64,000 bases of DNA from Bacteroidetes bacterium HGW-Bacteroidetes-7 (lineage in GTDB: Bacteria; Bacteroidota; Bacteroidia; Bacteroidales; UBA932). The stretch lies in assembly GCA_002842465.1 (NCBI GenBank), contig PHDA01000009.1:1-64000 (forward strand). The letters run 5' to 3'. Shown here in pieces: positions 1 to 64,000 of the stretch. Every line of letters starts with the position of its first letter. The stretch's first letter is position 1. The position numbers and the translations under genes were made by a program. Under the pieces are notes generated by a model. The model made no database searches, was not told the origin of the DNA, and saw only the letters and a program-made list of their open reading frames with translations.

Positions 1-3
1 GTC

Positions 4-93
4 CAGCAACAGCAACGCAGTTTTTCTTAACGCTATTTTCTTCGGGTTTTTCCTGCCTGCGGAACTCCTCCCTTTGGTCGTCAAACAGTCCTC
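4..93. repeat. Intergenic repeat, copy 1
   Basis: Bases 4-82 are repeated without change at 217-295, and weaker similarity continues to about 93/306 and beyond (a shared AGCCGC...ATGTTGC segment follows both copies). The minus strand of the unit is open and contains the string REEFRRQEKPEENSVKKNCV, but there is no start codon or recognisable domain. I read it as an interspersed intergenic element of Bacteroidales rather than a gene; similar strings seem familiar from spurious predicted proteins of this order, which I cannot check here. Confidence 0.8.
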
Positions 94-216
94 GGCTTTT
101 TCGGAAAAACTCTTCAGAAAAGCCGCTAAAAAACAGATGTTGCTTTTTTTCTGAACAGATTACTGCGATTAACCTGCTTTAACTGCTGAGTGATTAGTTT
201 TATTTGGCGATCTGTT

Positions 217-306
217 CAGCAACAGCAACGCAGTTTTTCTTAACGCTATTTTCTTCGGGTTTTTCCTGCCTGCGGAACTCCTCCCTTTGGTCGTCGGACA
301 GTCCTT
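217..306. repeat. Intergenic repeat, copy 2
   Basis: Second copy of the unit at 4-93, in the same orientation, 213 bases downstream; 217-295 is identical to 4-82 by direct reading. The flanks differ after about 306, where copy 2 continues with a segment rich in short direct matches to copy 1. No inverted terminal repeats or transposase are visible, so it is not an IS element. Confidence 0.8.
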
Positions 307-674
307 GTCGTTCCCGCAAAGTAGCCGCGGAAAATTATCAGAAAACAAATGTTGCCTTCGAGTTGAGGGTTTGCGCAATAGTTCACAAAATCTTGGTAGA
401 AATTATATTTCTGTATAAATATTCGGTTTTTTCGGAAGTTGAAATTTTAAGTTATTTCATAAACAACTGATATGCATACAAATACGGAATTGACTTAACT
501 ATTTTTAGCTCCGTCGATTTTATATCTTGCTTGTTATGTGCAACTTACAATGCAACTTAAAATTTCACTTTTTTTGCCTTCCAACTCCTCAACTCCGGCA
601 ACCTATTGTTTTTTGAATTGTAACGTTTGCAAGTTATTGATATATAGATGTTATGGCAATGACTTAAAAGTCCC
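307..674. other. Gene-free stretch
   Basis: AT-rich spacer between the repeat copies and the stop codon of the first gene. Frames on both strands are short and look like chance ORFs. I see no hairpin with a T-tract, no tRNA and no promoter-like box that would serve a neighbouring gene. Confidence 0.6.
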
Positions 675-2171
675 TTATTTTACTCGTGAAAAGTTGCCTA
701 TAGGGTCTCCGATTTTGAGAGTGAGTGCATCAATTTTGTTATTGGTGCCAGGGAAGAATTCAAGCTCAATGTTGCTAACGCTTCTTATGTTAAAGGAGTT
801 TCCGGTTTTGTGCCTTAGCTCAGATTTTACATTGTTAAGTTGAAATGTTAGGTTGTTATCCTCTTCAGAAATTGTGATTGTGCCGAAATCCTCTTTGAAA
901 TACTGCCCAATATATTGGTTGTTTGCAAGTTGAGGTATGGTGTCAGTCTTTATCTGAGGTATTGGTGGTCTTGGGCGGGTAAATGAGCTCAGGTAAAACT
1001 CTCTCCAATCTCTCTTATCTTCACCTTTAAGCATCTCAATCATCTCTCTTGTAATAGCCATATGAGGGTTTGTGGTGGCACCGGCATTGGTTAGAATTGC
1101 AATACCCATATCCATTTCGGGCATTATTCCTACGAATGCTGTATAGCCGTATGCAAGCCCGGTGTGTCTTATGAGTCTCCCGTTGCTGCTTTGTTCAACT
1201 GTCCACCCCTGTGCATAGTTATTCAGGGTTATTGAATCATGCCCTGAAATGGTTTGCGGAACAAAAAGGTAACGGTGATTAGCTTCTGAAATAATCTGTT
1301 TGCCGTTGAACTTCCCTTTGCCAAGATGCATCTTGAGCCAATTGCCCATATCTTCGGCTGTTGAGATTACAAACCCTGCCGGAGCCACTGCTGACAACCA
1401 TCTAAACCCTCTTTCACGGTCTGCCCTGATTGCTCTCTTGATTGTGTCTTTATCCATGAAATGAGTATGACCTTTAGCCAGTGCTTCAGATGTAAAGAAT
1501 GAGCGGTTACCTGTGGTGCTTGAGTTCATCTCAAGTGGCTTGAAAATACGCTCTACAATTGCATCATCCCAGCTCATTTTTGTATGTTTTTCAATAATCT
1601 TTGCTGTTACAGTGTACATTGCATTGTTGTAGGCATAGGTAGTCCTAAAGCTGTATGTTGGCTGAATATGTCTCAGTAGGCGGAAAATCTGATCGCGGTC
1701 ATACCCGAAGTGAGGCAGGTCATCAGTTGCGTAAGCACGGAATCCTGTTTTATGAACCATAATGTCCCTTACCTGAAAATTTGCTGTAACCCAACTGTCA
1801 TAAAGTTTAAAGTCCGGCAGATGGTTAACCACAGTGTCTTCCCATTTTACCTTGCCCTCATCAATAACTGTAGCAAGTAGCGCTGCTGTCATTGCCTTGG
1901 ATGTTGAAGCAATCACAAACTGGGTTTTTGGAGTAATTGGGGTGCCTGTTGAATCAATCGAAGTGGTGCCATAACCTTTCAGAAATATTGTCTCTCCCCC
2001 CTTGACCACCACTACTGCCATTCCGGGAAGATTCCACTCTTTAAATACATCGTTGCATAGCTTGTCAAAAGCCTCTGTCGAAAATTTGTTAGTCTGTGCA
2101 AAAACAGCGGGACCAAATAAAATTGTTACAGACAGAATAGCTGCAAAGCAAAGTTTGTTGAAGTTTTTCAT
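675..2171 (-). CDS. Secreted serine hydrolase of the beta-lactamase (class C/PBP-like) family
   Basis: Probable periplasmic serine hydrolase of the penicillin-binding-protein/class C beta-lactamase fold. A signal peptide ends near residue 26 (AVFAQ). The nucleophile motif SxxK is S89-T-S-K92, the second motif is the YNN within TYAYNNAMYT, and HTG in RHTGLAYGY takes the place of KTG. A C-terminal stretch of about 100 residues after the catalytic domain looks like the DUF3471-type domain common in this group. The ATG start gives a good signal peptide. Substrate is unknown; such proteins are often peptidases or esterases, not resistance enzymes. It is one of three non-adjacent family members in the window. 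It lies 12 bases downstream of modC but need not be related to it. Confidence 0.88.
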   Translation of the reverse strand: MKNFNKLCFAAILSVTILFGPAVFAQTNKFSTEAFDKLCNDVFKEWNLPGMAVVVVKGGETIFLKGYGTTSIDSTGTPITPKTQFVIASTSKAMTAALLATVIDEGKVKWEDTVVNHLPDFKLYDSWVTANFQVRDIMVHKTGFRAYATDDLPHFGYDRDQIFRLLRHIQPTYSFRTTYAYNNAMYTVTAKIIEKHTKMSWDDAIVERIFKPLEMNSSTTGNRSFFTSEALAKGHTHFMDKDTIKRAIRADRERGFRWLSAVAPAGFVISTAEDMGNWLKMHLGKGKFNGKQIISEANHRYLFVPQTISGHDSITLNNYAQGWTVEQSSNGRLIRHTGLAYGYTAFVGIMPEMDMGIAILTNAGATTNPHMAITREMIEMLKGEDKRDWREFYLSSFTRPRPPIPQIKTDTIPQLANNQYIGQYFKEDFGTITISEEDNNLTFQLNNVKSELRHKTGNSFNIRSVSNIELEFFPGTNNKIDALTLKIGDPIGNFSRVK

Positions 2172-2183
2172 TGTATGGGTTGG

Positions 2184-2816
2184 TTAGAATTTACTTTCAG
2201 GTGGGAAATGTTGGGTTTGAGAGGCAATACCGGCAATCTCCTCTTTGTTATGTGTGACATGTATTATAGTAATTCCCAGTAAATTTATCTTTCTTAAAAG
2301 TTCAGAGGCTTCACCTCTGAGGTTTTCATCCAAAGCAGATAGTGGTTCATCAAGCAACAGAATAAGGGGTTCGGGTGCTATTGCCCTTGCCAGCGCCACC
2401 CTCTGCTTCTCTCCTCCGGAAAGTGAATCCGGTTCTCTCTCTTTTAGTTTTTCAATGGAGAGGTAACGGCACAATTCATTAACTCTTCTTATTTGATGTG
2501 CTTTATCAATTCCTTTCATTTTAAGGGCAAAGGCAATGTTCTCGAATACACTTAGGTGAGGAAACAGGGCATAATCCTGAAATAGCATTGCAACCGGCCT
2601 TTTCTGAGGGGGTTGATTTATGCATTCGTTTCCATCAATCATAAGTGAGCCTTCCTGTGCTTTTCTTATTCCTGCAATCGTTTCCAGAAAGAGGGACTTT
2701 CCGGAGCCAGATGGTCCGAAAAGGGCAAGATAGGAGCCCCTCTCCAGTGAGATAGTCACCGGACCAAGAGTAAAATCTCCCGCTTTGCAAATTAAGCCTC
2801 TGATATTTAAAAACAT
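2184..2816 (-). CDS. modC: Molybdate/tungstate-type ABC transporter, ATP-binding protein
   Basis: ATPase subunit of an importer. Walker A is GPSGSGKS at residues 34-41, the signature is LSGGEKQR, Walker B ends in LLLDEP, and an H-loop follows (HVTHN). At 210 residues it contains only the nucleotide-binding domain and lacks the C-terminal TOBE/MOP domain that classical ModC uses to sense oxyanion. It follows the permease gene with a 3-base gap, so the two form a transporter. Molybdate or tungstate is inferred from the permease sequence and from the molybdenum-cofactor operon nearby; sulfate is the main alternative. No substrate-binding protein gene is adjacent. Confidence 0.82.
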   Translation of the reverse strand: MFLNIRGLICKAGDFTLGPVTISLERGSYLALFGPSGSGKSLFLETIAGIRKAQEGSLMIDGNECINQPPQKRPVAMLFQDYALFPHLSVFENIAFALKMKGIDKAHQIRRVNELCRYLSIEKLKEREPDSLSGGEKQRVALARAIAPEPLILLLDEPLSALDENLRGEASELLRKINLLGITIIHVTHNKEEIAGIASQTQHFPPESKF

Positions 2817-2819
2817 ATT

Positions 2820-3599
2820 CTATCTTTTCTGGTAAACTCTCATTATCAGAAATATAATAACAGTCACGACAATAAAAATTGCAGCAACAGGTCTTGCGTA
2901 ATCAAGTCCGAATGAGTTAAATCTGTCAAAAATGAGAACAGGTGTTGTCATGGGGTGGTAGGCTACTATTACTATAGCCCCGAATTCACTCATCCCTCTT
3001 GCGAACATAAGTACCATTCCCGAAACAACTGATCTCTTTGCAAGAGGCAGTGAAATTTTTGTAAAGACCTTAAAGGGTGATGCTCCAAGTGTCTCCGCCG
3101 CTCGTTCCAGCCTTTGGGGAACTGCTGCAAATCCGTCTCTTGCCGATGTAATGAGAAAAGGGATGCTTACAAAAGCCATAGCTATTCCTATTGCTGCTGT
3201 TGAACCTACGAGGTTAAACCCCAATGAAGAGGCAACTGACCCAAGTACCGAATCACGGGAGATAAACCCAAGTACAGCAATACCGGCAGCAGAGTGAGGT
3301 ATTACAATGGGAATGTCAATAATTGCCTCTACAACACCCTTTAGTGGGAATTTTTTTCTTGCCAGAATGTAGGCAAGTGGAAGTGCAAATAGAGAGCAAA
3401 ACATGGTTGCGCTGAAAGAGATTAGCAGGGTTCTTGTTATACTTGAGGTAACCTGCTGGTCATTTAGTGTCTCAAAAAGTTGGGGTGCTTTTACCGAAAG
3501 GAACATTCCAACAAGGGGTGCAATAAGAAAAAGGAGGAGTACTCCTCCCAAAAAGATGAAAATAATTCGGGTTTTATTGTAAAAGCTTTGATCTCTCAT
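2820..3599 (-). CDS. modB: Molybdate/tungstate-type ABC transporter, permease
   Basis: Inner-membrane permease of the ModB/WtpB type, 259 residues with about six hydrophobic segments. The cytoplasmic EAA loop is visible as ERAAETLGASPFKVFTKISL. The C-terminal segment GMSEFGAIVIVAYHPMTTPV closely resembles the archaeal WtpB/ModB subgroup as I remember it, which favours tungstate or molybdate. I start at the ATG at 3599; the frame is open 18 bases further to a TTG, which is less likely. A TATCTTTG box lies only 6 bases upstream of the ATG on this strand (3605-3612), which would make the message nearly leaderless. The gene diverges from the metalloprotease gene. Confidence 0.82.
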   Translation of the reverse strand: MRDQSFYNKTRIIFIFLGGVLLLFLIAPLVGMFLSVKAPQLFETLNDQQVTSSITRTLLISFSATMFCSLFALPLAYILARKKFPLKGVVEAIIDIPIVIPHSAAGIAVLGFISRDSVLGSVASSLGFNLVGSTAAIGIAMAFVSIPFLITSARDGFAAVPQRLERAAETLGASPFKVFTKISLPLAKRSVVSGMVLMFARGMSEFGAIVIVAYHPMTTPVLIFDRFNSFGLDYARPVAAIFIVVTVIIFLIMRVYQKR

Positions 3600-3623
3600 C
3601 AGAGCAAAGATAGACAATTTTTA

Positions 3624-3631
3624 TATCTTTG
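3624..3631 (+). promoter_or_regulatory. TAnnTTTG -7 box ahead of the metalloprotease
   Basis: TATCTTTG matches the Bacteroidota sigma-ABfr -7 consensus TAnnTTTG and lies 35 bases before the ATG at 3667. I see no convincing TTTG -33 element, so this rests on the -7 box alone. A mirror-image copy (3605-3612) faces modB. Confidence 0.5.
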
Positions 3632-3666
3632 TTTTTACCCAAATAATAACAAAACGCAATGTATTT

Positions 3667-6183
3667 ATGTTAAAAATGAAAACTCTGTTAATAATCTCTG
3701 TTGCCTTTATGATGATTGCCTCTCCTGAGGCGATGAACGGCCAGAGAGTGCGCCCGGTGGCTGCACAGCAGGAAAAAACAACTGATAAAACCCAGTTAGA
3801 TACCGTTAAACAGCCCGCTACAAAGGGGCCTGTTCTTATTGAAAAATTCATCAGAGCAGAAGTTAAACCAATGAAGGGTATGACTACCGTTTATAACCAG
3901 GACGGAAAGTATTTCATTAACATTAATGATACTCTCTTTAACAGGGATATTATTATGGTAACCAGAATCTCTAAGGCGGCAGAAGGCATTAGATCAAGTT
4001 TTGACGGATATGCCGGAGACCAGCTTAATTCAGGAATGTTCAGATTTGAAAAGGGGCCCAACAACAAGATATTTCTGAGAAAGGTTCTTAACAGGGAGAG
4101 ATCGAAAGACAGCACTCAGGCTATGTTTGAAGCTGTTTTGAGGTCAAATCTGGCGGCCATTGTTGCAACATTTGAAATAAAGGCGCAGTCAGCCGATAAA
4201 AGAGATAACCTGATTGATGTAACAGATCTTTTTAGCTCTGACTCAGAAACACTATTTTTCAGAAAGGCAACCAAAACTACCTTCAGGTTGGGTGCCATTC
4301 AAAGGGAAAGCAGTTATATTTCTGCCATTACAACCTACCCAATAAATACAGAGATAAAGACTGTTAAAACCTATACTCTTACCGATAGGGGAGAGCCAGC
4401 TACTTACGAACTTAACAACTCTTTTGTTCTGTTGCCTAAGGTGCCTATGACACCAAGATATGCAGACGAAAGGGTGGGTTACTTCACTACCGGTTATACA
4501 GATTATGATCTTAATCCTCAGGGAGTGAAGCCGGTTAGGATGATTACCCGCTGGAGGCTTGAGCCTAAGCCGGAGGATGTTGAAAAATACAAAAGAGGTG
4601 AGCTTGTTGAGCCTGCAAAACCGATAATATTCTACATTGACCCTGCAACTCCAAAAGAGTGGGTTCCATACCTGATTCAGGGGGTAAATGACTGGCAACC
4701 TGTGTTTGAGAAAGCTGGTTTCAAAAATGCAATTTTTGCGCTGGAGACATCATCTCCGCAGGCAGACCCGGAATGGTCGCTCGAAGATGCAAGATTTTCG
4801 GCAATTGTTTATAAGCCATCTGATATTCCAAATGCCAGCGGACCACACGTTAATGACCCTAGATCGGGTGAGATTATCGAGAGTCACATTAACTGGTATC
4901 ACAATGTGATGTCACTTGTGAGAAATTGGTACTTTGTTCAGTGCTCACCTGTTGACCCGGGAGCAAGAAAAATGCTCTTTGATACCGAACTTATGGGACA
5001 GCTTGTGAGATTTGTCTCTTCACACGAGGTTGGGCACACCTTGGGTATGAGGCATAACTTTGCCGGCACAGCCTCTTATACTGTTGAGCAATTAAGAGAC
5101 CCTAAGTTTCTGGCTGAGAATGGCCATACTACTTCTATAATGGATTACTCAAGATTTAACTATGTGGCTCAGCCGGAAGATAATATTCCAAGAGAGCTTC
5201 TTTTTCCAAGAATCAACCATTATGATAACTGGTGTATAGAGTGGGGTTATAGAAGGTTTCCCGAAATTGACGATGCTGTGAAGGAGCTTCCAAAAATTAA
5301 CCAATGGATAATTGAGAAAACAAAAGACAAGAGATATTGGTTTGGGACAGAAACAAGTGCAAACGATCCAAGGCTCCAGGCAGAAGATCTTGGCGAAAAC
5401 CAGATGAAGGCAAACGAGTTGGGTATAAGAAACCTTAAGGTGGTTATGAATAATCTGGATGAGTGGACAAAGGAGCCAAATAAAGATTATGAGAACCTAA
5501 GGACTATGCATGGCGAGGTTAATAACCAGTTCAGAAGATACATTGGCCACGTTGCAAAATGGATAGGAGGTATTTATCAGGACCCCAAAACAGTTGAGAT
5601 GCCGGGAGATGTTTATGCGATTGTTGAGAAAGAGAGGCACATTGAGGCAATGGCATTCCTAAAAAGGCACCTTTTTGACACTCCTCCGGTGTGGTTGATT
5701 CCAGACAATTATATGAACAAGTTTGTGAGCAGAAACGAAACCTATCTTGAGAGGGCGTACTCAACTGCATTAGGTTCGCTTCTTAGCAGAAGGGTTTTAA
5801 TGAATCTTGTATCAGCGGAGACTGCACTTGGCAAAGACGCCTACACAGTTAATGACCTATTCAAAGATCTTAACTCCTCAATCTGGAGTAATTTGCATTC
5901 GTCAAAAGGCGTTGATGCATATCAAAGAGTTCTGCAAAAGGTTTATGTTACAACGCTTTGTGATCTATTTACCGGAGCCTCAACTGTTGCAAGAATGGGT
6001 GCTGTTGTTAAGCCAACTTCAAATCCTAAAGATATAACAGAGTCTTCTGCAATTGCTTATTATCAAATGAGAGATCTTTTGTCAAGATTGAACAGAACAT
6101 CAAGCAGAGATTATGCAACACATGCACACAATCTCTACCTGGCAAGGTATATTGAAAAAATTCTGGAGACACCTGCCGAATAA
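3667..6183 (+). CDS. Secreted zinc metalloprotease, DUF5117/DUF5118 type
   Basis: Large exported protein (838 residues) of the Bacteroidota family with DUF5118 and DUF5117 regions followed by a metzincin-like zinc site. A signal peptide covers about the first 26 residues, counting either ATG (3667 or 3676). The zinc motif is HEVGH at residues 453-457, extended by TLGMRHNF, which gives HExxHxxGxxH as in metzincins, and a SIMDYS segment follows that resembles the Met-turn. Nothing suggests truncation. It is monocistronic, with its own -7 box, and converges on the molybdenum-cofactor operon with a 17-base gap. Substrate is unknown. Confidence 0.85.
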   Translation: MLKMKTLLIISVAFMMIASPEAMNGQRVRPVAAQQEKTTDKTQLDTVKQPATKGPVLIEKFIRAEVKPMKGMTTVYNQDGKYFININDTLFNRDIIMVTRISKAAEGIRSSFDGYAGDQLNSGMFRFEKGPNNKIFLRKVLNRERSKDSTQAMFEAVLRSNLAAIVATFEIKAQSADKRDNLIDVTDLFSSDSETLFFRKATKTTFRLGAIQRESSYISAITTYPINTEIKTVKTYTLTDRGEPATYELNNSFVLLPKVPMTPRYADERVGYFTTGYTDYDLNPQGVKPVRMITRWRLEPKPEDVEKYKRGELVEPAKPIIFYIDPATPKEWVPYLIQGVNDWQPVFEKAGFKNAIFALETSSPQADPEWSLEDARFSAIVYKPSDIPNASGPHVNDPRSGEIIESHINWYHNVMSLVRNWYFVQCSPVDPGARKMLFDTELMGQLVRFVSSHEVGHTLGMRHNFAGTASYTVEQLRDPKFLAENGHTTSIMDYSRFNYVAQPEDNIPRELLFPRINHYDNWCIEWGYRRFPEIDDAVKELPKINQWIIEKTKDKRYWFGTETSANDPRLQAEDLGENQMKANELGIRNLKVVMNNLDEWTKEPNKDYENLRTMHGEVNNQFRRYIGHVAKWIGGIYQDPKTVEMPGDVYAIVEKERHIEAMAFLKRHLFDTPPVWLIPDNYMNKFVSRNETYLERAYSTALGSLLSRRVLMNLVSAETALGKDAYTVNDLFKDLNSSIWSNLHSSKGVDAYQRVLQKVYVTTLCDLFTGASTVARMGAVVKPTSNPKDITESSAIAYYQMRDLLSRLNRTSSRDYATHAHNLYLARYIEKILETPAE

Positions 6184-6200
6184 GCAGGTCTCTTTATTGA

Positions 6201-7136
6201 TTAATGAGTGTCAAGTCCCATTCTCATGTAAATGAGATGTTCGAGCAATGGTGAAATTTCGGCCAGGTATTCAGTTACTGCCCCCAAGCTGCCCGGAAGG
6301 GTGAAAATCAGGGTATCGCCTGCAATACCGGCCACACCTCTGCTCAGAAGAGCATTTGGTTTTTGAGCGCCATATTTTACCCGGATAAATTCCATTATTC
6401 CGGGTATCTCTTTATCTAAAAAGGTCTTAACAACATCAGGGGTAATGTCATGAGGCCCTATTCCTGTTCCACCTGTTGTAAAAACCATATCAATATTTTG
6501 ATTAAGCAGCTCTTGAAGTGTTGCTTTTAGATGTTCTTCGCTGTCGGGTATAAGGTTATATTTAAAGTCAATTTTTCTATTGATCCCGGCAGCATACCTC
6601 TCCAGGGTATGAATGAGGTGTGGCCCGCTATTATCTTCGTAAATACCTGCAGAAGCCCTGTTGCTCAATGTTATAACGCCAATTTTCCAAACATTGGGTT
6701 TGTAAATGAGCTCATCTCCGGCTTTTAGGGTGCCTCCCTTTATAACTTTTGCAAATATGCCCTCTTTTGGCATAACGCAGGCCCCGGTTTCGGTGTATAT
6801 TGCACAGCCGGTTCCATGACATTTTTTTCCAATCTGTGTAACCAAAAGGGTAATAGCGTTGCCCTCCAGAATGTCGCCGGGGCGGCACTCATTCATCTTC
6901 ATTCCTGAAAGTGTAATATTTTCTGCAAACTCTCCGTAATTGTACTCTCTACCGGTTATGGCCGAAAACTCTCTGATACTCTCCTCGGCCAACAAGCTAA
7001 CCTGTCTGTGCCAATCCCCTGCATGAGCATCTCCGGTAATACCTCTTTCGGTAAGTTCGATTTTTTCTGCCGGAAGTTTGATTGTCCCCTTATTATTTGA
7101 AATATTTACTGACTTTACCTTTAGTATCTTTTCCAT
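6201..7136 (-). CDS. MOSC domain fused to MogA-type molybdopterin adenylyltransferase
   Basis: Two-domain molybdenum-cofactor protein. Residues 1 to about 150 are a MOSC domain, a fold linked to sulfur transfer or cofactor carriage, with the typical GITGDAHAGDWHRQVSLL segment and a conserved Cys within KKCHGTGC. Residues from about 152 (WKIGVITLSNRAS) to the end are a MogA/MoaB domain with TTGGTGIGPHDITPD and LPGSLGAV, which bind molybdopterin and ATP to adenylate it before metal insertion. The gene begins directly after moaC. Joining the two domains may channel late steps of cofactor synthesis; that is inference. No moeA is in the window. Confidence 0.88.
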   Translation of the reverse strand: MEKILKVKSVNISNNKGTIKLPAEKIELTERGITGDAHAGDWHRQVSLLAEESIREFSAITGREYNYGEFAENITLSGMKMNECRPGDILEGNAITLLVTQIGKKCHGTGCAIYTETGACVMPKEGIFAKVIKGGTLKAGDELIYKPNVWKIGVITLSNRASAGIYEDNSGPHLIHTLERYAAGINRKIDFKYNLIPDSEEHLKATLQELLNQNIDMVFTTGGTGIGPHDITPDVVKTFLDKEIPGIMEFIRVKYGAQKPNALLSRGVAGIAGDTLIFTLPGSLGAVTEYLAEISPLLEHLIYMRMGLDTH

Positions 7137-7619
7137 TTAAATAACCTCCTTTGTTTTCTCATCAAGTTTAATCTCAGATATAACCATTTTCTTATCAACA
7201 GCCTTACACATATCGTAAACAGTCAGCAGTGCTACAGAAACTGCATGCAGTGCCTCCATCTCTACACCAGTGTTACCTGTGCAACTTATATAGCTTTCTG
7301 CCTTTATTCCATTATTCTCAATAGTAAGGGTTACATCAACTTTATTCAATATCAAAGAGTGACAGAGAGGGATAACATCCCACGTTCTCTTGGCTGCCAT
7401 GATTCCTGCTATCTGAGCTGTGGTCAGAACAGATCCCTTCTTTATACCATTTTCCCTAACAAGACTGAGTGACTCCCGGTTAAGTGATATCCAGCCTGAT
7501 GCCCTGGCTATTCTTGACGAAAGTGGTTTCCCGGAAACATCAACCATATTAATTTTACCATCTTTGCTAAGGTGTGACAGGGCCGTTTTCTCTTTACTTT
7601 TTTTGTTTGACTTCTCCAT
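7137..7619 (-). CDS. moaC: Cyclic pyranopterin monophosphate synthase MoaC
   Basis: Second step of molybdopterin synthesis: converts the MoaA product 3',8-cyclo-GTP into cyclic pyranopterin monophosphate. MoaC landmarks are clear: KINMVDVSGK near the N-terminus, AAKRTWDVIPLCHSL in the middle (catalytic-site region), and TGVEMEALHAVSVALLTVYD towards the end, where the sequence is nearly invariant in the family. The length of 160 residues is normal. It sits between moaA (1-base gap) and the MOSC-MogA gene (no gap), so it is surely cotranscribed. Confidence 0.96.
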   Translation of the reverse strand: MEKSNKKSKEKTALSHLSKDGKINMVDVSGKPLSSRIARASGWISLNRESLSLVRENGIKKGSVLTTAQIAGIMAAKRTWDVIPLCHSLILNKVDVTLTIENNGIKAESYISCTGNTGVEMEALHAVSVALLTVYDMCKAVDKKMVISEIKLDEKTKEVI

Positions 7620-7620
7620 T

Positions 7621-8421
7621 TTAACCTCCTATGTTATAAAAATTGCCCTCTCTGTTGATAAGCCCTTTTGAAGGCTTAATATTCAAAGCCCTCTCTATTG
7701 CCTCTTGGGCACTGTATTTGGTTATATCAATTTCAAGATCACTAAAAAGGCATGGTTTGAGCATTCCGGTTGAGGTAAGTCTCAGTCGGTTGCAGATACC
7801 ACAGTTTCCTCCGTCTCCACCCTCTACGATCCCGAATTCACCTCTTTTTAGATCCATTTTGTGGATAAACCGAACCTCAAACCCGTTTTCCTTTGCAAAA
7901 TCAAAAACTTTGAGTGCGTCAGGTTCCTGCCCGTGCTTGTCTACAACACAATTAATCTTAACCGGATTGAGCCCCGACTCCTTTGCGGCAGAAATACCTG
8001 CCATTACTTTATGGATGTCACCTCCCCGGGTTATCTCTGTATACCTCTTTGAATCAGTTGTATCCAAACTTATATTAACCCTCATTAAACCGGCCTCTTT
8101 TAGCTCTTTAGCAAATTCTGAAAGCAGCACTCCATTTGTTGTCATCGAGAGGTCTTTTATTCCATCAATAAGGGCAATCTCTCTGACCAATTGGGTAATT
8201 CCCCTCCTTACCAGAGGTTCGCCTCCTGTAAGTCTGACTTTATCGATGCCCATTGAAACGGCGGTTCTGGTAAAGTCAACAATTTGTGTGAATGTAAGGA
8301 TGCGGGAGTGGTCAACCATCTTGATCCCTTCCTGAGGCATACAGTATTCACATCTCAGGTTGCATCTGTCGGTAACTGATATTCTCAGGTAATTTATATT
8401 TCTTCCAATGCAATCTATCAT
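7621..8421 (-). CDS. moaA: GTP 3',8-cyclase MoaA, compact form
   Basis: Radical-SAM enzyme that begins molybdopterin synthesis. The SAM cluster cysteines are C20, C24 and C27 (CNLRCEYC), GGEPL follows at 66-70, and the C-terminal cluster cysteines C207, C210 and C224 sit in NCGICNRLR...LKPC. The chain ends in the GG that the enzyme needs for catalysis. At 266 residues it is about 60 shorter than E. coli MoaA; the missing part lies between the VRFI strand (183-186) and C207, leaving every ligand in place. I therefore take it as functional, not decayed. It overlaps the SpoU gene by 4 bases (ATGA). Confidence 0.93.
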   Translation of the reverse strand: MIDCIGRNINYLRISVTDRCNLRCEYCMPQEGIKMVDHSRILTFTQIVDFTRTAVSMGIDKVRLTGGEPLVRRGITQLVREIALIDGIKDLSMTTNGVLLSEFAKELKEAGLMRVNISLDTTDSKRYTEITRGGDIHKVMAGISAAKESGLNPVKINCVVDKHGQEPDALKVFDFAKENGFEVRFIHKMDLKRGEFGIVEGGDGGNCGICNRLRLTSTGMLKPCLFSDLEIDITKYSAQEAIERALNIKPSKGLINREGNFYNIGG

Positions 8422-8963
8422 CGTTCAAACAGTCTCCCCATTTTTGATACAACCTCCCATAATACAACTCCTATAGAGACAGAGACATTTAGCGAATGTT
8501 TTGTGCCAAACTGTGGAATTTCAATTGTTCCGTCGCAAATATCAACAACACTCTGGCTTACACCCTTTACCTCGTTTCCAAATATGAGAGCATACTTTTT
8601 CCCCGGTTCAGGAATAAACCTGTTTAACATGACAGAATTTTCTGTCTGTTCAACGGCCAGTGGAGTTATTCCCTTTGCTTTTAATGTCTTAACAAGGGTT
8701 AAGGTATCTTCATGATATTCCCACTCTACACTCTCCTCTGCTCCAAGAGCAGCCTTGCGTATTTCGGATGAAGGGGGTACAGCGCAAATACCGCAGAGGT
8801 AGATTTTTTCAATGGCAAAGGCATCGGCAGTTCTGAAAGCTGCTCCAATATTGTGTTGACTTCGAATATTGTCAAGTATCAGAACGACAGGTGTTTTGCC
8901 GATTGTTTTATATTGCTCGGGAGTAATTCTGCTCAGTTGGCTGTTTAACAATTTTTTATACAC
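8418..8963 (-). CDS. SpoU/TrmH-family RNA 2'-O-methyltransferase
   Basis: SPOUT-class RNA methyltransferase, 181 residues. The three SpoU motifs are visible: DNIRSQHNIGAAFRTADAF, LIFGNEVKGVS, and IPQFGTKHSLNVSVSIGV, which form the knotted SAM-binding site. It lacks an N-terminal RNA-binding domain, as in TrmL/TrmH-like single-domain members, so a tRNA is the probable target. The frame opens with GTG at 8961-8963; no ATG fits the motif spacing, so GTG is my chosen start. First gene of the moaA-moaC-mog operon, driven by the divergent promoter at 8983-8998. Why an RNA methylase leads a cofactor operon is not clear. Confidence 0.9.
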   Translation of the reverse strand: MYKKLLNSQLSRITPEQYKTIGKTPVVLILDNIRSQHNIGAAFRTADAFAIEKIYLCGICAVPPSSEIRKAALGAEESVEWEYHEDTLTLVKTLKAKGITPLAVEQTENSVMLNRFIPEPGKKYALIFGNEVKGVSQSVVDICDGTIEIPQFGTKHSLNVSVSIGVVLWEVVSKMGRLFER

Positions 8964-8982
8964 TAATCCCCTTAATTTTTAT

Positions 8983-8998
8983 TATATTTGCAAATATA
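8983..8998. promoter_or_regulatory. Palindromic bidirectional -7 box
   Basis: TATATTTGCAAATATA is a perfect 16-base palindrome made of two TAnnTTTG -7 boxes back to back. The plus-strand box (8983-8990) faces the CDGSH gene (ATG at 9032), the minus-strand box (8991-8998) faces the SpoU-moaA operon (GTG at 8963). Leaders of roughly 20-35 bases would result on both sides. No clear -33 elements are seen. Confidence 0.55.
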
Positions 8999-9031
8999 GG
9001 GAATAAACAATTCAACTAAAATTCAATAACA

Positions 9032-9208
9032 ATGGAAGCACAAGGCAAAGTCAAAATCAAACTGATAGAAAATGGCCCTGCTAAAATTGAGGGCCCTGTT
9101 ACAGTGATTCATCCCGACGGAAGAGAGGAGGATAAGAGTATGTGTTACATCTGCAGATGTACTCGCTCTCAGAACAAACCCTGGTGTGACGGTTCCCACG
9201 CAAAATAA
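9032..9208 (+). CDS. CDGSH-type [2Fe-2S] protein
   Basis: Small protein of 58 residues. It carries the complete CDGSH/mitoNEET signature CxCxxSxxxPxCDGSH: C41 and C43 (CRC), S46, P50, and C52-D-G-S-H56, so the three Cys and one His needed for the labile [2Fe-2S] cluster are present. There is no membrane anchor, so it should be cytoplasmic. Single-motif bacterial members are usually dimers. Role is unknown; family members take part in iron-sulfur or redox handling. It shares a divergent promoter with the Moco operon, whose MoaA needs two Fe-S clusters, which may or may not be meaningful. Confidence 0.92.
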   Translation: MEAQGKVKIKLIENGPAKIEGPVTVIHPDGREEDKSMCYICRCTRSQNKPWCDGSHAK

Positions 9209-9283
9209 TTTTTCCGAAATATCTGCTTTTCGGTTAAACTTTTTTCATTAAAGGTTGTCAAATAGAGATAAACGAGACCTTAA

Positions 9284-10384
9284 ATGAAAAAATCACAAAA
9301 GATTCTGCTTTACATAAGCATTCCTGTACTTTTAGCTGTTTCGCTGATAGTCTATAATTCCTTTATCCGCAAAAGCGACATAGAATTAAAAGGCCCTATG
9401 GGCTCAGCACCTGCATCTGCACAACAGGGAGGTCAGGGCGGAGGACGTTCTCTGCCTGTATCTGTGTATATTGCAGAGAAGATGGAGCGGGAAGATGGTT
9501 CTGTGAGAATTGGTAATCTTGTCGCAAAAGAGAGAGTAGAGATTGTAAGCGAACTCTCCGGAAGGGTAATTCAGATAAATTTCAAGGAGGGTCAACATGT
9601 TAAAAAGGGAGATATCCTTGTTAAACTCAATGACGACGAGCTTCAGGTACAACTCACCAAGGCAGAGTATCAACATACCCTGTTGGAGCAACGTTTGGAG
9701 AGACAAAGAATTCTTCTTGAAAAAGATGCAGTGAGCCGTGAAGATTATGACAAAGTTCTCACAGAGTACAATGTTTTAAAGCAAGATATTGAGCAGCTAA
9801 AAATCAGAATTGAGAAGATGCATGTAAGAGCTCCTTTCAATGGTGTTTTAGGTTTCCGTGATATAAGCCTTGGTGCTTTTTTGCAGCCAAATTCAAAGAT
9901 TTCGACCCTTGTGGATATTGCAACTCTTATTGTTGAGGTGGCAATCCCTGAAAAATATATTTCAGATAGGCTTTCCGGGAGTAATATAATATTCAATGTT
10001 GAGGGCATGAGCAGAGACTTCTCTGCCTTGGTTTATGCAATAGATCCTCAGATTGATATCAAGACCAGAACAATTATGATAAGGGCTAGGTACGACAACA
10101 AAACCGGAATGTTACGTCCGGGAATGTCTGCCAGGGTCTCACTTAATACAGGAGCAGGAGAGAAAAATCTTTATGTACCAAACCAGGCTGTTGTTCCGGA
10201 TGTAAGAGGTCGTTCTGTTTGGGTGATGAAAAACGGCAAAGCAACGCTTATGCCGGTTCAAACCGGTACAAGAACTGTTGATATGCTGGAAATACTTTCG
10301 GGAATTGAACTAGGAGATACAATCATAACTACTGGGCTTATGCAGTTAAGAGAGGGACTTTCTGTTCTTCCTGTAAATATTTAA
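9284..10384 (+). CDS. RND efflux periplasmic adaptor (membrane fusion protein)
   Basis: HlyD/AcrA-type adaptor, 366 residues. One N-terminal hydrophobic segment (about residues 8-25) anchors it to the inner membrane; there is no lipobox Cys. The lipoyl half-motifs (VSELSGRVIQINFKEGQHVK; VRAPFNGVLG) flank a short helical hairpin at about residues 125-180, then follow the beta-barrel and membrane-proximal domains (PGMSARVSL; VWVMKNGKATLMPV). First gene of a three-gene efflux operon with 10 bases to the pump gene. It bridges the pump and the TolC channel. Substrate is not evident. Confidence 0.93.
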   Translation: MKKSQKILLYISIPVLLAVSLIVYNSFIRKSDIELKGPMGSAPASAQQGGQGGGRSLPVSVYIAEKMEREDGSVRIGNLVAKERVEIVSELSGRVIQINFKEGQHVKKGDILVKLNDDELQVQLTKAEYQHTLLEQRLERQRILLEKDAVSREDYDKVLTEYNVLKQDIEQLKIRIEKMHVRAPFNGVLGFRDISLGAFLQPNSKISTLVDIATLIVEVAIPEKYISDRLSGSNIIFNVEGMSRDFSALVYAIDPQIDIKTRTIMIRARYDNKTGMLRPGMSARVSLNTGAGEKNLYVPNQAVVPDVRGRSVWVMKNGKATLMPVQTGTRTVDMLEILSGIELGDTIITTGLMQLREGLSVLPVNI

Positions 10385-10394
10385 ACAACAAAAG

Positions 10395-13300
10395 ATGAGT
10401 TTATCAACAACTACAATAAACAGACCGGTTCTGGCAACGGTAATGAGTCTGCTTATAGTGATTTTCGGAGCTATAGGCTATTCATCACTTGGTGTAAGAG
10501 ACTATCCCAGCGTTGACAATCCTGTAATTTCTGTAAGGTGTTCCTTTTCCGGAGCAAATGCCGATGTTATTGAGACACAGATAACTGAACCTCTTGAAGC
10601 AGCAGTTAACGGAATACCGGGAATTCGTGCAATATCAAGTACAAGCCGTGACGGCTCGAGCTCAATAAACATTGAGTTTAATCTTGAGGTTGATCTTGAA
10701 ACAGCAGCCAACGACGTGAGAGATAAAGTATCCGGCGCCATGAGAAGACTTCCTCAGGATGTGGACCCTCCTGTAGTGGAAAAATCTGATGCAGATTCAG
10801 AGCCGATATATACCATTACTCTTCAGAGTAAGACCAGAGATATTATTGACCTTAGTGAATTTGCCGAGGTTAACTTTAAAGAGAGACTTCAGACAATTAG
10901 CGGAGTCAGTAATGTAGGAGTCTGGGGTTCTAAGAGATACTCTGTCAGAATGAGAATGGACCCAATACTGCTTGCGGCATACAGAATTACTCCGCTTGAT
11001 GTCAGGCAGGCTGTTACAAGAGAGAATGTAGAACTTCCATCCGGAACCATTGAAGGTTCAACCATGGAACTTACCGTAAGAACTCTTGGAAGGTTACGTT
11101 CGATTGAAGATTTCAATGATTTGATTATCCAAAGAAGTGGCGAGAGAGTAGTAAGGTTTTCGGATATTGGAGTAGCTGAAGTTGAGGCAGAAAATACTCG
11201 CTCGATTTTAAAGCGTGATGGAATTCCGATGGTTGCCTTAGTGCTGATTCCTCAGCCGGGAGCAAACTATATCAACATTGTTGATGATGCGGTTAAAGCT
11301 GTCGAAGAGCTAAAGAAGAGCCTTCCGGATGATATTGAAGTGGGTGTTGGTTTTGATAACACCATCTTCATCAGGGATTCAATAAGTGAGGTAAAATTCA
11401 CAATCTTCCAGGCATTTCTGCTGGTTGTTCTTATTATTTTTCTCTTTTTAAGAAACTGGAGAACAACTCTAATTCCAATAATAGCAATTCCAATTTCACT
11501 TATCGGGGCATTTTTTGTGATGTATCTGGCAGGATTCTCCATTAATATCCTGACACTTCTTGCCCTTGTTCTTGCCATAGGACTGGTAGTAGATGATGCC
11601 ATTGTTGTAATGGAAAATATTTACACAAAAATTGAAAAAGGTGTTAACCCAAAAGAGGCTGCAATACAGGGGTCAAAAGAGATATTTTTTGCTGTAATTG
11701 CTACAACAGTAACACTTGTGGCAGTATTCTTCCCGATTGTATTCCTTCAGGGAGTTACAGGAAGGCTGTTCAGGGAGTTCTCAATAGTAATTGCGGGCGC
11801 AGTAATGATTTCAAGTTTTGTAGCTCTTACCTTCACCCCTATGATTTCAAGCAAATTGCTTAAACAGGGGGCAAGTGAGGGGAGGTTCTATAAATTTACA
11901 GAACCTTTCTTTAAATGGCTTAATGGTCTTTACGCAAGATCTCTGGCTGCTTTTATGCGCAAAAGATGGCTTGCAATAGTGTTTCTGGTAGCCTCCCTTG
12001 GATTCATTTTATATATGTGGACATCTATCCCATCAGAGATGGCACCTCTTGAAGACCGCTCTATGATCAGTATATCCAGTACAGCGCAGGAGGGAGCAAC
12101 TTTCGACTACATGTTAAAGTACACAGACCAAATGTACGAACTGCTTGATAAAGAGGTTTTGGAAAAGGACAGAATTATGCAGATGGTGGGAATGGGTGGC
12201 AGAAACAGAGCTAATTTCCAGGTCTCTCTGGTAAGTCCTTTGAATAGAGAGAGAACTCAGCAGGAAATTGCAGATGAGCTATCCCCTAAGGTGGCCAGAC
12301 TTACCGGAGCAAGAAGTTTTGTAAATCAACAACAGACATTTGGAGGAAGAAGAGGAGGGATGCCTGTACAATATGTAATACAAGCGAAAAATCTGGATTC
12401 TCTAAAGGTGGTAATTCCAATTTTTATGTCTGAGGTAGCCCAAAGTGAGGTTTTTGCAAATTCAGATGTTAACCTTAGGTTTACTAAGCCGGAATTAAGC
12501 ATAAACATAGACAGGGATAAAGCATCCATGATGGGTGTTTCAATACAGAACATAGCTCAAACTTTACAACTCTCTATGAGTGAACAAAGGATAGGCTACT
12601 TTATTAGAAATGGAAAGCAATACCAGATAATCAGCCAGATTGACCAAAGCATGAGAAACAAACCTGTTGACCTTGCAAATATTTATGTAAGAAACGATAT
12701 GGGAGAACTAATCCAACTGGACAACCTTATTAAAATGGAGGAGAGCAGTACGCCACCTCAATTGTTCCGGTACAACAGATTTGTTTCAGCAACAGTATCA
12801 GCGTCACTTTCAAAAGGGTACACTTTAGGACAAGGAATAGCAGAGATGGACAATATTGCAGACAGAGTTCTGAACCCGGATAATTTTTCAACAGCTCTTT
12901 CGGGCCAGTCAAAAGATTTTGTTGAAAGTACATCAAGTCTTCTTTTTGCATTTATTCTGGCACTAATTCTTATTTATCTTGTTCTTGCTGCACAGTTTGA
13001 GAGTTTCCGAGACCCTCTGATCATAATGCTAACTGTACCATTAGCTCTTATTGGAGCGCTCATAACGCTTCACCTTAACGCACAAACCCTTAATATTTTC
13101 AGCCAGATTGGTCTGATTATGCTTATAGGTCTGGTATCTAAAAACGGTATTCTGATGGTCGAATTTGCCAACCAGAGAAAGTTGGCAGGGTTGAAAAAAA
13201 TGGATGCAATTATGGATTCGGCAGCATCAAGGTTCAGACCAATTTTAATGACCAGTCTTTCGACCATACTTGGTGTGGCACCTATGGCCTTTGCAACAGG

Positions 13301-13442
13301 AGCAGGAGCAGAAAGCCGGATATCTATGGGTCTAACAGTAGCTGGCGGACTTATCTTCTCTACTCTCTTTACTTTGTACATAATACCGGCTATGTACTCT
13401 TATATTTCATCATCAAAAGCAAATTTCATAGAGAAAGTATGA
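10395..13442 (+). CDS. RND efflux pump, inner-membrane transporter (AcrB/MexB-like)
   Basis: Proton-driven drug-type exporter of 1015 residues in the HAE1-like group, with 12 expected membrane segments and two large periplasmic loops. Seen directly: the N-terminal INRPVLATVMSLLIVIFGAI segment, the TM4 proton-relay region IGLVVDDAIVVMENIY with the paired Asp, and in the C-terminal half GLVSKNGILMVEFANQ. The length is normal and the frame intact. Its stop overlaps the TolC start (ATGA). The usual substrates are hydrophobic toxins, bile salts or drugs; the exact range cannot be read from sequence. Confidence 0.95.
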   Translation: MSLSTTTINRPVLATVMSLLIVIFGAIGYSSLGVRDYPSVDNPVISVRCSFSGANADVIETQITEPLEAAVNGIPGIRAISSTSRDGSSSINIEFNLEVDLETAANDVRDKVSGAMRRLPQDVDPPVVEKSDADSEPIYTITLQSKTRDIIDLSEFAEVNFKERLQTISGVSNVGVWGSKRYSVRMRMDPILLAAYRITPLDVRQAVTRENVELPSGTIEGSTMELTVRTLGRLRSIEDFNDLIIQRSGERVVRFSDIGVAEVEAENTRSILKRDGIPMVALVLIPQPGANYINIVDDAVKAVEELKKSLPDDIEVGVGFDNTIFIRDSISEVKFTIFQAFLLVVLIIFLFLRNWRTTLIPIIAIPISLIGAFFVMYLAGFSINILTLLALVLAIGLVVDDAIVVMENIYTKIEKGVNPKEAAIQGSKEIFFAVIATTVTLVAVFFPIVFLQGVTGRLFREFSIVIAGAVMISSFVALTFTPMISSKLLKQGASEGRFYKFTEPFFKWLNGLYARSLAAFMRKRWLAIVFLVASLGFILYMWTSIPSEMAPLEDRSMISISSTAQEGATFDYMLKYTDQMYELLDKEVLEKDRIMQMVGMGGRNRANFQVSLVSPLNRERTQQEIADELSPKVARLTGARSFVNQQQTFGGRRGGMPVQYVIQAKNLDSLKVVIPIFMSEVAQSEVFANSDVNLRFTKPELSINIDRDKASMMGVSIQNIAQTLQLSMSEQRIGYFIRNGKQYQIISQIDQSMRNKPVDLANIYVRNDMGELIQLDNLIKMEESSTPPQLFRYNRFVSATVSASLSKGYTLGQGIAEMDNIADRVLNPDNFSTALSGQSKDFVESTSSLLFAFILALILIYLVLAAQFESFRDPLIIMLTVPLALIGALITLHLNAQTLNIFSQIGLIMLIGLVSKNGILMVEFANQRKLAGLKKMDAIMDSAASRFRPILMTSLSTILGVAPMAFATGAGAESRISMGLTVAGGLIFSTLFTLYIIPAMYSYISSSKANFIEKV

Positions 13443-14770
13443 AGCGAAAAATAATTATATCAAGTGCATTTATTGTTCTGTCATTTTTAACCACCAAGGC
13501 TCAGAACGGGTTAAATATAAATCCTGTAAGGGAATATAAAGCCATTACCCTGGAAGAGTGTATCGAGAGGGCGGTTGAGGCTAACTACTCTGTTGTGATT
13601 TCAGGAAATAACCTTGAAATAACAAGAAACAATGTTACTCTGGCTCCCTTCTTACCTACCGTAGCATTAAGCTCAAGACAGAGCTCATCAACTTCAGATC
13701 AAAGAAATTTTAGTTCAGAAGGAGTTCGTGAAAACAGCGTGGTTAAGAACGCATCTATAATTAACAGTGCATCTCTCAGTTGGCGTCTGTTTGATGGGTT
13801 TGCAATGTTTGCAACTAGAGAAAAACAACAGGAATTACTTTCTCAGGGTGAACACAATTTCCGTTCTGTTATTGAAAACCTCGTGATGAGAATATCTGCA
13901 CAATACTATCAGATAATCAGTATGCAAAACCAGGTTAACCTTTTAACTGAATTGGTGGCAATTTCACAGGTGAGGTACACTCAGGCACTTACAAGATACA
14001 ACATCGGTAGTGATTCCGGGCTGGAATACAAACAAGCAAAGATTTACCTAAATAGTGACTCCTCGAGATTAATGCTTCAAAAAGAGAATCTTAGAAACGC
14101 ATACATTGAGCTCTATTCGATGATGAATGTGTCCTTGGAATCGGAATATAGTATAAACGACACAATTATTCCGTTACCTCAGCTTGATATAGCAAACCTC
14201 CTCGAGTCTGCAGATAATAACAACACTACACTAAATTCGCTCAGAGCAGGAGAAAAGATTGCAGCTCTTGATACCAAACTAGCAAAGGCAGCCAGGTTAC
14301 CTTTAGTCGATTTTTCTGCAGGTTACAACTACAATTTTAATCGCAATCAGTATTTTCCCTCAAAATTTAATGAGAGTAACGGAATGAACTGGGGCTTTTC
14401 GTTGTCAGTTCCTCTGTTTAACGGGAATGAAATTAACAGAAGGGTAAAAAATGCAAGAATCTCTCAAGAGAATGCAAAACTAACCATGGAAAAAGAGATG
14501 CAAGATGTTGAAAGTGAGATTAGGCAGCTTTACAATCTTTATAACAATAATATTAGATTAATTGCGTTTGAAGAGGAGAGTAGAGAATTGGCATATCTGA
14601 ATCTTGAAGCTGCAATGGAGAAGTACCGTTTGGGTTCACTTTCCGGGATTGAATTTAGAGATTATCAACTCTCCTACCTTGATGCTTCTAATCGAAAAAT
14701 GAACACCTTGTATCAGGCTAAAGTCTCTGAAATTACTCTTTTATTGATAGCCGGAAATCTTTTTCAGTAA
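13439..14770 (+). CDS. TolC-family outer-membrane efflux channel
   Basis: Outer-membrane exit duct of the tripartite pump, 443 residues. A signal peptide ends near residue 21 (TTKAQ). Two TolC-like halves are visible, beginning with ITLEECIERAVEANYSVVIS and, in the second half, with a similar ARLPLVDFSAGYNYNFNRNQ strand region, followed by coiled-coil helices rich in Glu and Gln. It overlaps the pump gene by 4 bases, which implies translational coupling. A weak hairpin with a T-rich tail follows the stop codon. Confidence 0.93.
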   Translation: MKRKIIISSAFIVLSFLTTKAQNGLNINPVREYKAITLEECIERAVEANYSVVISGNNLEITRNNVTLAPFLPTVALSSRQSSSTSDQRNFSSEGVRENSVVKNASIINSASLSWRLFDGFAMFATREKQQELLSQGEHNFRSVIENLVMRISAQYYQIISMQNQVNLLTELVAISQVRYTQALTRYNIGSDSGLEYKQAKIYLNSDSSRLMLQKENLRNAYIELYSMMNVSLESEYSINDTIIPLPQLDIANLLESADNNNTTLNSLRAGEKIAALDTKLAKAARLPLVDFSAGYNYNFNRNQYFPSKFNESNGMNWGFSLSVPLFNGNEINRRVKNARISQENAKLTMEKEMQDVESEIRQLYNLYNNNIRLIAFEEESRELAYLNLEAAMEKYRLGSLSGIEFRDYQLSYLDASNRKMNTLYQAKVSEITLLLIAGNLFQ

Positions 14771-14783
14771 TCAATAGTTTCCC

Positions 14784-14810
14784 TTGAACATTAGTTCAAT
14801 TTCTTTGTTT
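14784..14810 (+). terminator. Weak terminator after the efflux operon
   Basis: TTGAAC (14784-14789) pairs with GTTCAA (14794-14799) around a 4-base loop, followed by TTTCTTTGTTT. The stem is only 6 bp and AT-rich, so read-through into the TonB receptor gene is likely. Confidence 0.4.
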
Positions 14811-14844
14811 GTAATACATTAACCATTATTGATATTGTATTGCA

Positions 14845-17271
14845 ATGAGAACGTCATTATATTTACCTGAATTTAAAGCACTTGCCAAATACCTGCTATT
14901 TGCAGCCGTTATTTTTTCTTATTCATATGCCTTTGCCGAAGAGCAACAAAGGAGCTATATCCTGAATGGTGTAGTTGTTGACAAAAACACCAGAGAGCCG
15001 GTTCCTTTTGCTGTTATATCAATCTGGAAAGGTAACAGGTTTACCACAGCGGATTCACTTGGAAGATTTTCTCTGGAAAACATACCTGCTGGGGTATATC
15101 GAATACAGGTAGATATTTTAGGATACACACAATACATTTCGGAAGAGATGATGGTCTCTGTTTCTGCAAACTTTTTCAGAGCTGAGATTGAAGAGGAGAG
15201 CAGATTATTAAGTGCTGCAACTGTCCGTCCCAAGGCAAATCCCTTCAGAAGACTGCCGGAAAGTCCACTTTCGCAAAGAAGTATTGGAGTGGGGGAGATT
15301 GAGAGAAACCCGGGATCTAACCGTGATATCTCCAGAGTGGTAGCATCTTTACCGGGTGTTGGAACAGTAAATGCCGGAGGGTACAGAAACGATGTGCTTG
15401 TGAGAGGAGGAGGTCCTTCAGAAAATAAATTTTTCTTTGACGGGATTGAGATACCTACGGTTAATCACTTTAGTACACAAGGTTCAAGCGGAGGCCCTGT
15501 GGGTATAATTGATGCAGACTTTATACGTGAGGTAAATTTCTATTCAGGCTCTTTCCCGGTTGCCAGAGGAGGTGCATTAAGTTCTGTTCTTGACTTCAGG
15601 TTAAAAGATGGTGATCCGACGCAAAACAGGTACAAATTTACAGTTGGAGCATCGGAAGCAGGCTTTAGTACAAATGGGCACCTCTCTGACAGAACAAATT
15701 TCCTCTTTTCAGTGAGAAGGTCCTATCTTGAGTTTCTTTTTAAGGCAATCGGACTCCCGTTTCTCCCATCATTTACCGATGCGCAATTCAAGGTAGAGAC
15801 ACGTTTTGACAACAAACATGAGTTAACATTTCTTGGAATTGCCGGGATTGACAATATGTCTTTAAACGATGATTCCGGGGGAAAAGAGAACAACGAATAC
15901 ATTCTTGCTTACCTACCGGTAATTCAACAGGAGGTGTTTACACTGGGAGCCGTTTACAGATATTTTTATGGAAAAAATTCACTCAATCTTTTTCTAAGCC
16001 ACAGCTATCTTAACAACAGAAATACAAAATATAGAGGAAATGACGAATCATCTCCGGATAATCTTTCACTTCTATACAAATCAGTTGAGAATGAAACCAA
16101 ATTCAGACTGGAAAGCATTTCAAGGGCATCAGACTTCACTTTTACAGCAGGTTTTGGTGCAGAGTTGCCTATCTATTCAAACGATACTTATCAGAAGCTA
16201 TTTCTTGAGCAACCTGTTACTGTTGAATATGAAAGTTCTCTGAGTTTTCTTAAATACGCGCTCTTTGGTAATGCAAATTATACATCTCCAAATAGAAGGT
16301 TTTCTGCAAATCTGGGTCTTAGGATCGATGCAAATACCTTCTCTTCAGAGATGTCCAATCCATTCAATCAATTCTCTCCACGAGCATCACTCTCTTATGA
16401 GGTAATGAACAACCTCTATCTTAACGCCTCTGTGGGTAGGTATTATCAGCTGCCTCCTCTTACCGCCCTTGGATACAGAGACAGATCCGGAAATCTTGTA
16501 AATAAAGAGATGAAGTATCTGGGTTCAGATCAGGTGGCTGTTGGAGTAGATTACAGGAGCAGCGAGGGTGTTCAGTTTGCAGTTGAGTTCTTTCACAAGT
16601 GGAACTTCAATGGAATGTACTCTGTGAACGATTCGATTCCTGTAGAGGGAAAGGGAACCAATTACGGTGTTGTAGGAAATGAGCAGATTGAATCTTTACT
16701 AAAAGGTCGTGCATACGGTGCCGAAGTTTCATTCAGATGGATTTATGAAGATAAGTTCAATCTGTTAAGCTCAATTACACTTTTCAGAAGTCAGTTCTCG
16801 GATCCTCAGCGAACATGGACTCCTCAGCCATGGGACAACAGACGTTTGATGACAGTTGCCGGCAGTTACAAACTACCTTCAAACTTTATTATTGGTGCCA
16901 AATTCCGTTACTCAGGTGGTTCTCCTTATACTCCTCTCGATATTGAAAAATCCTCTTTGGTTGCCGCATGGGACGCATCGGGCAGGGCCTATAGAGATTT
17001 CTCAAGGTACAATTCTGAATACCTCAATGTTTTCACACAACTCGACCTTAGAGTTGATAAAGAGTTTTATTTCAATAAATTTGCATTGAAGCTTTATCTG
17101 GATATTCAGAATGCACTCAACAAGAAATATAAAGATGCCGATGTGCTGGTAAGTACAGGAAGAATTGTCAATCCCGAAGCTCCATACGCTGAACAACGAT
17201 ATGAGATGAAACGAATTGAGCTTGAGCAGGGCATCATTTTGCCAACTCTTGGTATAACCATTGAGTTTTAG
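14845..17271 (+). CDS. TonB-dependent outer-membrane receptor with carboxypeptidase-like N-domain
   Basis: Outer-membrane active-transport receptor, 808 residues. After a signal peptide (to about residue 31, SYAFAEE) comes a CarboxypepD_reg-like beta-sandwich (YILNGVVVDKNTREPVPFAV), then a plug domain (SRVVASLPGVGTVNAGGYRN, with VLVRGGGPSENKFFFDGIEI), then a 22-strand barrel ending in Phe, as outer-membrane beta-barrels require. No SusD partner is adjacent, so this is not a polysaccharide locus; it could import a siderophore, a peptide or a vitamin. Its TAG stop (17269-17271) overlaps the TAA stop of the convergent serine hydrolase gene. Confidence 0.92.
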   Translation: MRTSLYLPEFKALAKYLLFAAVIFSYSYAFAEEQQRSYILNGVVVDKNTREPVPFAVISIWKGNRFTTADSLGRFSLENIPAGVYRIQVDILGYTQYISEEMMVSVSANFFRAEIEEESRLLSAATVRPKANPFRRLPESPLSQRSIGVGEIERNPGSNRDISRVVASLPGVGTVNAGGYRNDVLVRGGGPSENKFFFDGIEIPTVNHFSTQGSSGGPVGIIDADFIREVNFYSGSFPVARGGALSSVLDFRLKDGDPTQNRYKFTVGASEAGFSTNGHLSDRTNFLFSVRRSYLEFLFKAIGLPFLPSFTDAQFKVETRFDNKHELTFLGIAGIDNMSLNDDSGGKENNEYILAYLPVIQQEVFTLGAVYRYFYGKNSLNLFLSHSYLNNRNTKYRGNDESSPDNLSLLYKSVENETKFRLESISRASDFTFTAGFGAELPIYSNDTYQKLFLEQPVTVEYESSLSFLKYALFGNANYTSPNRRFSANLGLRIDANTFSSEMSNPFNQFSPRASLSYEVMNNLYLNASVGRYYQLPPLTALGYRDRSGNLVNKEMKYLGSDQVAVGVDYRSSEGVQFAVEFFHKWNFNGMYSVNDSIPVEGKGTNYGVVGNEQIESLLKGRAYGAEVSFRWIYEDKFNLLSSITLFRSQFSDPQRTWTPQPWDNRRLMTVAGSYKLPSNFIIGAKFRYSGGSPYTPLDIEKSSLVAAWDASGRAYRDFSRYNSEYLNVFTQLDLRVDKEFYFNKFALKLYLDIQNALNKKYKDADVLVSTGRIVNPEAPYAEQRYEMKRIELEQGIILPTLGITIEF

Positions 17272-18572
17272 AAGCCAAAAAGATCTCTTTCCGGCCACAG
17301 AGGTACCCTTTTAAAGGCATTCCTGAAAAGTGCATCAATCTGTCTTGGGAATGTAGATCCTTTCCAAGAGCTGGTATTGGTAACAAATACCCAGGAAAAG
17401 CCATCTCTGCTATATTTGAGAAGTGCACTGGTTCCCGATAGTGTGCCGGTTCTTGACCAATCTCCCGATGATGTGCTTTTTGCCCAACCAATAGGTAGGG
17501 TTGATGGTGTGGAGCTTGTCATAATCCTTATACTCTCTTTTGAAAGAATATCAGGGACATTATCTCTTCCATCCAGTGCGGCTATAAGTTTGAGTAGCTC
17601 TGAAGGTGAGGCAACCCAACCCCCGGCACCAAGTAGCCCTCTAACATTGTTACCACCATAACACCTTTTCATCATGATTCCATTCCCGGTATAAGACTCG
17701 ATTAATTCCTGATCATGTGGCTCGTAGTACTTCGCTTCATTTGGGAATCTCTCTTCATAATAATTATTGGCCATATGGATGTCATAAACACCTGCTGGTT
17801 TAAATATATTCTCTTTAACGTACTCTTCGTAAGATAGCCCTGTTACAATTTCAATTAAACGTGACAGAATTACATATCCCAGATTTGAATACCTTGTCCC
17901 CTGACCCGGAGAGTGCCCCAGTCTCTGGTTAAGAGAGTATGCAATAACTTCGTCAGTATCAGGGGCTCTGCCAAGATTAAGTCTTTTAGAAATGATAGGC
18001 AGATTAAACATCGGATCTCCGGCCCGACTGCTAAAACCCCCTTTATGTCTCAATAAGTGATCAATAGTTATGTTGCGGATTCGACTGTCGCGTAATTGCG
18101 AAAACTGAGGCAGGTCCATTATAGAACCTTCAGAAAAGGGTTTATCTGAAAGGTTGATCTTCCCCTCTTCATGAAGCTTCATTACTGCTGCTGCAGTTAT
18201 AAGTTTCGAGAGGGATGCAATCCTGAAAATATGTTTTACATCTGCTTTTTCTCCACTCTCTTTGTTTGCCCAGCCATATCCCTTTGCATATATGAGTTTC
18301 TCATCCTTCATAACAGCCAGTGATGCACCTTTGATTTCCCACTGACGCATAAAACGTTCAATCTGGGCATCCATCTTCTCAGTTTCCGGAAGTTCAGAAA
18401 GTTCGTTTGTAAGAATGTGGTTTATTGCGACAGGGATTATTTCATTACCATCATCACTATTTCCGGGAATAAGACTAATTCCGGTGAATCCGAAAAAGAT
18501 GACGATAGCAGTAAGTATTAAAACAAAAATTATAATATATGAGGTTATGCCTCTTTTTCTCCTTCTATTCAT
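17268..18572 (-). CDS. Membrane-anchored serine hydrolase, beta-lactamase family
   Basis: 434 residues. The N-terminus RRRKRG plus a hydrophobic stretch (about residues 10-31) indicates a signal anchor, so the catalytic domain should face the periplasm. SxxK is S-L-S-K in RIASLSKLITAAA, the Tyr motif is YSN in TRYSNLGYVILSRLIE, and RTGTLSG occupies the KTG position. Not closely related to the other two family members in the window. A TAATTTTG box lies 4 bases upstream of the ATG. The 3' end overlaps the TonB-receptor gene by 4 bases, stop codon over stop codon. The substrate is unknown. Confidence 0.87.
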   Translation of the reverse strand: MNRRRKRGITSYIIIFVLILTAIVIFFGFTGISLIPGNSDDGNEIIPVAINHILTNELSELPETEKMDAQIERFMRQWEIKGASLAVMKDEKLIYAKGYGWANKESGEKADVKHIFRIASLSKLITAAAVMKLHEEGKINLSDKPFSEGSIMDLPQFSQLRDSRIRNITIDHLLRHKGGFSSRAGDPMFNLPIISKRLNLGRAPDTDEVIAYSLNQRLGHSPGQGTRYSNLGYVILSRLIEIVTGLSYEEYVKENIFKPAGVYDIHMANNYYEERFPNEAKYYEPHDQELIESYTGNGIMMKRCYGGNNVRGLLGAGGWVASPSELLKLIAALDGRDNVPDILSKESIRIMTSSTPSTLPIGWAKSTSSGDWSRTGTLSGTSALLKYSRDGFSWVFVTNTSSWKGSTFPRQIDALFRNAFKRVPLWPERDLFGF

Positions 18573-18576
18573 ACTT

Positions 18577-18584
18577 CAAAATTA
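18577..18584 (-). promoter_or_regulatory. TAnnTTTG box just upstream of the serine hydrolase
   Basis: TAATTTTG on the minus strand, ending 4 bases before the ATG at 18572. If it is the -7 box, the message is nearly leaderless, as suggested for several other genes here. Confidence 0.35.
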
Positions 18585-18757
18585 ACAAAAGAGATTGTAC
18601 TCTGAAAGCATAAAAATCAGTAATTTGCATATTTATTACTATCTGTAAGCAAAATAGCGGTTACTCAAACAAAATATTATAAAATATGCAAATATGATAA
18701 TGATATAAAAATATTATTTATCTTTACAATATAGTTTGGATCGTAGATTCAACAAAG

Positions 18758-18807
18758 ACGAGCTTCAGTTCAGGGGGTTAGAATACTGAAGCTCGTTTTC
18801 TCTTTTT
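18758..18807. terminator. Hairpin downstream of the SIMPL gene
   Basis: ACGAGCTTCAGT (18758-18769) pairs perfectly with ACTGAAGCTCGT (18785-18796), a 12-bp stem with a 15-base loop. It begins 22 bases after the minus-strand stop of the SIMPL gene. The better T-rich tail (TTTCTCTTTTT, 18797-18807) is on the plus strand, where no gene precedes it; the minus-strand tail is weak. It probably ends the SIMPL transcript and may insulate in both directions. Confidence 0.55.
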
Positions 18808-18817
18808 AAAGATTCGT

Positions 18818-19507
18818 TTATTCTAAAGCGAACCTGACTACAACCTGGTGTTCCATTTTAATTTTCTGGAAATCGGGTAAAAAGTCAGCCCCTGCAGATT
18901 CGACAGATGTATCCATCATTTTCATGACCGTGTTAACTCTGTAAGATCGTGGAAAACTTGCATAGCTCTGCACATAGAGCGCTTTTCCAAGAGTTCTGCC
19001 TAAAGCGACAGCTATTGCCTCAGCACTTTTCTTTGCATTTAATGCAGCATCTGCCATGATCTCCCTGCTTACCTCATCAAAGTTAGACAACGCTGTGCGG
19101 GTAATCTTAACATCAGTTATTCCTTCCTTTTCAAGCTGTTCAAAAAGCGCCGTCAACTGAGCTGTTCCGTTTACTTTCAGAACATAAGACTTAGTAAGAA
19201 GAATAGTGTTTTTCCTTAGAAAGAATTTTTCCAACGATGAACTGATGTCTGAAATTTGTAAATCTTTTGAAAGATCAATCCCTATAGAGGTGAGCCTTTT
19301 AAAAAAACTCTGCTCCTGCCTTTCAATTGATACTTTTCCGCGGTTATCTTTCTCGGTAATTATAATATCAAGGTAAATTTCATCAGGCGAAAGCTCTTTT
19401 TCAGCTCTGCCCGATACTTCGATGTAATTCTGTTCAATAAAGCCCTTTTCCTGCGAAAAGAGAGGGGCGCAGCCAAGCATTAAGGCTACTACAATTATTT
19501 TTTTCAT
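18818..19507 (-). CDS. SIMPL (DUF541) domain protein
   Basis: 229-residue exported protein with a short signal peptide (GCAPLFSQ, cut near residue 19; the Cys at 13 does not sit in a good lipobox). The SIMPL/DUF541 pattern is seen in IEVSGRAEKELSPDEIYLDI near the mature N-terminus and in a central KSAEAIAVALGRTLG helix, which match the family. Members are periplasmic or secreted oligomers of unclear function. The gene follows the AraC regulator with a 13-base gap, suggesting cotranscription, and is followed by a hairpin. Confidence 0.85.
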   Translation of the reverse strand: MKKIIVVALMLGCAPLFSQEKGFIEQNYIEVSGRAEKELSPDEIYLDIIITEKDNRGKVSIERQEQSFFKRLTSIGIDLSKDLQISDISSSLEKFFLRKNTILLTKSYVLKVNGTAQLTALFEQLEKEGITDVKITRTALSNFDEVSREIMADAALNAKKSAEAIAVALGRTLGKALYVQSYASFPRSYRVNTVMKMMDTSVESAGADFLPDFQKIKMEHQVVVRFALE

Positions 19508-19520
19508 TTAAATGTTTTTA

Positions 19521-20672
19521 TTAATTCATATTTTGCTTTCGGTATTGTCCGGGTGTGATTCCGGCCTCTTTCTTGAAAGCCCTTAAGAAGGAGTTAATTG
19601 ATGCAAAACCCGACTCCTCCGAAACATATTCGAGTATGTACATCTTTTTATCTTTGAGAAGCTCTTTAGCATATGAGATTCTGTAGTGATTTATAAGATC
19701 GGAAAAGGTAGAATGAAACTCATTGTTAACTATTCCGGATATGTAAGAACGATTAGTGTTAAGTCTTTTGGAGATATCAGTAATTCGTAAATCGGTATGT
19801 CTGAATATTTGCTCCTCTTCAATTAGTTTTACCAGGTCAGATTTGAGTTTAAGCCTCATGCTTTCACCAGGTAGTCTTGCTGTAGAGGTGCTGTCTTTTA
19901 GAACATCAATTTTGTAGGTTGCGATAGTATATTTCTGCTTAAAACCCAGATAGCCTATAGAAAAATGAAATACACTAAAAAGTACAGAAGGGATGGCAAT
20001 TAATGCCAATTCGTTGATGAAAAATGCTTTACCAATAATATTTGCTACAACCGCAAAAACTGAGACACCCACCATTGCAATCATGATGTCTCTTGTCCAT
20101 CTGATTGTTCTCTCCTCGGTTGAAGCATAAAATTCATTAATCTGTTTTTCATATTCCTTTATGAGCTTGCTACTAAAATAGACAGAAGGAATAAGTTGTA
20201 GTACAAAAACTATGCGGCTTAACTTGAAAACTATGATCTGGATATTTGCAGTTGTTGAAAAGGGAAATTGGCCGGATTCTTTGTAGATAACTTTATGCAG
20301 ATAGGCAGATAACTCATCCGGTGACATAATTGCAAAAGTGATTACGGTTGCAACGGTAAACGAAATAGCCGGAATAAGAACCCAAAGCCCTTTTGCCTTA
20401 ATTGTACCATCTTTTGCAATACTCTTTATGTATAGATAGAAAAGGGGGAACACAGAGAGAGACGTTAGCGTATAAATGGGGTCAAGAAATGAGTATATTT
20501 TATAGTTCAATGAGAAATATGCAGCATGAGAAGCATAAAGAACGCTTGCAACAAACATAAAAAGTCCAAGGAAGAGGCGGGGTTTATCTCTTTTGCCGGC
20601 ATCGGTTACAAGAGCAATAGCCCAGAAAAGGGTTATGAACATCGGTAAGGATATAACGATGAATCTTAACAT
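19521..20672 (-). CDS. Membrane-bound AraC-family transcriptional regulator
   Basis: 383 residues. Residues 1 to about 250 contain around seven hydrophobic segments (for example MLRFIVISLPMFITLFWAIA) and no periplasmic sensor domain. The last 100 residues are an AraC/XylS DNA-binding domain with two helix-turn-helix motifs (TDISKRLNTNRSYISGIVN; VSEESGFASINSFLRAFKKE) and the family ending AGITPGQYRK. Such 7-TM AraC proteins are common in Bacteroidota and sense unknown membrane signals. It diverges from the first hydrogenase operon and is cotranscribed with the SIMPL gene; it might regulate either. Confidence 0.88.
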   Translation of the reverse strand: MLRFIVISLPMFITLFWAIALVTDAGKRDKPRLFLGLFMFVASVLYASHAAYFSLNYKIYSFLDPIYTLTSLSVFPLFYLYIKSIAKDGTIKAKGLWVLIPAISFTVATVITFAIMSPDELSAYLHKVIYKESGQFPFSTTANIQIIVFKLSRIVFVLQLIPSVYFSSKLIKEYEKQINEFYASTEERTIRWTRDIMIAMVGVSVFAVVANIIGKAFFINELALIAIPSVLFSVFHFSIGYLGFKQKYTIATYKIDVLKDSTSTARLPGESMRLKLKSDLVKLIEEEQIFRHTDLRITDISKRLNTNRSYISGIVNNEFHSTFSDLINHYRISYAKELLKDKKMYILEYVSEESGFASINSFLRAFKKEAGITPGQYRKQNMN

Positions 20673-20696
20673 TGAATTTTAATTTGCAGTGCAAGA

Positions 20697-20704
20697 CAAA
20701 GTTA
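20697..20704 (-). promoter_or_regulatory. TAnnTTTG box of the AraC-SIMPL operon
   Basis: TAACTTTG on the minus strand, 24 bases before the ATG at 20672. It matches the -7 consensus; a -33 element is not clear. Confidence 0.5.
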
Positions 20705-20809
20705 GTAAAAAGATTCCGATTAAATTCTAAAGAAAATATTTAATAACAAAACTTAAATAAATATACTTTTCCTTAAACTCCTCTTCTAACAAATTGAAAG
20801 ACTATCACA

Positions 20810-20860
20810 TGATTTTATACTGTAAAAACTTATTTTATTAATATAAAATCAGTATATTTG
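20810..20860 (+). promoter_or_regulatory. Inverted repeat and -7 box upstream of hydrogenase operon 1
   Basis: TGATTTTATA (20810-20819) and TATAAAATCA (20842-20851) form a perfect 10-bp inverted repeat with a 22-base spacer. It abuts TATATTTG (20853-20860), a match to the TAnnTTTG -7 box. A factor bound there would cover the -33 region, so it looks like an operator or activator site. It does not match the Rex or FNR/CRP consensus. The rest of the 323-base gap (20673-20995) holds only the divergent AraC promoter and AT-rich DNA. Confidence 0.5.
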
Positions 20861-20995
20861 AACGTAATAAATCCAAATCATAACTTAGAGAGAGAAATTG
20901 CCCCGGAAGAGGTTGAAAAAATAAGTTGTAAATGTATAGCTCCAAATTTCCCGGAAATTATAAAGCACTATATATTAACTTTTAAAACCGAACCT

Positions 20996-21532
20996 ATGAA
21001 TACTATTGAAGAGAGTCAAATCGATAGAGCAACTATCGACGAGATAATCTCCAGACACAGGGGTAAACCGGGTGAGCTCCTCACTGTAATGGAAGAGATA
21101 CAGGAGGCAAGCGAATTTAAATTCCTGGATAAACTCTCGATGGATTATCTTTCCTCACAAACTAAGGTGCCACTGTCGCAGATCTACAGCGTTGCAACTT
21201 TTTATTCATTTTTCAATCTTAAACCTCAGGGTAAACACTCGATTATAGTGTGCAGGGGTACTGCATGCCATACTAAAGGGTCAAAAACATTGTTGAATGA
21301 CCTTTCAACATTGCCGGGCTGTAAAGAGGCCTTGGATTCAGGTGAGACAAGTTTTACTACTGATGACAGACTCATAACGGTTAAAACCGTAGCCTGCTTT
21401 GGCCAATGTGCCCTGGCTCCCGTTGTTGCCGTTGACGGAATCATTTACAGCAATGTGACCTCAGAGCAAATTAAGAAATTACTTCAACATTTACAGGAGG
21501 ATAAGAAAGATGAAAATATCAGACTATACTAA
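20996..21532 (+). CDS. NuoE/HydC-like [2Fe-2S] subunit, hydrogenase operon 1
   Basis: Thioredoxin-like ferredoxin subunit of an NADH-linked hydrogenase complex, 178 residues from the ATG at 20996. The cluster cysteines are C86 and C91 (CRGTAC) and C134 and C138 (CFGQC), the NuoE pattern. The N-terminal helical region includes VPLSQIYSVATFYSFF, typical of the family. The frame stays open upstream to a TTG at 20858, but that TTG overlaps the likely -7 box, and NuoE proteins are about 160-180 long, so I prefer the ATG. It overlaps the next gene by 23 bases. Electrons pass from here to the flavin subunit. Confidence 0.88.
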   Translation: MNTIEESQIDRATIDEIISRHRGKPGELLTVMEEIQEASEFKFLDKLSMDYLSSQTKVPLSQIYSVATFYSFFNLKPQGKHSIIVCRGTACHTKGSKTLLNDLSTLPGCKEALDSGETSFTTDDRLITVKTVACFGQCALAPVVAVDGIIYSNVTSEQIKKLLQHLQEDKKDENIRLY

Positions 21533-24500
21533 ATTATTAGAAATAAAGGAACGAGCTTCAAAAAAAATCCTTCCTGACAAACCATATGTTGCTATAGGTA
21601 TGGGCACATGCGGAATCGGAAGGGGAGCAGAGGTTCTGTTTGACAGTTTTGAGAGGGTTGTTGCCGAAAGAAAACTGGATATAATCATCAAAAAAACAGG
21701 ATGCTTCGGCTTCTGCGCAGAAGAGCCACTGGTGAATATCTATATTCCAGGCAAACCTCTTATAATATTGCATCGTGTAACAGAGAATGATGTTATACCG
21801 TTGATTATTGGCATTGAGAAGGGCATAATGCCTTATAGGAACGTACTTTGTAGAATAGAGGAGTGGGATTTTATAACTGAAAAATTCGAGTTCGGCAGAG
21901 GACTTACAGAGTATCCTCTCTGGAATGAGGTTCCGTTTTTCAAATGGCAAAAGAAGATTGTTCTTCGCAACTGTGGGCTGATTGTTCCGGACGACATCGA
22001 AGAGTATATTGCTGTTGGTGGGTATTTCCCTCTTTACAACGCTTTACACAAGATGAACCCTGTTTCTGTAATTGACGAGGTGAAAAAATCAAAGTTACGC
22101 GGTAGGGGTGGTGCCGGCTTTCCAACTGGAGTTAAGTGGGAACTTATGGCCAAAGTAGAGGGGGATCAGAAATATGTGATATGTAATGCTGACGAAGGTG
22201 ACCCGGGAGCATTCATGAACAGAAACGAAATTGAAAGTGATCCATTTATGCTAATTGAGGGTATGACCATTGGTGCTTTTGCAATGGGTGCTTCAAAGGG
22301 TGTTGTTTATATCAGAGCAGAGTATCCGCTTGCAGTTCAGCGTCTTAAAGGTGCAATTAAACAAGCTAAAGAACTTGGTCTGCTCGGAGATAACATTCTC
22401 AATTCGGGCTTTAGCTTTGATGTTGACATTGTTGAGGGTGCCGGAGCTTTTGTTTGCGGCGAGGAGACCTCACTAATTCACAGTATCGAAGGAAAATCGG
22501 GAAGGCCATCACCAAGACCTCCTTATCCTGCTGAAAAAGGGCTGTATGGAAAACCAACTAATATTAACAACGTAGAGACATGGTGCAATGTGCCTGTAAT
22601 TATCTCCAGAGGAGGTGACTGGTTCACCGAAACTGGAACAGATAAGAGCTCAGGAACAAAGGTTTTTTCACTTGTAGGAAAAGTTAAGAACACGGGGCTA
22701 GTTGAGTTACCCCTTGGATCAACGCTTGAGACAATTGTATTTAAAATTGGAGAGGGTACAGGTACACAAAAAACTGTTAAAGCAGTTCAATCTGGAGGTC
22801 CCTCAGGCGGTTGTATACCTGTTGAGTATCTAAATACACCTGTTGACTATGAATCTCTCAACTCTTTAGGTGCCATTATGGGTTCCGGAGGAATGGTTGT
22901 GATGGACCAGGATAACTGTATGGTGGATGTTGCAAGGTATTTTATCGAGTTTTCAAATGGCGAATCATGTGGTAAATGCACTCCATGCAGAGAGGGTCTT
23001 GCTCAAACTTTACATATTCTGAATAAAGTCACAGAGGGCGTCGCCACGAGTGAGGATTTGGATGCACTTGTCAAGCTTGGTCAAGTGATTAAAAGTACAG
23101 CACTTTGCGGTCTGGGTCAAACTGCTCCTAATCCCGTTCTTACTACTTTAAGGTATTTCAGGGATGAGTACGACCATCACATGATTGAGAAGAAGTGCGA
23201 GCCGGGAATTTGCCATAGCCTCTTTACTGCTCTTTGCGAAAACAGCTGTCCGCTTCACATGAATATTCCGAGATACCTGCAGTTGCTTAAGGAAGATAAA
23301 ATTGAGGATGCTTTTGAAACCTCCCTCAGAGATAATCCTCTTCCGGGAACTCTGGGTAGAATTTGTCACTTCCACTGTCAGATGAAATGCCTGAGAGAGA
23401 CAATTGATGCTCCGGTTTCACAAGGAGATATTCACCGTTACATAGCGGATACCGTCTATAAAGAGGGCAAAGCCCAAAAGATATATGCAAGGCTGATAAA
23501 AGAAAAACTTCCGCCAACTTACAAGAAAATTGCCATTATTGGTGCTGGTCCGGCCGGTTTAACAGCTGCGTTCTATCTTGTGAGATTGGGGCACGATGTT
23601 ACAATATTCGACAGCGAGTCAGAAGCAGGAGGTATTCTCAGATGGGGTATTCCTAAGTATCGCCTACCTCTTGAAACGCTCGATACAGAAATAAACTTTA
23701 TCAAAGAACTTGGTGTTCACTTCGTTTTCAACACAACAGTTGGTAAAGATATCTCAATGGAGGAGCTTGAAAGAGACTACCATAAGATTATTATAGCAGT
23801 AGGAGCCCATAAGGATATCCTGCTTAGCGTTGAGGGAAATGAACTTGAAGGAGTAGTTTCAGGAATGGATTTCCTTAAAGATGTAGCTAAGGGGATAAAA
23901 CCTGAGATCGGTAAAAATGTGGTAGTAATTGGTGCCGGAAACGTTGCAATTGATGCTGCAAGAACTGCCCAGAGATTTGGAACAGAGGTTACTGTTGTTT
24001 ACCGGAGGCTCAAAGGCGATATGCCGGCTAATAAGGATGAGATAAAGGAGGCAGAAATCGAAGGTGTTAACTTCTTGTTCCTGTGTAATCCTAAAGAGAT
24101 TCTCGCAGACGCCAATGACAAAGTTAGAGGTATTGAACTTATGAAGATGGAGTGCGGTGATATTGACCTTTCAAACAGAAGAAAACCTGTTCCAACAGGC
24201 GAGTCATTTATAATTGGGTGCGACTCAGTAATTATGGCTGTTGGTGAAGAGGTTGATGCTCCGTTTGTAAAAGATTTCGGATTAAAAATATCTACTGATG
24301 GTGTAATAAGTGCCGACCACTTTACATTTAAGACCAACCATCCTAAGATTTATGCAATCGGAGATGCTGTTACCGGTCCTGCTACTGCGGCTGAGGCAAT
24401 GGGTATTGCTAAGAAGGCTGCAGAGGTTATTGACTACAAATTAATGAATAAACGACGCTTCCATAAATTAAACCGAGGGTTTGATTATAGTGATGAAGTG

Positions 24501-24674
24501 CCATTGAAACCAGAAGGTGGCAACAGACACTACTCAATCAAACGCCCGCTCGAAGAGCGAACCGGCAACTTCAAGGAGATAAATCTAGGCTATTCAAAAG
24601 ACCAGGCCTTTGCCGAAGCTGCCAGATGCTTGCGTTGCGATGTACGTATCACTACTAACACCGAGGAGGAATAA
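21510..24674 (+). CDS. NuoF/HydB-like flavin subunit fused to an NfnB/GltD-like NAD(P) oxidoreductase
   Basis: 1054 residues in three parts. (1) About 1-110: thioredoxin-like domain with C34, C65 and C69. (2) About 150-540: NuoF-type FMN and NADH site (GRGGAGFPTG at 198-207; CNADEGDPGAF; GAFVCGEETSLI) and the [4Fe-4S] motif SCGKCTPCREG with CGLGQ. (3) About 550-1054: NfnB/GltD-like flavoprotein with cysteine-rich segments (CENSCP; CHFHCQMKC), the FAD fold IGAGPAGLTAAFYL near 677, the NAD(P) fold VIGAGNVAIDAARTA near 806, AIGDAVTGP, and a final CLRCD. A strong SD (AGGAGG) precedes the ATG. The fusion resembles StnB of the Sporomusa-type transhydrogenase, as I recall it. This should let the complex also use NADP(H), which is inference. 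Confidence 0.9.
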   Translation: MKISDYTKLLEIKERASKKILPDKPYVAIGMGTCGIGRGAEVLFDSFERVVAERKLDIIIKKTGCFGFCAEEPLVNIYIPGKPLIILHRVTENDVIPLIIGIEKGIMPYRNVLCRIEEWDFITEKFEFGRGLTEYPLWNEVPFFKWQKKIVLRNCGLIVPDDIEEYIAVGGYFPLYNALHKMNPVSVIDEVKKSKLRGRGGAGFPTGVKWELMAKVEGDQKYVICNADEGDPGAFMNRNEIESDPFMLIEGMTIGAFAMGASKGVVYIRAEYPLAVQRLKGAIKQAKELGLLGDNILNSGFSFDVDIVEGAGAFVCGEETSLIHSIEGKSGRPSPRPPYPAEKGLYGKPTNINNVETWCNVPVIISRGGDWFTETGTDKSSGTKVFSLVGKVKNTGLVELPLGSTLETIVFKIGEGTGTQKTVKAVQSGGPSGGCIPVEYLNTPVDYESLNSLGAIMGSGGMVVMDQDNCMVDVARYFIEFSNGESCGKCTPCREGLAQTLHILNKVTEGVATSEDLDALVKLGQVIKSTALCGLGQTAPNPVLTTLRYFRDEYDHHMIEKKCEPGICHSLFTALCENSCPLHMNIPRYLQLLKEDKIEDAFETSLRDNPLPGTLGRICHFHCQMKCLRETIDAPVSQGDIHRYIADTVYKEGKAQKIYARLIKEKLPPTYKKIAIIGAGPAGLTAAFYLVRLGHDVTIFDSESEAGGILRWGIPKYRLPLETLDTEINFIKELGVHFVFNTTVGKDISMEELERDYHKIIIAVGAHKDILLSVEGNELEGVVSGMDFLKDVAKGIKPEIGKNVVVIGAGNVAIDAARTAQRFGTEVTVVYRRLKGDMPANKDEIKEAEIEGVNFLFLCNPKEILADANDKVRGIELMKMECGDIDLSNRRKPVPTGESFIIGCDSVIMAVGEEVDAPFVKDFGLKISTDGVISADHFTFKTNHPKIYAIGDAVTGPATAAEAMGIAKKAAEVIDYKLMNKRRFHKLNRGFDYSDEVPLKPEGGNRHYSIKRPLEERTGNFKEINLGYSKDQAFAEAARCLRCDVRITTNTEEE

Positions 24675-24676
24675 TT

Positions 24677-26449
24677 ATGGAAAATAAATTTATAAACATT
24701 ATTGTAGACAACAGACCCTATCAGGTAATGAAGGGTACAACAATACTGGAAACATGCAAGGAGATAGGTATAAAAATTCCCTCTCTATGCTACCTTAAAG
24801 ATGTTTCAAGTAATGCTTCATGCGGAATTTGCATGGTTGAGGTTAAAGGAGCAAAAACACTTGTAAGATCCTGTATATCTCAGGTTAACGAAGGGATGGA
24901 AATAACAACCCATTCACCGGCTATAAATCAGGCAAGAACCACAAACCTTGAATTGCTGCTGGCCAACCACCCGAAAGATTGTCTTATTTGCGAAAGAAAC
25001 GGAAATTGTGAACTTCAGGAGCTTACGGTAACCCTCGGTATTAAAGATACACCTTATGCCAAAACCAAACCGATTGAAAAGATTGATGACACATCTCTCT
25101 CTTTGGTAAGAAATCCTGAGAAGTGTATTCTATGCGGCAGATGTATAGCGGTCTGTGCTGATGTTCAAACTGTGCATGCAATTGATTTTACAGGAAGAGG
25201 CCTAAGAAGTATAGTCTCTACATATCAGGACAAGGGTCTTGGGAATGTAGCCTGTACCAATTGCGGTCAGTGTGCTCTTGTATGCCCTACTGCAGCAATT
25301 GTAGAGAAGGACGAAACGAAAGAGGTTTTTGAGGACATCTACAATAAAGATAAAATTGTAATTGTTCAGACTGCTCCTGCGATCAGGGTAGGTATAGGTG
25401 AAGCAATGGGTATGGAACAGGGAGCCCTTGTAACAGGAAAGATGGTTGCTTCATTGAGAAAGCTTGGATTTGACAAAGTGTTTGATACTCAGTTTACAGC
25501 CGACCTTACCATTATGGAGGAGGGGCATGAGCTTATCAGCCGTATTAAAAACGGAGGAACACTTCCAATGATAACTTCATGTTCACCAGGATGGATTAAG
25601 TTTATTGAGCATTTCTATCCAAAATCTCTTGGTCACCTTTCGACATGTAAATCGCCTCAGCAGATGTTTGGTGCTGTAGCAAAGACCTATTATGCCGAAA
25701 AACTTAATGTTGACCCGCGCAAGATTATTGTTGTTTCAATAATGCCTTGTACTGCAAAGAAATTTGAGTGCAAAAGGCCTGAGATGAACTCTGCCTTTGA
25801 ATATTGGAAAGACATACTCAACCTCACAGAGAGAGATAACTTCTATGACGTTGACTATGTGCTTACCACAAGAGAACTTGCCAAGATGTTTAAAAAGACA
25901 GGCATAGATTTCTGCACACTTCAGGAGGAGGAGTTTGACAAACCTCTGGGTATCTCTACCGGAGCCGGAGTAATTTTTGGGGCAACGGGTGGAGTTATGG
26001 AGGCTGCTGTCAGAACTGCATATGAGGTAATTACAGGGAAACCGCTTAACAAGATAGATCTTACTGTCGTGAGAGGTTTTGAGGGAATTAAGGAGGCAGA
26101 ACTAGACCTTAAAGGAACTAAGGTTAAGGTTGCAGTTGCACACACCCTTAAAAATGCCAGAGCTCTTCTTGATCAGATAGAGGAGGGTAAGTCGCCCTAT
26201 GCATTTATTGAGGTGATGACCTGTCCAGGCGGATGCCTTGGTGGCGGAGGACAAGCAATTCCTACCACCTGGGAGATACGTCAGAAGAGAGCAGATTCTA
26301 TCTATAAGGAGGATCGACTTATGCCATTAAGAAAATCTCATGAAAACCCTGCAATTAAGGCTATCTATGATGAGTTCCTAAACGAACCTCTTGGGCATCT
26401 TTCGCACGAGCTGCTGCATACTCATTATGAAGATCGTGGAATCTATTAA
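24677..26449 (+). CDS. hydA: [FeFe]-hydrogenase catalytic subunit HydA, operon 1
   Basis: 590 residues. In order: [2Fe-2S] ferredoxin fold (C38, C49, C52, C66), His-ligated [4Fe-4S] (H98, C102, C105, C111), two [4Fe-4S] sites (C150/153/156/160 and C193/196/199/203), then the H-domain. H-cluster motifs: L1 TSCSPGW (C302, S303), L2 IMPCTAKKFE (C358), L3 MTCPGGCLGGGG (C516, C520). Compared with the usual L1 TSCCPxW, the second Cys is Ser. The C-terminal segment (LRKSHENPAI...SHELLHTHY) is the small-subunit-like tail. SD GAGGA precedes the ATG; the gene is 2 bases after the fusion gene and ends before a strong terminator. Reversible H2 formation or uptake with ferredoxin and pyridine nucleotides is expected. 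Confidence 0.93.
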   Translation: MENKFINIIVDNRPYQVMKGTTILETCKEIGIKIPSLCYLKDVSSNASCGICMVEVKGAKTLVRSCISQVNEGMEITTHSPAINQARTTNLELLLANHPKDCLICERNGNCELQELTVTLGIKDTPYAKTKPIEKIDDTSLSLVRNPEKCILCGRCIAVCADVQTVHAIDFTGRGLRSIVSTYQDKGLGNVACTNCGQCALVCPTAAIVEKDETKEVFEDIYNKDKIVIVQTAPAIRVGIGEAMGMEQGALVTGKMVASLRKLGFDKVFDTQFTADLTIMEEGHELISRIKNGGTLPMITSCSPGWIKFIEHFYPKSLGHLSTCKSPQQMFGAVAKTYYAEKLNVDPRKIIVVSIMPCTAKKFECKRPEMNSAFEYWKDILNLTERDNFYDVDYVLTTRELAKMFKKTGIDFCTLQEEEFDKPLGISTGAGVIFGATGGVMEAAVRTAYEVITGKPLNKIDLTVVRGFEGIKEAELDLKGTKVKVAVAHTLKNARALLDQIEEGKSPYAFIEVMTCPGGCLGGGGQAIPTTWEIRQKRADSIYKEDRLMPLRKSHENPAIKAIYDEFLNEPLGHLSHELLHTHYEDRGIY

Positions 26450-26471
26450 CACTGTATGTGTTTAAAATTAA

Positions 26472-26505
26472 ATGAGGATGACCAAAAAGTCATCCTCATT
26501 TTTTT
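26472..26505. terminator. Bidirectional terminator between the two hydrogenase operons
   Basis: ATGAGGATGAC (26472-26482) pairs with GTCATCCTCAT (26489-26499) around CAAAAA, followed by a run of seven T on the plus strand. On the minus strand the tail is TTTAATTTT. It lies between the convergent hydA genes and can serve both. Confidence 0.85.
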
Positions 26506-26522
26506 ATATACTCCCAAAATAT

Positions 26523-28313
26523 TTAGAATCTCTTCCTTGGAGTATATTTTGTGTGCAGCAGATGGTGTGATTTTTCTCCTAAAGGCTTGCCTAGGAAATC
26601 GGCGTAAATTTTAATGACTTCTGGGTTCTGGTGAGATTTACGTAACGGCATACCTTCGTCTTCGGCATAGATTGCGGCAGCCCTTTTTGCCCGGATCTCC
26701 GGACTGGTAGGTATCGGCTGACCCCCTCCGCCCAGGCATCCGCCCGGACACGCCATAAATTCTATGAAGTGATAATTCGTTTTACCCGCTTTGATTTCAT
26801 CCATTACAATTTTTGCATTGGCCAATCCGTGAGCAACAGCGCACTTTAACTCTACGCCATCAAGAAAAGCCCACTCTTTGAGAGGTTTTTCAATTTTTAT
26901 ACTTGCCTCTTTAATGCCTTCAACTCCTCTTACAGGAGTAATATTAAGATTTTCGAAAGGAACCTCTCTGCCGGTAACCAGTTCGTAGGCGGTCCTTAGT
27001 GCTGCCTCCATTACTCCTCCTGTAGCTCCAAAGATAACACCTGCACCGGTTGATTCTCCCATTATACGGTCGTAATGCATATCGTCCAGTTTAAGGAAGT
27101 CAATACCGGCTTGTTTTATCATTATGGCAAGTTCTCGTGTTGTCAGAACGTAATCAACATCGCGATATCCGCTGTCGTGCATTTCCGGCCGGTTTGCCTC
27201 AAACTTTTTGGCTGTACATGGCATGATTGATACAGATACAATGCTCTCAGGATCAAGGTTGCGGGATTTGGCATAATAGGTCTTAACCAAAGCTCCGAAC
27301 ATTTGCTGAGGTGACTTGCATGTTGAGAGATTATCAAGGTATTCAGGATACATATGTTCAATGAACTTAATCCATCCCGGTGAGCAAGAGGTTGCCATTG
27401 GCAGCTTAACAGTACTATCCTTATCTACAAGAACTTTTTTCAATCTTGTAAGAAGTTCTGTGCCCTCTTCAATAATTGTAAGGTCTGCAGTAAAGTCGGT
27501 ATCCATAACGGCATCAAAACCAAGTTTTTTGAGCGCTGAAACCATCTTGCCTGTAACCCTCATTCCGGGATCAAATCCAAGCTCTTCGCCCAGACCTACA
27601 CGAACGGCAGGTGCTGTCTGCACAACTACATATTTTGTTTTGTCTGAAATTGCACTCCAAACCTCTTCAATATAGTTTTTCTCAACCAAAGCTCCTGTTG
27701 GGCAGTGGTTTATACATTGACCGCAATTTGTACAAACAACTTCGCTCATGGTCTTTTCAAAGAAAGTAGTAACCTTAGCATGTTCTCCTTTGAATGCCAT
27801 TGTGAGAGCATTAACGCTTTGAAGTTCGGCACATGTCCTGACGCAACGCTGGCATCTTATACATTTGCTGTCATCCTTGATGATTGAGGGCGAAAATTTG
27901 TCTACAGTGTAGTTTTTAAATGGAACAAGATGGATAAAGTCCTGATTCATTATCTTGTACTCAGATGCTAAAGTCTGAAGCTCGCAGTTACCATTCTTGT
28001 AACAGCTAGTACAGTCGGCATTGTGCTCGGTTAGAAGGAGTTCAATAATGTGCTTTCTGGAGTTTCGCACCTTTAATGTGTTTGTCATTACCTCCATACC
28101 GCTCTCACAAGGGGTAGCACAAGCTGTCGCAAGCCTCTTTTGGCCTGCGAGTTCAACCACACAAACCCTGCAGTTACCTGCAATGCATAGGTCTTTGTGG
28201 TAACACAGGGTAGGGATTATTACCCCAGCCTGGGTTGCAGCATCCAGAATAGATGTTCCATGCTTCACATCAACCTTTTGGCCGTTGATTGTAATACTTA
28301 TTTTATTTCCCAT
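26523..28313 (-). CDS. hydA: [FeFe]-hydrogenase catalytic subunit HydA, operon 2
   Basis: 596 residues, paralogue of the convergent hydA. [2Fe-2S] Cys 37, 48, 51, 65; His-cluster H97, C101, C104, C110; [4Fe-4S] sites C151/154/157/161 and C194/197/200/204. H-cluster motifs: L1 ATSCSPGW (C310, S311), L2 IMPCTAKKFE, L3 MACPGGCLGGGG. L1 has the same Ser as the other copy. Against that copy it lacks an insert of about ten residues between L2 and VDYVLTTRELA. It is the last gene of a hydC-hydB-hydA operon, 19 bases after hydB. No maturation genes (hydE, hydF, hydG) are in the window. Confidence 0.93.
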   Translation of the reverse strand: MGNKISITINGQKVDVKHGTSILDAATQAGVIIPTLCYHKDLCIAGNCRVCVVELAGQKRLATACATPCESGMEVMTNTLKVRNSRKHIIELLLTEHNADCTSCYKNGNCELQTLASEYKIMNQDFIHLVPFKNYTVDKFSPSIIKDDSKCIRCQRCVRTCAELQSVNALTMAFKGEHAKVTTFFEKTMSEVVCTNCGQCINHCPTGALVEKNYIEEVWSAISDKTKYVVVQTAPAVRVGLGEELGFDPGMRVTGKMVSALKKLGFDAVMDTDFTADLTIIEEGTELLTRLKKVLVDKDSTVKLPMATSCSPGWIKFIEHMYPEYLDNLSTCKSPQQMFGALVKTYYAKSRNLDPESIVSVSIMPCTAKKFEANRPEMHDSGYRDVDYVLTTRELAIMIKQAGIDFLKLDDMHYDRIMGESTGAGVIFGATGGVMEAALRTAYELVTGREVPFENLNITPVRGVEGIKEASIKIEKPLKEWAFLDGVELKCAVAHGLANAKIVMDEIKAGKTNYHFIEFMACPGGCLGGGGQPIPTSPEIRAKRAAAIYAEDEGMPLRKSHQNPEVIKIYADFLGKPLGEKSHHLLHTKYTPRKRF

Positions 28314-28332
28314 AAATGTAATTTTTTCAGCA

Positions 28333-29517
28333 TTAATAAATCATCTCTTCTCTGAAGTTCTCAACAATTGAAGAGAATGAATTGGCAACGGATTGTCCCA
28401 GTCCACATTTGGAGGTTATCTGCATTGTCTCGGCAAGTTTTAAAAGCTTGTCTAGATATTGAGCATTTTTATCTCCTCTTTTAACTGCCTTAATACCCAT
28501 CAAAAGCTGTTGGCATCCTACCCGGCAAGGGGTACATTGACCACAAGACTCCTCGGCAAAAAAGTTAAGATAGTTGTCAAGTACGTTAAACATAGATCTG
28601 GAGCTGTTAAACAGCATCATGGACCCTCCTGTAGGGAGTGATATTCCAACGAGTTTGCCTTGAAAACCAATGTTTGTCTCTGCAAACTTCTTCCTTGGAA
28701 CAAGAAAACCTGATGCTCCACCAACCTGAACTGCTTTTGTGTCGTCATCTCCAAACTCTTCAACAAAGTCTGCCAGACTCATACCAAGCTCAAGTTCATA
28801 TATGCCCGGTTTTGGAGTATCTCCTGAAACTGAAAATAGTTTTGAACCTCTGGAGTACTGAACCCCAAGGTCATAAAACCTTTTTGATCCGTATCTGAAA
28901 ATTGTATAGGTATGTGCAAGAGTTTCTACATTGTTTATTACGGTTGGCTTACCCATGTATCCGAATGACGAAGGATATGGAGGTTTGTTTCTTGGTTCTC
29001 CTCTTTTTCCTTCCATTGATTCGAACAGAGCGGTCTCTTCACCACAGATATACGCACCGCTTCCCATAAAAATCTTAATGGAAAATTCAAAATTGATCTC
29101 TTTGCAAAAATATTCAAATTCACTAATTGCCTTGTTAAGTTCAGGCTGAAGGAAGTAATACTCACCTCTGAGATAGATGTATCCCTTTTTTGCTCCAATA
29201 ACATGCCCGCAAATTGCAATCGCTGTTAGAACTTTAAAGGGAACTCTTGAGAGTATCTCCCTGTCTTTGAAAGTTCCCGGTTCGCCTTCGTCAGCGTTGC
29301 AAATAACATACTTTACATCGCTTTTCTCTTCGGAGGCAACCTTCCATTTTAATCCGGTTGGGAAACCGGCTCCACCTCTTCCTTTTAATTCAGAGCTGAT
29401 GAGTTCGTTTATCAACTCCTGGGGAGGACGGTTAATGCTCTTCTTAAGTACATCTTCCCAATCGTTCTCATTTTTAAAAATGAAATCGACTCTTTTTAAT
29501 AAATAATTAGTTGACAT
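28333..29517 (-). CDS. hydB: NuoF/HydB-like flavin subunit, operon 2 (short form)
   Basis: 394 residues: only the NuoF core. FMN/NADH site GRGGAGFPTGLKW and CNADEGEPGTF, then GAYICGEETALFES, and the [4Fe-4S] motif SCGQCTPCRVG with CGLGQ near the end. It lacks both the N-terminal thioredoxin-like domain and the C-terminal ferredoxin domain of Thermotoga-type HydB, and also the NfnB-like part of its paralogue. Without the C-terminal clusters its electron path may differ from that of characterised bifurcating HydABC; that is inference. It overlaps hydC by 11 bases. Confidence 0.9.
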   Translation of the reverse strand: MSTNYLLKRVDFIFKNENDWEDVLKKSINRPPQELINELISSELKGRGGAGFPTGLKWKVASEEKSDVKYVICNADEGEPGTFKDREILSRVPFKVLTAIAICGHVIGAKKGYIYLRGEYYFLQPELNKAISEFEYFCKEINFEFSIKIFMGSGAYICGEETALFESMEGKRGEPRNKPPYPSSFGYMGKPTVINNVETLAHTYTIFRYGSKRFYDLGVQYSRGSKLFSVSGDTPKPGIYELELGMSLADFVEEFGDDDTKAVQVGGASGFLVPRKKFAETNIGFQGKLVGISLPTGGSMMLFNSSRSMFNVLDNYLNFFAEESCGQCTPCRVGCQQLLMGIKAVKRGDKNAQYLDKLLKLAETMQITSKCGLGQSVANSFSSIVENFREEMIY

Positions 29518-29995
29518 TTTCCCCTCCCTCTTTTTTATTCATATACATTGTAAGAATATCCCGAATTTTCTCGGGAGTGAGATCGGTGTAAACCTCGTTG
29601 TTGATTAACATAGCCGGTGCCTTATGGCACAATCCCAGACAGTTGGTTTGCAGAAGTGAGAATTTTCCATCTGAAGATGTTTCGCCTACTCTTATTTTTA
29701 GCATATCTTCAATGGTGAGCAGTATCTGTTTTTCTCCCTTCATGGCACATGTAATGGTTTTGCATACACGAATAATGTACGTGCCCATTTTTTTGTGTTC
29801 AAGGAATGAGTAGAATGTTGCCGTTCCGAAAACTTCGGTTGCCGGCATATCTAACTCTCTTGCAATTTCTATCATGGAGTATTCAGAAAGATACTTCTCT
29901 TGTTCTACTACGCCCTGCAGGATAGGCAATAAATTATGCCTCTCACGACCATGTTTATCGGCAAGGTCTTTGATGAGCTCAATAATTGGTTTCAT
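29507..29995 (-). CDS. hydC: NuoE/HydC-like [2Fe-2S] subunit, operon 2
   Basis: 162 residues, normal for NuoE. Cluster ligands C78 and C83 (CKTITC) and C119 and C123 (CLGLC). The helical N-terminus includes LDMPATEVFGTATFYSFLEH, matching the same element of its paralogue. First gene of operon 2. An open minus-strand frame without ATG precedes it and ends in an ATGA overlap with this start codon (see 29996-30182). Confidence 0.9.
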   Translation of the reverse strand: MKPIIELIKDLADKHGRERHNLLPILQGVVEQEKYLSEYSMIEIARELDMPATEVFGTATFYSFLEHKKMGTYIIRVCKTITCAMKGEKQILLTIEDMLKIRVGETSSDGKFSLLQTNCLGLCHKAPAMLINNEVYTDLTPEKIRDILTMYMNKKEGGENVN

Positions 29996-30182
29996 CCAAG
30001 TTTGTTTTGTAAGTAAAGTGGTTTGTCCAGAGTGCGCTTCGCTGCTTTTTTATGCAGGAAGTTTTTGTGCGATGCCTCTTTATTTAAGGCCTTTTCAACG
30101 CCATAGACATTGGGTACATTGACCGGTTTGTCTATCGGGGTAGAGTATTCTAGTTAGACAAAAATTGATAGGGTAAATATAA
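29996..30182 (-). other. Leader region of hydrogenase operon 2 with an unassigned open frame
   Basis: On the minus strand one frame is open from about 30155 to a TGA at 29992-29994 that overlaps the hydC ATG. The translation includes KNFLHKKAAKRTLDKPLYLQ and is Lys-rich. It contains no ATG, GTG or TTG that I can find, so I do not call a gene. A TATATTTA at about 30172-30179 resembles the -7 box with one mismatch and could be the operon promoter. Nothing else is seen. Confidence 0.4.
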
Positions 30183-30240
30183 GAAAAAAAAGAGAGAAAC
30201 TGCAAATTGAAGCCATTCGAGTTACAATTGCAATTTCTCT
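30183..30240 (-). terminator. Terminator of the secreted-protein operon
   Basis: On the minus strand AGAGAAATTGCAATTG pairs imperfectly with CAATTTGCAGTTTCTCT (arms near 30225-30240 and 30192-30208), followed by a run of eight T with more pyrimidines. It starts 26 bases after the stop of the gene at 30266. Confidence 0.75.
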
Positions 30241-30265
30241 TTGAAATATTGTGGTTATTATAACT

Positions 30266-31231
30266 TTACCACCAGCCGCGAATGTTGTAAATAACCCTTG
30301 GCTGGTTACTGCCGTAGGCAACTCCAATGTCTCTCATTGCCCTTATTCTAAGCTTACTGATATCTACATTGTCTTGCTGAACTTTCAAAAGAAAATTCCA
30401 CTCTCTCTGGTCCACCTCTTTTACTCTTTTGGCAATTCTCTCAGATAGAGCTATTGCACTTGGAAAGCATGAGGCCTGCGGGTCAATTCCTGCAAGAAAC
30501 CTTATTGCACGCTGACCTGCATTAAAGTCCTGTCCGGAATTCCATGCATTTGTTGCCTGAGCCAGCAGTACCTGACAATCGTGGTCAATTTTTTTGTCAA
30601 ATATGGGACCCAGAAGAATCATACACTTTTCATAGCACTCTTTGCATACACTTGGAACACGGAAAAGGGTGGCTAGTGCGGCATTGTATTCATGCATACT
30701 TTCCAATGCTCTTGCTTCAGAAATAATCAGGTCACAGTTTGCGTTGTAATATTCAATTATTTTTCTTTTTCCGTTTTCAATAAAGTATTGATACTGAGGA
30801 TCACGAGTTCTAATGTTTTTTATGGCGTCCAAATAGGCTTTGGTTTCATTGTCCCCTACACCCTTGACACTAACAGAGTGAGATGCATACAAAACTCCAT
30901 CAATCCCATCACCAATATACAGATTGACTTCCAGGTTGTATGCGTGCATTGGCGGAACGGTTGGAGTAATATTCTTTGTAGAAGCTACAATATTTGCTGT
31001 CATAATAAACCTTGGATTGAATGAGGCTCCACCCATACCATTCTGTGTCGCTATCTGACTAAGTTTGTTTTCAAGCGCATTTCGTGCCACTGAAGAAATT
31101 CCCTCAATCTGATCCGGAACATATGTATTTAGTACAATTCTGGCCTCATCATCGGCACTTCCGTATGTATTTTGAGAATATACATAGCTTCCGGCTAACA
31201 GGATACATATTATAAGTAATATCTTTTTCAT
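30266..31231 (-). CDS. Secreted protein of unknown function
   Basis: I do not recognise the family with certainty. 321 residues with a signal peptide (cut near LAGSYVYSQ, residue 20). The mature part has RIVLNTYVPDQ, then an ALENKLSQIATQNGMGG helix and RFIMTANIVA, a layout like the TolB/CsgG-like fold where a helix precedes a beta-sheet. A helical Cys-containing region in the middle (SVCKECYEKCMILLG; CQVLLAQATNAWNSGQDFN) looks like TPR-type repeats. Last gene of a run of secreted proteins; a strong terminator follows. Likely periplasmic or outer-membrane associated. Confidence 0.75.
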   Translation of the reverse strand: MKKILLIICILLAGSYVYSQNTYGSADDEARIVLNTYVPDQIEGISSVARNALENKLSQIATQNGMGGASFNPRFIMTANIVASTKNITPTVPPMHAYNLEVNLYIGDGIDGVLYASHSVSVKGVGDNETKAYLDAIKNIRTRDPQYQYFIENGKRKIIEYYNANCDLIISEARALESMHEYNAALATLFRVPSVCKECYEKCMILLGPIFDKKIDHDCQVLLAQATNAWNSGQDFNAGQRAIRFLAGIDPQASCFPSAIALSERIAKRVKEVDQREWNFLLKVQQDNVDISKLRIRAMRDIGVAYGSNQPRVIYNIRGWW

Positions 31232-31253
31232 ATCTTAAATTTTCAAGTTAAGG

Positions 31254-32198
31254 TTATTTTTCTCCGACTGTCAGAGTTGCCTGTCCAAGACCTCTCATAG
31301 TTATTCTGGAATCGATCATAAACCTATCCTTTAAATAACGCTGTAATCCCCTTACCCATGTACGGGCGTCAACAGCTCTGTTGTTGGTATCGTATAGTGG
31401 AATTCTCACCTGTTCAAAAATCATTCTGTTTTCTGATGCGTCAGCAGTGCTGAACCTTCCCTGAACAGTATTGTCTGATACCCAGTTCTCAATTTGAAAA
31501 CCAAGCTCGTCTCCTCCGTATTCGGTCATTAAATCGCCATCAAACGAATCCCATTTTCTTATTCTGAGGGTAATCTCTCTGCCATTTTCGAACATATCAT
31601 CAAAATGTTGCTGAAGCTGTCCATTGAAGTTGTCAAGATGAGAAAGCACAGCCGTTTCAAGCATTATTGGGAGCTCTGTTGCGATAAGCTGATTCCCTGT
31701 ACCTGAGGCTCCGGCAACCTGTTTGTCGGTATAAGCGTCAAGCCCTTGAAGAACAAAGGTTACTGACCTTCTTGGACCCATTGTGTTTATTGTCCATGTC
31801 ATCTGTATCCAGATGTCAGCCCTTGCAATGTTTTTAAGTTTGTCAATAGGGCTCTCGCTCAACTCAGCACCACTTCTGCTCGATGTCATCGCTGTTTCTG
31901 CAGCTTCGATTTCAAGAGATTTAAGTGATGATTCGAGGTTTTTCAGCGGGAACCCTCTTTGGGTCATAAGTTCATTTATCTTGCTTATCACCACCATAAG
32001 ATCGGCGCTCTCCTGCATTGCCCTTTTATAATCAGGTAGTTTGACCCGGGTTCCCTGGTTGTCGAATTCCATCATATAACCGTTAGTATTGCACCACAAA
32101 TCACTTGGAACCACCATAATTGTGGGTTTTTTTGCCTGAGATAATGCAGGCAAAACTGAGCAAATAACCAGTATAGTTGTAATTATCAGTTTCTTCAT
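31254..32198 (-). CDS. Secreted protein, DUF6175-like
   Basis: 314 residues with a signal peptide ending at VLPALSQ. The mature protein starts with PTIMVVPSDLWCNTNGYM, followed by a long helix (ADLMVVISKINELMTQRGF), IARADIWIQMTW and VTFVLQGLDAYTDKQ. I associate this pattern with the Bacteroidota family DUF6175, from memory. The strand-helix-strand order is like CsgG/LpoB/TolB-type periplasmic domains, but that is a guess. It sits 13 bases from the LPP20-like lipoprotein gene upstream and 22 from the next gene, so it is in one operon. Confidence 0.78.
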   Translation of the reverse strand: MKKLIITTILVICSVLPALSQAKKPTIMVVPSDLWCNTNGYMMEFDNQGTRVKLPDYKRAMQESADLMVVISKINELMTQRGFPLKNLESSLKSLEIEAAETAMTSSRSGAELSESPIDKLKNIARADIWIQMTWTINTMGPRRSVTFVLQGLDAYTDKQVAGASGTGNQLIATELPIMLETAVLSHLDNFNGQLQQHFDDMFENGREITLRIRKWDSFDGDLMTEYGGDELGFQIENWVSDNTVQGRFSTADASENRMIFEQVRIPLYDTNNRAVDARTWVRGLQRYLKDRFMIDSRITMRGLGQATLTVGEK

Positions 32199-32211
32199 AG
32201 TTAAATAGTTA

Positions 32212-32700
32212 TTAGTAATATCTGATTATGCCATCTTCGGCCATCTTTTGTTTAAGTTCGGCATGGTAAATCCTAACAATAATTCCTGCAGTTAATCCGC
32301 TTCTTGTAGACTTAAGATCTCCGTCTTGTATCTGCTTGTATCTTGGTTCTACAAAATTGAGATAAGCACCTTTATCTGTAAAGAATGAGTTGAAATATGA
32401 TGCATACTTTTGTCTTGCGTTAACTTCTGAGACGATAGGCCTCATCTCACAGCCGTTTACTCCCTCGGTTATGCCTTTAAACAGCACATCATTTACAGCA
32501 TTTTTCATTGCCTGATCTACAGCCTCTGCTCTTTTTTTTCCGCTTCCCCATGCCTTTACTATTTGAGTTCCATCATGGTCGTTTCCAAGGCATTCGGTCT
32601 TGTATGTGTAGTTGCCGGCAACAGTTACAGGAGCTGCGCATCCTGCTGCAAGTAAAATAGTACAGGCAATTATCAATAAGTTTATCAGTGTATTTTTCAT
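32212..32700 (-). CDS. Lipoprotein, LPP20/FlgT-N-like
   Basis: 162 residues from the ATG at 32700; the frame runs further upstream, but that would overlap the previous gene and lose the signal peptide. The lipobox is LAAGC, so it is a lipoprotein. The mature part has TQIVKAWGSGKKRAEAVDQA followed by MKNAVNDVLFKGI, which resembles the LPP20-like fold found in Helicobacter LPP20 and Vibrio FlgP/FlgT (small residue pattern, then a helix rich in Ala). It ends in a MAEDGII segment. The neighbour at 32717 is a clear paralogue, with the same VWSYSS...AVEQAKKNAV arrangement. Confidence 0.75.
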   Translation of the reverse strand: MKNTLINLLIIACTILLAAGCAAPVTVAGNYTYKTECLGNDHDGTQIVKAWGSGKKRAEAVDQAMKNAVNDVLFKGITEGVNGCEMRPIVSEVNARQKYASYFNSFFTDKGAYLNFVEPRYKQIQDGDLKSTRSGLTAGIIVRIYHAELKQKMAEDGIIRYY

Positions 32701-32716
32701 ATTTATTTTGTTTAAA

Positions 32717-33250
32717 TTAAAATCCGCGTCCAAGACTCTTAATAATTCCGGCCTCTTCGAGGTCTTTTCTGAGAGCATCTACATTAACAGACATTATAAC
32801 TCCAATCTTATACTCTTTACCCACTCTCAGACGGTCTTCTGCAGCAACTGCTCCGTCATTGGTGAGTGAAACAAACTTCAAGTACTTTCCACCCTCTGCG
32901 AAAAAGAGACGGAAAAAGTCTTGTTTCTCCTCTTCAATATTTGGGTTTGAAGCCAATGCTCTCTGCCCTGGAACCCTGCCGGTACCTGCAAATCCACGGA
33001 ATATTATTCCGTGCACAGCATTTTTTTTTGCCTGTTCTACGGCAAGGTTTGCATTTGAGGAGTATGACCAGACTTTAATCAGGTAAGTTCCCTGTACGCC
33101 GGTCTGTACACCCTCGATTTCATACTTCCAAATATCTACATTCTCCTTTCTGTTTCTCCTTGACTGCCCGAACATCTCCTCTGAGGCAATTAATAAAAAG
33201 AGGAGGGTGATTATTAATGTAAGGGTTGTGTTTTTAAGTATTTTTTTCAT
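32717..33250 (-). CDS. Secreted protein, paralogue of the LPP20-like lipoprotein
   Basis: 177 residues with an ordinary signal peptide (EEMFGQ, about residue 29), no lipobox Cys. GTYLIKVWSYSSNANLAVEQ and AKKNAVHGIIFRGF align with the lipoprotein downstream, and both end in a helix of the form LxxDLEEAGIIK / MAEDGIIR. Two linked copies suggest that they interact or form one ring, as FlgP and FlgT do in Vibrio, but that is analogy only. Spacing to neighbours is 16-26 bases. Confidence 0.75.
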   Translation of the reverse strand: MKKILKNTTLTLIITLLFLLIASEEMFGQSRRNRKENVDIWKYEIEGVQTGVQGTYLIKVWSYSSNANLAVEQAKKNAVHGIIFRGFAGTGRVPGQRALASNPNIEEEKQDFFRLFFAEGGKYLKFVSLTNDGAVAAEDRLRVGKEYKIGVIMSVNVDALRKDLEEAGIIKSLGRGF

Positions 33251-33276
33251 AGTAGCAGGTTTTTATTGATTGTAAA

Positions 33277-34617
33277 CTATTTGATCTGTTTTATGAGCAA
33301 CCCGGCATAGTAGTCCTTACCTCCCTTAAAGGTTGTGCGGTCCAATACAGGCTTCTTGCCATTTCCCTCTCCATTATCCGGGTCATCAGAGTCAAGATTG
33401 AATCTGTTATCCCAGATAAGGTTTTTGTCAACGACAATTTTTCCGCGACTTTTATATTCAATTATGCCTGTTTTCTGATCCATAACCTGTTCAAATACCT
33501 CAAACCTTTCACCCCCCTCAAGACCCTCCTTCATGCCGATTTTTGCAGTAATCGGATTACCTGTGTACAGGGGAGTTTTAGGCATGAAAATATCGTAGCT
33601 TTTTTGAAGCTTGGCATAAACAGCATCAATATTTCGTATGGTTGCCAGTTCTACAATCTGCTCCTCTGTCCTTTTGGTTTTTAGAGAGAATGTGACAAGA
33701 CTTCTCGATTTTTCGGCTCCGATAAATTTCATCTGAAACAGACTTGTTGTATCAAACGTCTCTTTTTTGACGACATCAATGTTAGCGGCATCAATATAAA
33801 GGTTGTTGTAAAACACATGCTGAATAGAGTCATTCCAATCAAGCTGGTATAGATAAGAGGTTGTCCATACAGAATAACCCTCTTTAGCCTTTTTGTAGGC
33901 AACTTCAGCTGCAGTAATGGCGGCTGCCTGCAGTAGTCCGTTTTTGATCTCTTTTGCTGCAAGTATGGCCCCCTCCTTAATTACGGCTGCCGGAATCTCA
34001 TTGCTCAGAAAATTCATTTTTGAGACAACTACAAATGTGTTGTATATGAGATCGAGGCCGGCTGTTTTGAGAAGACTTATGCCATCAGAAGAGGCCATTG
34101 CAGTTTTTGTATCCAGAAATGATGCATCAAAAAGACCTCGTTCGGCAATAAGATCAATGTCAAAACTGCCGTCGGCTTGTCTGTTGAACCATTTTGCAAC
34201 CATTTTATTGGCTACTTTACAGTTGTTGAAAAATTTGCGGATAACAAGGGTGTCATCATAACTTGCGGGATCGTCGTTGGCCTCTCCCGGTTTGGCAAAC
34301 ATCCCTTGCTTTAATGCGCCACCAAAGGTTTTTTTAACGCCTGAAGAGGCTCTCTCTTCGTCTGATATAGGGTATAATTTAGGATTAAATGACTTGATAC
34401 CTATTGTGTGATCATTATATTTATCCGGGAATGGAGCGTTATAATAGGCCTTAATTACAGTATCCTTTTTAGGAAAGTTGTCCAACTCCATTAGTATTGT
34501 GTGGAGAGAGCTCCGCCTGTATTTAAAAACGTCAGAACCATTAAGATCCTGGGAGTAAATCTGCGTCACAGACTGAGTGAACAACAAGATCAGAGTAAAA
34601 GAGAGAAGTTTTTTCAT
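33277..34617 (-). CDS. Secreted protein of unknown function, 446 residues
   Basis: Unrecognised. I start at the ATG at 34617, which gives a signal peptide MKKLLSFTLILLFTQ...YSQ; the frame extends 15 bases to a TTG. The middle holds an Ala-rich helical region (AAKEIKNGLLQAAAITAAEV) that could be amphipathic. The last third reads like a beta-rich domain with GLEGGERFEVFEQ and YKSRGKIVVD, similar to the C-terminal FlgT-type or SH3-like strands (a G-x-x-x-G-x-x-x-V pattern), which is weak evidence. First of five tightly spaced secreted genes, 94 bases downstream of the repeat lipoprotein. Confidence 0.75.
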   Translation of the reverse strand: MKKLLSFTLILLFTQSVTQIYSQDLNGSDVFKYRRSSLHTILMELDNFPKKDTVIKAYYNAPFPDKYNDHTIGIKSFNPKLYPISDEERASSGVKKTFGGALKQGMFAKPGEANDDPASYDDTLVIRKFFNNCKVANKMVAKWFNRQADGSFDIDLIAERGLFDASFLDTKTAMASSDGISLLKTAGLDLIYNTFVVVSKMNFLSNEIPAAVIKEGAILAAKEIKNGLLQAAAITAAEVAYKKAKEGYSVWTTSYLYQLDWNDSIQHVFYNNLYIDAANIDVVKKETFDTTSLFQMKFIGAEKSRSLVTFSLKTKRTEEQIVELATIRNIDAVYAKLQKSYDIFMPKTPLYTGNPITAKIGMKEGLEGGERFEVFEQVMDQKTGIIEYKSRGKIVVDKNLIWDNRFNLDSDDPDNGEGNGKKPVLDRTTFKGGKDYYAGLLIKQIK

Positions 34618-34711
34618 AATTTGTTTTATCAATTAGTAAGTTTTCATTCTATCATTTAATGTATTATTTATAGAATTCCTGTTATTCTTTCATTTTTATT
34701 TCTGCTACAGA

Positions 34712-36574
34712 TCATCTCTTACGTTGAGTCATATCAGGTATGTAAATTTGAGAACTCCCTTTGGTAGGAAGAGCAGCACTTCTTAGAGTGGCCCTGATTT
34801 CAGAGAAGTAGTCAGAGTCATAGAATACTCTGCCTTCTCCATTTTGTATATAACCCGAGAATCCGTGATTATCAAGCATAAAGAGACCATAGCTAAGATT
34901 GTTAATGCCGTTTCCTGCTAATGTTCCAGAATACACATAGACAAGGTCGGCATATTCACCTGTAGATTTTGAAGAGACAACTTTGAGGAAAGCTGTGAAA
35001 TTATTGTTTGAGCCAACAATATAACCAGAAATCCCTTCGGTGTGCTGTGTCTCTGTTCCGGTTGTATAGTCAATGGAAACGCTTTCGTATCCAATTGTTA
35101 GATTTGTATTGTTTTGATTATGAAATCTTAAGCGCACATCATTAAATCTTGTCTCAAGCGCCCAGTCTCCGGCAATATTGGTGCCTTTAAGCCTTAAAGG
35201 AGATAAGTTGTAAATATTATTTATAATAGGAGGGTTATAGCCTGTATTGATTGGCAATCCTAACCGTTTAAGTTCGTTAATTATACTTTCTGGCACCAAG
35301 GCGTTTATCTCCTCTGTAAGACCATTTGCTCTAAATTCATTACCATATGCTGTACCTATGCCGTTTGTTGCGTATGCTCTGACGTAATAGGTAACTCCTG
35401 CAGTAAGACCTGTAACATAACTTGTAAATGCTCCTGTTCCAGTTCCATTGCTTGTTTTTGAATCATTTACGGTTGGATTTGGCGAGGTGCTCCAGCAAAC
35501 CCCGCGAGATCTAACATCTGAACCACCATCATTGGAAATATTACCTCCTGAAACAAAAGAAGTAGCCGTTACATTTGACAAAGATGTGGTTGTTATCGTA
35601 GGTAAGGTAGCAATAGTTGAGAAAGATATTTGATTTCCGTAAGCTGTGCCAACACTGTTTGAAGCGTAAGCTCTGGCATAATATACTCCTCCGGGAGACA
35701 AACCTGTTAGTGATCCGGTAAATGTTCCTGTCCCTCCCCCCATGGCTACCTTTGAATTGGCAGTTGTTGGATTTTGGGATGTACTCCAGCAAACCCCTCT
35801 TGTATATACAACCTCTCCACCGTCACTTGAGATATTGCCTCCGCAAGTTGCCGAAGTTGATGTAATAGAGGTTGCCTCTGCGGTTGTCAAAATTGGAATT
35901 GTTGTGGGAGTAGTGAATGTTATCTGATTTCCGTATGAAGTACCCACACTGTTTGTTGCATAGGCCTTTACATAGTAAGTATAGCCCGGAGTAAGGCCCG
36001 TAAGCGAGCTTGTAAATGTTCCTGTTCCTGTTCCGTTGGTGGTTTTTGAGTCTGCAAGGGTAGGGCCGGGATTCCAGCTCCATACTACTCCTCTGGCTGT
36101 TATAGCAGCACCGCCGTCATTTGTTATAACGCCACCCGTGGTAGCAGTTGTAGCTGTAATAGCAGATGCAGCTGTAGTGGTAAGGGTAGAGAGAATAGCC
36201 GTAGTCGTAAATGAGGCTTGGCTTCCATAGGTTGTTCCAACACTATTTGTTGCGTATGCCTTAACATAATAAGTTGTTCCGGGACTAAGCCCACTTAATG
36301 TGCTAGTAAATGTCCCTACACCTGCGCCGTCATTTGTTGTTGAATTTGTGATAGTAGGGTTTTGGTCTGTATTCCAGCATACTCCCCGTGCTGTTACTGC
36401 CGCACCACCGTCACTAGTGACATTTCCACCTGATGTGGCGCCGGTTGAAGTGATGTTTGTTACAGCTGCTGTTGAAATTGTTGCCAGAAGCAGTATTATC
36501 TTCTTACAACTGTATACGAATAAGGATACTGCTCCCATGAGGAGTAGCAGTCGGGTTAACTGACTCTTTTTCAT
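34712..36574 (-). CDS. Lipoprotein with four Bacteroidota GVCW/fibronectin-like repeats
   Basis: 620 residues. Lipobox LFVYSC, with Cys at 23. Four repeats of about 97 residues follow: 31-126, 127-223, 224-320, 321-414. Each contains GG(N/V)xxxDGG, RGVCW near its middle and a TYYVRAYATNSVGTxYGNQ strand pair at its end, typical of surface proteins of this phylum. Repeat 2 has GVVW in place of GVCW, so its Cys is missing. The remaining 200 residues (GTNIAGDWALETRFNDVRLR...) are an unassigned beta-rich domain. Likely a surface-exposed adhesin or binding protein. Lies between DUF2752/TM2 genes and the five secreted genes. Confidence 0.85.
   Translation of the reverse strand: MKKSQLTRLLLLMGAVSLFVYSCKKIILLLATISTAAVTNITSTGATSGGNVTSDGGAAVTARGVCWNTDQNPTITNSTTNDGAGVGTFTSTLSGLSPGTTYYVKAYATNSVGTTYGSQASFTTTAILSTLTTTAASAITATTATTGGVITNDGGAAITARGVVWSWNPGPTLADSKTTNGTGTGTFTSSLTGLTPGYTYYVKAYATNSVGTSYGNQITFTTPTTIPILTTAEATSITSTSATCGGNISSDGGEVVYTRGVCWSTSQNPTTANSKVAMGGGTGTFTGSLTGLSPGGVYYARAYASNSVGTAYGNQISFSTIATLPTITTTSLSNVTATSFVSGGNISNDGGSDVRSRGVCWSTSPNPTVNDSKTSNGTGTGAFTSYVTGLTAGVTYYVRAYATNGIGTAYGNEFRANGLTEEINALVPESIINELKRLGLPINTGYNPPIINNIYNLSPLRLKGTNIAGDWALETRFNDVRLRFHNQNNTNLTIGYESVSIDYTTGTETQHTEGISGYIVGSNNNFTAFLKVVSSKSTGEYADLVYVYSGTLAGNGINNLSYGLFMLDNHGFSGYIQNGEGRVFYDSDYFSEIRATLRSAALPTKGSSQIYIPDMTQRKR
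35317..36484 (-). repeat. Tandem ~290-base coding repeats (four copies)
   Basis: DNA behind the four protein repeats. The conserved CCAGC segment of the GVCW motif recurs near 35488, 35788, 36075 and 36373, that is every 287-300 bases. Copies have diverged at the DNA level, so recent amplification is unlikely, but recombination between copies remains possible. Confidence 0.75.
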
Positions 36575-36601
36575 AACTTGAAGTTTAGGTTATGTTTAAT
36601 T

Positions 36602-37021
36602 TCAAATATCTTTTAATATGTTCCAAGTCCATATAGCGAGAATTATCACAATAAATGGAACTATTAAAGCTTTTTTCTTTAGATAAAGTTCTGCCTTGTT
36701 ATAAAAATTCTGCATACTTCTCTTCCCTGTTACACTATCAAAAATGAGCCAGAGAGGTAAGATTATTAAGGTTAGCGCCAGGATGAATCCAATCGGATTG
36801 TGAAGCATAGCCTGTCGAAAATCTCCATCAATAATCGAAAGAACGGAGCGTGTAGAACCACACGAGGGGCAGGGAATACCGGTAACACTTTTAAAAATAC
36901 AGAGTCCCGGGGAAGTTATTTGTGAACCGTGATTAATTACAATATTCAATAGTAACCAGGCATATCCGGTAGCAACTGACAAAGCAGCGAAGGGATAAAA
37001 CCTATTGTCCTTTAAGGGCAT
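36602..37021 (-). CDS. DUF2752 membrane protein
   Basis: 139 residues with three hydrophobic segments. The family motif is CPSCGSTR (in SVTGIPCPSCGSTRSV), preceded by a further Cys (LCIFKS). DUF2752 proteins are small inner-membrane proteins of unknown function. The ATG of this gene touches the stop of the TM2 gene by one base, so the two are translationally coupled. A 27-base gap leads to the repeat lipoprotein. Confidence 0.88.
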   Translation of the reverse strand: MPLKDNRFYPFAALSVATGYAWLLLNIVINHGSQITSPGLCIFKSVTGIPCPSCGSTRSVLSIIDGDFRQAMLHNPIGFILALTLIILPLWLIFDSVTGKRSMQNFYNKAELYLKKKALIVPFIVIILAIWTWNILKDI

Positions 37022-37359
37022 TAGTAGAGTAATTGCTGAAGCGTGATCATGTTTTTTTCACGTGTTGCCCTCATTATCAGAAACCAGTCAATAAATGTCC
37101 AGATGCCAAGGCCTCCACAGGTTAATAATTTCCCTATACCCAATCCGGTATCTCCGATCAGGAATCGGTCAATGCCAAGTGTCCCTCCAACAAGAGATAC
37201 GATAAGACTTATTGTAGGATCTTTAAATTGCACAGTCTGGAGGATGAACCATTTTGAATCATCCATACTCAACAGCCTGTCTCTTATTTGACCAAGGTGA
37301 TAACTCTCGAAAAATCTGCCATTGGTTAGAATAAACATATCCACTTTTTGTGAATCCAT
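37021..37359 (-). CDS. TM2-domain protein
   Basis: 112 residues. The TM2 domain, two membrane helices with a short turn, is visible as LVGGTLGIDRFLIGDTGLGI and then LTCGGLGIWTFIDWFLIMRA, including the Asp-Arg-Phe segment and the Asp of the second helix. The N-terminal 50 residues are soluble and unassigned. TM2 and DUF2752 genes are often paired in Bacteroidota, as far as I remember. Function is unknown. Confidence 0.9.
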   Translation of the reverse strand: MDSQKVDMFILTNGRFFESYHLGQIRDRLLSMDDSKWFILQTVQFKDPTISLIVSLVGGTLGIDRFLIGDTGLGIGKLLTCGGLGIWTFIDWFLIMRATREKNMITLQQLLY

Positions 37360-37438
37360 ATTATATGAGTTTAATGTATATTTACACTTGAAAACCCGCT
37401 AATTCTACATCCCCATATAAAATTAGCTGTTTTTTTAC

Positions 37439-37488
37439 TACCATATTTTTTTAGTTATTACCATATTGTATAATTGACAATATGGGTA
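37439..37488. promoter_or_regulatory. Candidate operator with three TACCATAT half-sites
   Basis: TACCATATT occurs at 37439-37447 and TACCATATTGT at 37459-37469; the latter faces ACAATATGGGTA at 37477-37488, giving an 11-bp inverted repeat with one extra base. The site is in the 166-base divergent region between the TM2 gene and the serine hydrolase gene, and could regulate either one. No TAnnTTTG box is found here. Confidence 0.4.
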
Positions 37489-37525
37489 GAACCTGCAAGA
37501 AACATTAATATTAAATCAGAATCCG

Positions 37526-38917
37526 ATGAAAAAGAGATTAACACTTGTTCTATTACTTACTCTGGTTCTAACAGGATCAACCATATGGTCACAAACCAAT
37601 GATACTGTAAACAGGATTGACCGGATTTTTGCACAGTATCATAATGAGATGCCTGGAGTTGCCGTTGCTGTTGCGCTAAACGGAAAGGTTTTTTACAACA
37701 AGGCATTTGGTCTTTCAAATCTTGAATTTCCTATACCTAATACTTCGGAAACAATATTTGAATGTGGCTCGGTATCCAAGCAATTTACTGCTGCTGCAAT
37801 TCTATTGTTAGATCAGGAGGGAAAGCTTTCTCTAAGTGACGATGTGAGAAAATATGTTCCAGAGCTACCTCAGTATGATGTCACTATTACGATTCAGAAC
37901 CTGCTGAATCATACAAGTGGTTTGAAGGACTGGGGCGCCCTGTACTCACTTACCGGCTGGCCAAGAACTACACGGGCCTATACTCAGAAATTAGGCTTTG
38001 ACATTATCTTCAAGCAAAAGAGTCTCAATTTTACACCCGGCAGCAGATACTCATATAGCAACTCAAATTATATGATGCTGGTTCTTATTACAGAGAGGGT
38101 ATCAGGAAAATCTTTGGCTGAATTTACAACAGAAAAGTTCTTTAAGCCTCTGGGAATGATAAAAACACAATGGAGAGATAATTTCAGAGAAGTAGTTCAG
38201 GATAGAGCAGTTGCCTACTCTGAAAGGGAGGGAGAATTTTATCTGGATATGCCATTTGAAGATATCCACGGCCCTGGTGGACTTCTTACAACAACTGCCG
38301 ATCTGCTCAAATGGAACAGATTGCTGGAGACAAATGAAATATTTTCAGGTCAAATTGCACAACAAAGAATTACTCCCGGTCTGCTTAACGACGGCTCCTC
38401 GACGGGCTATGCCGCCGGTCTTGTGATAGGAGATTGGAATGGATTCAAAGAAATCAGCCACAGCGGAAGTACTGCCGGTTACAGGGCATGGCTCGCCTGG
38501 TATCCATCCAAAAAGCTATCTGTTGTTATTCTGAGCAACTACGCATCTTTTAATCCAACAGAGGCAGGGAGGGCAATTGCCTCTGCTTTCTTGGGAACAC
38601 CGCAAATACCTGCCACAGTAACAGAGACCTCTCAGCAGAGTAGACAAGCAGCCTATGAAAACTCAGATCTGAACAGTTTCATCGGAACATTCTACAGCGA
38701 AGAGGTTGAGACAACCTATAAAATTGAGTTTAAAGACGGAGCTCTTGAGGTTTACCGCAAAGCGGGTGACACTTTCAGGTTGATATCAGTTGCAAAGGAT
38801 GAATTTTCAACCTCTAATAATGGATATTTTATTTTTAAAAGAGATAAAAAAGGTCGGGTAACAGGGTTCACAGTATTTGTCAGCAGGGCAGAGAACGTGC
38901 CGTTCAAAAAAATTTAA
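37526..38917 (+). CDS. Secreted serine hydrolase, beta-lactamase family
   Basis: 463 residues with a signal peptide ending at GSTIWSQ. Catalytic motifs: S-V-S-K in ECGSVSKQFTAAAIL, YSN within SRYSYSNSNYMML, and HSG in ISHSGSTAGYRAW. A C-terminal lipocalin-like or DUF3471-type stretch follows (FIGTFYSEEVETTYKIEFKD). The first part, LPQYDVTITIQNLLNHTSGL, is the typical class C-like helix-turn before the second motif. Probably a periplasmic peptidase or esterase. Its last 14 bases overlap the convergent Nramp-like gene. Confidence 0.88.
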   Translation: MKKRLTLVLLLTLVLTGSTIWSQTNDTVNRIDRIFAQYHNEMPGVAVAVALNGKVFYNKAFGLSNLEFPIPNTSETIFECGSVSKQFTAAAILLLDQEGKLSLSDDVRKYVPELPQYDVTITIQNLLNHTSGLKDWGALYSLTGWPRTTRAYTQKLGFDIIFKQKSLNFTPGSRYSYSNSNYMMLVLITERVSGKSLAEFTTEKFFKPLGMIKTQWRDNFREVVQDRAVAYSEREGEFYLDMPFEDIHGPGGLLTTTADLLKWNRLLETNEIFSGQIAQQRITPGLLNDGSSTGYAAGLVIGDWNGFKEISHSGSTAGYRAWLAWYPSKKLSVVILSNYASFNPTEAGRAIASAFLGTPQIPATVTETSQQSRQAAYENSDLNSFIGTFYSEEVETTYKIEFKDGALEVYRKAGDTFRLISVAKDEFSTSNNGYFIFKRDKKGRVTGFTVFVSRAENVPFKKI

Positions 38918-40157
38918 AGATATAACTGCTCAGAAAATATATTGCAAAGGCAAAGAGTACGATTAATCCAATTACACTCATTACTTTTAAACCGGTTCCC
39001 GGTTGATATTCAGGTGAGATATTTCTGCCGGTAACTGCTTTATAATTAAGATAGCCTAATATAGGCGCTGTGATAAATGAGAGAGTTGTTGCAATATCTA
39101 CCAGAATTCTCATCTCTTTAGCAAAAGCTGTCATGATGAGAAAGGAGATTGAGATTAGAGCAGTAAGCCAAAAGTAGCTGATGTACTTTTCGTATTTTGG
39201 GTTATCGAGAGCAGGTATAATTATCTGGGTAACCGGTTTCATAACCCTCGGATACGCATCCATAACAGTGAGGGTTGTGCTAAACATGGTTGCTGTGGCA
39301 GCAAGTGCAATTATAGGATATGCCCATCTTCCGATGGTAGTTGTGTAGAGGTTAAATAATTGAGTTGAAAATTCGGTTCCGTTATTGGCAAAGGTAATTC
39401 CCGTACCGTACATACAGAGCGCTCCAAGTGCCAGAAAGCATAGTGCAAGAATTGTAGTCCCGATATATCCAATTTTAAAATCGAGTAGAGATTCACTTAG
39501 TTTTGGTTTGTACCCGGTATTTTTAATTTTCTCGATAGTCCATATAGAATGCCAGACAGAAATATCAATAGCACTGGGCATCCAACCTGCAAGGGCAATT
39601 AAGAAAGCCAGGTCTGCTGCTTTCCAAGTAAACTTGGTCATAAAGACGGGGTTTGGGTTGAACCCTTTTGCTGATGCTGCCAGAACAGCAACAACAGTTG
39701 AAAGAGAAAGTATAATAATAATTGCCTTTACAACCCTATCAAGTGCTTTATACTTGCCGATTGCAACAATCAAAATGCAGAGAGAGAAAACCAAAACTAT
39801 CCACCCCTGAAAACTCATAATACCGGGAAAGACCGAACTTAAAATCCCAACAGTTACAGATGTTACAGTTGCCTGTATTGTGAACATTGTTCCCAAAGTA
39901 AGTGCCATAAATAGCCAAACGGCCCATTTACCTAGTCTCTTGTAACCGTGAACAAGACTCTCTCCTGATGCAATGGCATATCTTGGACCAAATTCAAAAA
40001 AAGGATACTTAAACAGATTTATTAAAATTACAATTAACACCAGATCAAATCCATAACCGGCACCTGCTCGGGTTGATTGAACCAGATGAGAGACTCCCAC
40101 TGCCGCACCTGCCCACATAATTCCTGGACCGAGTGCTTTCCAAAAATTGTTTTTCAT
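38904..40157 (-). CDS. Nramp-family-like membrane transporter with atypical metal site
   Basis: 417 residues, eleven or so hydrophobic helices, with the Nramp start LGPGIMWAGAAVG and TRAGAGYG. In an ungapped alignment by eye with LGPG...DPGN...QAGAxxG, the TM1 DPGN is replaced by GVSH (residues 21-24), and the TM6 MPH is MPS (193-195, in GWMPSAIDIS). Both motifs bind Mn or Fe in true Nramp proteins, so the substrate is probably not a standard divalent metal. It may belong to the Nramp-related group seen in Bacteroidota. TAACTTTG lies 7 bases upstream of the ATG. Confidence 0.85.
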   Translation of the reverse strand: MKNNFWKALGPGIMWAGAAVGVSHLVQSTRAGAGYGFDLVLIVILINLFKYPFFEFGPRYAIASGESLVHGYKRLGKWAVWLFMALTLGTMFTIQATVTSVTVGILSSVFPGIMSFQGWIVLVFSLCILIVAIGKYKALDRVVKAIIIILSLSTVVAVLAASAKGFNPNPVFMTKFTWKAADLAFLIALAGWMPSAIDISVWHSIWTIEKIKNTGYKPKLSESLLDFKIGYIGTTILALCFLALGALCMYGTGITFANNGTEFSTQLFNLYTTTIGRWAYPIIALAATATMFSTTLTVMDAYPRVMKPVTQIIIPALDNPKYEKYISYFWLTALISISFLIMTAFAKEMRILVDIATTLSFITAPILGYLNYKAVTGRNISPEYQPGTGLKVMSVIGLIVLFAFAIYFLSSYIFKFF

Positions 40158-40164
40158 TGAACAG

Positions 40165-40172
40165 CAAAGTTA
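40165..40172 (-). promoter_or_regulatory. TAnnTTTG box of the Nramp-like gene
   Basis: TAACTTTG on the minus strand, ending 7 bases before the ATG at 40157; a nearly leaderless message would follow. No -33 element is clear. Confidence 0.45.
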
Positions 40173-40346
40173 TACAAATTTGAATAATCAGCTACAGACT
40201 TTGATTTTTTTTAACGGATGAATCTTAGACTTGAATCGCGCAAGAATTTTTCCTTTTTAGGCTATCTAAAATTTATGCCTAAATATCAAATCCCCCAACT
40301 TTTGTTCGTGATTCAAGAATATGTTCGGTAAGTGAGTATTTGAAAA

Positions 40347-40384
40347 TAAAAAAACACCTGCACAATTTTATGCAGGTGTTTTTT
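40347..40384 (-). terminator. Terminator of tRNA-Asn
   Basis: On the minus strand ACACCTGCA pairs with TGCAGGTGT around TAAAATTG and is followed by seven T. It starts right after the tRNA 3' end, so it ends the tRNA transcript. Confidence 0.88.
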
Positions 40385-40385
40385 G

Positions 40386-40459
40386 CTCCTCGTCTAGGAC
40401 TTGAACCTAGGACCCCCTGATTAACAGTCAGGTGCTCTAACCAACTGAGCTAACGAGGA
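40386..40459 (-). tRNA. tRNA-Asn (anticodon GTT)
   Basis: 74 bases on the minus strand. Acceptor arms TCCTCGT and ACGAGGA pair fully, the D-arm is GCTC...GAGC, the anticodon stem is CCTGA/TCAGG with loop CTGTTAA (anticodon GTT), and the T-arm is CTAGG TTCAAGT CCTAG. CCA is not encoded. A terminator follows directly. Confidence 0.97.
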
Positions 40460-40572
40460 ATTAGTTTTTCCCGTTTTGGGACTGCAAATGTAATGTGAAA
40501 ATTATAAAACTGCAAATCTTTTGTATCAATTTTACAATAAAAATAAATAATGTATTTGTTTATCTCTTTTTT

Positions 40573-40580
40573 TAACTTTG
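40573..40580 (+). promoter_or_regulatory. TAnnTTTG box of the HU-CCDC81 gene
   Basis: TAACTTTG, 17 bases before the ATG at 40598. A TTTG at 40555-40558 would give a spacer of only 14 bases, too short for the usual -33 element. Confidence 0.5.
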
Positions 40581-40597
40581 TACAATAGCTTTTGCGA

Positions 40598-41542
40598 ATG
40601 GAACTTAATCTTTTGTCATCAATTTTAAGAGAACTGATACTCGAGCACGACAGAGTGTCACTGCCCGGAATGGGCAGCTTTATTGCAGAAATGGCCCCCT
40701 CTGTCTTTTCAGACAAGGCAATGGTCATACACCCACCATTCAGGAGAATTCTTTTTCGAACTGCGGAGGTTTGGAACGACGGTTTGCTTGAAAGCAGATA
40801 TGCTGTCGAAAGGGGCATCAGCGAAAACGAGGCTACGGCAGAGATATCTGTCTTCGTAAAGATGATGAAGATTGAGCTTAACTCAACCAAACATTATAAA
40901 ATACCTGACTTTGGCTCAATGAGGGCAACAGAGCAAAATGACTACTTTTTTGTGGCCGAAAAGGGGCTGTTTAATTACCTTGAAGGCTTTGGCCTTGAAC
41001 CCCTAAATCTTAAGGTTCTCAATAGAAGAGGAGCTGTTGAAACTTTTACCGGAAAACCCGTCCCGTTTGATATTCCAAAGGAGCCGGAGTTACCGGAAGA
41101 GAAAAGTGATGTTAATATTGTCGGAGAGATTGAAAGCGTAAAAGACAACAAGACGCCCAAGGAAGCAAAGGGTGCTGAAAAGAGCGTGAAGATTGATAAG
41201 GCAGAAAAGATCGAAAAGATCGAAAAGATCGAAAAGGCAGAAAAATCTGATAAATCTGAAAATAAGGATAAGGTTAAAGTGGTTGAAGCAGTTGATCCAA
41301 TTGACTTTGTAGAGAAAAGCTATAAGCCCAAAGTTATAATTGAAAAGACTGTGAACAATAAAAAGGCTGAGAGGAGTGAAAAGAGTTCGAAATTTGTTAA
41401 GAGGTTTGTTTTAATCCTCTCTACTATCTTCCTTATAATTGTAATTGTTGCCCTGCTCTTCATATTCAAAGATGAGATGAGACCTTTCTGGGAGTGGCTG
41501 CTATATACTAAGGAGGAGCTGGAGATTCTCCGCTCCAATTAG
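40598..41542 (+). CDS. HU-CCDC81-type protein with membrane anchor
   Basis: 314 residues from the ATG at 40598 (the frame opens at a TTG 6 bases earlier). Two HU-like domains of the bacterial CCDC81 type: LILEHDRVSLPGMGSFIAEM and IPDFGSMRATEQNDYFFVAE. Then comes a Lys/Glu-rich linker (about 170-265) with KIEKIEKIEK encoded by 9-base repeats, and one membrane helix (FVLILSTIFLIIVIVALLFI) near the end. Often such proteins carry a C-terminal SPOR domain; none is seen here, and about 25 residues follow the helix. It may link DNA or protein to the cell envelope; the function is not established. Confidence 0.85.
   Translation: MELNLLSSILRELILEHDRVSLPGMGSFIAEMAPSVFSDKAMVIHPPFRRILFRTAEVWNDGLLESRYAVERGISENEATAEISVFVKMMKIELNSTKHYKIPDFGSMRATEQNDYFFVAEKGLFNYLEGFGLEPLNLKVLNRRGAVETFTGKPVPFDIPKEPELPEEKSDVNIVGEIESVKDNKTPKEAKGAEKSVKIDKAEKIEKIEKIEKAEKSDKSENKDKVKVVEAVDPIDFVEKSYKPKVIIEKTVNNKKAERSEKSSKFVKRFVLILSTIFLIIVIVALLFIFKDEMRPFWEWLLYTKEELEILRSN
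41204..41239 (+). repeat. In-frame 9-base microsatellite
   Basis: GAAAAGATC occurs three times in a row (41204-41230), followed by a partial fourth copy. It encodes the KIE repeats of the linker. Copy-number change would keep the frame. Confidence 0.85.
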
Positions 41543-41567
41543 CAAGAAGCGTCTGTATAAAAAATAT

Positions 41568-41603
41568 AAAACGAGCCAATTCTTTTTTGAACCGGCTCGT
41601 TTT
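41568..41603. terminator. Bidirectional terminator between HU-CCDC81 and metG
   Basis: AAAACGAGCC (41568-41577) pairs perfectly with GGCTCGTTTT (41594-41603) around a T-rich loop. The A-rich and T-rich ends make it usable in both directions, as the convergent genes require. Confidence 0.8.
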
Positions 41604-41648
41604 ATGTGCTGTATTACAGCAATATGACTAGTAATTGATCTGAGAAAA

Positions 41649-43748
41649 TCAGCTTATGCTGCTTCCGTTGCCAAGGCGCTCTTCAGGAGTTATGATTCTC
41701 ATTTTGCCGTTCTCCTCTTTTGCCATGAGTATCATGCCATTTGATTCAATCCCCTTGATTTTACGGGGGGCAAGGTTTGCAAGTATGCAAATCTGTTTGC
41801 CAACCATCTCTTCTGGTGAATAGTATTCGGCAATTCCAGATACTATTGTTCGGGTGTCTATTCCTGTGTCAATTGTCAGCTTGAGCAATTTGTCAGTTTT
41901 AGGGACTCTCTCTGCCTCAAGAACGGTAGCGGTGCGAATATCCATTTTCATGAACTCTTCATAGGTACACTCATCTTTAAGCGGTGCAATTTCCGGCTTT
42001 TCTGCCGATACTTCTGCTGATACTGCTGGTGCTCCCACAGAAGCCTCTGCCTGTGAACTCTCTTGATTCATCTCTTTTGTTGCTTCTAGTTTGGCAATTT
42101 GAAACTCAATAGCGCTGTCTTCAATTTTGTCGAAGAGCAATCTTGCTTCATTTATTTTGTGTCCCGGATGTAAAATAGACTCAAGTCCGAACTCCTCCCA
42201 ACGGCTGCTCTTCATATTTAAAATGTAGCGCAGTTTTTTTGTGGTATGAGGTAGAAACGGTTCGAAAGCAATGGCTAGGTTGGCACAAATCTGAAGGGAT
42301 ACGTTCAGAATTGATGCAACTCTCTCTATATCTGTTTTGGCAACTTTCCACGGCTCGGTTTCGGTGAGGTATTTGTTACCTAGACGTGCCAAATTCATCG
42401 CCTCTTTGAGTGCATCGCGGAAGCGGTAATTTTCAAGGCTATCTTCAATATTTTTCTTTATCTGAGGAATCTGTGCAAGAGCCTCTTCATCCAATAGTTC
42501 GTTCTTAACCGGGGCTGGAACCTCGCCCTCGAAGTATTTGTGGGTAAGAACAATAGCGCGGTTTACGAAGTTTCCGAAGATTCCAACAAGTTCACTGTTA
42601 TTTCTAGTTTGAAAATCTTTCCAGGTAAAGTCGTTGTCCTTTGTCTCGGGTGCATTTGCACATAACACATACCTTAATACATCCTCCTGCCCGGGGAACT
42701 CGTCAAGATACTCATGCAGCCAAACTGCCCAGTTTCGGGAGGTTGAAATCTTGTTCCCTTCAAGATTGAGAAACTCGTTTGCAGGAACATTTTCGGGGAG
42801 AATATACCCGTCACCGTGTGCCTTGAGCATTGCAGGGAATACTATGCAATGAAATACAATGTTGTCTTTGCCAATAAAGTGCACCAGCTTGGTCTCCTCA
42901 TTTTTCCACCATAGTTCCCAGTCGTTTGGCATCAGTTCTATTGTATTTGAGATATAGCCGATTGGGGCATCAAACCAAACATAAAGAACCTTACCCTCTG
43001 CTCCATCAACCGGTACAGGAACTCCCCAGTCAAGATCACGGCTTACCGCCCTTGGCTGAAGACCTCCGTCAATCCACGACTTGCACTGACCGTAAACATT
43101 CACCTTCCACTCTTTATGTCCCTCCAGGATCCACTCTTTAAGCCAGGGCTCATATTGATCCAGTGGGAGATACCAGTGTGATGTCTTTTTCATCACAGGA
43201 GTGTTACCGCTCAGGGTAGATTTTGGATTGATCAGTTCGGTAGGGCTGAGGGTGCTTCCGCACTTCTCACACTGATCTCCGTAGGCATTTTCGGCAGAGC
43301 ATTTTGGGCAGGTGCCGGTAATGTATCTATCTGCCAGAAAGTGTTTTGCCTCCTCATCATAGTACTGTTCACTCTCTTTTTCTATGAATTTTCCCTCTTC
43401 GTAGAGCTTTCTGAAGAAGTCAGATGCAGTTTTATGGTGAATTTGGGAACTTGTTCTTGAATATATGTCAAAACTGATACCCAGCCTCTCGAAAGAGTCT
43501 TTAATAATAAGGTGATATTTATCAACTATCTCCTGAGGTGTGCAGTTTTGTTGTCTTGCCTTAATAGTAATAGGAACTCCATGTTCATCAGAGCCACATA
43601 TAAAACGAACATCCCGACCTCGCATCCGCAGATATCTTGAGTAAACATCGGCAGGGATGTAAACTCCTGCCAGGTGGCCAATATGTACGGCTCCATTTGC
43701 GTAAGGGAGGGCTGCGGTGATTAGGTGTCGTTTATAGGTACTGTCCAT
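41649..43748 (-). CDS. metG: Methionyl-tRNA synthetase
   Basis: 699 residues, class I synthetase. HIGH is at 22-25, the zinc-binding insert is [19 protein letters not shown], and KISTSRN takes the place of KMSKS (a common MetG variant). The anticodon-binding helical domain follows, and the last 110 residues are an EMAP/tRNA-binding domain ([20 protein letters not shown]...), found in dimeric MetG. An Ala/Glu-rich linker near 560-585 joins the two. A TATCTTTG box lies 19 bases upstream of the ATG. Confidence 0.97.
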
Positions 43749-43767
43749 CTTATGAAATTTTAGGCGA

Positions 43768-43775
43768 CAAAGATA
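43768..43775 (-). promoter_or_regulatory. TAnnTTTG box of metG
   Basis: TATCTTTG on the minus strand, 19 bases before the metG ATG and just after the dnaG stop; metG can thus be transcribed apart from dnaG. Confidence 0.5.
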
Positions 43776-43784
43776 TAAAAAATG

Positions 43785-45743
43785 TTAAATGGTTAGCCGT
43801 TTGAGCTCTTTGGCAAAGGAGTTACGAATCTGCATCAGAATCTGAATCTGTTGCATATATCTGTTACGTTCATCGGTATTTTTCTCCTTTTCGGCTTCTG
43901 CAAGGTGTTCACAAAGATTGTGATAGGCAATAGCAGTAATTTTGGCTTTGTATATAAGAATTGATTTTGGAACTACGGTAGAGAGCAGATGCTCTTCGGG
44001 TGGAATCTCTGCAACAAATTGCTTAATGGTCAAACTGTGTTCCTGGTGAAGCAGATCGAGAACAACTTTAACAAATTCTTGATTTTCGTGGTTCAGAAAA
44101 TGCTTTTGAACCTCTGCCTGACCTCTCTCCTTAATCTTGTAGTATTCGTCAAAAATACTTTTATAGACCAGATTTTGAAGCTCCAGATCGTCAGTTTGCA
44201 GTTCACTTAAAACAAATTGAGAGACAGTTACCGAAATTGGATTCTCGTCATCTGTACCGTATAGCGGATGCTCTCCAAATTTTATAAGGTAATAGAGCAA
44301 CTCCCTTTCGGCAGGTTCGCAGTAGGTGTTGGTAATAAATTGAGGAAGGCGTTCTCCGGTCTCAAGAGGAGGAAAATATTTGGGAACTCCAGGCTCGGAA
44401 TACTCATCAGGAGTAGCAGAGTATGCTCCGTATTGTCTTTTCCTGCGTAGCTTTTTTACCTCTGTAGACAGTATCTCCTCTGAAATATTAAGGCGGGTCG
44501 AACACTCCTCAATATAAACTGCTCTGGAAATAGCATCAGGAATAACGGCAATACTTGCCACAATTTCAGAGATGAGCTGAGCTCTTTTAACAGGGTCTTT
44601 TCTGGTTTCTGCGGATAAAAGCTTTGTTTTGAATTCAATAAAGTCCTCTTCTGCCTCTTCCAGAAACCTTTTCAACTTATCTGCTCCGTGCTTTCTTGCA
44701 TATGAATCAGGGTCTTCACCGTCAGGAAATAGGACAACTTTTACCCTTAAACCCTCTTCGAGAATCATATCAATTCCGCGAAGAGAAGCCTTTATCCCTG
44801 CGGCGTCTCCGTCATAAAGCACGGTCACCTCCGGGGAAAACCTCTTTATGAGGCGAATCTGTTCAGTTGTAAGAGAGGTGCCGCTTGAGGCGACAACGTT
44901 CTCTACTCCGCTCTGATGAAACGAGATAACATCAGTATACCCCTCTACCAGATAGCACTTTTGTAATTTTGAAATTGCACTCTTGGCAAAGAAAATTCCG
45001 TATAGAGTGCGACTTTTAACATAGATTTCGGTTTCGGGAGAGTTTATGTATTTAGCTATGTTTTTATCGCTGCGGAGTGTTCTGCCGCCAAAAGCAATAA
45101 CCCTGCCCGATATAGAGTGAATCGGGAACATAGCTCTTTCGTAAAATCTGTCTGTAAGCTCACCGTCACTATCTCTCTCGAGTGAAAGACCTGCACCAAT
45201 CAGGAACTCCTTCTTGTATCCGGCCTTCTGGGCAGCTTTGCTCATGTTATCTTTACCGCCGGGTGCCCAGCCAAGCATAAATTTTTTAACAGTCTCCTCG
45301 CTGAAGCCTCTATCCTTGAAATAGCCCAGCCCTATTGATTTTCCCTGGTCGGTGTTCCAGAGCACATTTGTGTAGAACTCCTGTGCATACTGTGAAACGG
45401 CCATAAGGGATTCACTCTTTAGTCGGTTATCAGCCTCCTGTTTTGTCTCCTCTCTGTCGGCAACCTCAATACCATACTTCCTTCCCAGAAACTTTAATGC
45501 ATCTACATAACCGAGCTGTTCATGCTCCATTACGAAATTTACCACATTTCCCGCCTTGCCACAGCCGAAACACTTAAAGATGCCCTTTGAAGGGGATACT
45601 GAAAACGAAGGGGTCTTTTCATGATGAAAAGGGCAGCAAGCTGTAAAGTTTGCCCCCCTTCTTCTCAACGCCACAAAATCACCGATAACATCTTCGATTT
45701 GTGCCGAATCCAGTATTTTGTCTATAGTGTCCTTACTTATCAT
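43785..45743 (-). CDS. dnaG: DNA primase
   Basis: 652 residues from the ATG at 45743; a TTG 27 bases upstream is open but would lengthen the overlap with trpS. N-terminal CHC2 zinc finger: C37, H40, C58, C61 (CPFH...CFGC). TOPRIM-type core: YLVEGYTDVISFHQSGVENV, then VLYDGDAAG, whose acidic residues bind metal. The C-terminal DnaB-binding region is weakly conserved, as usual. It starts 11 bases inside trpS, so coupled translation is likely. It makes RNA primers for replication. Confidence 0.97.
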   Translation of the reverse strand: MISKDTIDKILDSAQIEDVIGDFVALRRRGANFTACCPFHHEKTPSFSVSPSKGIFKCFGCGKAGNVVNFVMEHEQLGYVDALKFLGRKYGIEVADREETKQEADNRLKSESLMAVSQYAQEFYTNVLWNTDQGKSIGLGYFKDRGFSEETVKKFMLGWAPGGKDNMSKAAQKAGYKKEFLIGAGLSLERDSDGELTDRFYERAMFPIHSISGRVIAFGGRTLRSDKNIAKYINSPETEIYVKSRTLYGIFFAKSAISKLQKCYLVEGYTDVISFHQSGVENVVASSGTSLTTEQIRLIKRFSPEVTVLYDGDAAGIKASLRGIDMILEEGLRVKVVLFPDGEDPDSYARKHGADKLKRFLEEAEEDFIEFKTKLLSAETRKDPVKRAQLISEIVASIAVIPDAISRAVYIEECSTRLNISEEILSTEVKKLRRKRQYGAYSATPDEYSEPGVPKYFPPLETGERLPQFITNTYCEPAERELLYYLIKFGEHPLYGTDDENPISVTVSQFVLSELQTDDLELQNLVYKSIFDEYYKIKERGQAEVQKHFLNHENQEFVKVVLDLLHQEHSLTIKQFVAEIPPEEHLLSTVVPKSILIYKAKITAIAYHNLCEHLAEAEKEKNTDERNRYMQQIQILMQIRNSFAKELKRLTI

Positions 45744-46740
45744 CAAATCCAAGGAAGCTCCTGAAGCCAACAGCTCTCCTTACCTCTTTGAGAGTTGCAG
45801 ATGCACTCTCCCTTGCTTGCTCTGTACCTCTTTTAACTACTCTCTTCAGATACTCTTCGTCATTGTAAATCTGTTCAATTTTTGCCTTGATAGGCAAAGT
45901 CTGTTTGCAAATATCTTCCGCAAGTTGCTTCTTGAGGTCACCATATCTGATTGTGCAATTGTTGTAGCTCTCTTTAAAATGGTCCACGGTATCTTTTGAA
46001 GATACAATATTCAAAAGGGTAAAGAGGTTGGCAACTGCTTCGGGCATTGTACTGTTTGGCTCTGTTGGTCCTGCATCGGTCACGGCCTTCATCACCTTTT
46101 TTCTGATTGTGGTTTCATCGTCGCAGAGATAGACTCCGTTCCCTTCACTTTTGCCCATCTTTCCGCTGCCGTCAAGACCAGGAACCTTAACCAAATCATC
46201 TCCGAAGTTGAATGCCTTAGGTTCAGGAAATACCTCGGTGTTGTAGAACGAGTTAAATCTTCTTGCAAGAACCCTTGCTACCTCAAGATGCTGCTCCTGA
46301 TCTTTACCTACCGGAACCAGATTGGCCCGGTGGATTAAAATGTCTGCAGCCATAAGAACAGGGTAGGTGAGCAGACCAGCGTTTACATTGTCAGGGTTCT
46401 GCCTTACCTTGTCTTTGAATGAGGTTGTTCGTTCAAGCTCCCCCTTATATGATATCATGTTAAGCAGAACGTACAATTCAGATATTTCGGGAACATCACT
46501 CTGAACAAATATCGCAGATTTTTCGGGATCAAGTCCAGAAGCAAGGTACTCTGCAAGAATTGTCCTCACTCCTGAATGAAAATCATCGGGGTGGGGGTGT
46601 GTTGTCAGAGAGTGCAGGTCTGCTATGAAAAAAAAGCAATTATAGTTATCCTGCATTTTGATGTAATTTCTGAGTGCACCATAGTAGTTGCCAAGGTGCA
46701 GGTGACCGGTTGAGCGGATTCCGCTTAGTACAATTTCCAT
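45733..46740 (-). CDS. trpS: Tryptophanyl-tRNA synthetase
   Basis: 335 residues, class I synthetase. The HIGH-like motif is HLGN at 15-18 (STGHLHLGNYYGAL), and KMGKSEGNG replaces KMSKS, both typical for TrpS. The rest of the catalytic core (FIADLHSLT; YPVLMAADIL) is present. The 3' end overlaps dnaG by 11 bases. It begins 16 bases after recA; a TAAATTTG box overlaps the recA stop codon. Confidence 0.97.
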   Translation of the reverse strand: MEIVLSGIRSTGHLHLGNYYGALRNYIKMQDNYNCFFFIADLHSLTTHPHPDDFHSGVRTILAEYLASGLDPEKSAIFVQSDVPEISELYVLLNMISYKGELERTTSFKDKVRQNPDNVNAGLLTYPVLMAADILIHRANLVPVGKDQEQHLEVARVLARRFNSFYNTEVFPEPKAFNFGDDLVKVPGLDGSGKMGKSEGNGVYLCDDETTIRKKVMKAVTDAGPTEPNSTMPEAVANLFTLLNIVSSKDTVDHFKESYNNCTIRYGDLKKQLAEDICKQTLPIKAKIEQIYNDEEYLKRVVKRGTEQARESASATLKEVRRAVGFRSFLGFDDK

Positions 46741-46751
46741 TTAAATAAGAA

Positions 46752-46759
46752 CAAATTTA
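46752..46759 (-). promoter_or_regulatory. TAnnTTTG box overlapping the recA stop
   Basis: TAAATTTG on the minus strand; its TAA is the recA stop codon. It lies 11 bases ahead of the trpS ATG. If used, trpS-dnaG can be transcribed without recA. It may be coincidence, since the stop codon supplies part of the match. Confidence 0.35.
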
Positions 46760-47791
46760 TTCGTTAACTTCGAGCAGTTTAACCCTGATCTTCTGCTCTA
46801 CCTCTTCCATTAATGCAGGGTTATCTAAAATTATCTGCTTAACAGCGTCCCTGCCTTGTCCCAGGCGAGTTTCACCGTAACTGAACCATGAACCGCTCTT
46901 CTTGAGTATGCCAAAATCAACACCAAGATCAATAATCTCTCCGATTTTTGAGATTCCCTCTCCAAATACAATGTCAAATTCCGCCTTTCTGAATGGTGGA
47001 GCAAGTTTGTTTTTTACAATTTTTGCTCTAACCCTGTTACCTGTTGCTTCATCGCCATCTTTAAGCTGAGTTATTCTTCTTACATCAACCCTTACAGATG
47101 CATAAAACTTGAGGGCATTACCTCCGGTTGTGGTCTCCGGATTGCCAAACATAACTCCGATTTTATCCCTAAGTTGGTTAATAAAAATACAGCAAGTGTT
47201 TGTTTTGCTTATGTTTGCAGTTAGTTTACGAAGTGCCTGACTCATAAGCCTTGCCTGAAGTCCCATCTTGGAATCACCCATCTCTCCCTCAATCTCAGCT
47301 TTTGGTGTCAGTGCTGCAACCGAGTCAATAACAATTATGTCAATTGCTCCACTTCTTATCAAAGCATCGGTAATCTCCAATGCCTGTTCGCCGTTGTCGG
47401 GCTGAGAAATGAGCAGAGTATCAACATTAACGCCAAGGTTCTTGGCGTAGGTTCTGTCGAATGCGTGCTCTGCGTCAATAATCGCAGCAATACCTCCGCT
47501 TTTTTGAGCCTCAGCAACTGCGTGAATTGCAAGTGTTGTTTTACCGCTCGATTCAGGCCCGTAAATTTCTACAACCCTTCCTCTTGGGTAACCGCCTATT
47601 CCCAATGCATGGTCAAGACTGATTGACCCTGATTGAATAGTTGAGACCTCCCATTTTGGCTGCTCTCCCAATTTCATTACGGTGCCTTTTCCGTAGTCTT
47701 TTTCGATCTTGTCCAAAGTGGCCTGTAATGCCTTTAACTTTTCGGAACTGATTTCAGCACCTTTTTTAATTACTTCACTCTCCTTTGCCAT
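46757..47791 (-). CDS. recA: Recombinase RecA
   Basis: 344 residues. Walker [10 protein letters not shown], the Walker B region [12 protein letters not shown], loop L1 [20 protein letters not shown], and loop L2 around [15 protein letters not shown] are all intact. It catalyses strand exchange and LexA-type self-cleavage. First gene of a recA-trpS-dnaG minus-strand run. Its regulator RecX is encoded 5 kb away on the other strand. No SOS-type box is seen upstream. Confidence 0.98.
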
Positions 47792-47813
47792 AATGTTTTT
47801 GTTTTAATTACTG

Positions 47814-47821
47814 CAAAAATA
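47814..47821 (-). promoter_or_regulatory. TAnnTTTG box of recA
   Basis: TATTTTTG on the minus strand, 22 bases before the recA ATG. Confidence 0.45.
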
Positions 47822-47842
47822 GCAAATGATTTTCAATTTCTG

Positions 47843-47850
47843 TAAATTTG
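47843..47850 (+). promoter_or_regulatory. TAnnTTTG box of rlmN
   Basis: TAAATTTG, 4 bases before the rlmN ATG. If it is the -7 box, transcription starts at or within the start codon. Confidence 0.35.
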
Positions 47851-47854
47851 CAGA

Positions 47855-48883
47855 ATGAAAAAATGGTTACTCGGGAACACACTTCCTGAACTTAAAATAA
47901 TAACTGAAAATCTGAATCTTCCCTCATTTACGGCAAAGCAGATTTCTGATTGGATTTATAAAAAAAAGGTTAGCGAAATTGACCTTATGACAAACCTCTC
48001 TGCATCCACCAGAGAAGTTCTGTCAAGTACATACGAGGTTGGTGGTTTTGCACCTTTGAAGAGGTCTCTCTCAAAGGACGGAACAAAAAAATACCTCTTC
48101 CCATCATTAATCTCTACACCCATAGAGGCTGTAATGATACCTGACGAAGAGAGAGCTACGCTTTGCTTATCGTCCCAAGCCGGTTGCAAAATGGGCTGTC
48201 TTTTTTGCATGACCGGAAGAATGGGATTCAAGGGACACCTTACAGCCGGTGAAATAATATCTCAGGTAATTAATGTTGACGAGGAAGAAAGCCTGACCAA
48301 TGTTGTCTACATGGGAATGGGTGAGCCGATGGATAATATAGAAAATGTTCTTAAAAGTACAGAGATTATGACTGCGGATTGGGGCTTCGGCTGGAGTCCA
48401 AAGAGAATAACTGTCTCTACCATAGGTGTACCTGCTGCCCTTAAGACCTTTCTTGACAGATCAAAATGTCATCTTGCAGTCTCGCTTCATAATCCTTATG
48501 ATAACGAAAGGGCAGATCTGATGCCTGTTCAAAAAGCATGGCCAATTGAAGATATAATTTCACTAATAAAGAGTTATGACTTTACCGGACAACGAAGAGT
48601 CAGTTTTGAATACATAATGTTTTCGGGTTGGAATGACACAAAACGACATGCCGATGCTCTCACAAGAATGCTTAAAGGGCTTGAGTGCAGGGTAAATCTT
48701 ATACGGTTTCACGAAATTCCGGACTTTTCTCTGAAAAGCTCACCCGATCTTATAATTGAAAACTTTAGGAACCGGCTGAACTCTGCCGGAATTACCTCAA
48801 CGATTCGCGCTTCAAGAGGAGAGGACATTCTCGCAGCATGCGGGATGTTAAGCAGTAGTAACCTAAACAATCAAAACAGGTAA
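47855..48883 (+). CDS. rlmN: Dual-specificity 23S rRNA (A2503)/tRNA (A37) C2-methyltransferase RlmN
   Basis: Radical-SAM methylase, 342 residues. Cluster motif CxxxCxxC is C111, C115, C118 (AGCKMGCLFC), followed by YMGMGEPMDN, IGVPAAL and SLHNPYDNER, all typical for RlmN. The catalytic C-terminal Cys is present near the end (ILAACGML). It methylates C2 of A2503 in 23S rRNA and of A37 in some tRNAs. It diverges from recA and is 20 bases upstream of the Ca-ATPase gene. Confidence 0.95.
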   Translation: MKKWLLGNTLPELKIITENLNLPSFTAKQISDWIYKKKVSEIDLMTNLSASTREVLSSTYEVGGFAPLKRSLSKDGTKKYLFPSLISTPIEAVMIPDEERATLCLSSQAGCKMGCLFCMTGRMGFKGHLTAGEIISQVINVDEEESLTNVVYMGMGEPMDNIENVLKSTEIMTADWGFGWSPKRITVSTIGVPAALKTFLDRSKCHLAVSLHNPYDNERADLMPVQKAWPIEDIISLIKSYDFTGQRRVSFEYIMFSGWNDTKRHADALTRMLKGLECRVNLIRFHEIPDFSLKSSPDLIIENFRNRLNSAGITSTIRASRGEDILAACGMLSSSNLNNQNR

Positions 48884-48903
48884 AAGCAGTCAAAACAGTA
48901 AGT

Positions 48904-51747
48904 ATGGCCGTAAAATCAGAAAAAAAATACACTGGGCTTACTTCGGATGAGGTTGAGAAGAGTCGTAAACTGTATGGAAGAAATGTACTTACTCCGCCCG
49001 AAAGAACGCCCTTGTGGAGATTATTTCTCCAAAAATTCTCCGATCCAATAATCAGAATACTTCTTATAGCGGCACTTCTTTCGTTTCTCATGTCAATCAA
49101 AACAGGCGAAACATTAGAGACCGTAGGTATCATATTTGCCATTGCTTTGGCCACAGGTATTGCGTTTTGGTTTGAGGCAGATGCCGGTAAAAAATTTGAA
49201 ATTCTCAACAAGGTAAATGATGAGACCCCGGTAAAGGTTATAAGGGATGGTCTGGTAACAGAGATTCCCAAAATGGATGTTGTAAAAGGTGATATTGTTA
49301 TCCTCGAGACAGGAGACGAAATTCCGGCAGATGGGTATCTTAAAGAGGCACTTTCGATCTCTGTTAATGAATCAGCTCTTACAGGAGAACCAATGACACG
49401 AAAGGGCATACCGGACACATTTACCGGAAGGGAGTCGACATATCCGGTAAACATGCTTCTTAAAGGGACAACAGTTCTGGAGGGTTATTGCGTGTTTGAG
49501 GTAACGAATATTGGAGACTCCACCGAGTACGGCAAGGTTGCCAGAAAGTCCGCTGAGGTAACAAACGAACCCACACCACTTAACAGTCAACTTGAACAGC
49601 TTGCCAAATTCATAGGGTTTGCAGGTTTTACAATATCGGTTCTCACCTTTGCAATTCTCTTCACAAAAGATGTAATACTAGGGCATATTCAGTTTTCATC
49701 CGCAAACATATATACTATTTCAGCCATAATGGCCGGCGGGTTTGTAGCAATGTCAAAAGTATGGATGCCTATTCTTGAAGATGGCTTTGACCTTCTAAAA
49801 ATCAAAATTAAAATTCCTGAAAGTATAATGGTTAAAGGCTGGTTATTCTGGTTAATTACCGGAATAGCTGCATCTGTGCTCATTTTTGCCATATCATACA
49901 TTGCAGGTTTTAATCCATTTCTGGAAGAGTCTTGGATTGAGAGTGAAGTTGCTGTCAGATTACTAAGGTATTTCATGGTCTCTGTCACTTTGATTGTTGT
50001 TGCGGTACCTGAGGGGTTGCCTATGGCCGTGACACTTGCGCTTGCAATGAGTATGAGGAAAATGCTTGCTAGCAACAATCTTGTAAGAAAGATGCACGCA
50101 ACCGAAACAGTTGGCGCAGCTACTGTAATTTGCACAGATAAAACCGGCACACTCACAATGAATCAGATGAGAGTTGCTGAGGAGTATTTTGAAGGAGAGA
50201 GAGCATTAGTTTACGAAAGCATCGCACTAAACTCAACAGCGCACCTAGACCTGACAGATATCAAAAGTATTAAGAGTTTAGGAAATCCAACAGAAGCAGC
50301 GCTTCTTATCTGGATGCACGAAAAAGCATCTGACTACCTTCAATTAAGGGAGGAGTCTGATGTATTCAGCCAACTCACATTCTCAACAGAGAGAAAGTAT
50401 ATGGCAACTGTTGCCTTTAGTAAAGCACTTGATTCCAATGTTTTATACGTAAAAGGAGCTCCCGAAATAATTGCAGGTTTTACCGATAACTACCCAGTCT
50501 CTGCAATTGAGCGCCTTGCAGGATTTCAATCAAAAGCGATGAGGACTCTCGGATTCAGCTACAGGTTAGTTGAAAGTGGAGAGAATCTTTCTGATGTTGA
50601 AGCCTTGGTAACGAAAAAAGGGCTTAAATATTTGGGAATCGTAGCAATTTCAGACCCCTTAAGAGTTGACGCCTCTGATGCTGTTGCAAGCTGTATCGCT
50701 GCCGGAATAAAGGTTAAAATGGTTACCGGAGATACCATGGGAACCGCAAGGGAGATATCAAGAAGGATTGGAATAGTTTCATTGGATGAGAAAGAATATG
50801 AGATTATTACAGGTGATACCTTTTCTCAAATGAACGATAGTCAGGTTCTGGAACTTAAAGATATTATTAAGGTTATGTGTCGCGCTAAACCGTCAGATAA
50901 AGAGCGGTTTGTACGGTTATTGCAAAGGGCAGGGGAAGTTGTTGCAGTAACCGGAGACGGAACCAACGATGCACCTGCTCTAAATTATGCACACGTAGGT
51001 CTTTCAATGGGTTCGGGAACATCTGTCGCAAAAGAGGCTAGCGATATTACTTTGATAGACGACTCTTTTGCATCAATTGTTTCGGCAGTTTTATGGGGAA
51101 GATCCCTCTACAAGAATATTCAAAGATTTATAATTTTTCAGCTTACCATTAATCTTACAGCCCTGATAATAGTTCTGATTGGATCAATCTTCGGACACGA
51201 GCTTCCTTTAACTGTAACACAAATGCTCTGGGTAAACCTGATAATGGACACATTTGCAGCCGGTGCACTCGCATCACTTCCGCCTGAGCAAAGCGTAATG
51301 AGAAGTAAACCAAGAGCACCTGGTTCATTTATCGTTACGCCCTCTATGAGAGCAAATATTTTATTAACCGGTGCGTTTTTTACCGGTGCAATGCTCACTT
51401 TACTCTACCTGTTTACCAGTGAAAATGGCCAAATTTCAGAATACAATCTTTCGTTATACTTCACAATATTCGTAATGCTTCAGTTTTGGAATCTATTTAA
51501 TGCCAAGGCATACGGCTCAAACAAATCTGCATTCATCAACTTCAAATCCAGTAAAGGATTTCTGATTGTTGCGTTTTTAATTCTGGCTGGTCAGTTTTTA
51601 ATTGTACAATTTGCCGGAGAGATATTCAGAGCAGTACCACTCTCATTTGCCGACTGGATAAAGGTATTCGTCGGTACATCAGTTGTTCTCTGGATAGGTG
51701 AGTTTATAAGAATGATCTTAAGGATCAGTGAAAAAACAAATAGATAG
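48904..51747 (+). CDS. P-type calcium-transporting ATPase (PMCA/SERCA-like)
   Basis: 947 residues, type II P-ATPase. TGE in NESALTGEPM, the TM4 motif VPEGLPMAVTLALA, phosphorylation site DKTGT with D412, the nucleotide-binding KGAPE, and TGDGTNDAPAL are all present. The TM4 PEGL and the TM6-type MLWVNLIMDTFAA favour calcium. Between TM3 (GFTISVLTFAILF) and TM4 there are about 95 residues, including one extra hydrophobic stretch (WLFWLITGIAASVLIFAISY), more than I expect for this class. Exports cations from the cytoplasm. Confidence 0.92.
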   Translation: MAVKSEKKYTGLTSDEVEKSRKLYGRNVLTPPERTPLWRLFLQKFSDPIIRILLIAALLSFLMSIKTGETLETVGIIFAIALATGIAFWFEADAGKKFEILNKVNDETPVKVIRDGLVTEIPKMDVVKGDIVILETGDEIPADGYLKEALSISVNESALTGEPMTRKGIPDTFTGRESTYPVNMLLKGTTVLEGYCVFEVTNIGDSTEYGKVARKSAEVTNEPTPLNSQLEQLAKFIGFAGFTISVLTFAILFTKDVILGHIQFSSANIYTISAIMAGGFVAMSKVWMPILEDGFDLLKIKIKIPESIMVKGWLFWLITGIAASVLIFAISYIAGFNPFLEESWIESEVAVRLLRYFMVSVTLIVVAVPEGLPMAVTLALAMSMRKMLASNNLVRKMHATETVGAATVICTDKTGTLTMNQMRVAEEYFEGERALVYESIALNSTAHLDLTDIKSIKSLGNPTEAALLIWMHEKASDYLQLREESDVFSQLTFSTERKYMATVAFSKALDSNVLYVKGAPEIIAGFTDNYPVSAIERLAGFQSKAMRTLGFSYRLVESGENLSDVEALVTKKGLKYLGIVAISDPLRVDASDAVASCIAAGIKVKMVTGDTMGTAREISRRIGIVSLDEKEYEIITGDTFSQMNDSQVLELKDIIKVMCRAKPSDKERFVRLLQRAGEVVAVTGDGTNDAPALNYAHVGLSMGSGTSVAKEASDITLIDDSFASIVSAVLWGRSLYKNIQRFIIFQLTINLTALIIVLIGSIFGHELPLTVTQMLWVNLIMDTFAAGALASLPPEQSVMRSKPRAPGSFIVTPSMRANILLTGAFFTGAMLTLLYLFTSENGQISEYNLSLYFTIFVMLQFWNLFNAKAYGSNKSAFINFKSSKGFLIVAFLILAGQFLIVQFAGEIFRAVPLSFADWIKVFVGTSVVLWIGEFIRMILRISEKTNR

Positions 51748-51802
51748 ATAGCTTATTCGGGTTATAAACAGAAATATCACAATAATAAAAAAATAAACGA
51801 TT

Positions 51803-52996
51803 ATGAAAAAAGTGCTCTATTTTACAATTATTGCCATGATGGCACTTATCTCATGTAAAGAGTCTTCACCCTCTCTAATGCCAGGTATGTGGAGAGCCTC
51901 TCTGCTGACGCAGGACACCGTAGAAATACCCTTTGTTTTTGAAGTAAAAATATCAGAAAATGATACTGTTTTTGATATAATTACCGGCGATTACCGTTAT
52001 GAGGTAAAAGATATTAAAGTAATAGGTGATTCGCTCTTTATAAACATGCCACTTTTCAGTTCAAATTTTAAAATCCTTTTGACTAAAAGCGGGATGGAGG
52101 GAAATCTTATAAGAAGCTCATATACAATGCCTTTTAAGGCAGAACCAAATAGTTCCGCCAGATTCAAAGAGACACATGAGATAAAAGGTATAGCTGCCGG
52201 CAGATGGCAGATTACTTTAGGAGAGAAAGAGCTTATAGGAGAGTTTGAGGAGACTGAAAGCAGAGTAACCGGTTCTTTCCTATCGCCATCAGGAGATTAC
52301 AGGTTTTTCGAAGGAGTTGTTAATAAAGAAGGAAAGCTAATGATGTCATGCTTTGATGGAGGTTTTATCAGATTGTTTGTTGCAGACATTGATGGCGATA
52401 CTCTTCGCAACATCAAAATGCACTCCGGATTCAGCTCTGTTGAAGATGGGACAGGCTTTAGAAACCCAAATGCTGCACTACCGGATGCCTATTCTGTAAC
52501 CGGGCTCAAAAAGGGGTACACAACTCTTGGTTTTACCTTTCCTGACATGGATGGTAACCCTGTAAGTCTGTCTGATGAGAGGTTCAAAGATAAAATAACA
52601 GTTGTTCAGATAAGCGGATCATGGTGCCCAAACTGCCTTGACGAAAGTCGTTTTCTGATGGAGATGCTTCAAAAGTATTCTGCTCACATGGAGGTTATCT
52701 GTTTAACCTTTGAAAGGTCTGATGACTTCGAGAAAGCAAAAACAGAGGCAAAAAAGCTTGTTGATGTTGCCGGGATTACTTACCCCGTTCTCATTACAGG
52801 CCACACGCCTGCAAATGTTAAGATTGCCCTTCCGGAACTTGACAACTTCAGAGCCTTCCCAACATCACTTATAATTGACAAAAAAGGTAAAGTTCGCAAA
52901 ATTCATTCGGGCTTTTCCGGTCCGGGAACAGGAGTTCATTACCGCAATTTTGTAAGTGAATTTACATCATTTGTTGATTCTCTAATTGCAGAGTAG
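51803..52996 (+). CDS. TlpA-like thioredoxin-fold lipoprotein
   Basis: 397 residues. Lipobox MALISC, Cys near residue 18. Residues to about 230 form an unassigned beta-rich domain (DUF4369-like position, not verified). The C-terminal 150 residues are a TlpA/ResA-type domain with GFTFPDMDGNPVSLSDERFK and the redox motif WCPNC (in GSWCPNCLDESRF), where Cys-Pro-Asn-Cys replaces the usual CxPC. A cis-Pro loop is visible in FRAFPTSLIID. It should act as a periplasmic thiol reductase. Confidence 0.9.
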   Translation: MKKVLYFTIIAMMALISCKESSPSLMPGMWRASLLTQDTVEIPFVFEVKISENDTVFDIITGDYRYEVKDIKVIGDSLFINMPLFSSNFKILLTKSGMEGNLIRSSYTMPFKAEPNSSARFKETHEIKGIAAGRWQITLGEKELIGEFEETESRVTGSFLSPSGDYRFFEGVVNKEGKLMMSCFDGGFIRLFVADIDGDTLRNIKMHSGFSSVEDGTGFRNPNAALPDAYSVTGLKKGYTTLGFTFPDMDGNPVSLSDERFKDKITVVQISGSWCPNCLDESRFLMEMLQKYSAHMEVICLTFERSDDFEKAKTEAKKLVDVAGITYPVLITGHTPANVKIALPELDNFRAFPTSLIIDKKGKVRKIHSGFSGPGTGVHYRNFVSEFTSFVDSLIAE

Positions 52997-53068
52997 CTAA
53001 GATTAAATTAATATTGCGGGAGTAGTAAAGAATAACATAATTTGAACAAATCATTACTGTTTAATTAA

Positions 53069-53557
53069 TTGGAAGAGAGGTTAAAAAGAGCGCTTTGGAC
53101 TGTACAGAGAGCCTGCTCCGGCAGGGAGCTCTGCAGAGAAGATGTTGTATCAAGACTCAAGCGTTTTGACTTGACAGAAAAAGAGTTAAATGACATCATA
53201 ACCTCACTTGAGAAGGACAATTTTTTGAGTCATGAACGCTTTGCAAGAGCATTTACAAGAGATAAATCATCGCTGAGTGGATGGGGGCCGGCAAAGATTG
53301 CTTGGGCACTAAGATCTAAGAAAATCCAGGAAGAGATAATTAAAAATGCACTTGAAGAAATTTCAGGTGAGAGTACAAAAGAAAAGCTAAAAGATATACT
53401 CTCGAAAAAGTGCAAAACGCTTGATAAAGAGACTAACAAGCTAAAGGTTAAATCAAAACTTGTAAGATTCGGGATTTCAAGAGGTTTTGACTACAGCTTG
53501 GTAATCTCTCAGGTAAACAAATTAATGGCTAACTTTGTTAAAGAAATAAACAACTAA
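53069..53557 (+). CDS. recX: RecA regulator RecX
   Basis: 162 residues of three-helix repeats (RLKRFDLTEKELNDIITSLE; FLSHERFARAFTRDK; GPAKIAWALRSKKI), matching RecX. The start must be TTG at 53069-53071: an in-frame TAA lies directly upstream, and no ATG or GTG occurs within the first 45 codons. RecX binds the RecA filament and limits its extension. It is followed by prfB after 3 bases. In many bacteria recX follows recA; here the two are apart. Confidence 0.85.
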   Translation: MEERLKRALWTVQRACSGRELCREDVVSRLKRFDLTEKELNDIITSLEKDNFLSHERFARAFTRDKSSLSGWGPAKIAWALRSKKIQEEIIKNALEEISGESTKEKLKDILSKKCKTLDKETNKLKVKSKLVRFGISRGFDYSLVISQVNKLMANFVKEINN

Positions 53558-53560
53558 AGA

Positions 53561-54656
53561 ATGATAAATACGGATCAATACAAAGAGATCCGTCAGCGGA
53601 TAACGGCGCTGGGGAGGTCTCTTTGACATCGATAAAAAGAGAGAAAATTTAAAGGAGTCTGAGCTTAAAACTCAGGAGAGCGACTTTTGGAATAATCCTG
53701 CCGAGGCAGAAAAGTATCTTAAAAAAGTATCCTCAGTTAAATTCTGGGTAAAAAGTTTTGATGAGATTGAGTCTCTTAACAGAGACCTTGAGGTATTAAT
53801 TGAATTTGCCAAAGAGGACTCCGATGCAGACTCTGATGCAGAGGAGGGTTACAAACAGCTTGAAAAGGCTGTCGAAAAACTTGAGCTGAGAAGTATGCTG
53901 GGTGGAGAGGGAGACAATCTGGGCGCAATTCTTAAGATCAATTCAGGAGCAGGGGGAACAGAGAGTAATGACTGGTCATTGATGCTGATGCGGATGTATG
54001 CGAGGTGGGGAGAGAGAAACGGCTATAATGTACACATCTACGACATGATAGAGGGAGAGGAGGCAGGAATAAAATCAGTAACAGTTGAGTTTGAGGGAGA
54101 GTTTGCATATGGCTACCTCAGAGCAGAAAGCGGGGTTCATCGCCTTGTAAGAATATCTCCATTTAATGCACAGGGCAAAAGGCAGACAACCTTTTCATCT
54201 GTCTTTGTGTACCCTGCTGTAGATGACACAATTGAAATTGAAATTAGCCCGGCAGATATTGAATGGGACACATTTCGTTCAGGTGGAGCCGGAGGGCAAA
54301 ACGTAAACAAGGTTGAAACCGGAGTAAGAGTGAAACACCTTCCTACCGGAATTTCTGTAGAGAACACTGAAAGCCGCTCACAGCTTGATAATCGTCAAAA
54401 TGCCCTTAGAATTCTCAAATCTCACCTCTATGAACTTGAACTCAGAAAAAGACGAGAGAAAGAGGCGGAGCTTGAGGGAACGAAATTGAAGATTGAATGG
54501 GGGTCTCAAATCAGGAGCTATGTGCTTCACCCTTACAAACTTGTAAAAGACAACAGAACCGACTGCGAGACATCTGATACTCAGGCGGTTCTTGACGGAG
54601 ATATTAACGATTTTATGCGTGCCTTTCTGATGCAGAATACTCACGCATCAAACTAA
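53561..54656 (+). CDS. prfB: Peptide chain release factor 2, with programmed +1 frameshift
   Basis: RF2, which ends translation at UGA and UAA. Frame 1 starts at the ATG 53561 and runs 21 codons to CTT at 53621-53623; the next codon is TGA (53624-53626). After a +1 shift reading continues at GAC (53625) and gives 364 residues in all, close to E. coli RF2. Tripeptide SPF (199-201) and GGQ (244-246, in [14 protein letters not shown]) are present. Frame 2 alone would begin only at an internal ATG near 53895, so the gene is easily annotated too short. Confidence 0.97.
53611..53627 (+). promoter_or_regulatory. Programmed +1 frameshift site of prfB
   Basis: GGGGAGG (53611-53617) acts as an internal SD, three bases (TCT) follow, then CTTTGAC: slippery CTT, stop TGA and C. 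This matches the classical RF2 autoregulation site, where lack of RF2 lets the ribosome shift past the UGA. Confidence 0.95.
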
Positions 54657-54668
54657 AATGAGAGAGAG

Positions 54669-56285
54669 ATGGAATTTAAATTTCACGAAATGTTCCAGTT
54701 GGGAAAGGACAAGACAGATTATCATCTGTTAACAAAAGATTTTGTATCAACAGTCAATTTTGAAGGCATAGAGGTACTCAAAGTTGACCCACAAGGATTG
54801 AGACTATTGTCATCACAGGCTATGCACGACATCGCCTTTATGCTCCGTCCTGAGCATAATGAGATGGTGGCAAAAATTTTGAGTGACCCTGAAGCCAGTG
54901 TTAACGACAGAGCAGTAGCACTCACAATGCTACTTAATGCACATATCTCTTCAAAAGGGGTGCTGCCATTCTGCCAGGATACCGGTACGGCAACAATTGT
55001 TGCAAAAAAAGGGCAGTTTGTTTTCACTGGCGGAGGTGACGAAGAGGCTCTATCTCACGGAGTCTTTGACACATATACAACAGATAACTTAAGATACTCC
55101 CAGACTATTGCTCTGGACATGTATACAGAAAAAAACTCAGGCAATAACCTGCCGGCACAGATAGATATCTATGCAACAGACGGTAATGAATACAAATTTC
55201 TCTTTGTTGCAAAGGGTGGTGGGTCTGCAAACAAGAGCTATCTTTTTCAGGAGACAAAAGCACTCTTAAACCCTGAGACACTTGAAAAATACCTGACCGA
55301 AAAGATGAAACTATTCGGCACATCAGCATGTCCACCATACCATATTGCCTTTGTAATAGGGGGAACCTCTGCCGAGCAATGTATGAAAACGGTTAAGCTC
55401 GCCTCTGCAAAATATCTTGATGGGCTACCTGTAAAAGGAGGAGACGAAGGAAACGCTTTTCGTGACCTTGAGATGGAGGCAAAGCTTCTGAAAGCTGCTA
55501 ACTCTCTTGGCATTGGAGCACAGTTCGGAGGCAAATATTTTGCTCATGACATAAGGGTAATTCGACTCCCAAGGCACGGAGCATCATGTCCTGTGGGGAT
55601 GGGTGTTTCATGTAGCGCCGACAGAAATGTAAAGGCAAAGATCAATAAGGAGGGTATATGGCTTGAGACACTTGATGCAAATCCATCAAGGCTGATACCT
55701 GAAAAATATATGGCCGCAAACGCCACTCATCAGGGAGGAGTAAAGATAAATCTAAACAGACCAATGGATGAGGTTCTGGCAGAGCTGTCAAAATTCCCTG
55801 TATCTACATTTTTATTACTCTCAGGAACCATTGTTGTGGCAAGAGATGCCGCACATGCTAAGCTCAAGGAGAGACTTGATGCCGGAGAAGATCTGCCTCA
55901 GTATATTAAAGATCATCCTGTTTACTACGCCGGCCCGGCCAAAACGCCAACGGGTTATGCCAGTGGTTCATTCGGACCTACTACAGCAGGCAGGATGGAC
56001 TCCTATGTGGAGTTGTTTCAGAGCAGAGGTGGTAGCAAGATTATGATTGCCAAAGGTAACAGAAGCCAACAAGTAACTGACTCATGTAATAAACATAAAG
56101 GATTTTACCTGGGCAGCATAGGTGGCCCGGCGGCAATACTTGCGCAGGAGAATATTAAAAAAGTTGAACTTCTGGAGTATCCGGAACTTGGCATGGAGGC
56201 CATCTGGAAAATTGAGGTTGAAAACTTTCCCGCCTTCATCCTGGTTGATGATAAAGGCAACAATTTTTTCAGCGGATTGCTTTAG
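54669..56285 (+). CDS. Fumarate hydratase, class I (iron-sulfur)
   Basis: 538 residues, FumA/FumB-type with both alpha and beta domains on one chain. C102 in FCQDTGT is the first [4Fe-4S] ligand; other cysteines in [10 protein letters not shown] and in the region of the beta-domain ([20 protein letters not shown]) fit the family. The C-terminal part has [17 protein letters not shown]. It interconverts fumarate and malate; the oxygen-sensitive cluster fits an anaerobe. The start is 12 bases after prfB, so the two may be cotranscribed. Confidence 0.94.
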
Positions 56286-56308
56286 GGTTTGTGATTAACG
56301 ATTGGTAC

Positions 56309-57193
56309 TCAGATAGGCTCTGTATGAATGCTTATCTGAGTGCCCTTTCCAAAACGATTTCTCAGCTCCTTTTCAATTTCTGATGCAACATCGTGGGATC
56401 TTACAAATGTCATATTTCTGTCCAGTTTTACATGAACATCAATGGCATAGATGCTGCCAATTTTTCTTGTTTTAAGGTGATGATATTGCTGAACCTCAGG
56501 ATGGTTTGTGATGATTGCCTCAATCTCATCAACAACATCACTGTCAAGTGATGATTCAAGGAGCTCTTTTACACTTGGCATTCCAAGGTCGATTGCCACC
56601 TTCATTATGAAAAAGCTTACCAGGACACCTGCTATAGGGTCAAGAATTCTCCATGATTCGCCCAAAAAAATTGCACCCCCTATACCTAATGCAGTTCCCA
56701 AAGATGAAAAGGCGTCAGACCTGTGATGCCACCCGTTTGCAATTACGGCATCGCTTTTTATCTCTTTGCCCCATTTGATTGTGTACTGAAAAAGAATCTC
56801 TTTTGAAACTATTGAAAGTAAAGCCGCCCAAAGCGCAATCATTCCCGGTTTGTCCAGCATTTTACCGTCCAGAGCAGCAATTATATTTTCTGCACCATTT
56901 ATTAAGATTCCCAGCCCGACTCCAAACAGTACAAGTGAAATTATGAGTGTAGCAAATGTTTCAAATTTGCCATGACCGTATCTGTGGTTATGGTCGCTGT
57001 CCTGACCCGAGATGTTTACAAAAGCGATTACCACAATGTCGGTTGTAAAGTCAGACAGGGAGTGGACCCCGTCCGCAATCATTGCCGAACTTCTGCCCAG
57101 AATACCGGCTAGTAGCTTTGCTGCCGTCAGAGCAAGATTGACAAAAAAGCCGACTAAAGTTACTTTTTTTGCGATTTTTGTTCTGTTTTCCAC
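56309..57193 (-). CDS. Cation diffusion facilitator (CDF) metal exporter
   Basis: 294 residues, six membrane helices. Zinc-type site: D41, H44 and D48 in ADGVHSLSD (TM2) and HRSDAFSS (TM5). The cytoplasmic domain ends with ITNHPEVQQYHHLKTRKIGS and VHVKLDRNMTF. Exports Zn, Fe or Mn in exchange for protons. The start is GTG at 57191-57193: TAA lies two codons upstream in frame and the next ATG is at residue 38, inside TM1-TM2. It diverges from the phosphoesterase gene. Confidence 0.93.
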   Translation of the reverse strand: MENRTKIAKKVTLVGFFVNLALTAAKLLAGILGRSSAMIADGVHSLSDFTTDIVVIAFVNISGQDSDHNHRYGHGKFETFATLIISLVLFGVGLGILINGAENIIAALDGKMLDKPGMIALWAALLSIVSKEILFQYTIKWGKEIKSDAVIANGWHHRSDAFSSLGTALGIGGAIFLGESWRILDPIAGVLVSFFIMKVAIDLGMPSVKELLESSLDSDVVDEIEAIITNHPEVQQYHHLKTRKIGSIYAIDVHVKLDRNMTFVRSHDVASEIEKELRNRFGKGTQISIHTEPI

Positions 57194-57235
57194 TTTTTAC
57201 ACTGTTTTTCTAAACAAACGGTTAAAGATAAGTGT

Positions 57236-57243
57236 TAAATTTG
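57236..57243 (+). promoter_or_regulatory. TAnnTTTG box of the metallophosphoesterase
   Basis: TAAATTTG, 10 bases before the ATG at 57254. A TATCTTTA on the minus strand close by (about 57225-57232) could serve the CDF gene. Confidence 0.45.
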
Positions 57244-57253
57244 TCACTAAGAT

Positions 57254-58408
57254 ATGAAATGGATATTTTTTTTGCTGGTACTAGGGTCATATTTTGCTCT
57301 AAACGGCTATGTATATATAAGAGGACTTCAGATAATTCCTCAAAATATTTGGATTAAAACTACTTATTCGGTATTTTTCTGGGTATTGACAGCACTTTTC
57401 ATTGTCAGAATGACAATGGGCGAGGACATTCCCGATTCATTATCCGGCGTATTAAACTCTGCCGGATTTACATGGATTGTAGCGGTAATATACTTTGCGA
57501 TAATTGCGCTGAGTATTGATATTATTAGAATCATTAACCATTTTTTTGATATATATCCTGCTTTTATAAAAAGTAACTATGCTGTTGTAAAAACAGCAAC
57601 AGCTGCATTTTCGGTATTAACAGTAATTTCACTTCTAATATACGGCAACCTGAATTTTAACAAGATCAAAACCGTAAAAGTTGAGATTACGTCTGACAAA
57701 CATTTCTCAATAGAAAAAATTCGAGCAGTCTTGATTAGTGATCTTCATTTAAGCTCTTATATCAGGGAGAGAGAGGTTATGCGTATTTCAAAGCAGATAG
57801 AGAAGGAGAAACCCGATCTGCTGCTCATTGCTGGAGACATAACTGACAGAAGTCTTAAGCCTCTTAAGGATTGGCGGCTTGCTGAGTTGCTTGGCAAAAT
57901 AAAAACTACTTATGGGATTTATGCCATAAGTGGCAATCATGAATTTTATGGTGGAGAAAGGGAAGATATATTTAATCACTTAAACGAAAGCGGTATAACG
58001 GTTCTGCTCGACTCTGTTGTAACAGTCGGTGGTGTTGTGCAAATTGCAGGAAGGGATGACAGAACCAACACAAGAAGAAAGAGCCTTAATCAACTTTTAA
58101 CAGATGTTAGCCGCGAGATACCCATAATTTTGCTTGACCACCAGCCATACAACCTGGACGAGAGTGTTAAGGAGGGGGTTGATATTCAACTCTCCGGTCA
58201 CACCCATAATGGTCAGTTTTGGCCTGGAAACCTAATTGTGGGTAGAATGTACGAACTTGCCTACGGGTATATGAAGAGGGGTAATACCCACTTTTATGTT
58301 ACTTCAGGTGCAGGAATTTGGGGTCCAAAAATCAGAATTGGTACTCAGTCAGAGATTGTGGTACTTGATATTTTTCCCGGAATTAAGAAAAATTACCCTC
58401 CTTATTAA
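57254..58408 (+). CDS. Membrane-bound metallophosphoesterase
   Basis: 384 residues. Four or so hydrophobic segments fill the first 140 residues; the rest is a calcineurin-like domain with the metal-binding blocks SDLH, GDITD, GNHE, LDHQP and SGHTHNGQ in normal order. Similar to YkuE/YaeI-type phosphoesterases, which act on lipid or nucleotide phosphates; the substrate is not known. The active site faces the periplasm or cytoplasm, which cannot be decided here. A solitary gene. Confidence 0.9.
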   Translation: MKWIFFLLVLGSYFALNGYVYIRGLQIIPQNIWIKTTYSVFFWVLTALFIVRMTMGEDIPDSLSGVLNSAGFTWIVAVIYFAIIALSIDIIRIINHFFDIYPAFIKSNYAVVKTATAAFSVLTVISLLIYGNLNFNKIKTVKVEITSDKHFSIEKIRAVLISDLHLSSYIREREVMRISKQIEKEKPDLLLIAGDITDRSLKPLKDWRLAELLGKIKTTYGIYAISGNHEFYGGEREDIFNHLNESGITVLLDSVVTVGGVVQIAGRDDRTNTRRKSLNQLLTDVSREIPIILLDHQPYNLDESVKEGVDIQLSGHTHNGQFWPGNLIVGRMYELAYGYMKRGNTHFYVTSGAGIWGPKIRIGTQSEIVVLDIFPGIKKNYPPY

Positions 58409-58467
58409 TAGGAAATGACAGCAATAATTGTCAAAAAATTAATTGATAAATCAAAAATCAACCGAAT

Positions 58468-59727
58468 ATGAAGAAGAGACTATTGACTATTTTGTTTGCT
58501 TTTGCAATAGCCATCCCGTTATCGGGTCAGGTATATGTGCAGCTCTCGCTTAATGAGTACCTTGAAAGGGTAAGAAAAAGCAATATCGAATATGCTGCCC
58601 AGAGGCTAAATATGGAAATATCCGATGCAGAGATTATTTCAGCCTCAGTATTTAACAATCCATATATATCATTAGGATACTATACCAACGAATTTAACAA
58701 TATGCAGATGGGTCAGGGGGCAATGGTCGAAATCGGAAAGACTATATCTCCGGGTAGAAGAGCAGCAGCCATAAATGTCGCAAAAAGTGAGAAGGAGCTT
58801 AATGAAGCTCTGTTAACCGACTTCATGAGAAAGTTAAGAGAAGGTGCTGTTCTGACCTGGCTGGAGGCTGTTAAGCAACGTCAGATCATTGAGATTAGAA
58901 AAAACAGCTACCATGACCAAATAAAGATGATGGTAAGCGATAGCATCAGAAGAGAGGGCAATGTTGAAATAGACTTGGATGCGATGCAGAGTAGGGTGGA
59001 GTCAGGTCTGCTTTACAGTGATATTATTGATATGGAACTTTCATTAAATCAGCTGCATCAGGATATTTCTAACTATTTGGGAATGGGAGGAAAAGACACC
59101 ATATATATACCCGAAGCGAAAAATATCTGGAACTCTAAAGAGTTCAATTTGAGTGAAATAATTCAAACGGCAATTTCCAGAAGGGCTGATATTCTTGCTG
59201 CCAAAAAAGAGATAGATGTATCAAGGTTATCTGTTGTAGCAGCCAAAAAGGAGAGAATTCCCGAATTTGATTTATTTCTTGGGTATGGTTTTAATTCTGA
59301 GGTAAAGAATGAGTTGGCCCCTGCGCCAAGACATGGTGGTGTTGAACTGGGTGTCTCTTTCCCTATTCCTCTCTTTAACAGAGCAAAGGGCGAAATTCAA
59401 TCTGCCGAGGTAAGAAGAAAGCAAGCAGAGCTCAGATACCTTCAGGCAGAGCGAGAGGTTACCACTGAGGTGATAAACGCTTTTAACGAGTACAAGGCAA
59501 CTGACAGAAAATTAAAGTTTTTTACAGCCGGTATTGTAAAAACAGCGAAAGAGGTTTTAGATGAGAAGAGACGCGAGTACCATAATGGAGAAATACACCT
59601 GATTGAAGTATTGGATGCACAAAGAAGCTATGACGAAATTTTACATTCGTTGTATTCAGTAATATACGATAAATCAATGGCTCTTGTAAAACTTGAGACA
59701 GCAATGGGTATTTGGAATATTGAATAG
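58468..59727 (+). CDS. TolC-family outer-membrane protein without adjacent pump
   Basis: 419 residues with a signal peptide ending at IPLSGQ. Typical two-part TolC layout: LSLNEYLERVRKSNIEYAAQ at the start of half 1 and LSEIIQTAISRRADILAAKK at the start of half 2, followed by LGVSFPIPLFNRAKGEIQSA. It resembles CusC/CzcC-like channels of metal pumps. No adaptor or pump is adjacent: the next gene is on the other strand. The fused CDF and phosphoesterase neighbours do not form an operon with it. Confidence 0.88.
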   Translation: MKKRLLTILFAFAIAIPLSGQVYVQLSLNEYLERVRKSNIEYAAQRLNMEISDAEIISASVFNNPYISLGYYTNEFNNMQMGQGAMVEIGKTISPGRRAAAINVAKSEKELNEALLTDFMRKLREGAVLTWLEAVKQRQIIEIRKNSYHDQIKMMVSDSIRREGNVEIDLDAMQSRVESGLLYSDIIDMELSLNQLHQDISNYLGMGGKDTIYIPEAKNIWNSKEFNLSEIIQTAISRRADILAAKKEIDVSRLSVVAAKKERIPEFDLFLGYGFNSEVKNELAPAPRHGGVELGVSFPIPLFNRAKGEIQSAEVRRKQAELRYLQAEREVTTEVINAFNEYKATDRKLKFFTAGIVKTAKEVLDEKRREYHNGEIHLIEVLDAQRSYDEILHSLYSVIYDKSMALVKLETAMGIWNIE

Positions 59728-59749
59728 AAGGTTTTTACGGGGGAGGCTT

Positions 59750-60571
59750 TTACCAGCTTCCTCCGGCACCACCTCCGCCAAATCCGCCTCCGCCAAATCC
59801 ACCGAAACCTCCACCTCCGCCAAACCCTCCGCCTCCGAAACCACCTGAGCGGCCTCTTCCTGCAGATGAAAGGATTGATCCCAGCAAAAGCAAATCCAGT
59901 GCGCTTGGCCCTCTTTTGTTACCGCCGCCAAGATTTGTTGTACCTCCCTTTTTGGAAATCATAGAGATAATAAAAATAAAAACGAAAAAGAGGACACCCG
60001 CTGCAGGGAGGAAAGAGCCACCGGCTCCTTTTGTGTATTGAGCATGGTTGTATTCTCCGGCAGCAATTGGCAAAATAACATCAAGAGATGCCATTAGTCC
60101 ATCGTAATATCTATCCTGGCGAAAAAATGGAATCATCTCATTTTCAACAATTCTCTTACAAACTGCATCAGGAAGAGCCCCCTCCAGACCGTAACCTGTT
60201 GCGATAAAGGCTTCACCCCTCTCGGATCCCTTTTTTGGTTTTACCAGTATTACAAGACCGTTATTGAATTTGGAATCACCAACTCCCCATGTTTGCCCTA
60301 TTGAGTAGGCTACCTGAGACTTGTCGTTCCCATCAAGAGTACTAAGGGTAACTAATACAATTTGATTTGATGTGTTATTGGAGAATTCAACCAGTCGCCT
60401 TTCAAGATCGTTCCTTTCCGTTGAAGTTAGAACCGATGCCAGATCGTTTACAAGAACTGGTGGTGAGGGTCTTGATGGAATCTGAGAATAGGTTGTTCCC
60501 AAAGTCATGAAAATGGCAGCAAAAACCGCCAGGTACCTAATCGCCAAAAGAGATCTCGTTGCTCTGTTCAT
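59750..60571 (-). CDS. TPM-domain protein with Gly-rich tail
   Basis: 273 residues. The ATG at 60571 gives MNRATRSLLAIRYLAVFAAI, a good signal peptide, so I prefer it to an upstream TTG. TPM/Psb32 domain: VLVNDLASVLTSTERNDLER, then GNDKSQVAYSIGQTWGVGDS. A membrane helix (AAGVLFFVFIFIISMIS) follows and the tail is GGGFGGGG repeats ending in GSW. The gene starts inside the previous TPM gene, overlapping by 35 bases. Part of the LemA-TPM-TPM operon; the function of such proteins is unclear. Confidence 0.9.
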   Translation of the reverse strand: MNRATRSLLAIRYLAVFAAIFMTLGTTYSQIPSRPSPPVLVNDLASVLTSTERNDLERRLVEFSNNTSNQIVLVTLSTLDGNDKSQVAYSIGQTWGVGDSKFNNGLVILVKPKKGSERGEAFIATGYGLEGALPDAVCKRIVENEMIPFFRQDRYYDGLMASLDVILPIAAGEYNHAQYTKGAGGSFLPAAGVLFFVFIFIISMISKKGGTTNLGGGNKRGPSALDLLLLGSILSSAGRGRSGGFGGGGFGGGGGFGGFGGGGFGGGGAGGSW

Positions 60572-60974
60572 TTGTATCGTCCTGTTGGTAAGGGAAAAAT
60601 TCTTTAAGTTTATTACCCGCAAGTTGTATAACCTGGGTAAGTCCGTCTGCAACGTTTCCTTCCTTTAGGTAGCTCAGCAATATCTCCTTCTCCTCCTCCC
60701 AGAAATTCTCCGGAACCTTTAAATTTATACCGCTGTCGCCTATAATTGCAAACTTATGAGATTTCCATGCGATGTAAATCAACACGCCGTTCTTCTCTCT
60801 GGTTTTGTGCATCCCCAGTTTACCGAAGAGATAGACAGTACGGGCAATAGGGTCTCCTGTACAGGTTGATTCAATATGAACTCTTATCTCTCCTGATGTG
60901 TTGAGCTCGGCAGATTCGATAGCCTTTACAATCTGACTCTGCTCACTTTTTGATAGAAATTCCGATGAGGCCAC
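60537..60974 (-). CDS. Soluble TPM-domain protein
   Basis: 145 residues. TPM domain with SEQSQIVKAIESAELNTSGE and RVHIEST; a KNGVLIYIAWKSHKFAIIGD strand pair follows. No signal peptide or membrane helix, unlike the next gene. It starts with GTG (60972-60974), two bases after the LemA stop, and no ATG is available near. Middle gene of the LemA-TPM-TPM operon. Confidence 0.88.
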   Translation of the reverse strand: MASSEFLSKSEQSQIVKAIESAELNTSGEIRVHIESTCTGDPIARTVYLFGKLGMHKTREKNGVLIYIAWKSHKFAIIGDSGINLKVPENFWEEEKEILLSYLKEGNVADGLTQVIQLAGNKLKEFFPYQQDDTNEQSNEISFGD

Positions 60975-60976
60975 GG

Positions 60977-61573
60977 CTAAAACTGAACAACAGGGGCAAC
61001 ATCTGCACCCTCTCTGGCTTCGAAATTAACCTTTCTCTCAAATCCGAATATGCCGGCAAGAATATTTGACGGGAAACGGCGGATATTTGTATTGTAAACT
61101 CTTACAACCTCGTTGTACTTCTGTCTCTCAACTGTAATTCTGTTCTCTGTACCTTCAAGCTGAGCCTGCAGTTCCAAAAAGTTTTGATTGGCTTTAAGGT
61201 CGGGATACCTCTCTACAACAACCATCAGCTTACCAAGCGCCTGAGATAGTTCGCCCTGAGCCTGCTGGAAGTTGGCTATCTGCGCCTGTGTCATGTTGGC
61301 AGGGTCAATTGTTGTTTGAGTTGCCTTTGCTCTTGCGTTAACAACGCCTTCAAGTGTCTCTCTTTCATGAGAAGCATAACCCTGAACAGTTGCAACTAAA
61401 TTTGGAATAAGATCAGCCCTTCTTTGATATACATTCTCAACCTGTGACCAGGCTGTAGTAACTTGCTCCTCATTACCAACCATACGGTTGTAGCCATTTT
61501 TAGCCCACATAAATGTAATTAATACTACACCTAGGACTACCAGCAATGCAATAATGCCTTTTGACAGTTTCAT
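60977..61573 (-). CDS. LemA-family protein
   Basis: 198 residues. One N-terminal membrane helix (IIALLVVLGVVLITFMW), then the helical LemA domain: VTTAWSQVENVYQRRADLIP and LVATVQGYASHERETL, followed by ERQKYNEVVRVYNTNIRRFP. This is the normal family size. Together with the two TPM genes downstream it forms a common operon found in many bacteria. Role is unknown, probably in envelope maintenance. Confidence 0.95.
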   Translation of the reverse strand: MKLSKGIIALLVVLGVVLITFMWAKNGYNRMVGNEEQVTTAWSQVENVYQRRADLIPNLVATVQGYASHERETLEGVVNARAKATQTTIDPANMTQAQIANFQQAQGELSQALGKLMVVVERYPDLKANQNFLELQAQLEGTENRITVERQKYNEVVRVYNTNIRRFPSNILAGIFGFERKVNFEAREGADVAPVVQF

Positions 61574-61598
61574 AATTTCTTATATTTAAGTTAATAAA

Positions 61599-62612
61599 TT
61601 ATTTAGCGAGTTTAACGCACCTGACAGATGCCCCGAAGTATGCTTTGTTTGCGAAGTTATACGGGAAGGCAGAATTGTCGAAGTGAATGAAACGATATTC
61701 TCCGTTATTGGAATCTTTTTGTGATGCACTCCACCAGAAACCAAACATATTAATGTTGGTGAAATAGTTAAAGTTATTGGTAGAACTGCCTGCAGGAATC
61801 GCATTCCAGCCTGTACTATTTTCTTTCAAGTTATATGGGCTGTATTTCCACATGCTTTTTCCGTTAAGCATTGCGTTAACTGCAGCTTTTGAACCTATCC
61901 CGGCCCAGTTGTCGTCAAATAACAGCGGAGAACCATTAACTGCTGAGCCAAAGTTTTCCCAATCCTCTCTGGTTGGTAAAGACCATCCTTGCGGACAAAC
62001 ACCCTGAGGCCCGTTACCAAGCCCTGTCTTGCTCACTCCACCAGTTGCCTCGTTCCATGAGTATAGAATGCCTAATACCTCTGAAAGGGCAGATTCATTC
62101 TCGTAAGGTTTTCCTGCTCCTTTAAATTTAAGATTGCTTACAAACCAGTCCAGTTTGTCAAATGTTTTGTAGTAGTAAACACTTCCATCTCTGGAATCGA
62201 TTATAGAGTCATTAGTCTTAATAATCCCTGAGAAACTGCTTTGAGATGCAGGATCAATCACAGTTGTAGAGCGGGTTAATACTGCAGAGTTATATTCAGA
62301 ATGTGATGCGGTTATTATGACAGAATAGTCTCCCCAGGCAGCAGGTGCAGTTACACTTACCTTTTGCCCTACTATTGAGTCAACTCCAAAACCTGGTGTA
62401 TTCCATTTATATGTAATACCTGATGTAGGTAGGGTAATTCCACTTACCTCAAGTTCTACCTGGGATTTTGCAATCAAATATTTAGGCAAGGCAAATACCA
62501 AAGAACCCTCCATGTACTGAGTATCATCAGCAGGATCGTCTTTTTTACAAGATGAGAAAGCAATTAGTGTAATAACAAGTGTTAACGGAAGAAGACCAAA
62601 ATATTTTTTCAT
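61599..62612 (-). CDS. FISUMP-domain lipoprotein
   Basis: 337 residues. Lipobox IAFSSC (Cys near 22). An unassigned beta-sandwich region (about 35-125) is followed by a FISUMP-type domain: WFVSNLKFKGAG, GVCPQGWSLPTREDWENFGS, FGFWWSASQKDSN, and SVRCVKLAK at the end. The CPxGW...P and W-W-S-S segments are the family hallmark. Surface or periplasmic protein, function unknown. Own -7 box (62639-62646). Confidence 0.88.
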   Translation of the reverse strand: MKKYFGLLPLTLVITLIAFSSCKKDDPADDTQYMEGSLVFALPKYLIAKSQVELEVSGITLPTSGITYKWNTPGFGVDSIVGQKVSVTAPAAWGDYSVIITASHSEYNSAVLTRSTTVIDPASQSSFSGIIKTNDSIIDSRDGSVYYYKTFDKLDWFVSNLKFKGAGKPYENESALSEVLGILYSWNEATGGVSKTGLGNGPQGVCPQGWSLPTREDWENFGSAVNGSPLLFDDNWAGIGSKAAVNAMLNGKSMWKYSPYNLKENSTGWNAIPAGSSTNNFNYFTNINMFGFWWSASQKDSNNGEYRFIHFDNSAFPYNFANKAYFGASVRCVKLAK

Positions 62613-62638
62613 ATGATAACCGCTATCGAATTAGTCGA

Positions 62639-62646
62639 CAAAGATA
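62639..62646 (-). promoter_or_regulatory. TAnnTTTG box of the FISUMP gene
   Basis: TATCTTTG on the minus strand, 26 bases before the ATG at 62612. Divergent from the apbE box at 62660-62667. Confidence 0.5.
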
Positions 62647-62659
62647 TGCTTTTTTATTC

Positions 62660-62667
62660 TAAATTTG
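62660..62667 (+). promoter_or_regulatory. TAnnTTTG box of apbE
   Basis: TAAATTTG, 7 bases before the first apbE ATG (62675) and 19 before the second (62687). The second gives a more usual leader. Confidence 0.45.
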
Positions 62668-62674
62668 TGCCAAA

Positions 62675-63694
62675 ATGATCCTCACAATGAAATATTACCC
62701 CCTCATCAGAAAAATACTGCCACTTTTACTCATAGCAGCAGTAATTGCAACAGGTTGCAAAGATAAAACTGAGTACAAAACAATTGATGGTTTTACACAG
62801 GGTACTACTTATCATATAGTCTATTCCGACAATGTTGGTTTTGCTCCTGATTCATTGACCGAAGAGCTTCTGAAAATGGTAGATTTTTCCATGAGCGGAT
62901 ATAACCAGGAATCAATTATTTCACAAGTAAACAACGGTGACTCTGTTAAGGTAGATATGATGTTTGCAGATGTCTTTAACCGTTCTGTAGAGATGTATAG
63001 AATTTCTGATGGGCTGTTCGATGTCTCAGCCGCCCCCTTGTTTGACATTTGGGGGTTTGGGTTTAAGAACAAATCTGCTGTAAATCAACAAATTATTGAC
63101 TCTGTTTTGCTGTATGTGGGAATGGATAAAGTTGCCTTGGAGGGAACGCAAATTATTAAGAAGACTCCCGGAGTTAAACTGAATTTTAACGCAATTGCTC
63201 AGGGCTACACAGCTGATGTAATTGGCAGAGCATTTGATAATCTGGGTATTAAAAATTACCTGATAGAGGTTGGAGGAGAGATTTTTTGCAAAGGGGTTAA
63301 TTCTAAAGGTAAGACATGGAGCGTTGGTATTGACAAGCCTGAGGAGGGCAACATGATACAGGGACAGGAGATTCAGGATATTATTCTGCTCACTGGTGGA
63401 GGCTTGGCTACATCGGGAAACTACAGAAAGTTTTATGAAGAGAATGGAGAAAAGTACTCTCACACCATAAATCCCAAAACAGGATATCCGGTGAGAGATA
63501 ATTTACTGAGTGCAACGGTTATTGCAGCCGATGCCATGACGGCTGATGCTTATGGAACATACTTTATGGTTGCCGGACTTGAAAAGTCAATTGAGGTGAT
63601 AGAGAGCACTCCCGGTATTGAAGGCTATCTCATCTATTCAAAGGATGGAAAATTTGAAGTTTACAAAAGCAAAGGAATAAGAGTAAAGAAATAA
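62675..63694 (+). CDS. apbE: FAD:protein FMN transferase ApbE (lipoprotein)
   Basis: 339 residues. Lipobox VIATGC. ApbE features: MVDFSMSGYNQESIISQVNN (usual MSxYxxxS variant), VKLNFNAIAQGYTADVI (K/AIAKGYxxD type), NYLIEVGGEIFCKG, and SATVIAADAMTADAYGT with the metal-binding acidic residues. It moves FMN from FAD to a Thr of Rnf/Nqr or related proteins, in the periplasm. None of its known targets is in the window. The start may be the second ATG (62687), which gives the same lipobox. Confidence 0.94.
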   Translation: MILTMKYYPLIRKILPLLLIAAVIATGCKDKTEYKTIDGFTQGTTYHIVYSDNVGFAPDSLTEELLKMVDFSMSGYNQESIISQVNNGDSVKVDMMFADVFNRSVEMYRISDGLFDVSAAPLFDIWGFGFKNKSAVNQQIIDSVLLYVGMDKVALEGTQIIKKTPGVKLNFNAIAQGYTADVIGRAFDNLGIKNYLIEVGGEIFCKGVNSKGKTWSVGIDKPEEGNMIQGQEIQDIILLTGGGLATSGNYRKFYEENGEKYSHTINPKTGYPVRDNLLSATVIAADAMTADAYGTYFMVAGLEKSIEVIESTPGIEGYLIYSKDGKFEVYKSKGIRVKK

Positions 63695-63714
63695 ACCTTT
63701 ATAAAACTTAAATT

Positions 63715-64000
63715 ATGGGCAGTAAAATTTCCAGAAGAGACTTCATCAGGACATCTGTTATTTCAGGAGCAGCTCTGGGTCTTGGTTTTGCAGGAGGATC
63801 ATTAATCAGGGCCAATAACCGTTTTGACACAATTATCAAAGGCGGAATTATTTACAACGGAGAGGGAGGAAGACCCTATCCGGGTGAAATTGGAATCAAA
63901 GATGGTAAGATTACTGCCATGGCCACATCTCTTGGGGAGAGTGCCGATGTTGTTGTTGATGCAAAGGGTGCTGCTGTCTCACCGGGTTTTATTGACATAC
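63715..64000 (+). CDS. Tat-exported amidohydrolase, N-terminal part only
   Basis: The window ends inside the gene; 95 residues are visible. A twin-arginine-like signal (SRRDFIRTSVISGAALGLGF) opens the protein. Then comes the start of an amidohydrolase/D-aminoacylase fold: FDTIIKGGIIYNGEG, IGIKDGKITAM and AKGAAVSPGFIDI, which precedes the usual metal-binding His motif just outside the window. Likely an N-acyl-D-amino-acid deacylase-like enzyme; the class cannot be set from this fragment. Confidence 0.88.
   Translation, partial: MGSKISRRDFIRTSVISGAALGLGFAGGSLIRANNRFDTIIKGGIIYNGEGGRPYPGEIGIKDGKITAMATSLGESADVVVDAKGAAVSPGFIDI

Follow-up and report, generated by a model that had tools for sequence, protein, structure and literature searches.

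A GltD-type module in place of the ferredoxin-like tail of HydB: possible use of NADP(H) by a three-subunit [FeFe]-hydrogenase of Bacteroidota

The hydrogenase locus

The window analysed here is a stretch of 64,000 nucleotides from Bacteroidetes bacterium HGW-Bacteroidetes-7 (contig PHDA01000009.1). It contains a HydC subunit, a HydB subunit fused to a GltD-type domain and a [FeFe]-hydrogenase subunit, HydA, encoded one after another (Table 1). An earlier note had described an operon of NuoE, a 1054-residue NuoF-NfnB fusion and a full HydA at 20996-26449, and the genes are present as placed. The first two overlap by 23 bases, and hydA starts after a gap of 2 bases; the frame of hydC offers an alternative upstream start, a TTG at 20858. 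The solved chains nearest to HydC are the C subunits of Nfn-ABC and HydABC, and the probable ligands of its cluster are C86, C91, C134 and C138.

Table 1. Features of the fusion operon and its surroundings (residue numbers are those of the encoded protein).
Feature	Position	Strand	Description and basis
hydC/nuoE	20996..21532	+	178 aa, thioredoxin-like [2Fe-2S] subunit; PF01257, E 5.3e-38
HydB-GltD fusion	21510..24674	+	1054 aa; ORF, Pfam, alignments, AlphaFold2, PDB fold matches
HydB/NuoF core	22080..23180	+	FMN/NADH domain (191-362) to [4Fe-4S] B1 domain (473-557); PF01512, PF10589
B2 [2Fe-2S] site, His/Cys end	23178..23213	+	H557, C563, C568; C470 and T508 upstream
Fer4_20 part of GltD module	23211..23465	+	PF14691; C576, C580 distal; C619, C623, C627, H642 proximal cluster
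FAD/NADP Rossmann domains of GltD module	23526..24404	+	PF07992; aligned to Nfn L, Nfn-ABC A and StnC
CLRC (C1040, C1043)	24627..24638	+	C-terminal side of module; by alignments
hydA	24677..26449	+	590 aa, complete [FeFe]-hydrogenase subunit, H-cluster motifs intact; PF02906 full length
Hairpin	26470..26501	+	13 pairs, T tail; separates this operon from the convergent one
Second, convergent operon	26523..29995	-	NuoE 29507-29995, short NuoF 28333-29517, HydA 26523-28313

The third subunit has the complete H-domain that the note had claimed for it: Pfam finds Fe_hyd_lg_C over all 245 positions together with Fe_hyd_SSU, and the H-cluster motifs P1, P2 and P3 (TSCSPGW, MPCTAKK and MTCPGGC) assign the protein to group A of the [FeFe]-hydrogenases. 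It scores 870.7 bits against NF040763 (cut-off 765) and 523 bits against TIGR02512 (cut-off 406).

The second operon lies 73 bases from the first and, from its residues, looks like the non-bifurcating NADH-hydrogenase type. Its short NuoF extends little beyond CGLGQ, and in place of the G[AE]xM and GGPSG of bifurcating beta subunits it reads GTFK and GGASG. The hairpin between the operons is a possible terminator shared by both; eight terminator-like sites were found in the region against a mean of 8.1 in shuffled sequence, so that the case for it comes from stem length and place.

The HydB core and its B2 site

The fusion matches the Pfam families Complex1_51K (191-362), NADH_4Fe-4S (473-557), Fer4_20 (568-652) and Pyr_redox_2 (673-965). 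Its AlphaFold2 model (mean pLDDT 90.6, pTM 0.85) matches HydB and Nfn-ABC B chains in the PDB, and also Nfn L and Nfn-ABC A chains; SLBB (IPR019554) is absent from its Pfam table, although HydB chains can be aligned with the model along most of their own length.

Conservation was counted over 97 fusions, the distinct ones among 112 records, with the window and close congeners included; a 56-row conservation set comprised the window and 55 of 60 prepared rows (L093, L096, L114, L135 and L151 omitted). The B1 cysteines C487, C490, C493 and C533 are kept in all 97, in the case of C533 partly by selection, since it was part of the search patterns. At the B2 site, C470, T508, H557, C563 and C568 align with C438, C476, H525, C531 and C536 of A. 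mobile, and the three cysteines and the histidine occur in 97/97. The B2 histidine is said to be absent from non-bifurcating homologues. The fusion also has the bifurcating beta-subunit markers GAFM and GGPSG. According to Losey et al. 2020, a non-bifurcating NADH-dependent hydrogenase has Thr/Ser and Lys/Ser/Ala at the NADH site and lacks GGPSG, a description that the neighbouring short NuoF fits (GTFK, GGASG) and the fusion does not.

These residues bear on whether the enzyme is a plain, non-bifurcating NAD(P)-reducing hydrogenase, with nucleotide sites that work independently, or a transhydrogenase that yields H2 as a side product. NCBIfam places the HydA of the window in group A6, named NADH-dependent, which would suit such an enzyme; the HydA beside the ordinary HydB of the same genome also scores as A6, and hence the name does not discriminate. 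Conserved B2 ligands and bifurcating markers argue against it, as do the opposite markers of the separate operon 73 bases away, and we regard it as quite unlikely.

The GltD module

Where other HydB proteins have a ferredoxin-like tail with two [4Fe-4S] clusters, the fusion has a GltD domain, which provides sites for FAD, NADP and two [4Fe-4S] clusters. The ordinary HydB of the same genome has such a tail, with two CxxCxxCxxxCP-type motifs; Pfam finds no B3/B4 domain (IPR017896) in the fusion, the Fer4_20 part of the GltD module being the sole Fer4-type match. The last B2 cysteine is followed by the first cysteine of the module after 8 residues in 97 of the 112 fusion records (the pattern did not match the other 15). 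Among 26 records labelled ordinary HydB, the next cysteine comes at 13 residues in 17 and at 4 in one, with eight unmatched, some of them cut.

The sites of the module are well preserved. Its nucleotide-site residues comprise GxGxxG (678-683), R718, GxG (808-810), YRR (831-833) and GD (951-952), with YRR kept in 96/97 fusions and R718 in 97/97. The cysteines of the Fer4_20 part are present in all 97, and those of the C-terminal CLRC, from their position probably the remaining ligands of the distal cluster, in all 93 that have letters there (four are gaps). The four distal and three proximal cysteines, R718 and YRR are thus conserved in all or nearly all fusions. The note had held that the fusion adds an FAD and an NAD(P) site to a bifurcating-type core and that loss of the residues binding them would speak against this; the residues are present, and the B2 site and bifurcating markers are kept. 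A degenerate GltD domain is ruled out, because the examined cofactor positions are kept.

One position separates the fusions from NfnB. At residue 642, which aligns to the glutamate at the proximal cluster of NfnB, the 97 fusions have Lys (58), His (38, among them the window) or Arg (1); Lys is found in 18/18 rows labelled StnC-type and Glu in 10/10 labelled NfnB/GltD-type, as well as in the NfnB-type protein of this genome. The His/Lys/Glu contrast was seen first, and the larger sets were then built to test it; the StnC-type and NfnB/GltD-type labels are script rules, and an NfnA-like neighbour was looked for in the genome of the window only. In StnC, Lys at this position accompanies a non-bifurcating FAD.

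In the GltD tree, the ten NfnB/GltD rows form a fully supported group with no fusion inside, and 14 of the 18 StnC-type rows are grouped at 99; the other four lie elsewhere, including L060 on a long branch among fusions. This tree was built from 92 rows out of the 129 that remained of 159 once redundancy had been removed; L112, L125, L131 and L155 were omitted, and the others were lost to a stricter similarity filter. A tree of HydB holds 74 of 116 rows (145 before); in it L134, L149 and L168, which a contig end cuts, were relabelled from ordinary to fusion, and under the first labels it gave nine changes. Both are quick trees, the HydB tree with a warning of long branches meeting among outgroup rows. 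The NfnB-type protein of this genome shares 40% identity with the module and falls in a separate group of the GltD tree, and its recent capture was rejected as the origin of the fusion.

It has been suggested, for the related sub-type I BfuABC, that the FAD of this module bifurcates as in NfnB and adds a second such flavin to the FMN-FeS centre (Zheng and Huang 2024, in passages of PMC11406978). Besides that proposal, R718, invariant in the 97 fusions, is the counterpart of the arginine thought to make the NfnB FAD bifurcating; it is not decisive, because StnC keeps it too. Against such a flavin stand the lack of Glu at position 642 in every fusion (0/97), the grouping of the NfnB/GltD rows to the exclusion of the fusions and the want of an NfnA-like gene in the operon. 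We consider it very improbable.

Distribution and partner genes

In a survey of 25 genomes of the genus, the present one included, the fusion is a single frame in 20, is in pieces on different contigs in three (G003, G012 and G014) and has no match across it in two (G005 and G020); the 20 single frames rule out a frameshift or assembly artefact as its origin. The note had proposed a search for NuoF-GltD beside HydA. In 10 of 11 phylum loci read outside the genus set, a full-length HydA does adjoin the fusion, which in one of the ten (G030) is cut by a contig end, with hydC not seen; the partner in the eleventh (G212) is a protein of 225 aa without an H-domain.

A scan of contigs across genomes gave 582 confirmed places, the best 80 of which were kept, and the spread over phyla is thus a lower bound. 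Among these 80, both parts of the fusion are nearly complete in 65, a contig end cuts it in six (L125, L131, L134, L149, L155 and L168), only the tail of NuoF is joined to GltD in three (L112, L162 and L164), and six have a StnB/StnC-type pair instead (L160, L161, L163, L165, L166 and L167). In a plasmid collection, matches were mostly below 60% identity.

Among the matches listed, the HydBC::GltD core also stands beside a [NiFe] large subunit (L095, L098 and L106), a molybdopterin oxidoreductase (L127, L128, L141 and L142) or a partial glutamate-synthase domain (G212, L144, L145, L152, L153 and L158). That the same core occurs with differing genes for the third substrate implies that the NADP module tracks the HydBC core and not the chemistry of H2. 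The glutamate-synthase cases aside, the following genes were scanned, fully or in part, at nine loci whose partner lacks an H-domain (PF02906 motifs judged by two of three patterns), and in three of these (L092, L094 and L138) no redox enzyme is next. In one genus, ordinary hydC-hydB and hydC-hydB::gltD blocks alternate at a single locus beside HydA neighbours that are 92-93% identical, and the ordinary HydB there carries a ferredoxin-like tail.

Comparison with known systems

The bifurcating HydABC/Bfu enzymes, as described in passages of PMC9304861 and PMC8880783, have HydC, a HydB core with B1 and B2, and an [FeFe] HydA, as in the window, which differs in lacking the B3/B4 ferredoxin-type domain. 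In terms of the Bfu family of Schut et al. 2022, the NuoF FMN and NADH_4Fe-4S domains score above cut-off and B2 has its conserved histidine, but IPR017896 (B3/B4) is missing from the fusion.

Stn/Nfn-ABC (passages of PMC10482914 and PMC7483475; PDB 8oh5, 9bov and 9n5u) combines an HydBC core with a GltD-type NADP module, and like the window it lacks the glutamate at the proximal cluster (Lys in StnC). The distal CxxC of the fusion lies towards the C-terminal side of the module, as does that of StnC, whereas Nfn L has it on the N-terminal side. The note had likened the fusion to StnB; that parallel fails, since the GltD part sits in StnC, fused to a NuoG-like protein as the input for a third substrate and without an H-domain; StnB itself, which keeps its ferredoxin-like domain, resembles ordinary HydB. 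In the window, GltD is fused to HydB and the third subunit is HydA. NfnAB has a homologous subunit with FAD, NADP and two [4Fe-4S] sites (39% identity to 5jca_L in the fold search), and differs in its Glu at the proximal cluster, its NfnA partner and its bifurcating FAD; the fusion has H642, and no NfnA-like gene lies within the operon.

The closest descriptions come from genomes. Zheng and Huang 2024 (passages of PMC11406978) describe, purely from genome sequences, a sub-type I BfuABC in Hydrogenedentota: at the C-terminus of BfuB, DPD_II, with two [4Fe-4S], and an FAD/NAD(P) domain take the place of B3/B4, and BfuC and the [FeFe] BfuA are as in the window. Their main text uses neither the word NADPH nor the word GltD. 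The window has the same domains: PF14691 (568-652), which is dihydropyrimidine dehydrogenase domain II, PF07992 (673-965) and an [FeFe] HydA with H motifs. The sole Hydrogenedentota fusion among the matches listed (L139), a possible sub-type I gene, differs from that of the window by Lys instead of His at position 642 and belongs to a different clade of the GltD tree. Earlier, a trimeric hydrogenase of Vallitalea guaymasensis, of the Firmicutes (peg.3894-3896), was described in PMC6163223 with a HydB in which GltD replaces the two-[4Fe-4S] domain; its authors inferred a second NAD(P)H site and suggested a link to glutamate, in passages that give no assay, and the likeness to the window is one of description. 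The novelty that the note had seen in the architecture is therefore lost: it was in print in 2018 (Vallitalea) and 2024 (sub-type I BfuABC), without assays, so that at the level of genomes a class with this fusion, which the note had named as telling against its claim, had already been described. The design has been noticed before in other genomes and, apparently, never assayed.

Group A2 of HydDB is defined, in passages of PMC5037454, by a GltD-type neighbour of HydA, with NuoF in the neighbour excluded; the fusion, if read as the neighbour, would thus be called A3 (bifurcating). The tool reads the gene downstream of HydA, and the fusion of the window is upstream. Had the assayed HydABC of Moorella thermoacetica been a fusion enzyme it would have settled function; a passage in a review gives its HydB as ~65 kDa, against this identity, and a genome of genus Moorella (G445) has an ordinary HydB. 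M. thermoacetica DSM 21394 carries a fusion, on contig NZ_MDDC01000002.1 (L109 and L226).

A role for NADP(H) in place of ferredoxin

Gene order, cofactor positions, the absence of B3/B4 and the length of the tether are directly supported by the sequence. From these we infer the wiring and direction of the enzyme, and also a substitution of NADP(H) for ferredoxin as opposed to the use of both. In this proposal, to which we give an even chance, NADP(H) takes the place of ferredoxin in a bifurcating [FeFe]-hydrogenase that has the three subunits of the HydABC (Bfu) type: the position at which HydB normally docks ferredoxin is occupied by an NADP(H) module resembling GltD and StnC. HydA would oxidise or produce H2 at its H-cluster, and its clusters would be connected through B1 to the FMN in HydB, the presumed site of the NAD(H) reaction. 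The usual branch C1-B2-B3-B4-ferredoxin would become C1-B2-distal [4Fe-4S]-proximal [4Fe-4S]-FAD-NADP(H), and the enzyme would split electrons between NAD(H) and NADP(H) or merge them, H2 standing between the two: 2 H2 + NAD+ + NADP+ = NADH + NADPH + 2 H+, reversibly. The FAD of the module would, like that of StnC, serve electron transfer and would not add a second site of bifurcation.

Several observations favour this replacement: the preserved B2 site, GAFM and GGPSG; the GltD cysteine 8 residues past B2 where the ferredoxin-like tail is absent; the conserved distal and proximal cysteines, R718 and YRR, with K/H/R at position 642, comparable to the K of StnC, whose FAD is non-bifurcating; the sharing of the core with other third-substrate genes; and its alternation with ordinary hydC-hydB beside HydA of 92-93% identity. 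The energetics also fit. With E' of -280 mV for NADH and -380 mV for NADPH, the computed joint equilibrium lies at ~145 Pa H2; the corresponding value is 3 Pa with NADH as sole carrier and 15 kPa with NADH and ferredoxin together.

On the other side, passages of PMC11406978 hold the full B1-B5 set to be necessary for bifurcation and give the HydB of S. wolfei, without B3/B4, as non-bifurcating. The genome also encodes NfnA/NfnB-type and RnfC genes, and NADPH could thus be obtained by other routes; the three loci with no redox enzyme next count against the replacement too, and a literature search limited to open-licence papers found no characterised fusion enzyme and no report of activity for any member. 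Moreover, ferredoxin reduction by NfnAB runs through the pair of [4Fe-4S] clusters in its GltD-like subunit, so that those of the fusion could still serve ferredoxin.

The note had suggested an enzyme of four carriers, coupling H2, ferredoxin, NAD(H) and NADP(H). In such an enzyme ferredoxin would dock at the clusters of the GltD module, and NADP(H) would come in addition. Low-potential electrons do leave the homologous NfnB clusters for ferredoxin, and at the locus where the two forms alternate, the ordinary HydB has a ferredoxin-like tail. That domain is absent, however, from the fusion of the window and from all aligned fusions; the distal cluster, tethered 8 residues from B2, may be buried; and K/H at 642 sides with StnC, whose GltD part feeds electrons inward to FMN. 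In Stn, ferredoxin is thought to bind StnB; with the B3/B4 domain missing here, it may be no partner at all. Coupling of all four carriers we judge unlikely.

Replacement of ferredoxin by NADP(H) can be extended, more tentatively and at somewhat less than an even chance, to the family as a whole. HydC and HydB::GltD would then be a ferredoxin-free bifurcating core with NADP(H) in the low-potential slot, a plug-in module spread over many phyla and fitted to at least four kinds of third-substrate unit ([FeFe]-hydrogenase, [NiFe]-hydrogenase, formate-dehydrogenase-like and glutamate-synthase-like), and the enzyme of the window would represent a His-type branch that sets NADPH and NADH against H2 near 100 Pa. 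If NADP(H) does replace ferredoxin, FMN-FeS bifurcation is not bound to ferredoxin, contrary to the 2022 definition of the Bfu family, and the label 'ordinary bifurcating hydrogenase' would give such enzymes the wrong partner. In this anaerobic host the enzyme may act as a hydrogen switch that links two of the cell's common electron carriers.

The fusion operon and its HydB core

Contig C14, which supplies the window, belongs to a genome of 2.4 Mb in 42 contigs. hydC overlaps the gene for the fusion by 23 bases, and two bases separate the latter from hydA. By profile matches the fusion resembles NuoF as far as about residue 560 and GltD/NfnB from residue 568 onward; the solved chains closest to its first half are of the HydB type (9n5u_B, 7t2r_B, 9bov_B and 7q4v_B), and those closest to its second half are the Nfn-ABC A chains, Nfn L and StnC. 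An AlphaFold2 model of the fusion, with 56 aligned fusions as input, has a mean pLDDT of 90.6 and a pTM of 0.85, and a fold search of the PDB with this model matched both halves. The H-domain of the window HydA is full by profile and motif search. Gene calls, with domain and motif searches, thus bear out the earlier note, which had placed a NuoE, a 1054-residue NuoF-NfnB fusion and a full HydA together; the gene set is real, conserved and intact.

Bifurcating HydB has an unusual [2Fe-2S] cluster, B2, with four cysteines (one often replaced by threonine) and a histidine as ligands (PMC9304861, PMC8880783). All five positions are found in the window fusion (C470, T508, H557, C563 and C568). C470, H557, C563 and C568 are kept in all 97 distinct fusions compared, and position 508 is Thr, Cys or Ser in 94 of them. 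The bifurcating markers of Losey et al., GAFM and GGPSG, are also present. The fusion lacks the C-terminal domain bearing the two [4Fe-4S] clusters B3 and B4, which in HydB is the putative ferredoxin site (PMC9304861, PMC8880783). The last B2 cysteine is followed by the next cysteine after 13 residues in the tail of the genome's ordinary HydB (contig C17), versus 8 in the fusion, where that cysteine belongs to the GltD module.

Coordinates of the features discussed (positions without a prefix lie in the window; L numbers are loci compared)
Feature	Position	Strand	Details
hydC, fusion and hydA, in one direction	20996-26449	+	178, 1054 and 590 aa
Helix-turn-helix protein (PF12833)	19521-20672		383 aa; divergent from fusion operon
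13-pair hairpin	26470-26501		between convergent operons
Complete second [FeFe]-hydrogenase operon	26523-29995		NuoE, short NuoF, HydA; converges on fusion operon
321-aa protein	30266-31231		
DUF6175 protein	31254-32198		E 6e-120; adjoins 321-aa protein
PF02906 protein, ferredoxin and FeS domains	L169:3860-5197		own genome, contig C17; 445 aa; upstream of ordinary HydB and HydA
Group B [FeFe]-hydrogenase, second PF02906 protein with FeS domain, and next genes	L170:4711-13872		own genome, contig C31; side by side
HydC, HydB::GltD, NuoG-like and glutamate-synthase row	L173:10660-16999		
NuoF-tail-GltD gene	L162:2313-6343; L164:5416-9236; L112:5746-7542		
StnB/StnC-type pair	L181:1-5516		related genome of the order (G035)
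hydC-hydB block, GltD-fused	L226:5839-12020	+	same locus as next row
hydC-hydB block, ordinary	L223:6001-10155	-	

The GltD module

The predicted distal-cluster cysteines of the fusion are C576, C580, C1040 and C1043, and the proximal ones C619, C623 and C627. The first two and the proximal three are kept in 97 of 97 fusions, and C1040 and C1043 in each of the 93 rows without a gap at that point; a 56-row set without other genomes of the genus gave identical invariant cysteines, H557 and R718. FAD and NADP motifs are likewise present in the GltD module of the fusions. A check for loss of such residues from the C-terminal part found the motifs kept, and together with the B2 positions and bifurcating markers they uphold the proposal that an FAD and an NAD(P) site were added to a bifurcating-type core.

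At the proximal cluster NfnB has Glu and StnC instead has a lysine, K170, whose replacement by Ala or Cys badly harms activity; the FAD of StnC is considered non-bifurcating (PMC10482914, PMC7483475). At the equivalent position (residue 642) the fusions have Lys in 58 cases, His in 38, Arg in one and Glu in none of the 97. In a 92-row set the fusions have Lys (51), His (10) or Arg (1), both NuoF-tail-GltD rows and all 18 rows labelled StnC-type have Lys, and all 10 NfnB/GltD rows have Glu. A single change on the tree accounts for His, which characterises the clade containing the window. By analogy, this residue would be a cluster ligand in the fusions. Zheng and Huang raised the idea that the GltD FAD is a second bifurcating flavin (PMC11406978), which we consider improbable: Lys, His or Arg, never Glu, at the proximal position favours a StnC-like FAD that transfers electrons.

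Occurrence and earlier descriptions

Within the window genus the fusion is in one frame in 20 of 25 genomes (the window's included), lies in pieces over different contigs in three and gives no match across it in two (G005 and G020). Elsewhere in the order, 16 genomes were compared and one, G030, has the fusion, truncated by the end of its contig. The related genome with the StnB/StnC-type pair may also have, at that place, a longer stop-to-stop frame of 1837. In a phylum sample of 395 genomes at least 11, the window genome among them, have a junction-spanning match. A scan of named genomes used the best 80 of 582 confirmed places, so that the spread is at least as follows: 65 nearly complete fusions, six cut by contig ends, three with NuoF tail and GltD only and six Stn-type pairs, the matches listed including Spirochaetota, Omnitrophota, Acidobacteriota, Pseudomonadota, Balneolota, Bacillota, Chloroflexota, Planctomycetota, Kiritimatiellota and others.

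The earlier note had left room for a HydABC class with the same fusion being already described, and at the genome level it is: in 2018 in Vallitalea guaymasensis (PMC6163223) and in 2024 as sub-type I BfuABC of Hydrogenedentota and related phyla (PMC11406978). The available text of these accounts contains no assay, and that of the latter calls for more studies. A 2022 review of Bfu enzymes (PMC9304861) states that BfuB must have a ferredoxin-type domain and, in its available text, gives no account of the fusion. No characterised fusion enzyme was found in a search that covered mainly open-licence papers. The HydDB rule assigns a gene with NuoF to group A3, not A2 (PMC5037454). The supposed likeness to StnB did not hold, as the GltD domain of Stn sits in StnC whereas that of the window is on HydB. 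The fusion set is of a kind already known from genomes; new here is the His-type branch from the window genus.

Partners of the core

Downstream of the 96 fusions other than the window's there is a HydA with H motifs in 42 cases and a NuoG-like partner without them in 23; the partner is cut by the stretch end in 15, and none is seen in 16. Domain scans of chosen neighbours at a subset of loci without an H-domain partner, with one-operon membership judged by adjacency, found a [NiFe] large subunit near the fusion in three loci (L095, L098 and L106), molybdopterin oxidoreductase proteins with a binding domain in four (L127, L128, L141 and L142) and a partial glutamate-synthase domain protein in six (G212, L144, L145, L152, L153 and L158). 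No redox enzyme was the next gene in scanned loci L092, L094 and L138, and at L121 the scan covered the NuoG-like partner alone. By these neighbours, the HydC and HydB::GltD core is not bound to H2 chemistry.

In several phyla the HydC and HydB::GltD genes stand in a row with those of a short NuoG-like protein and of a partial glutamate-synthase protein of 526-558 aa (L173, and L144, L145, L152, L153 and L158); the set might be a glutamate synthase that draws on NADH as well as NADPH. A shorter gene unites GltD with the Fe-S C-terminus of NuoF alone, the FMN part being missing, and HydA follows in L162 and L164; this gene may be HydDB's glutamate-synthase-linked type.

Origin of the module

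A quick tree of GltD domains, some of them on long branches, puts the 10 NfnB/GltD rows together with full support and without any fusion among them; 14 of 18 StnC-type rows make up another group, four lying outside. One clade of fusion GltD domains and the two NuoF-tail rows is allowed (p-AU 0.918), the constrained tree outscoring the free one. In the HydB-core tree, likewise quick and with long branches, a single clade for the fusions is rejected (p-AU 8e-43, 6 changes). It therefore seems, from these two trees, that a GltD cassette of one kind was either attached to several HydB cores or moved from one to another.

Nine of the 11 genomes compared from the genus of Moorella thermoacetica DSM 21394 have a 1011-aa fusion, one has a contig-cut match and one (G445) has no junction match. 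At one and the same locus, an ordinary hydB of 619 aa lies between hydC and hydA in G445; in DSM 21394 a 123-aa gene and then the fusion lie between them, with about 3 kb of extra DNA ahead of hydC. Both loci adjoin the same PF02906 gene, which encodes about 750 aa and shows 95% identity over 665, and their flanking DNA is 97% identical upstream and 92% downstream. Identity between the two is 93% for HydA, 75% for the HydB core and 71% for HydC; across three fusion genomes compared with G445 it is 92-93%, 75% and 71-75% (HydC in two). Divergence of the electron-carrier part is far above that of the hydrogenase part.

Proposed mechanism and place in the cell

Several genes near the operon, or elsewhere in the genome, deserve mention. 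The helix-turn-helix protein could be a regulator of the fusion operon, and the 445-aa PF02906 protein a hydrogen sensor. The genes alongside the group B hydrogenase are etfA-, etfB-, acyl-CoA dehydrogenase- and acetaldehyde dehydrogenase-like.

The low-potential route put forward for HydABC is FMN-C1-B2-B3-B4-ferredoxin (PMC9304861, PMC8880783). In the fusion the two GltD clusters, tethered beside B2, would stand where B3 and B4 were, so that the simplest wiring would end at FAD and NADP. That NADP(H) takes the place of ferredoxin is favoured by the comparative evidence, and we give it about an even chance. With the physiological potentials of Schut et al. (PMC9304861), the H2 equilibrium is 3 Pa for NADH alone, about 145 Pa for NADH and NADPH jointly and 15 kPa for NADH with ferredoxin; the joint value, lying between the other two, would leave a niche for such an enzyme. 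The window genome further carries a HydABC of the ordinary kind as well as NfnA/NfnB-type genes and RnfC, and the NuoF of its convergent operon has non-bifurcating markers. This set suggests that labour may be divided by H2 pressure and carrier.
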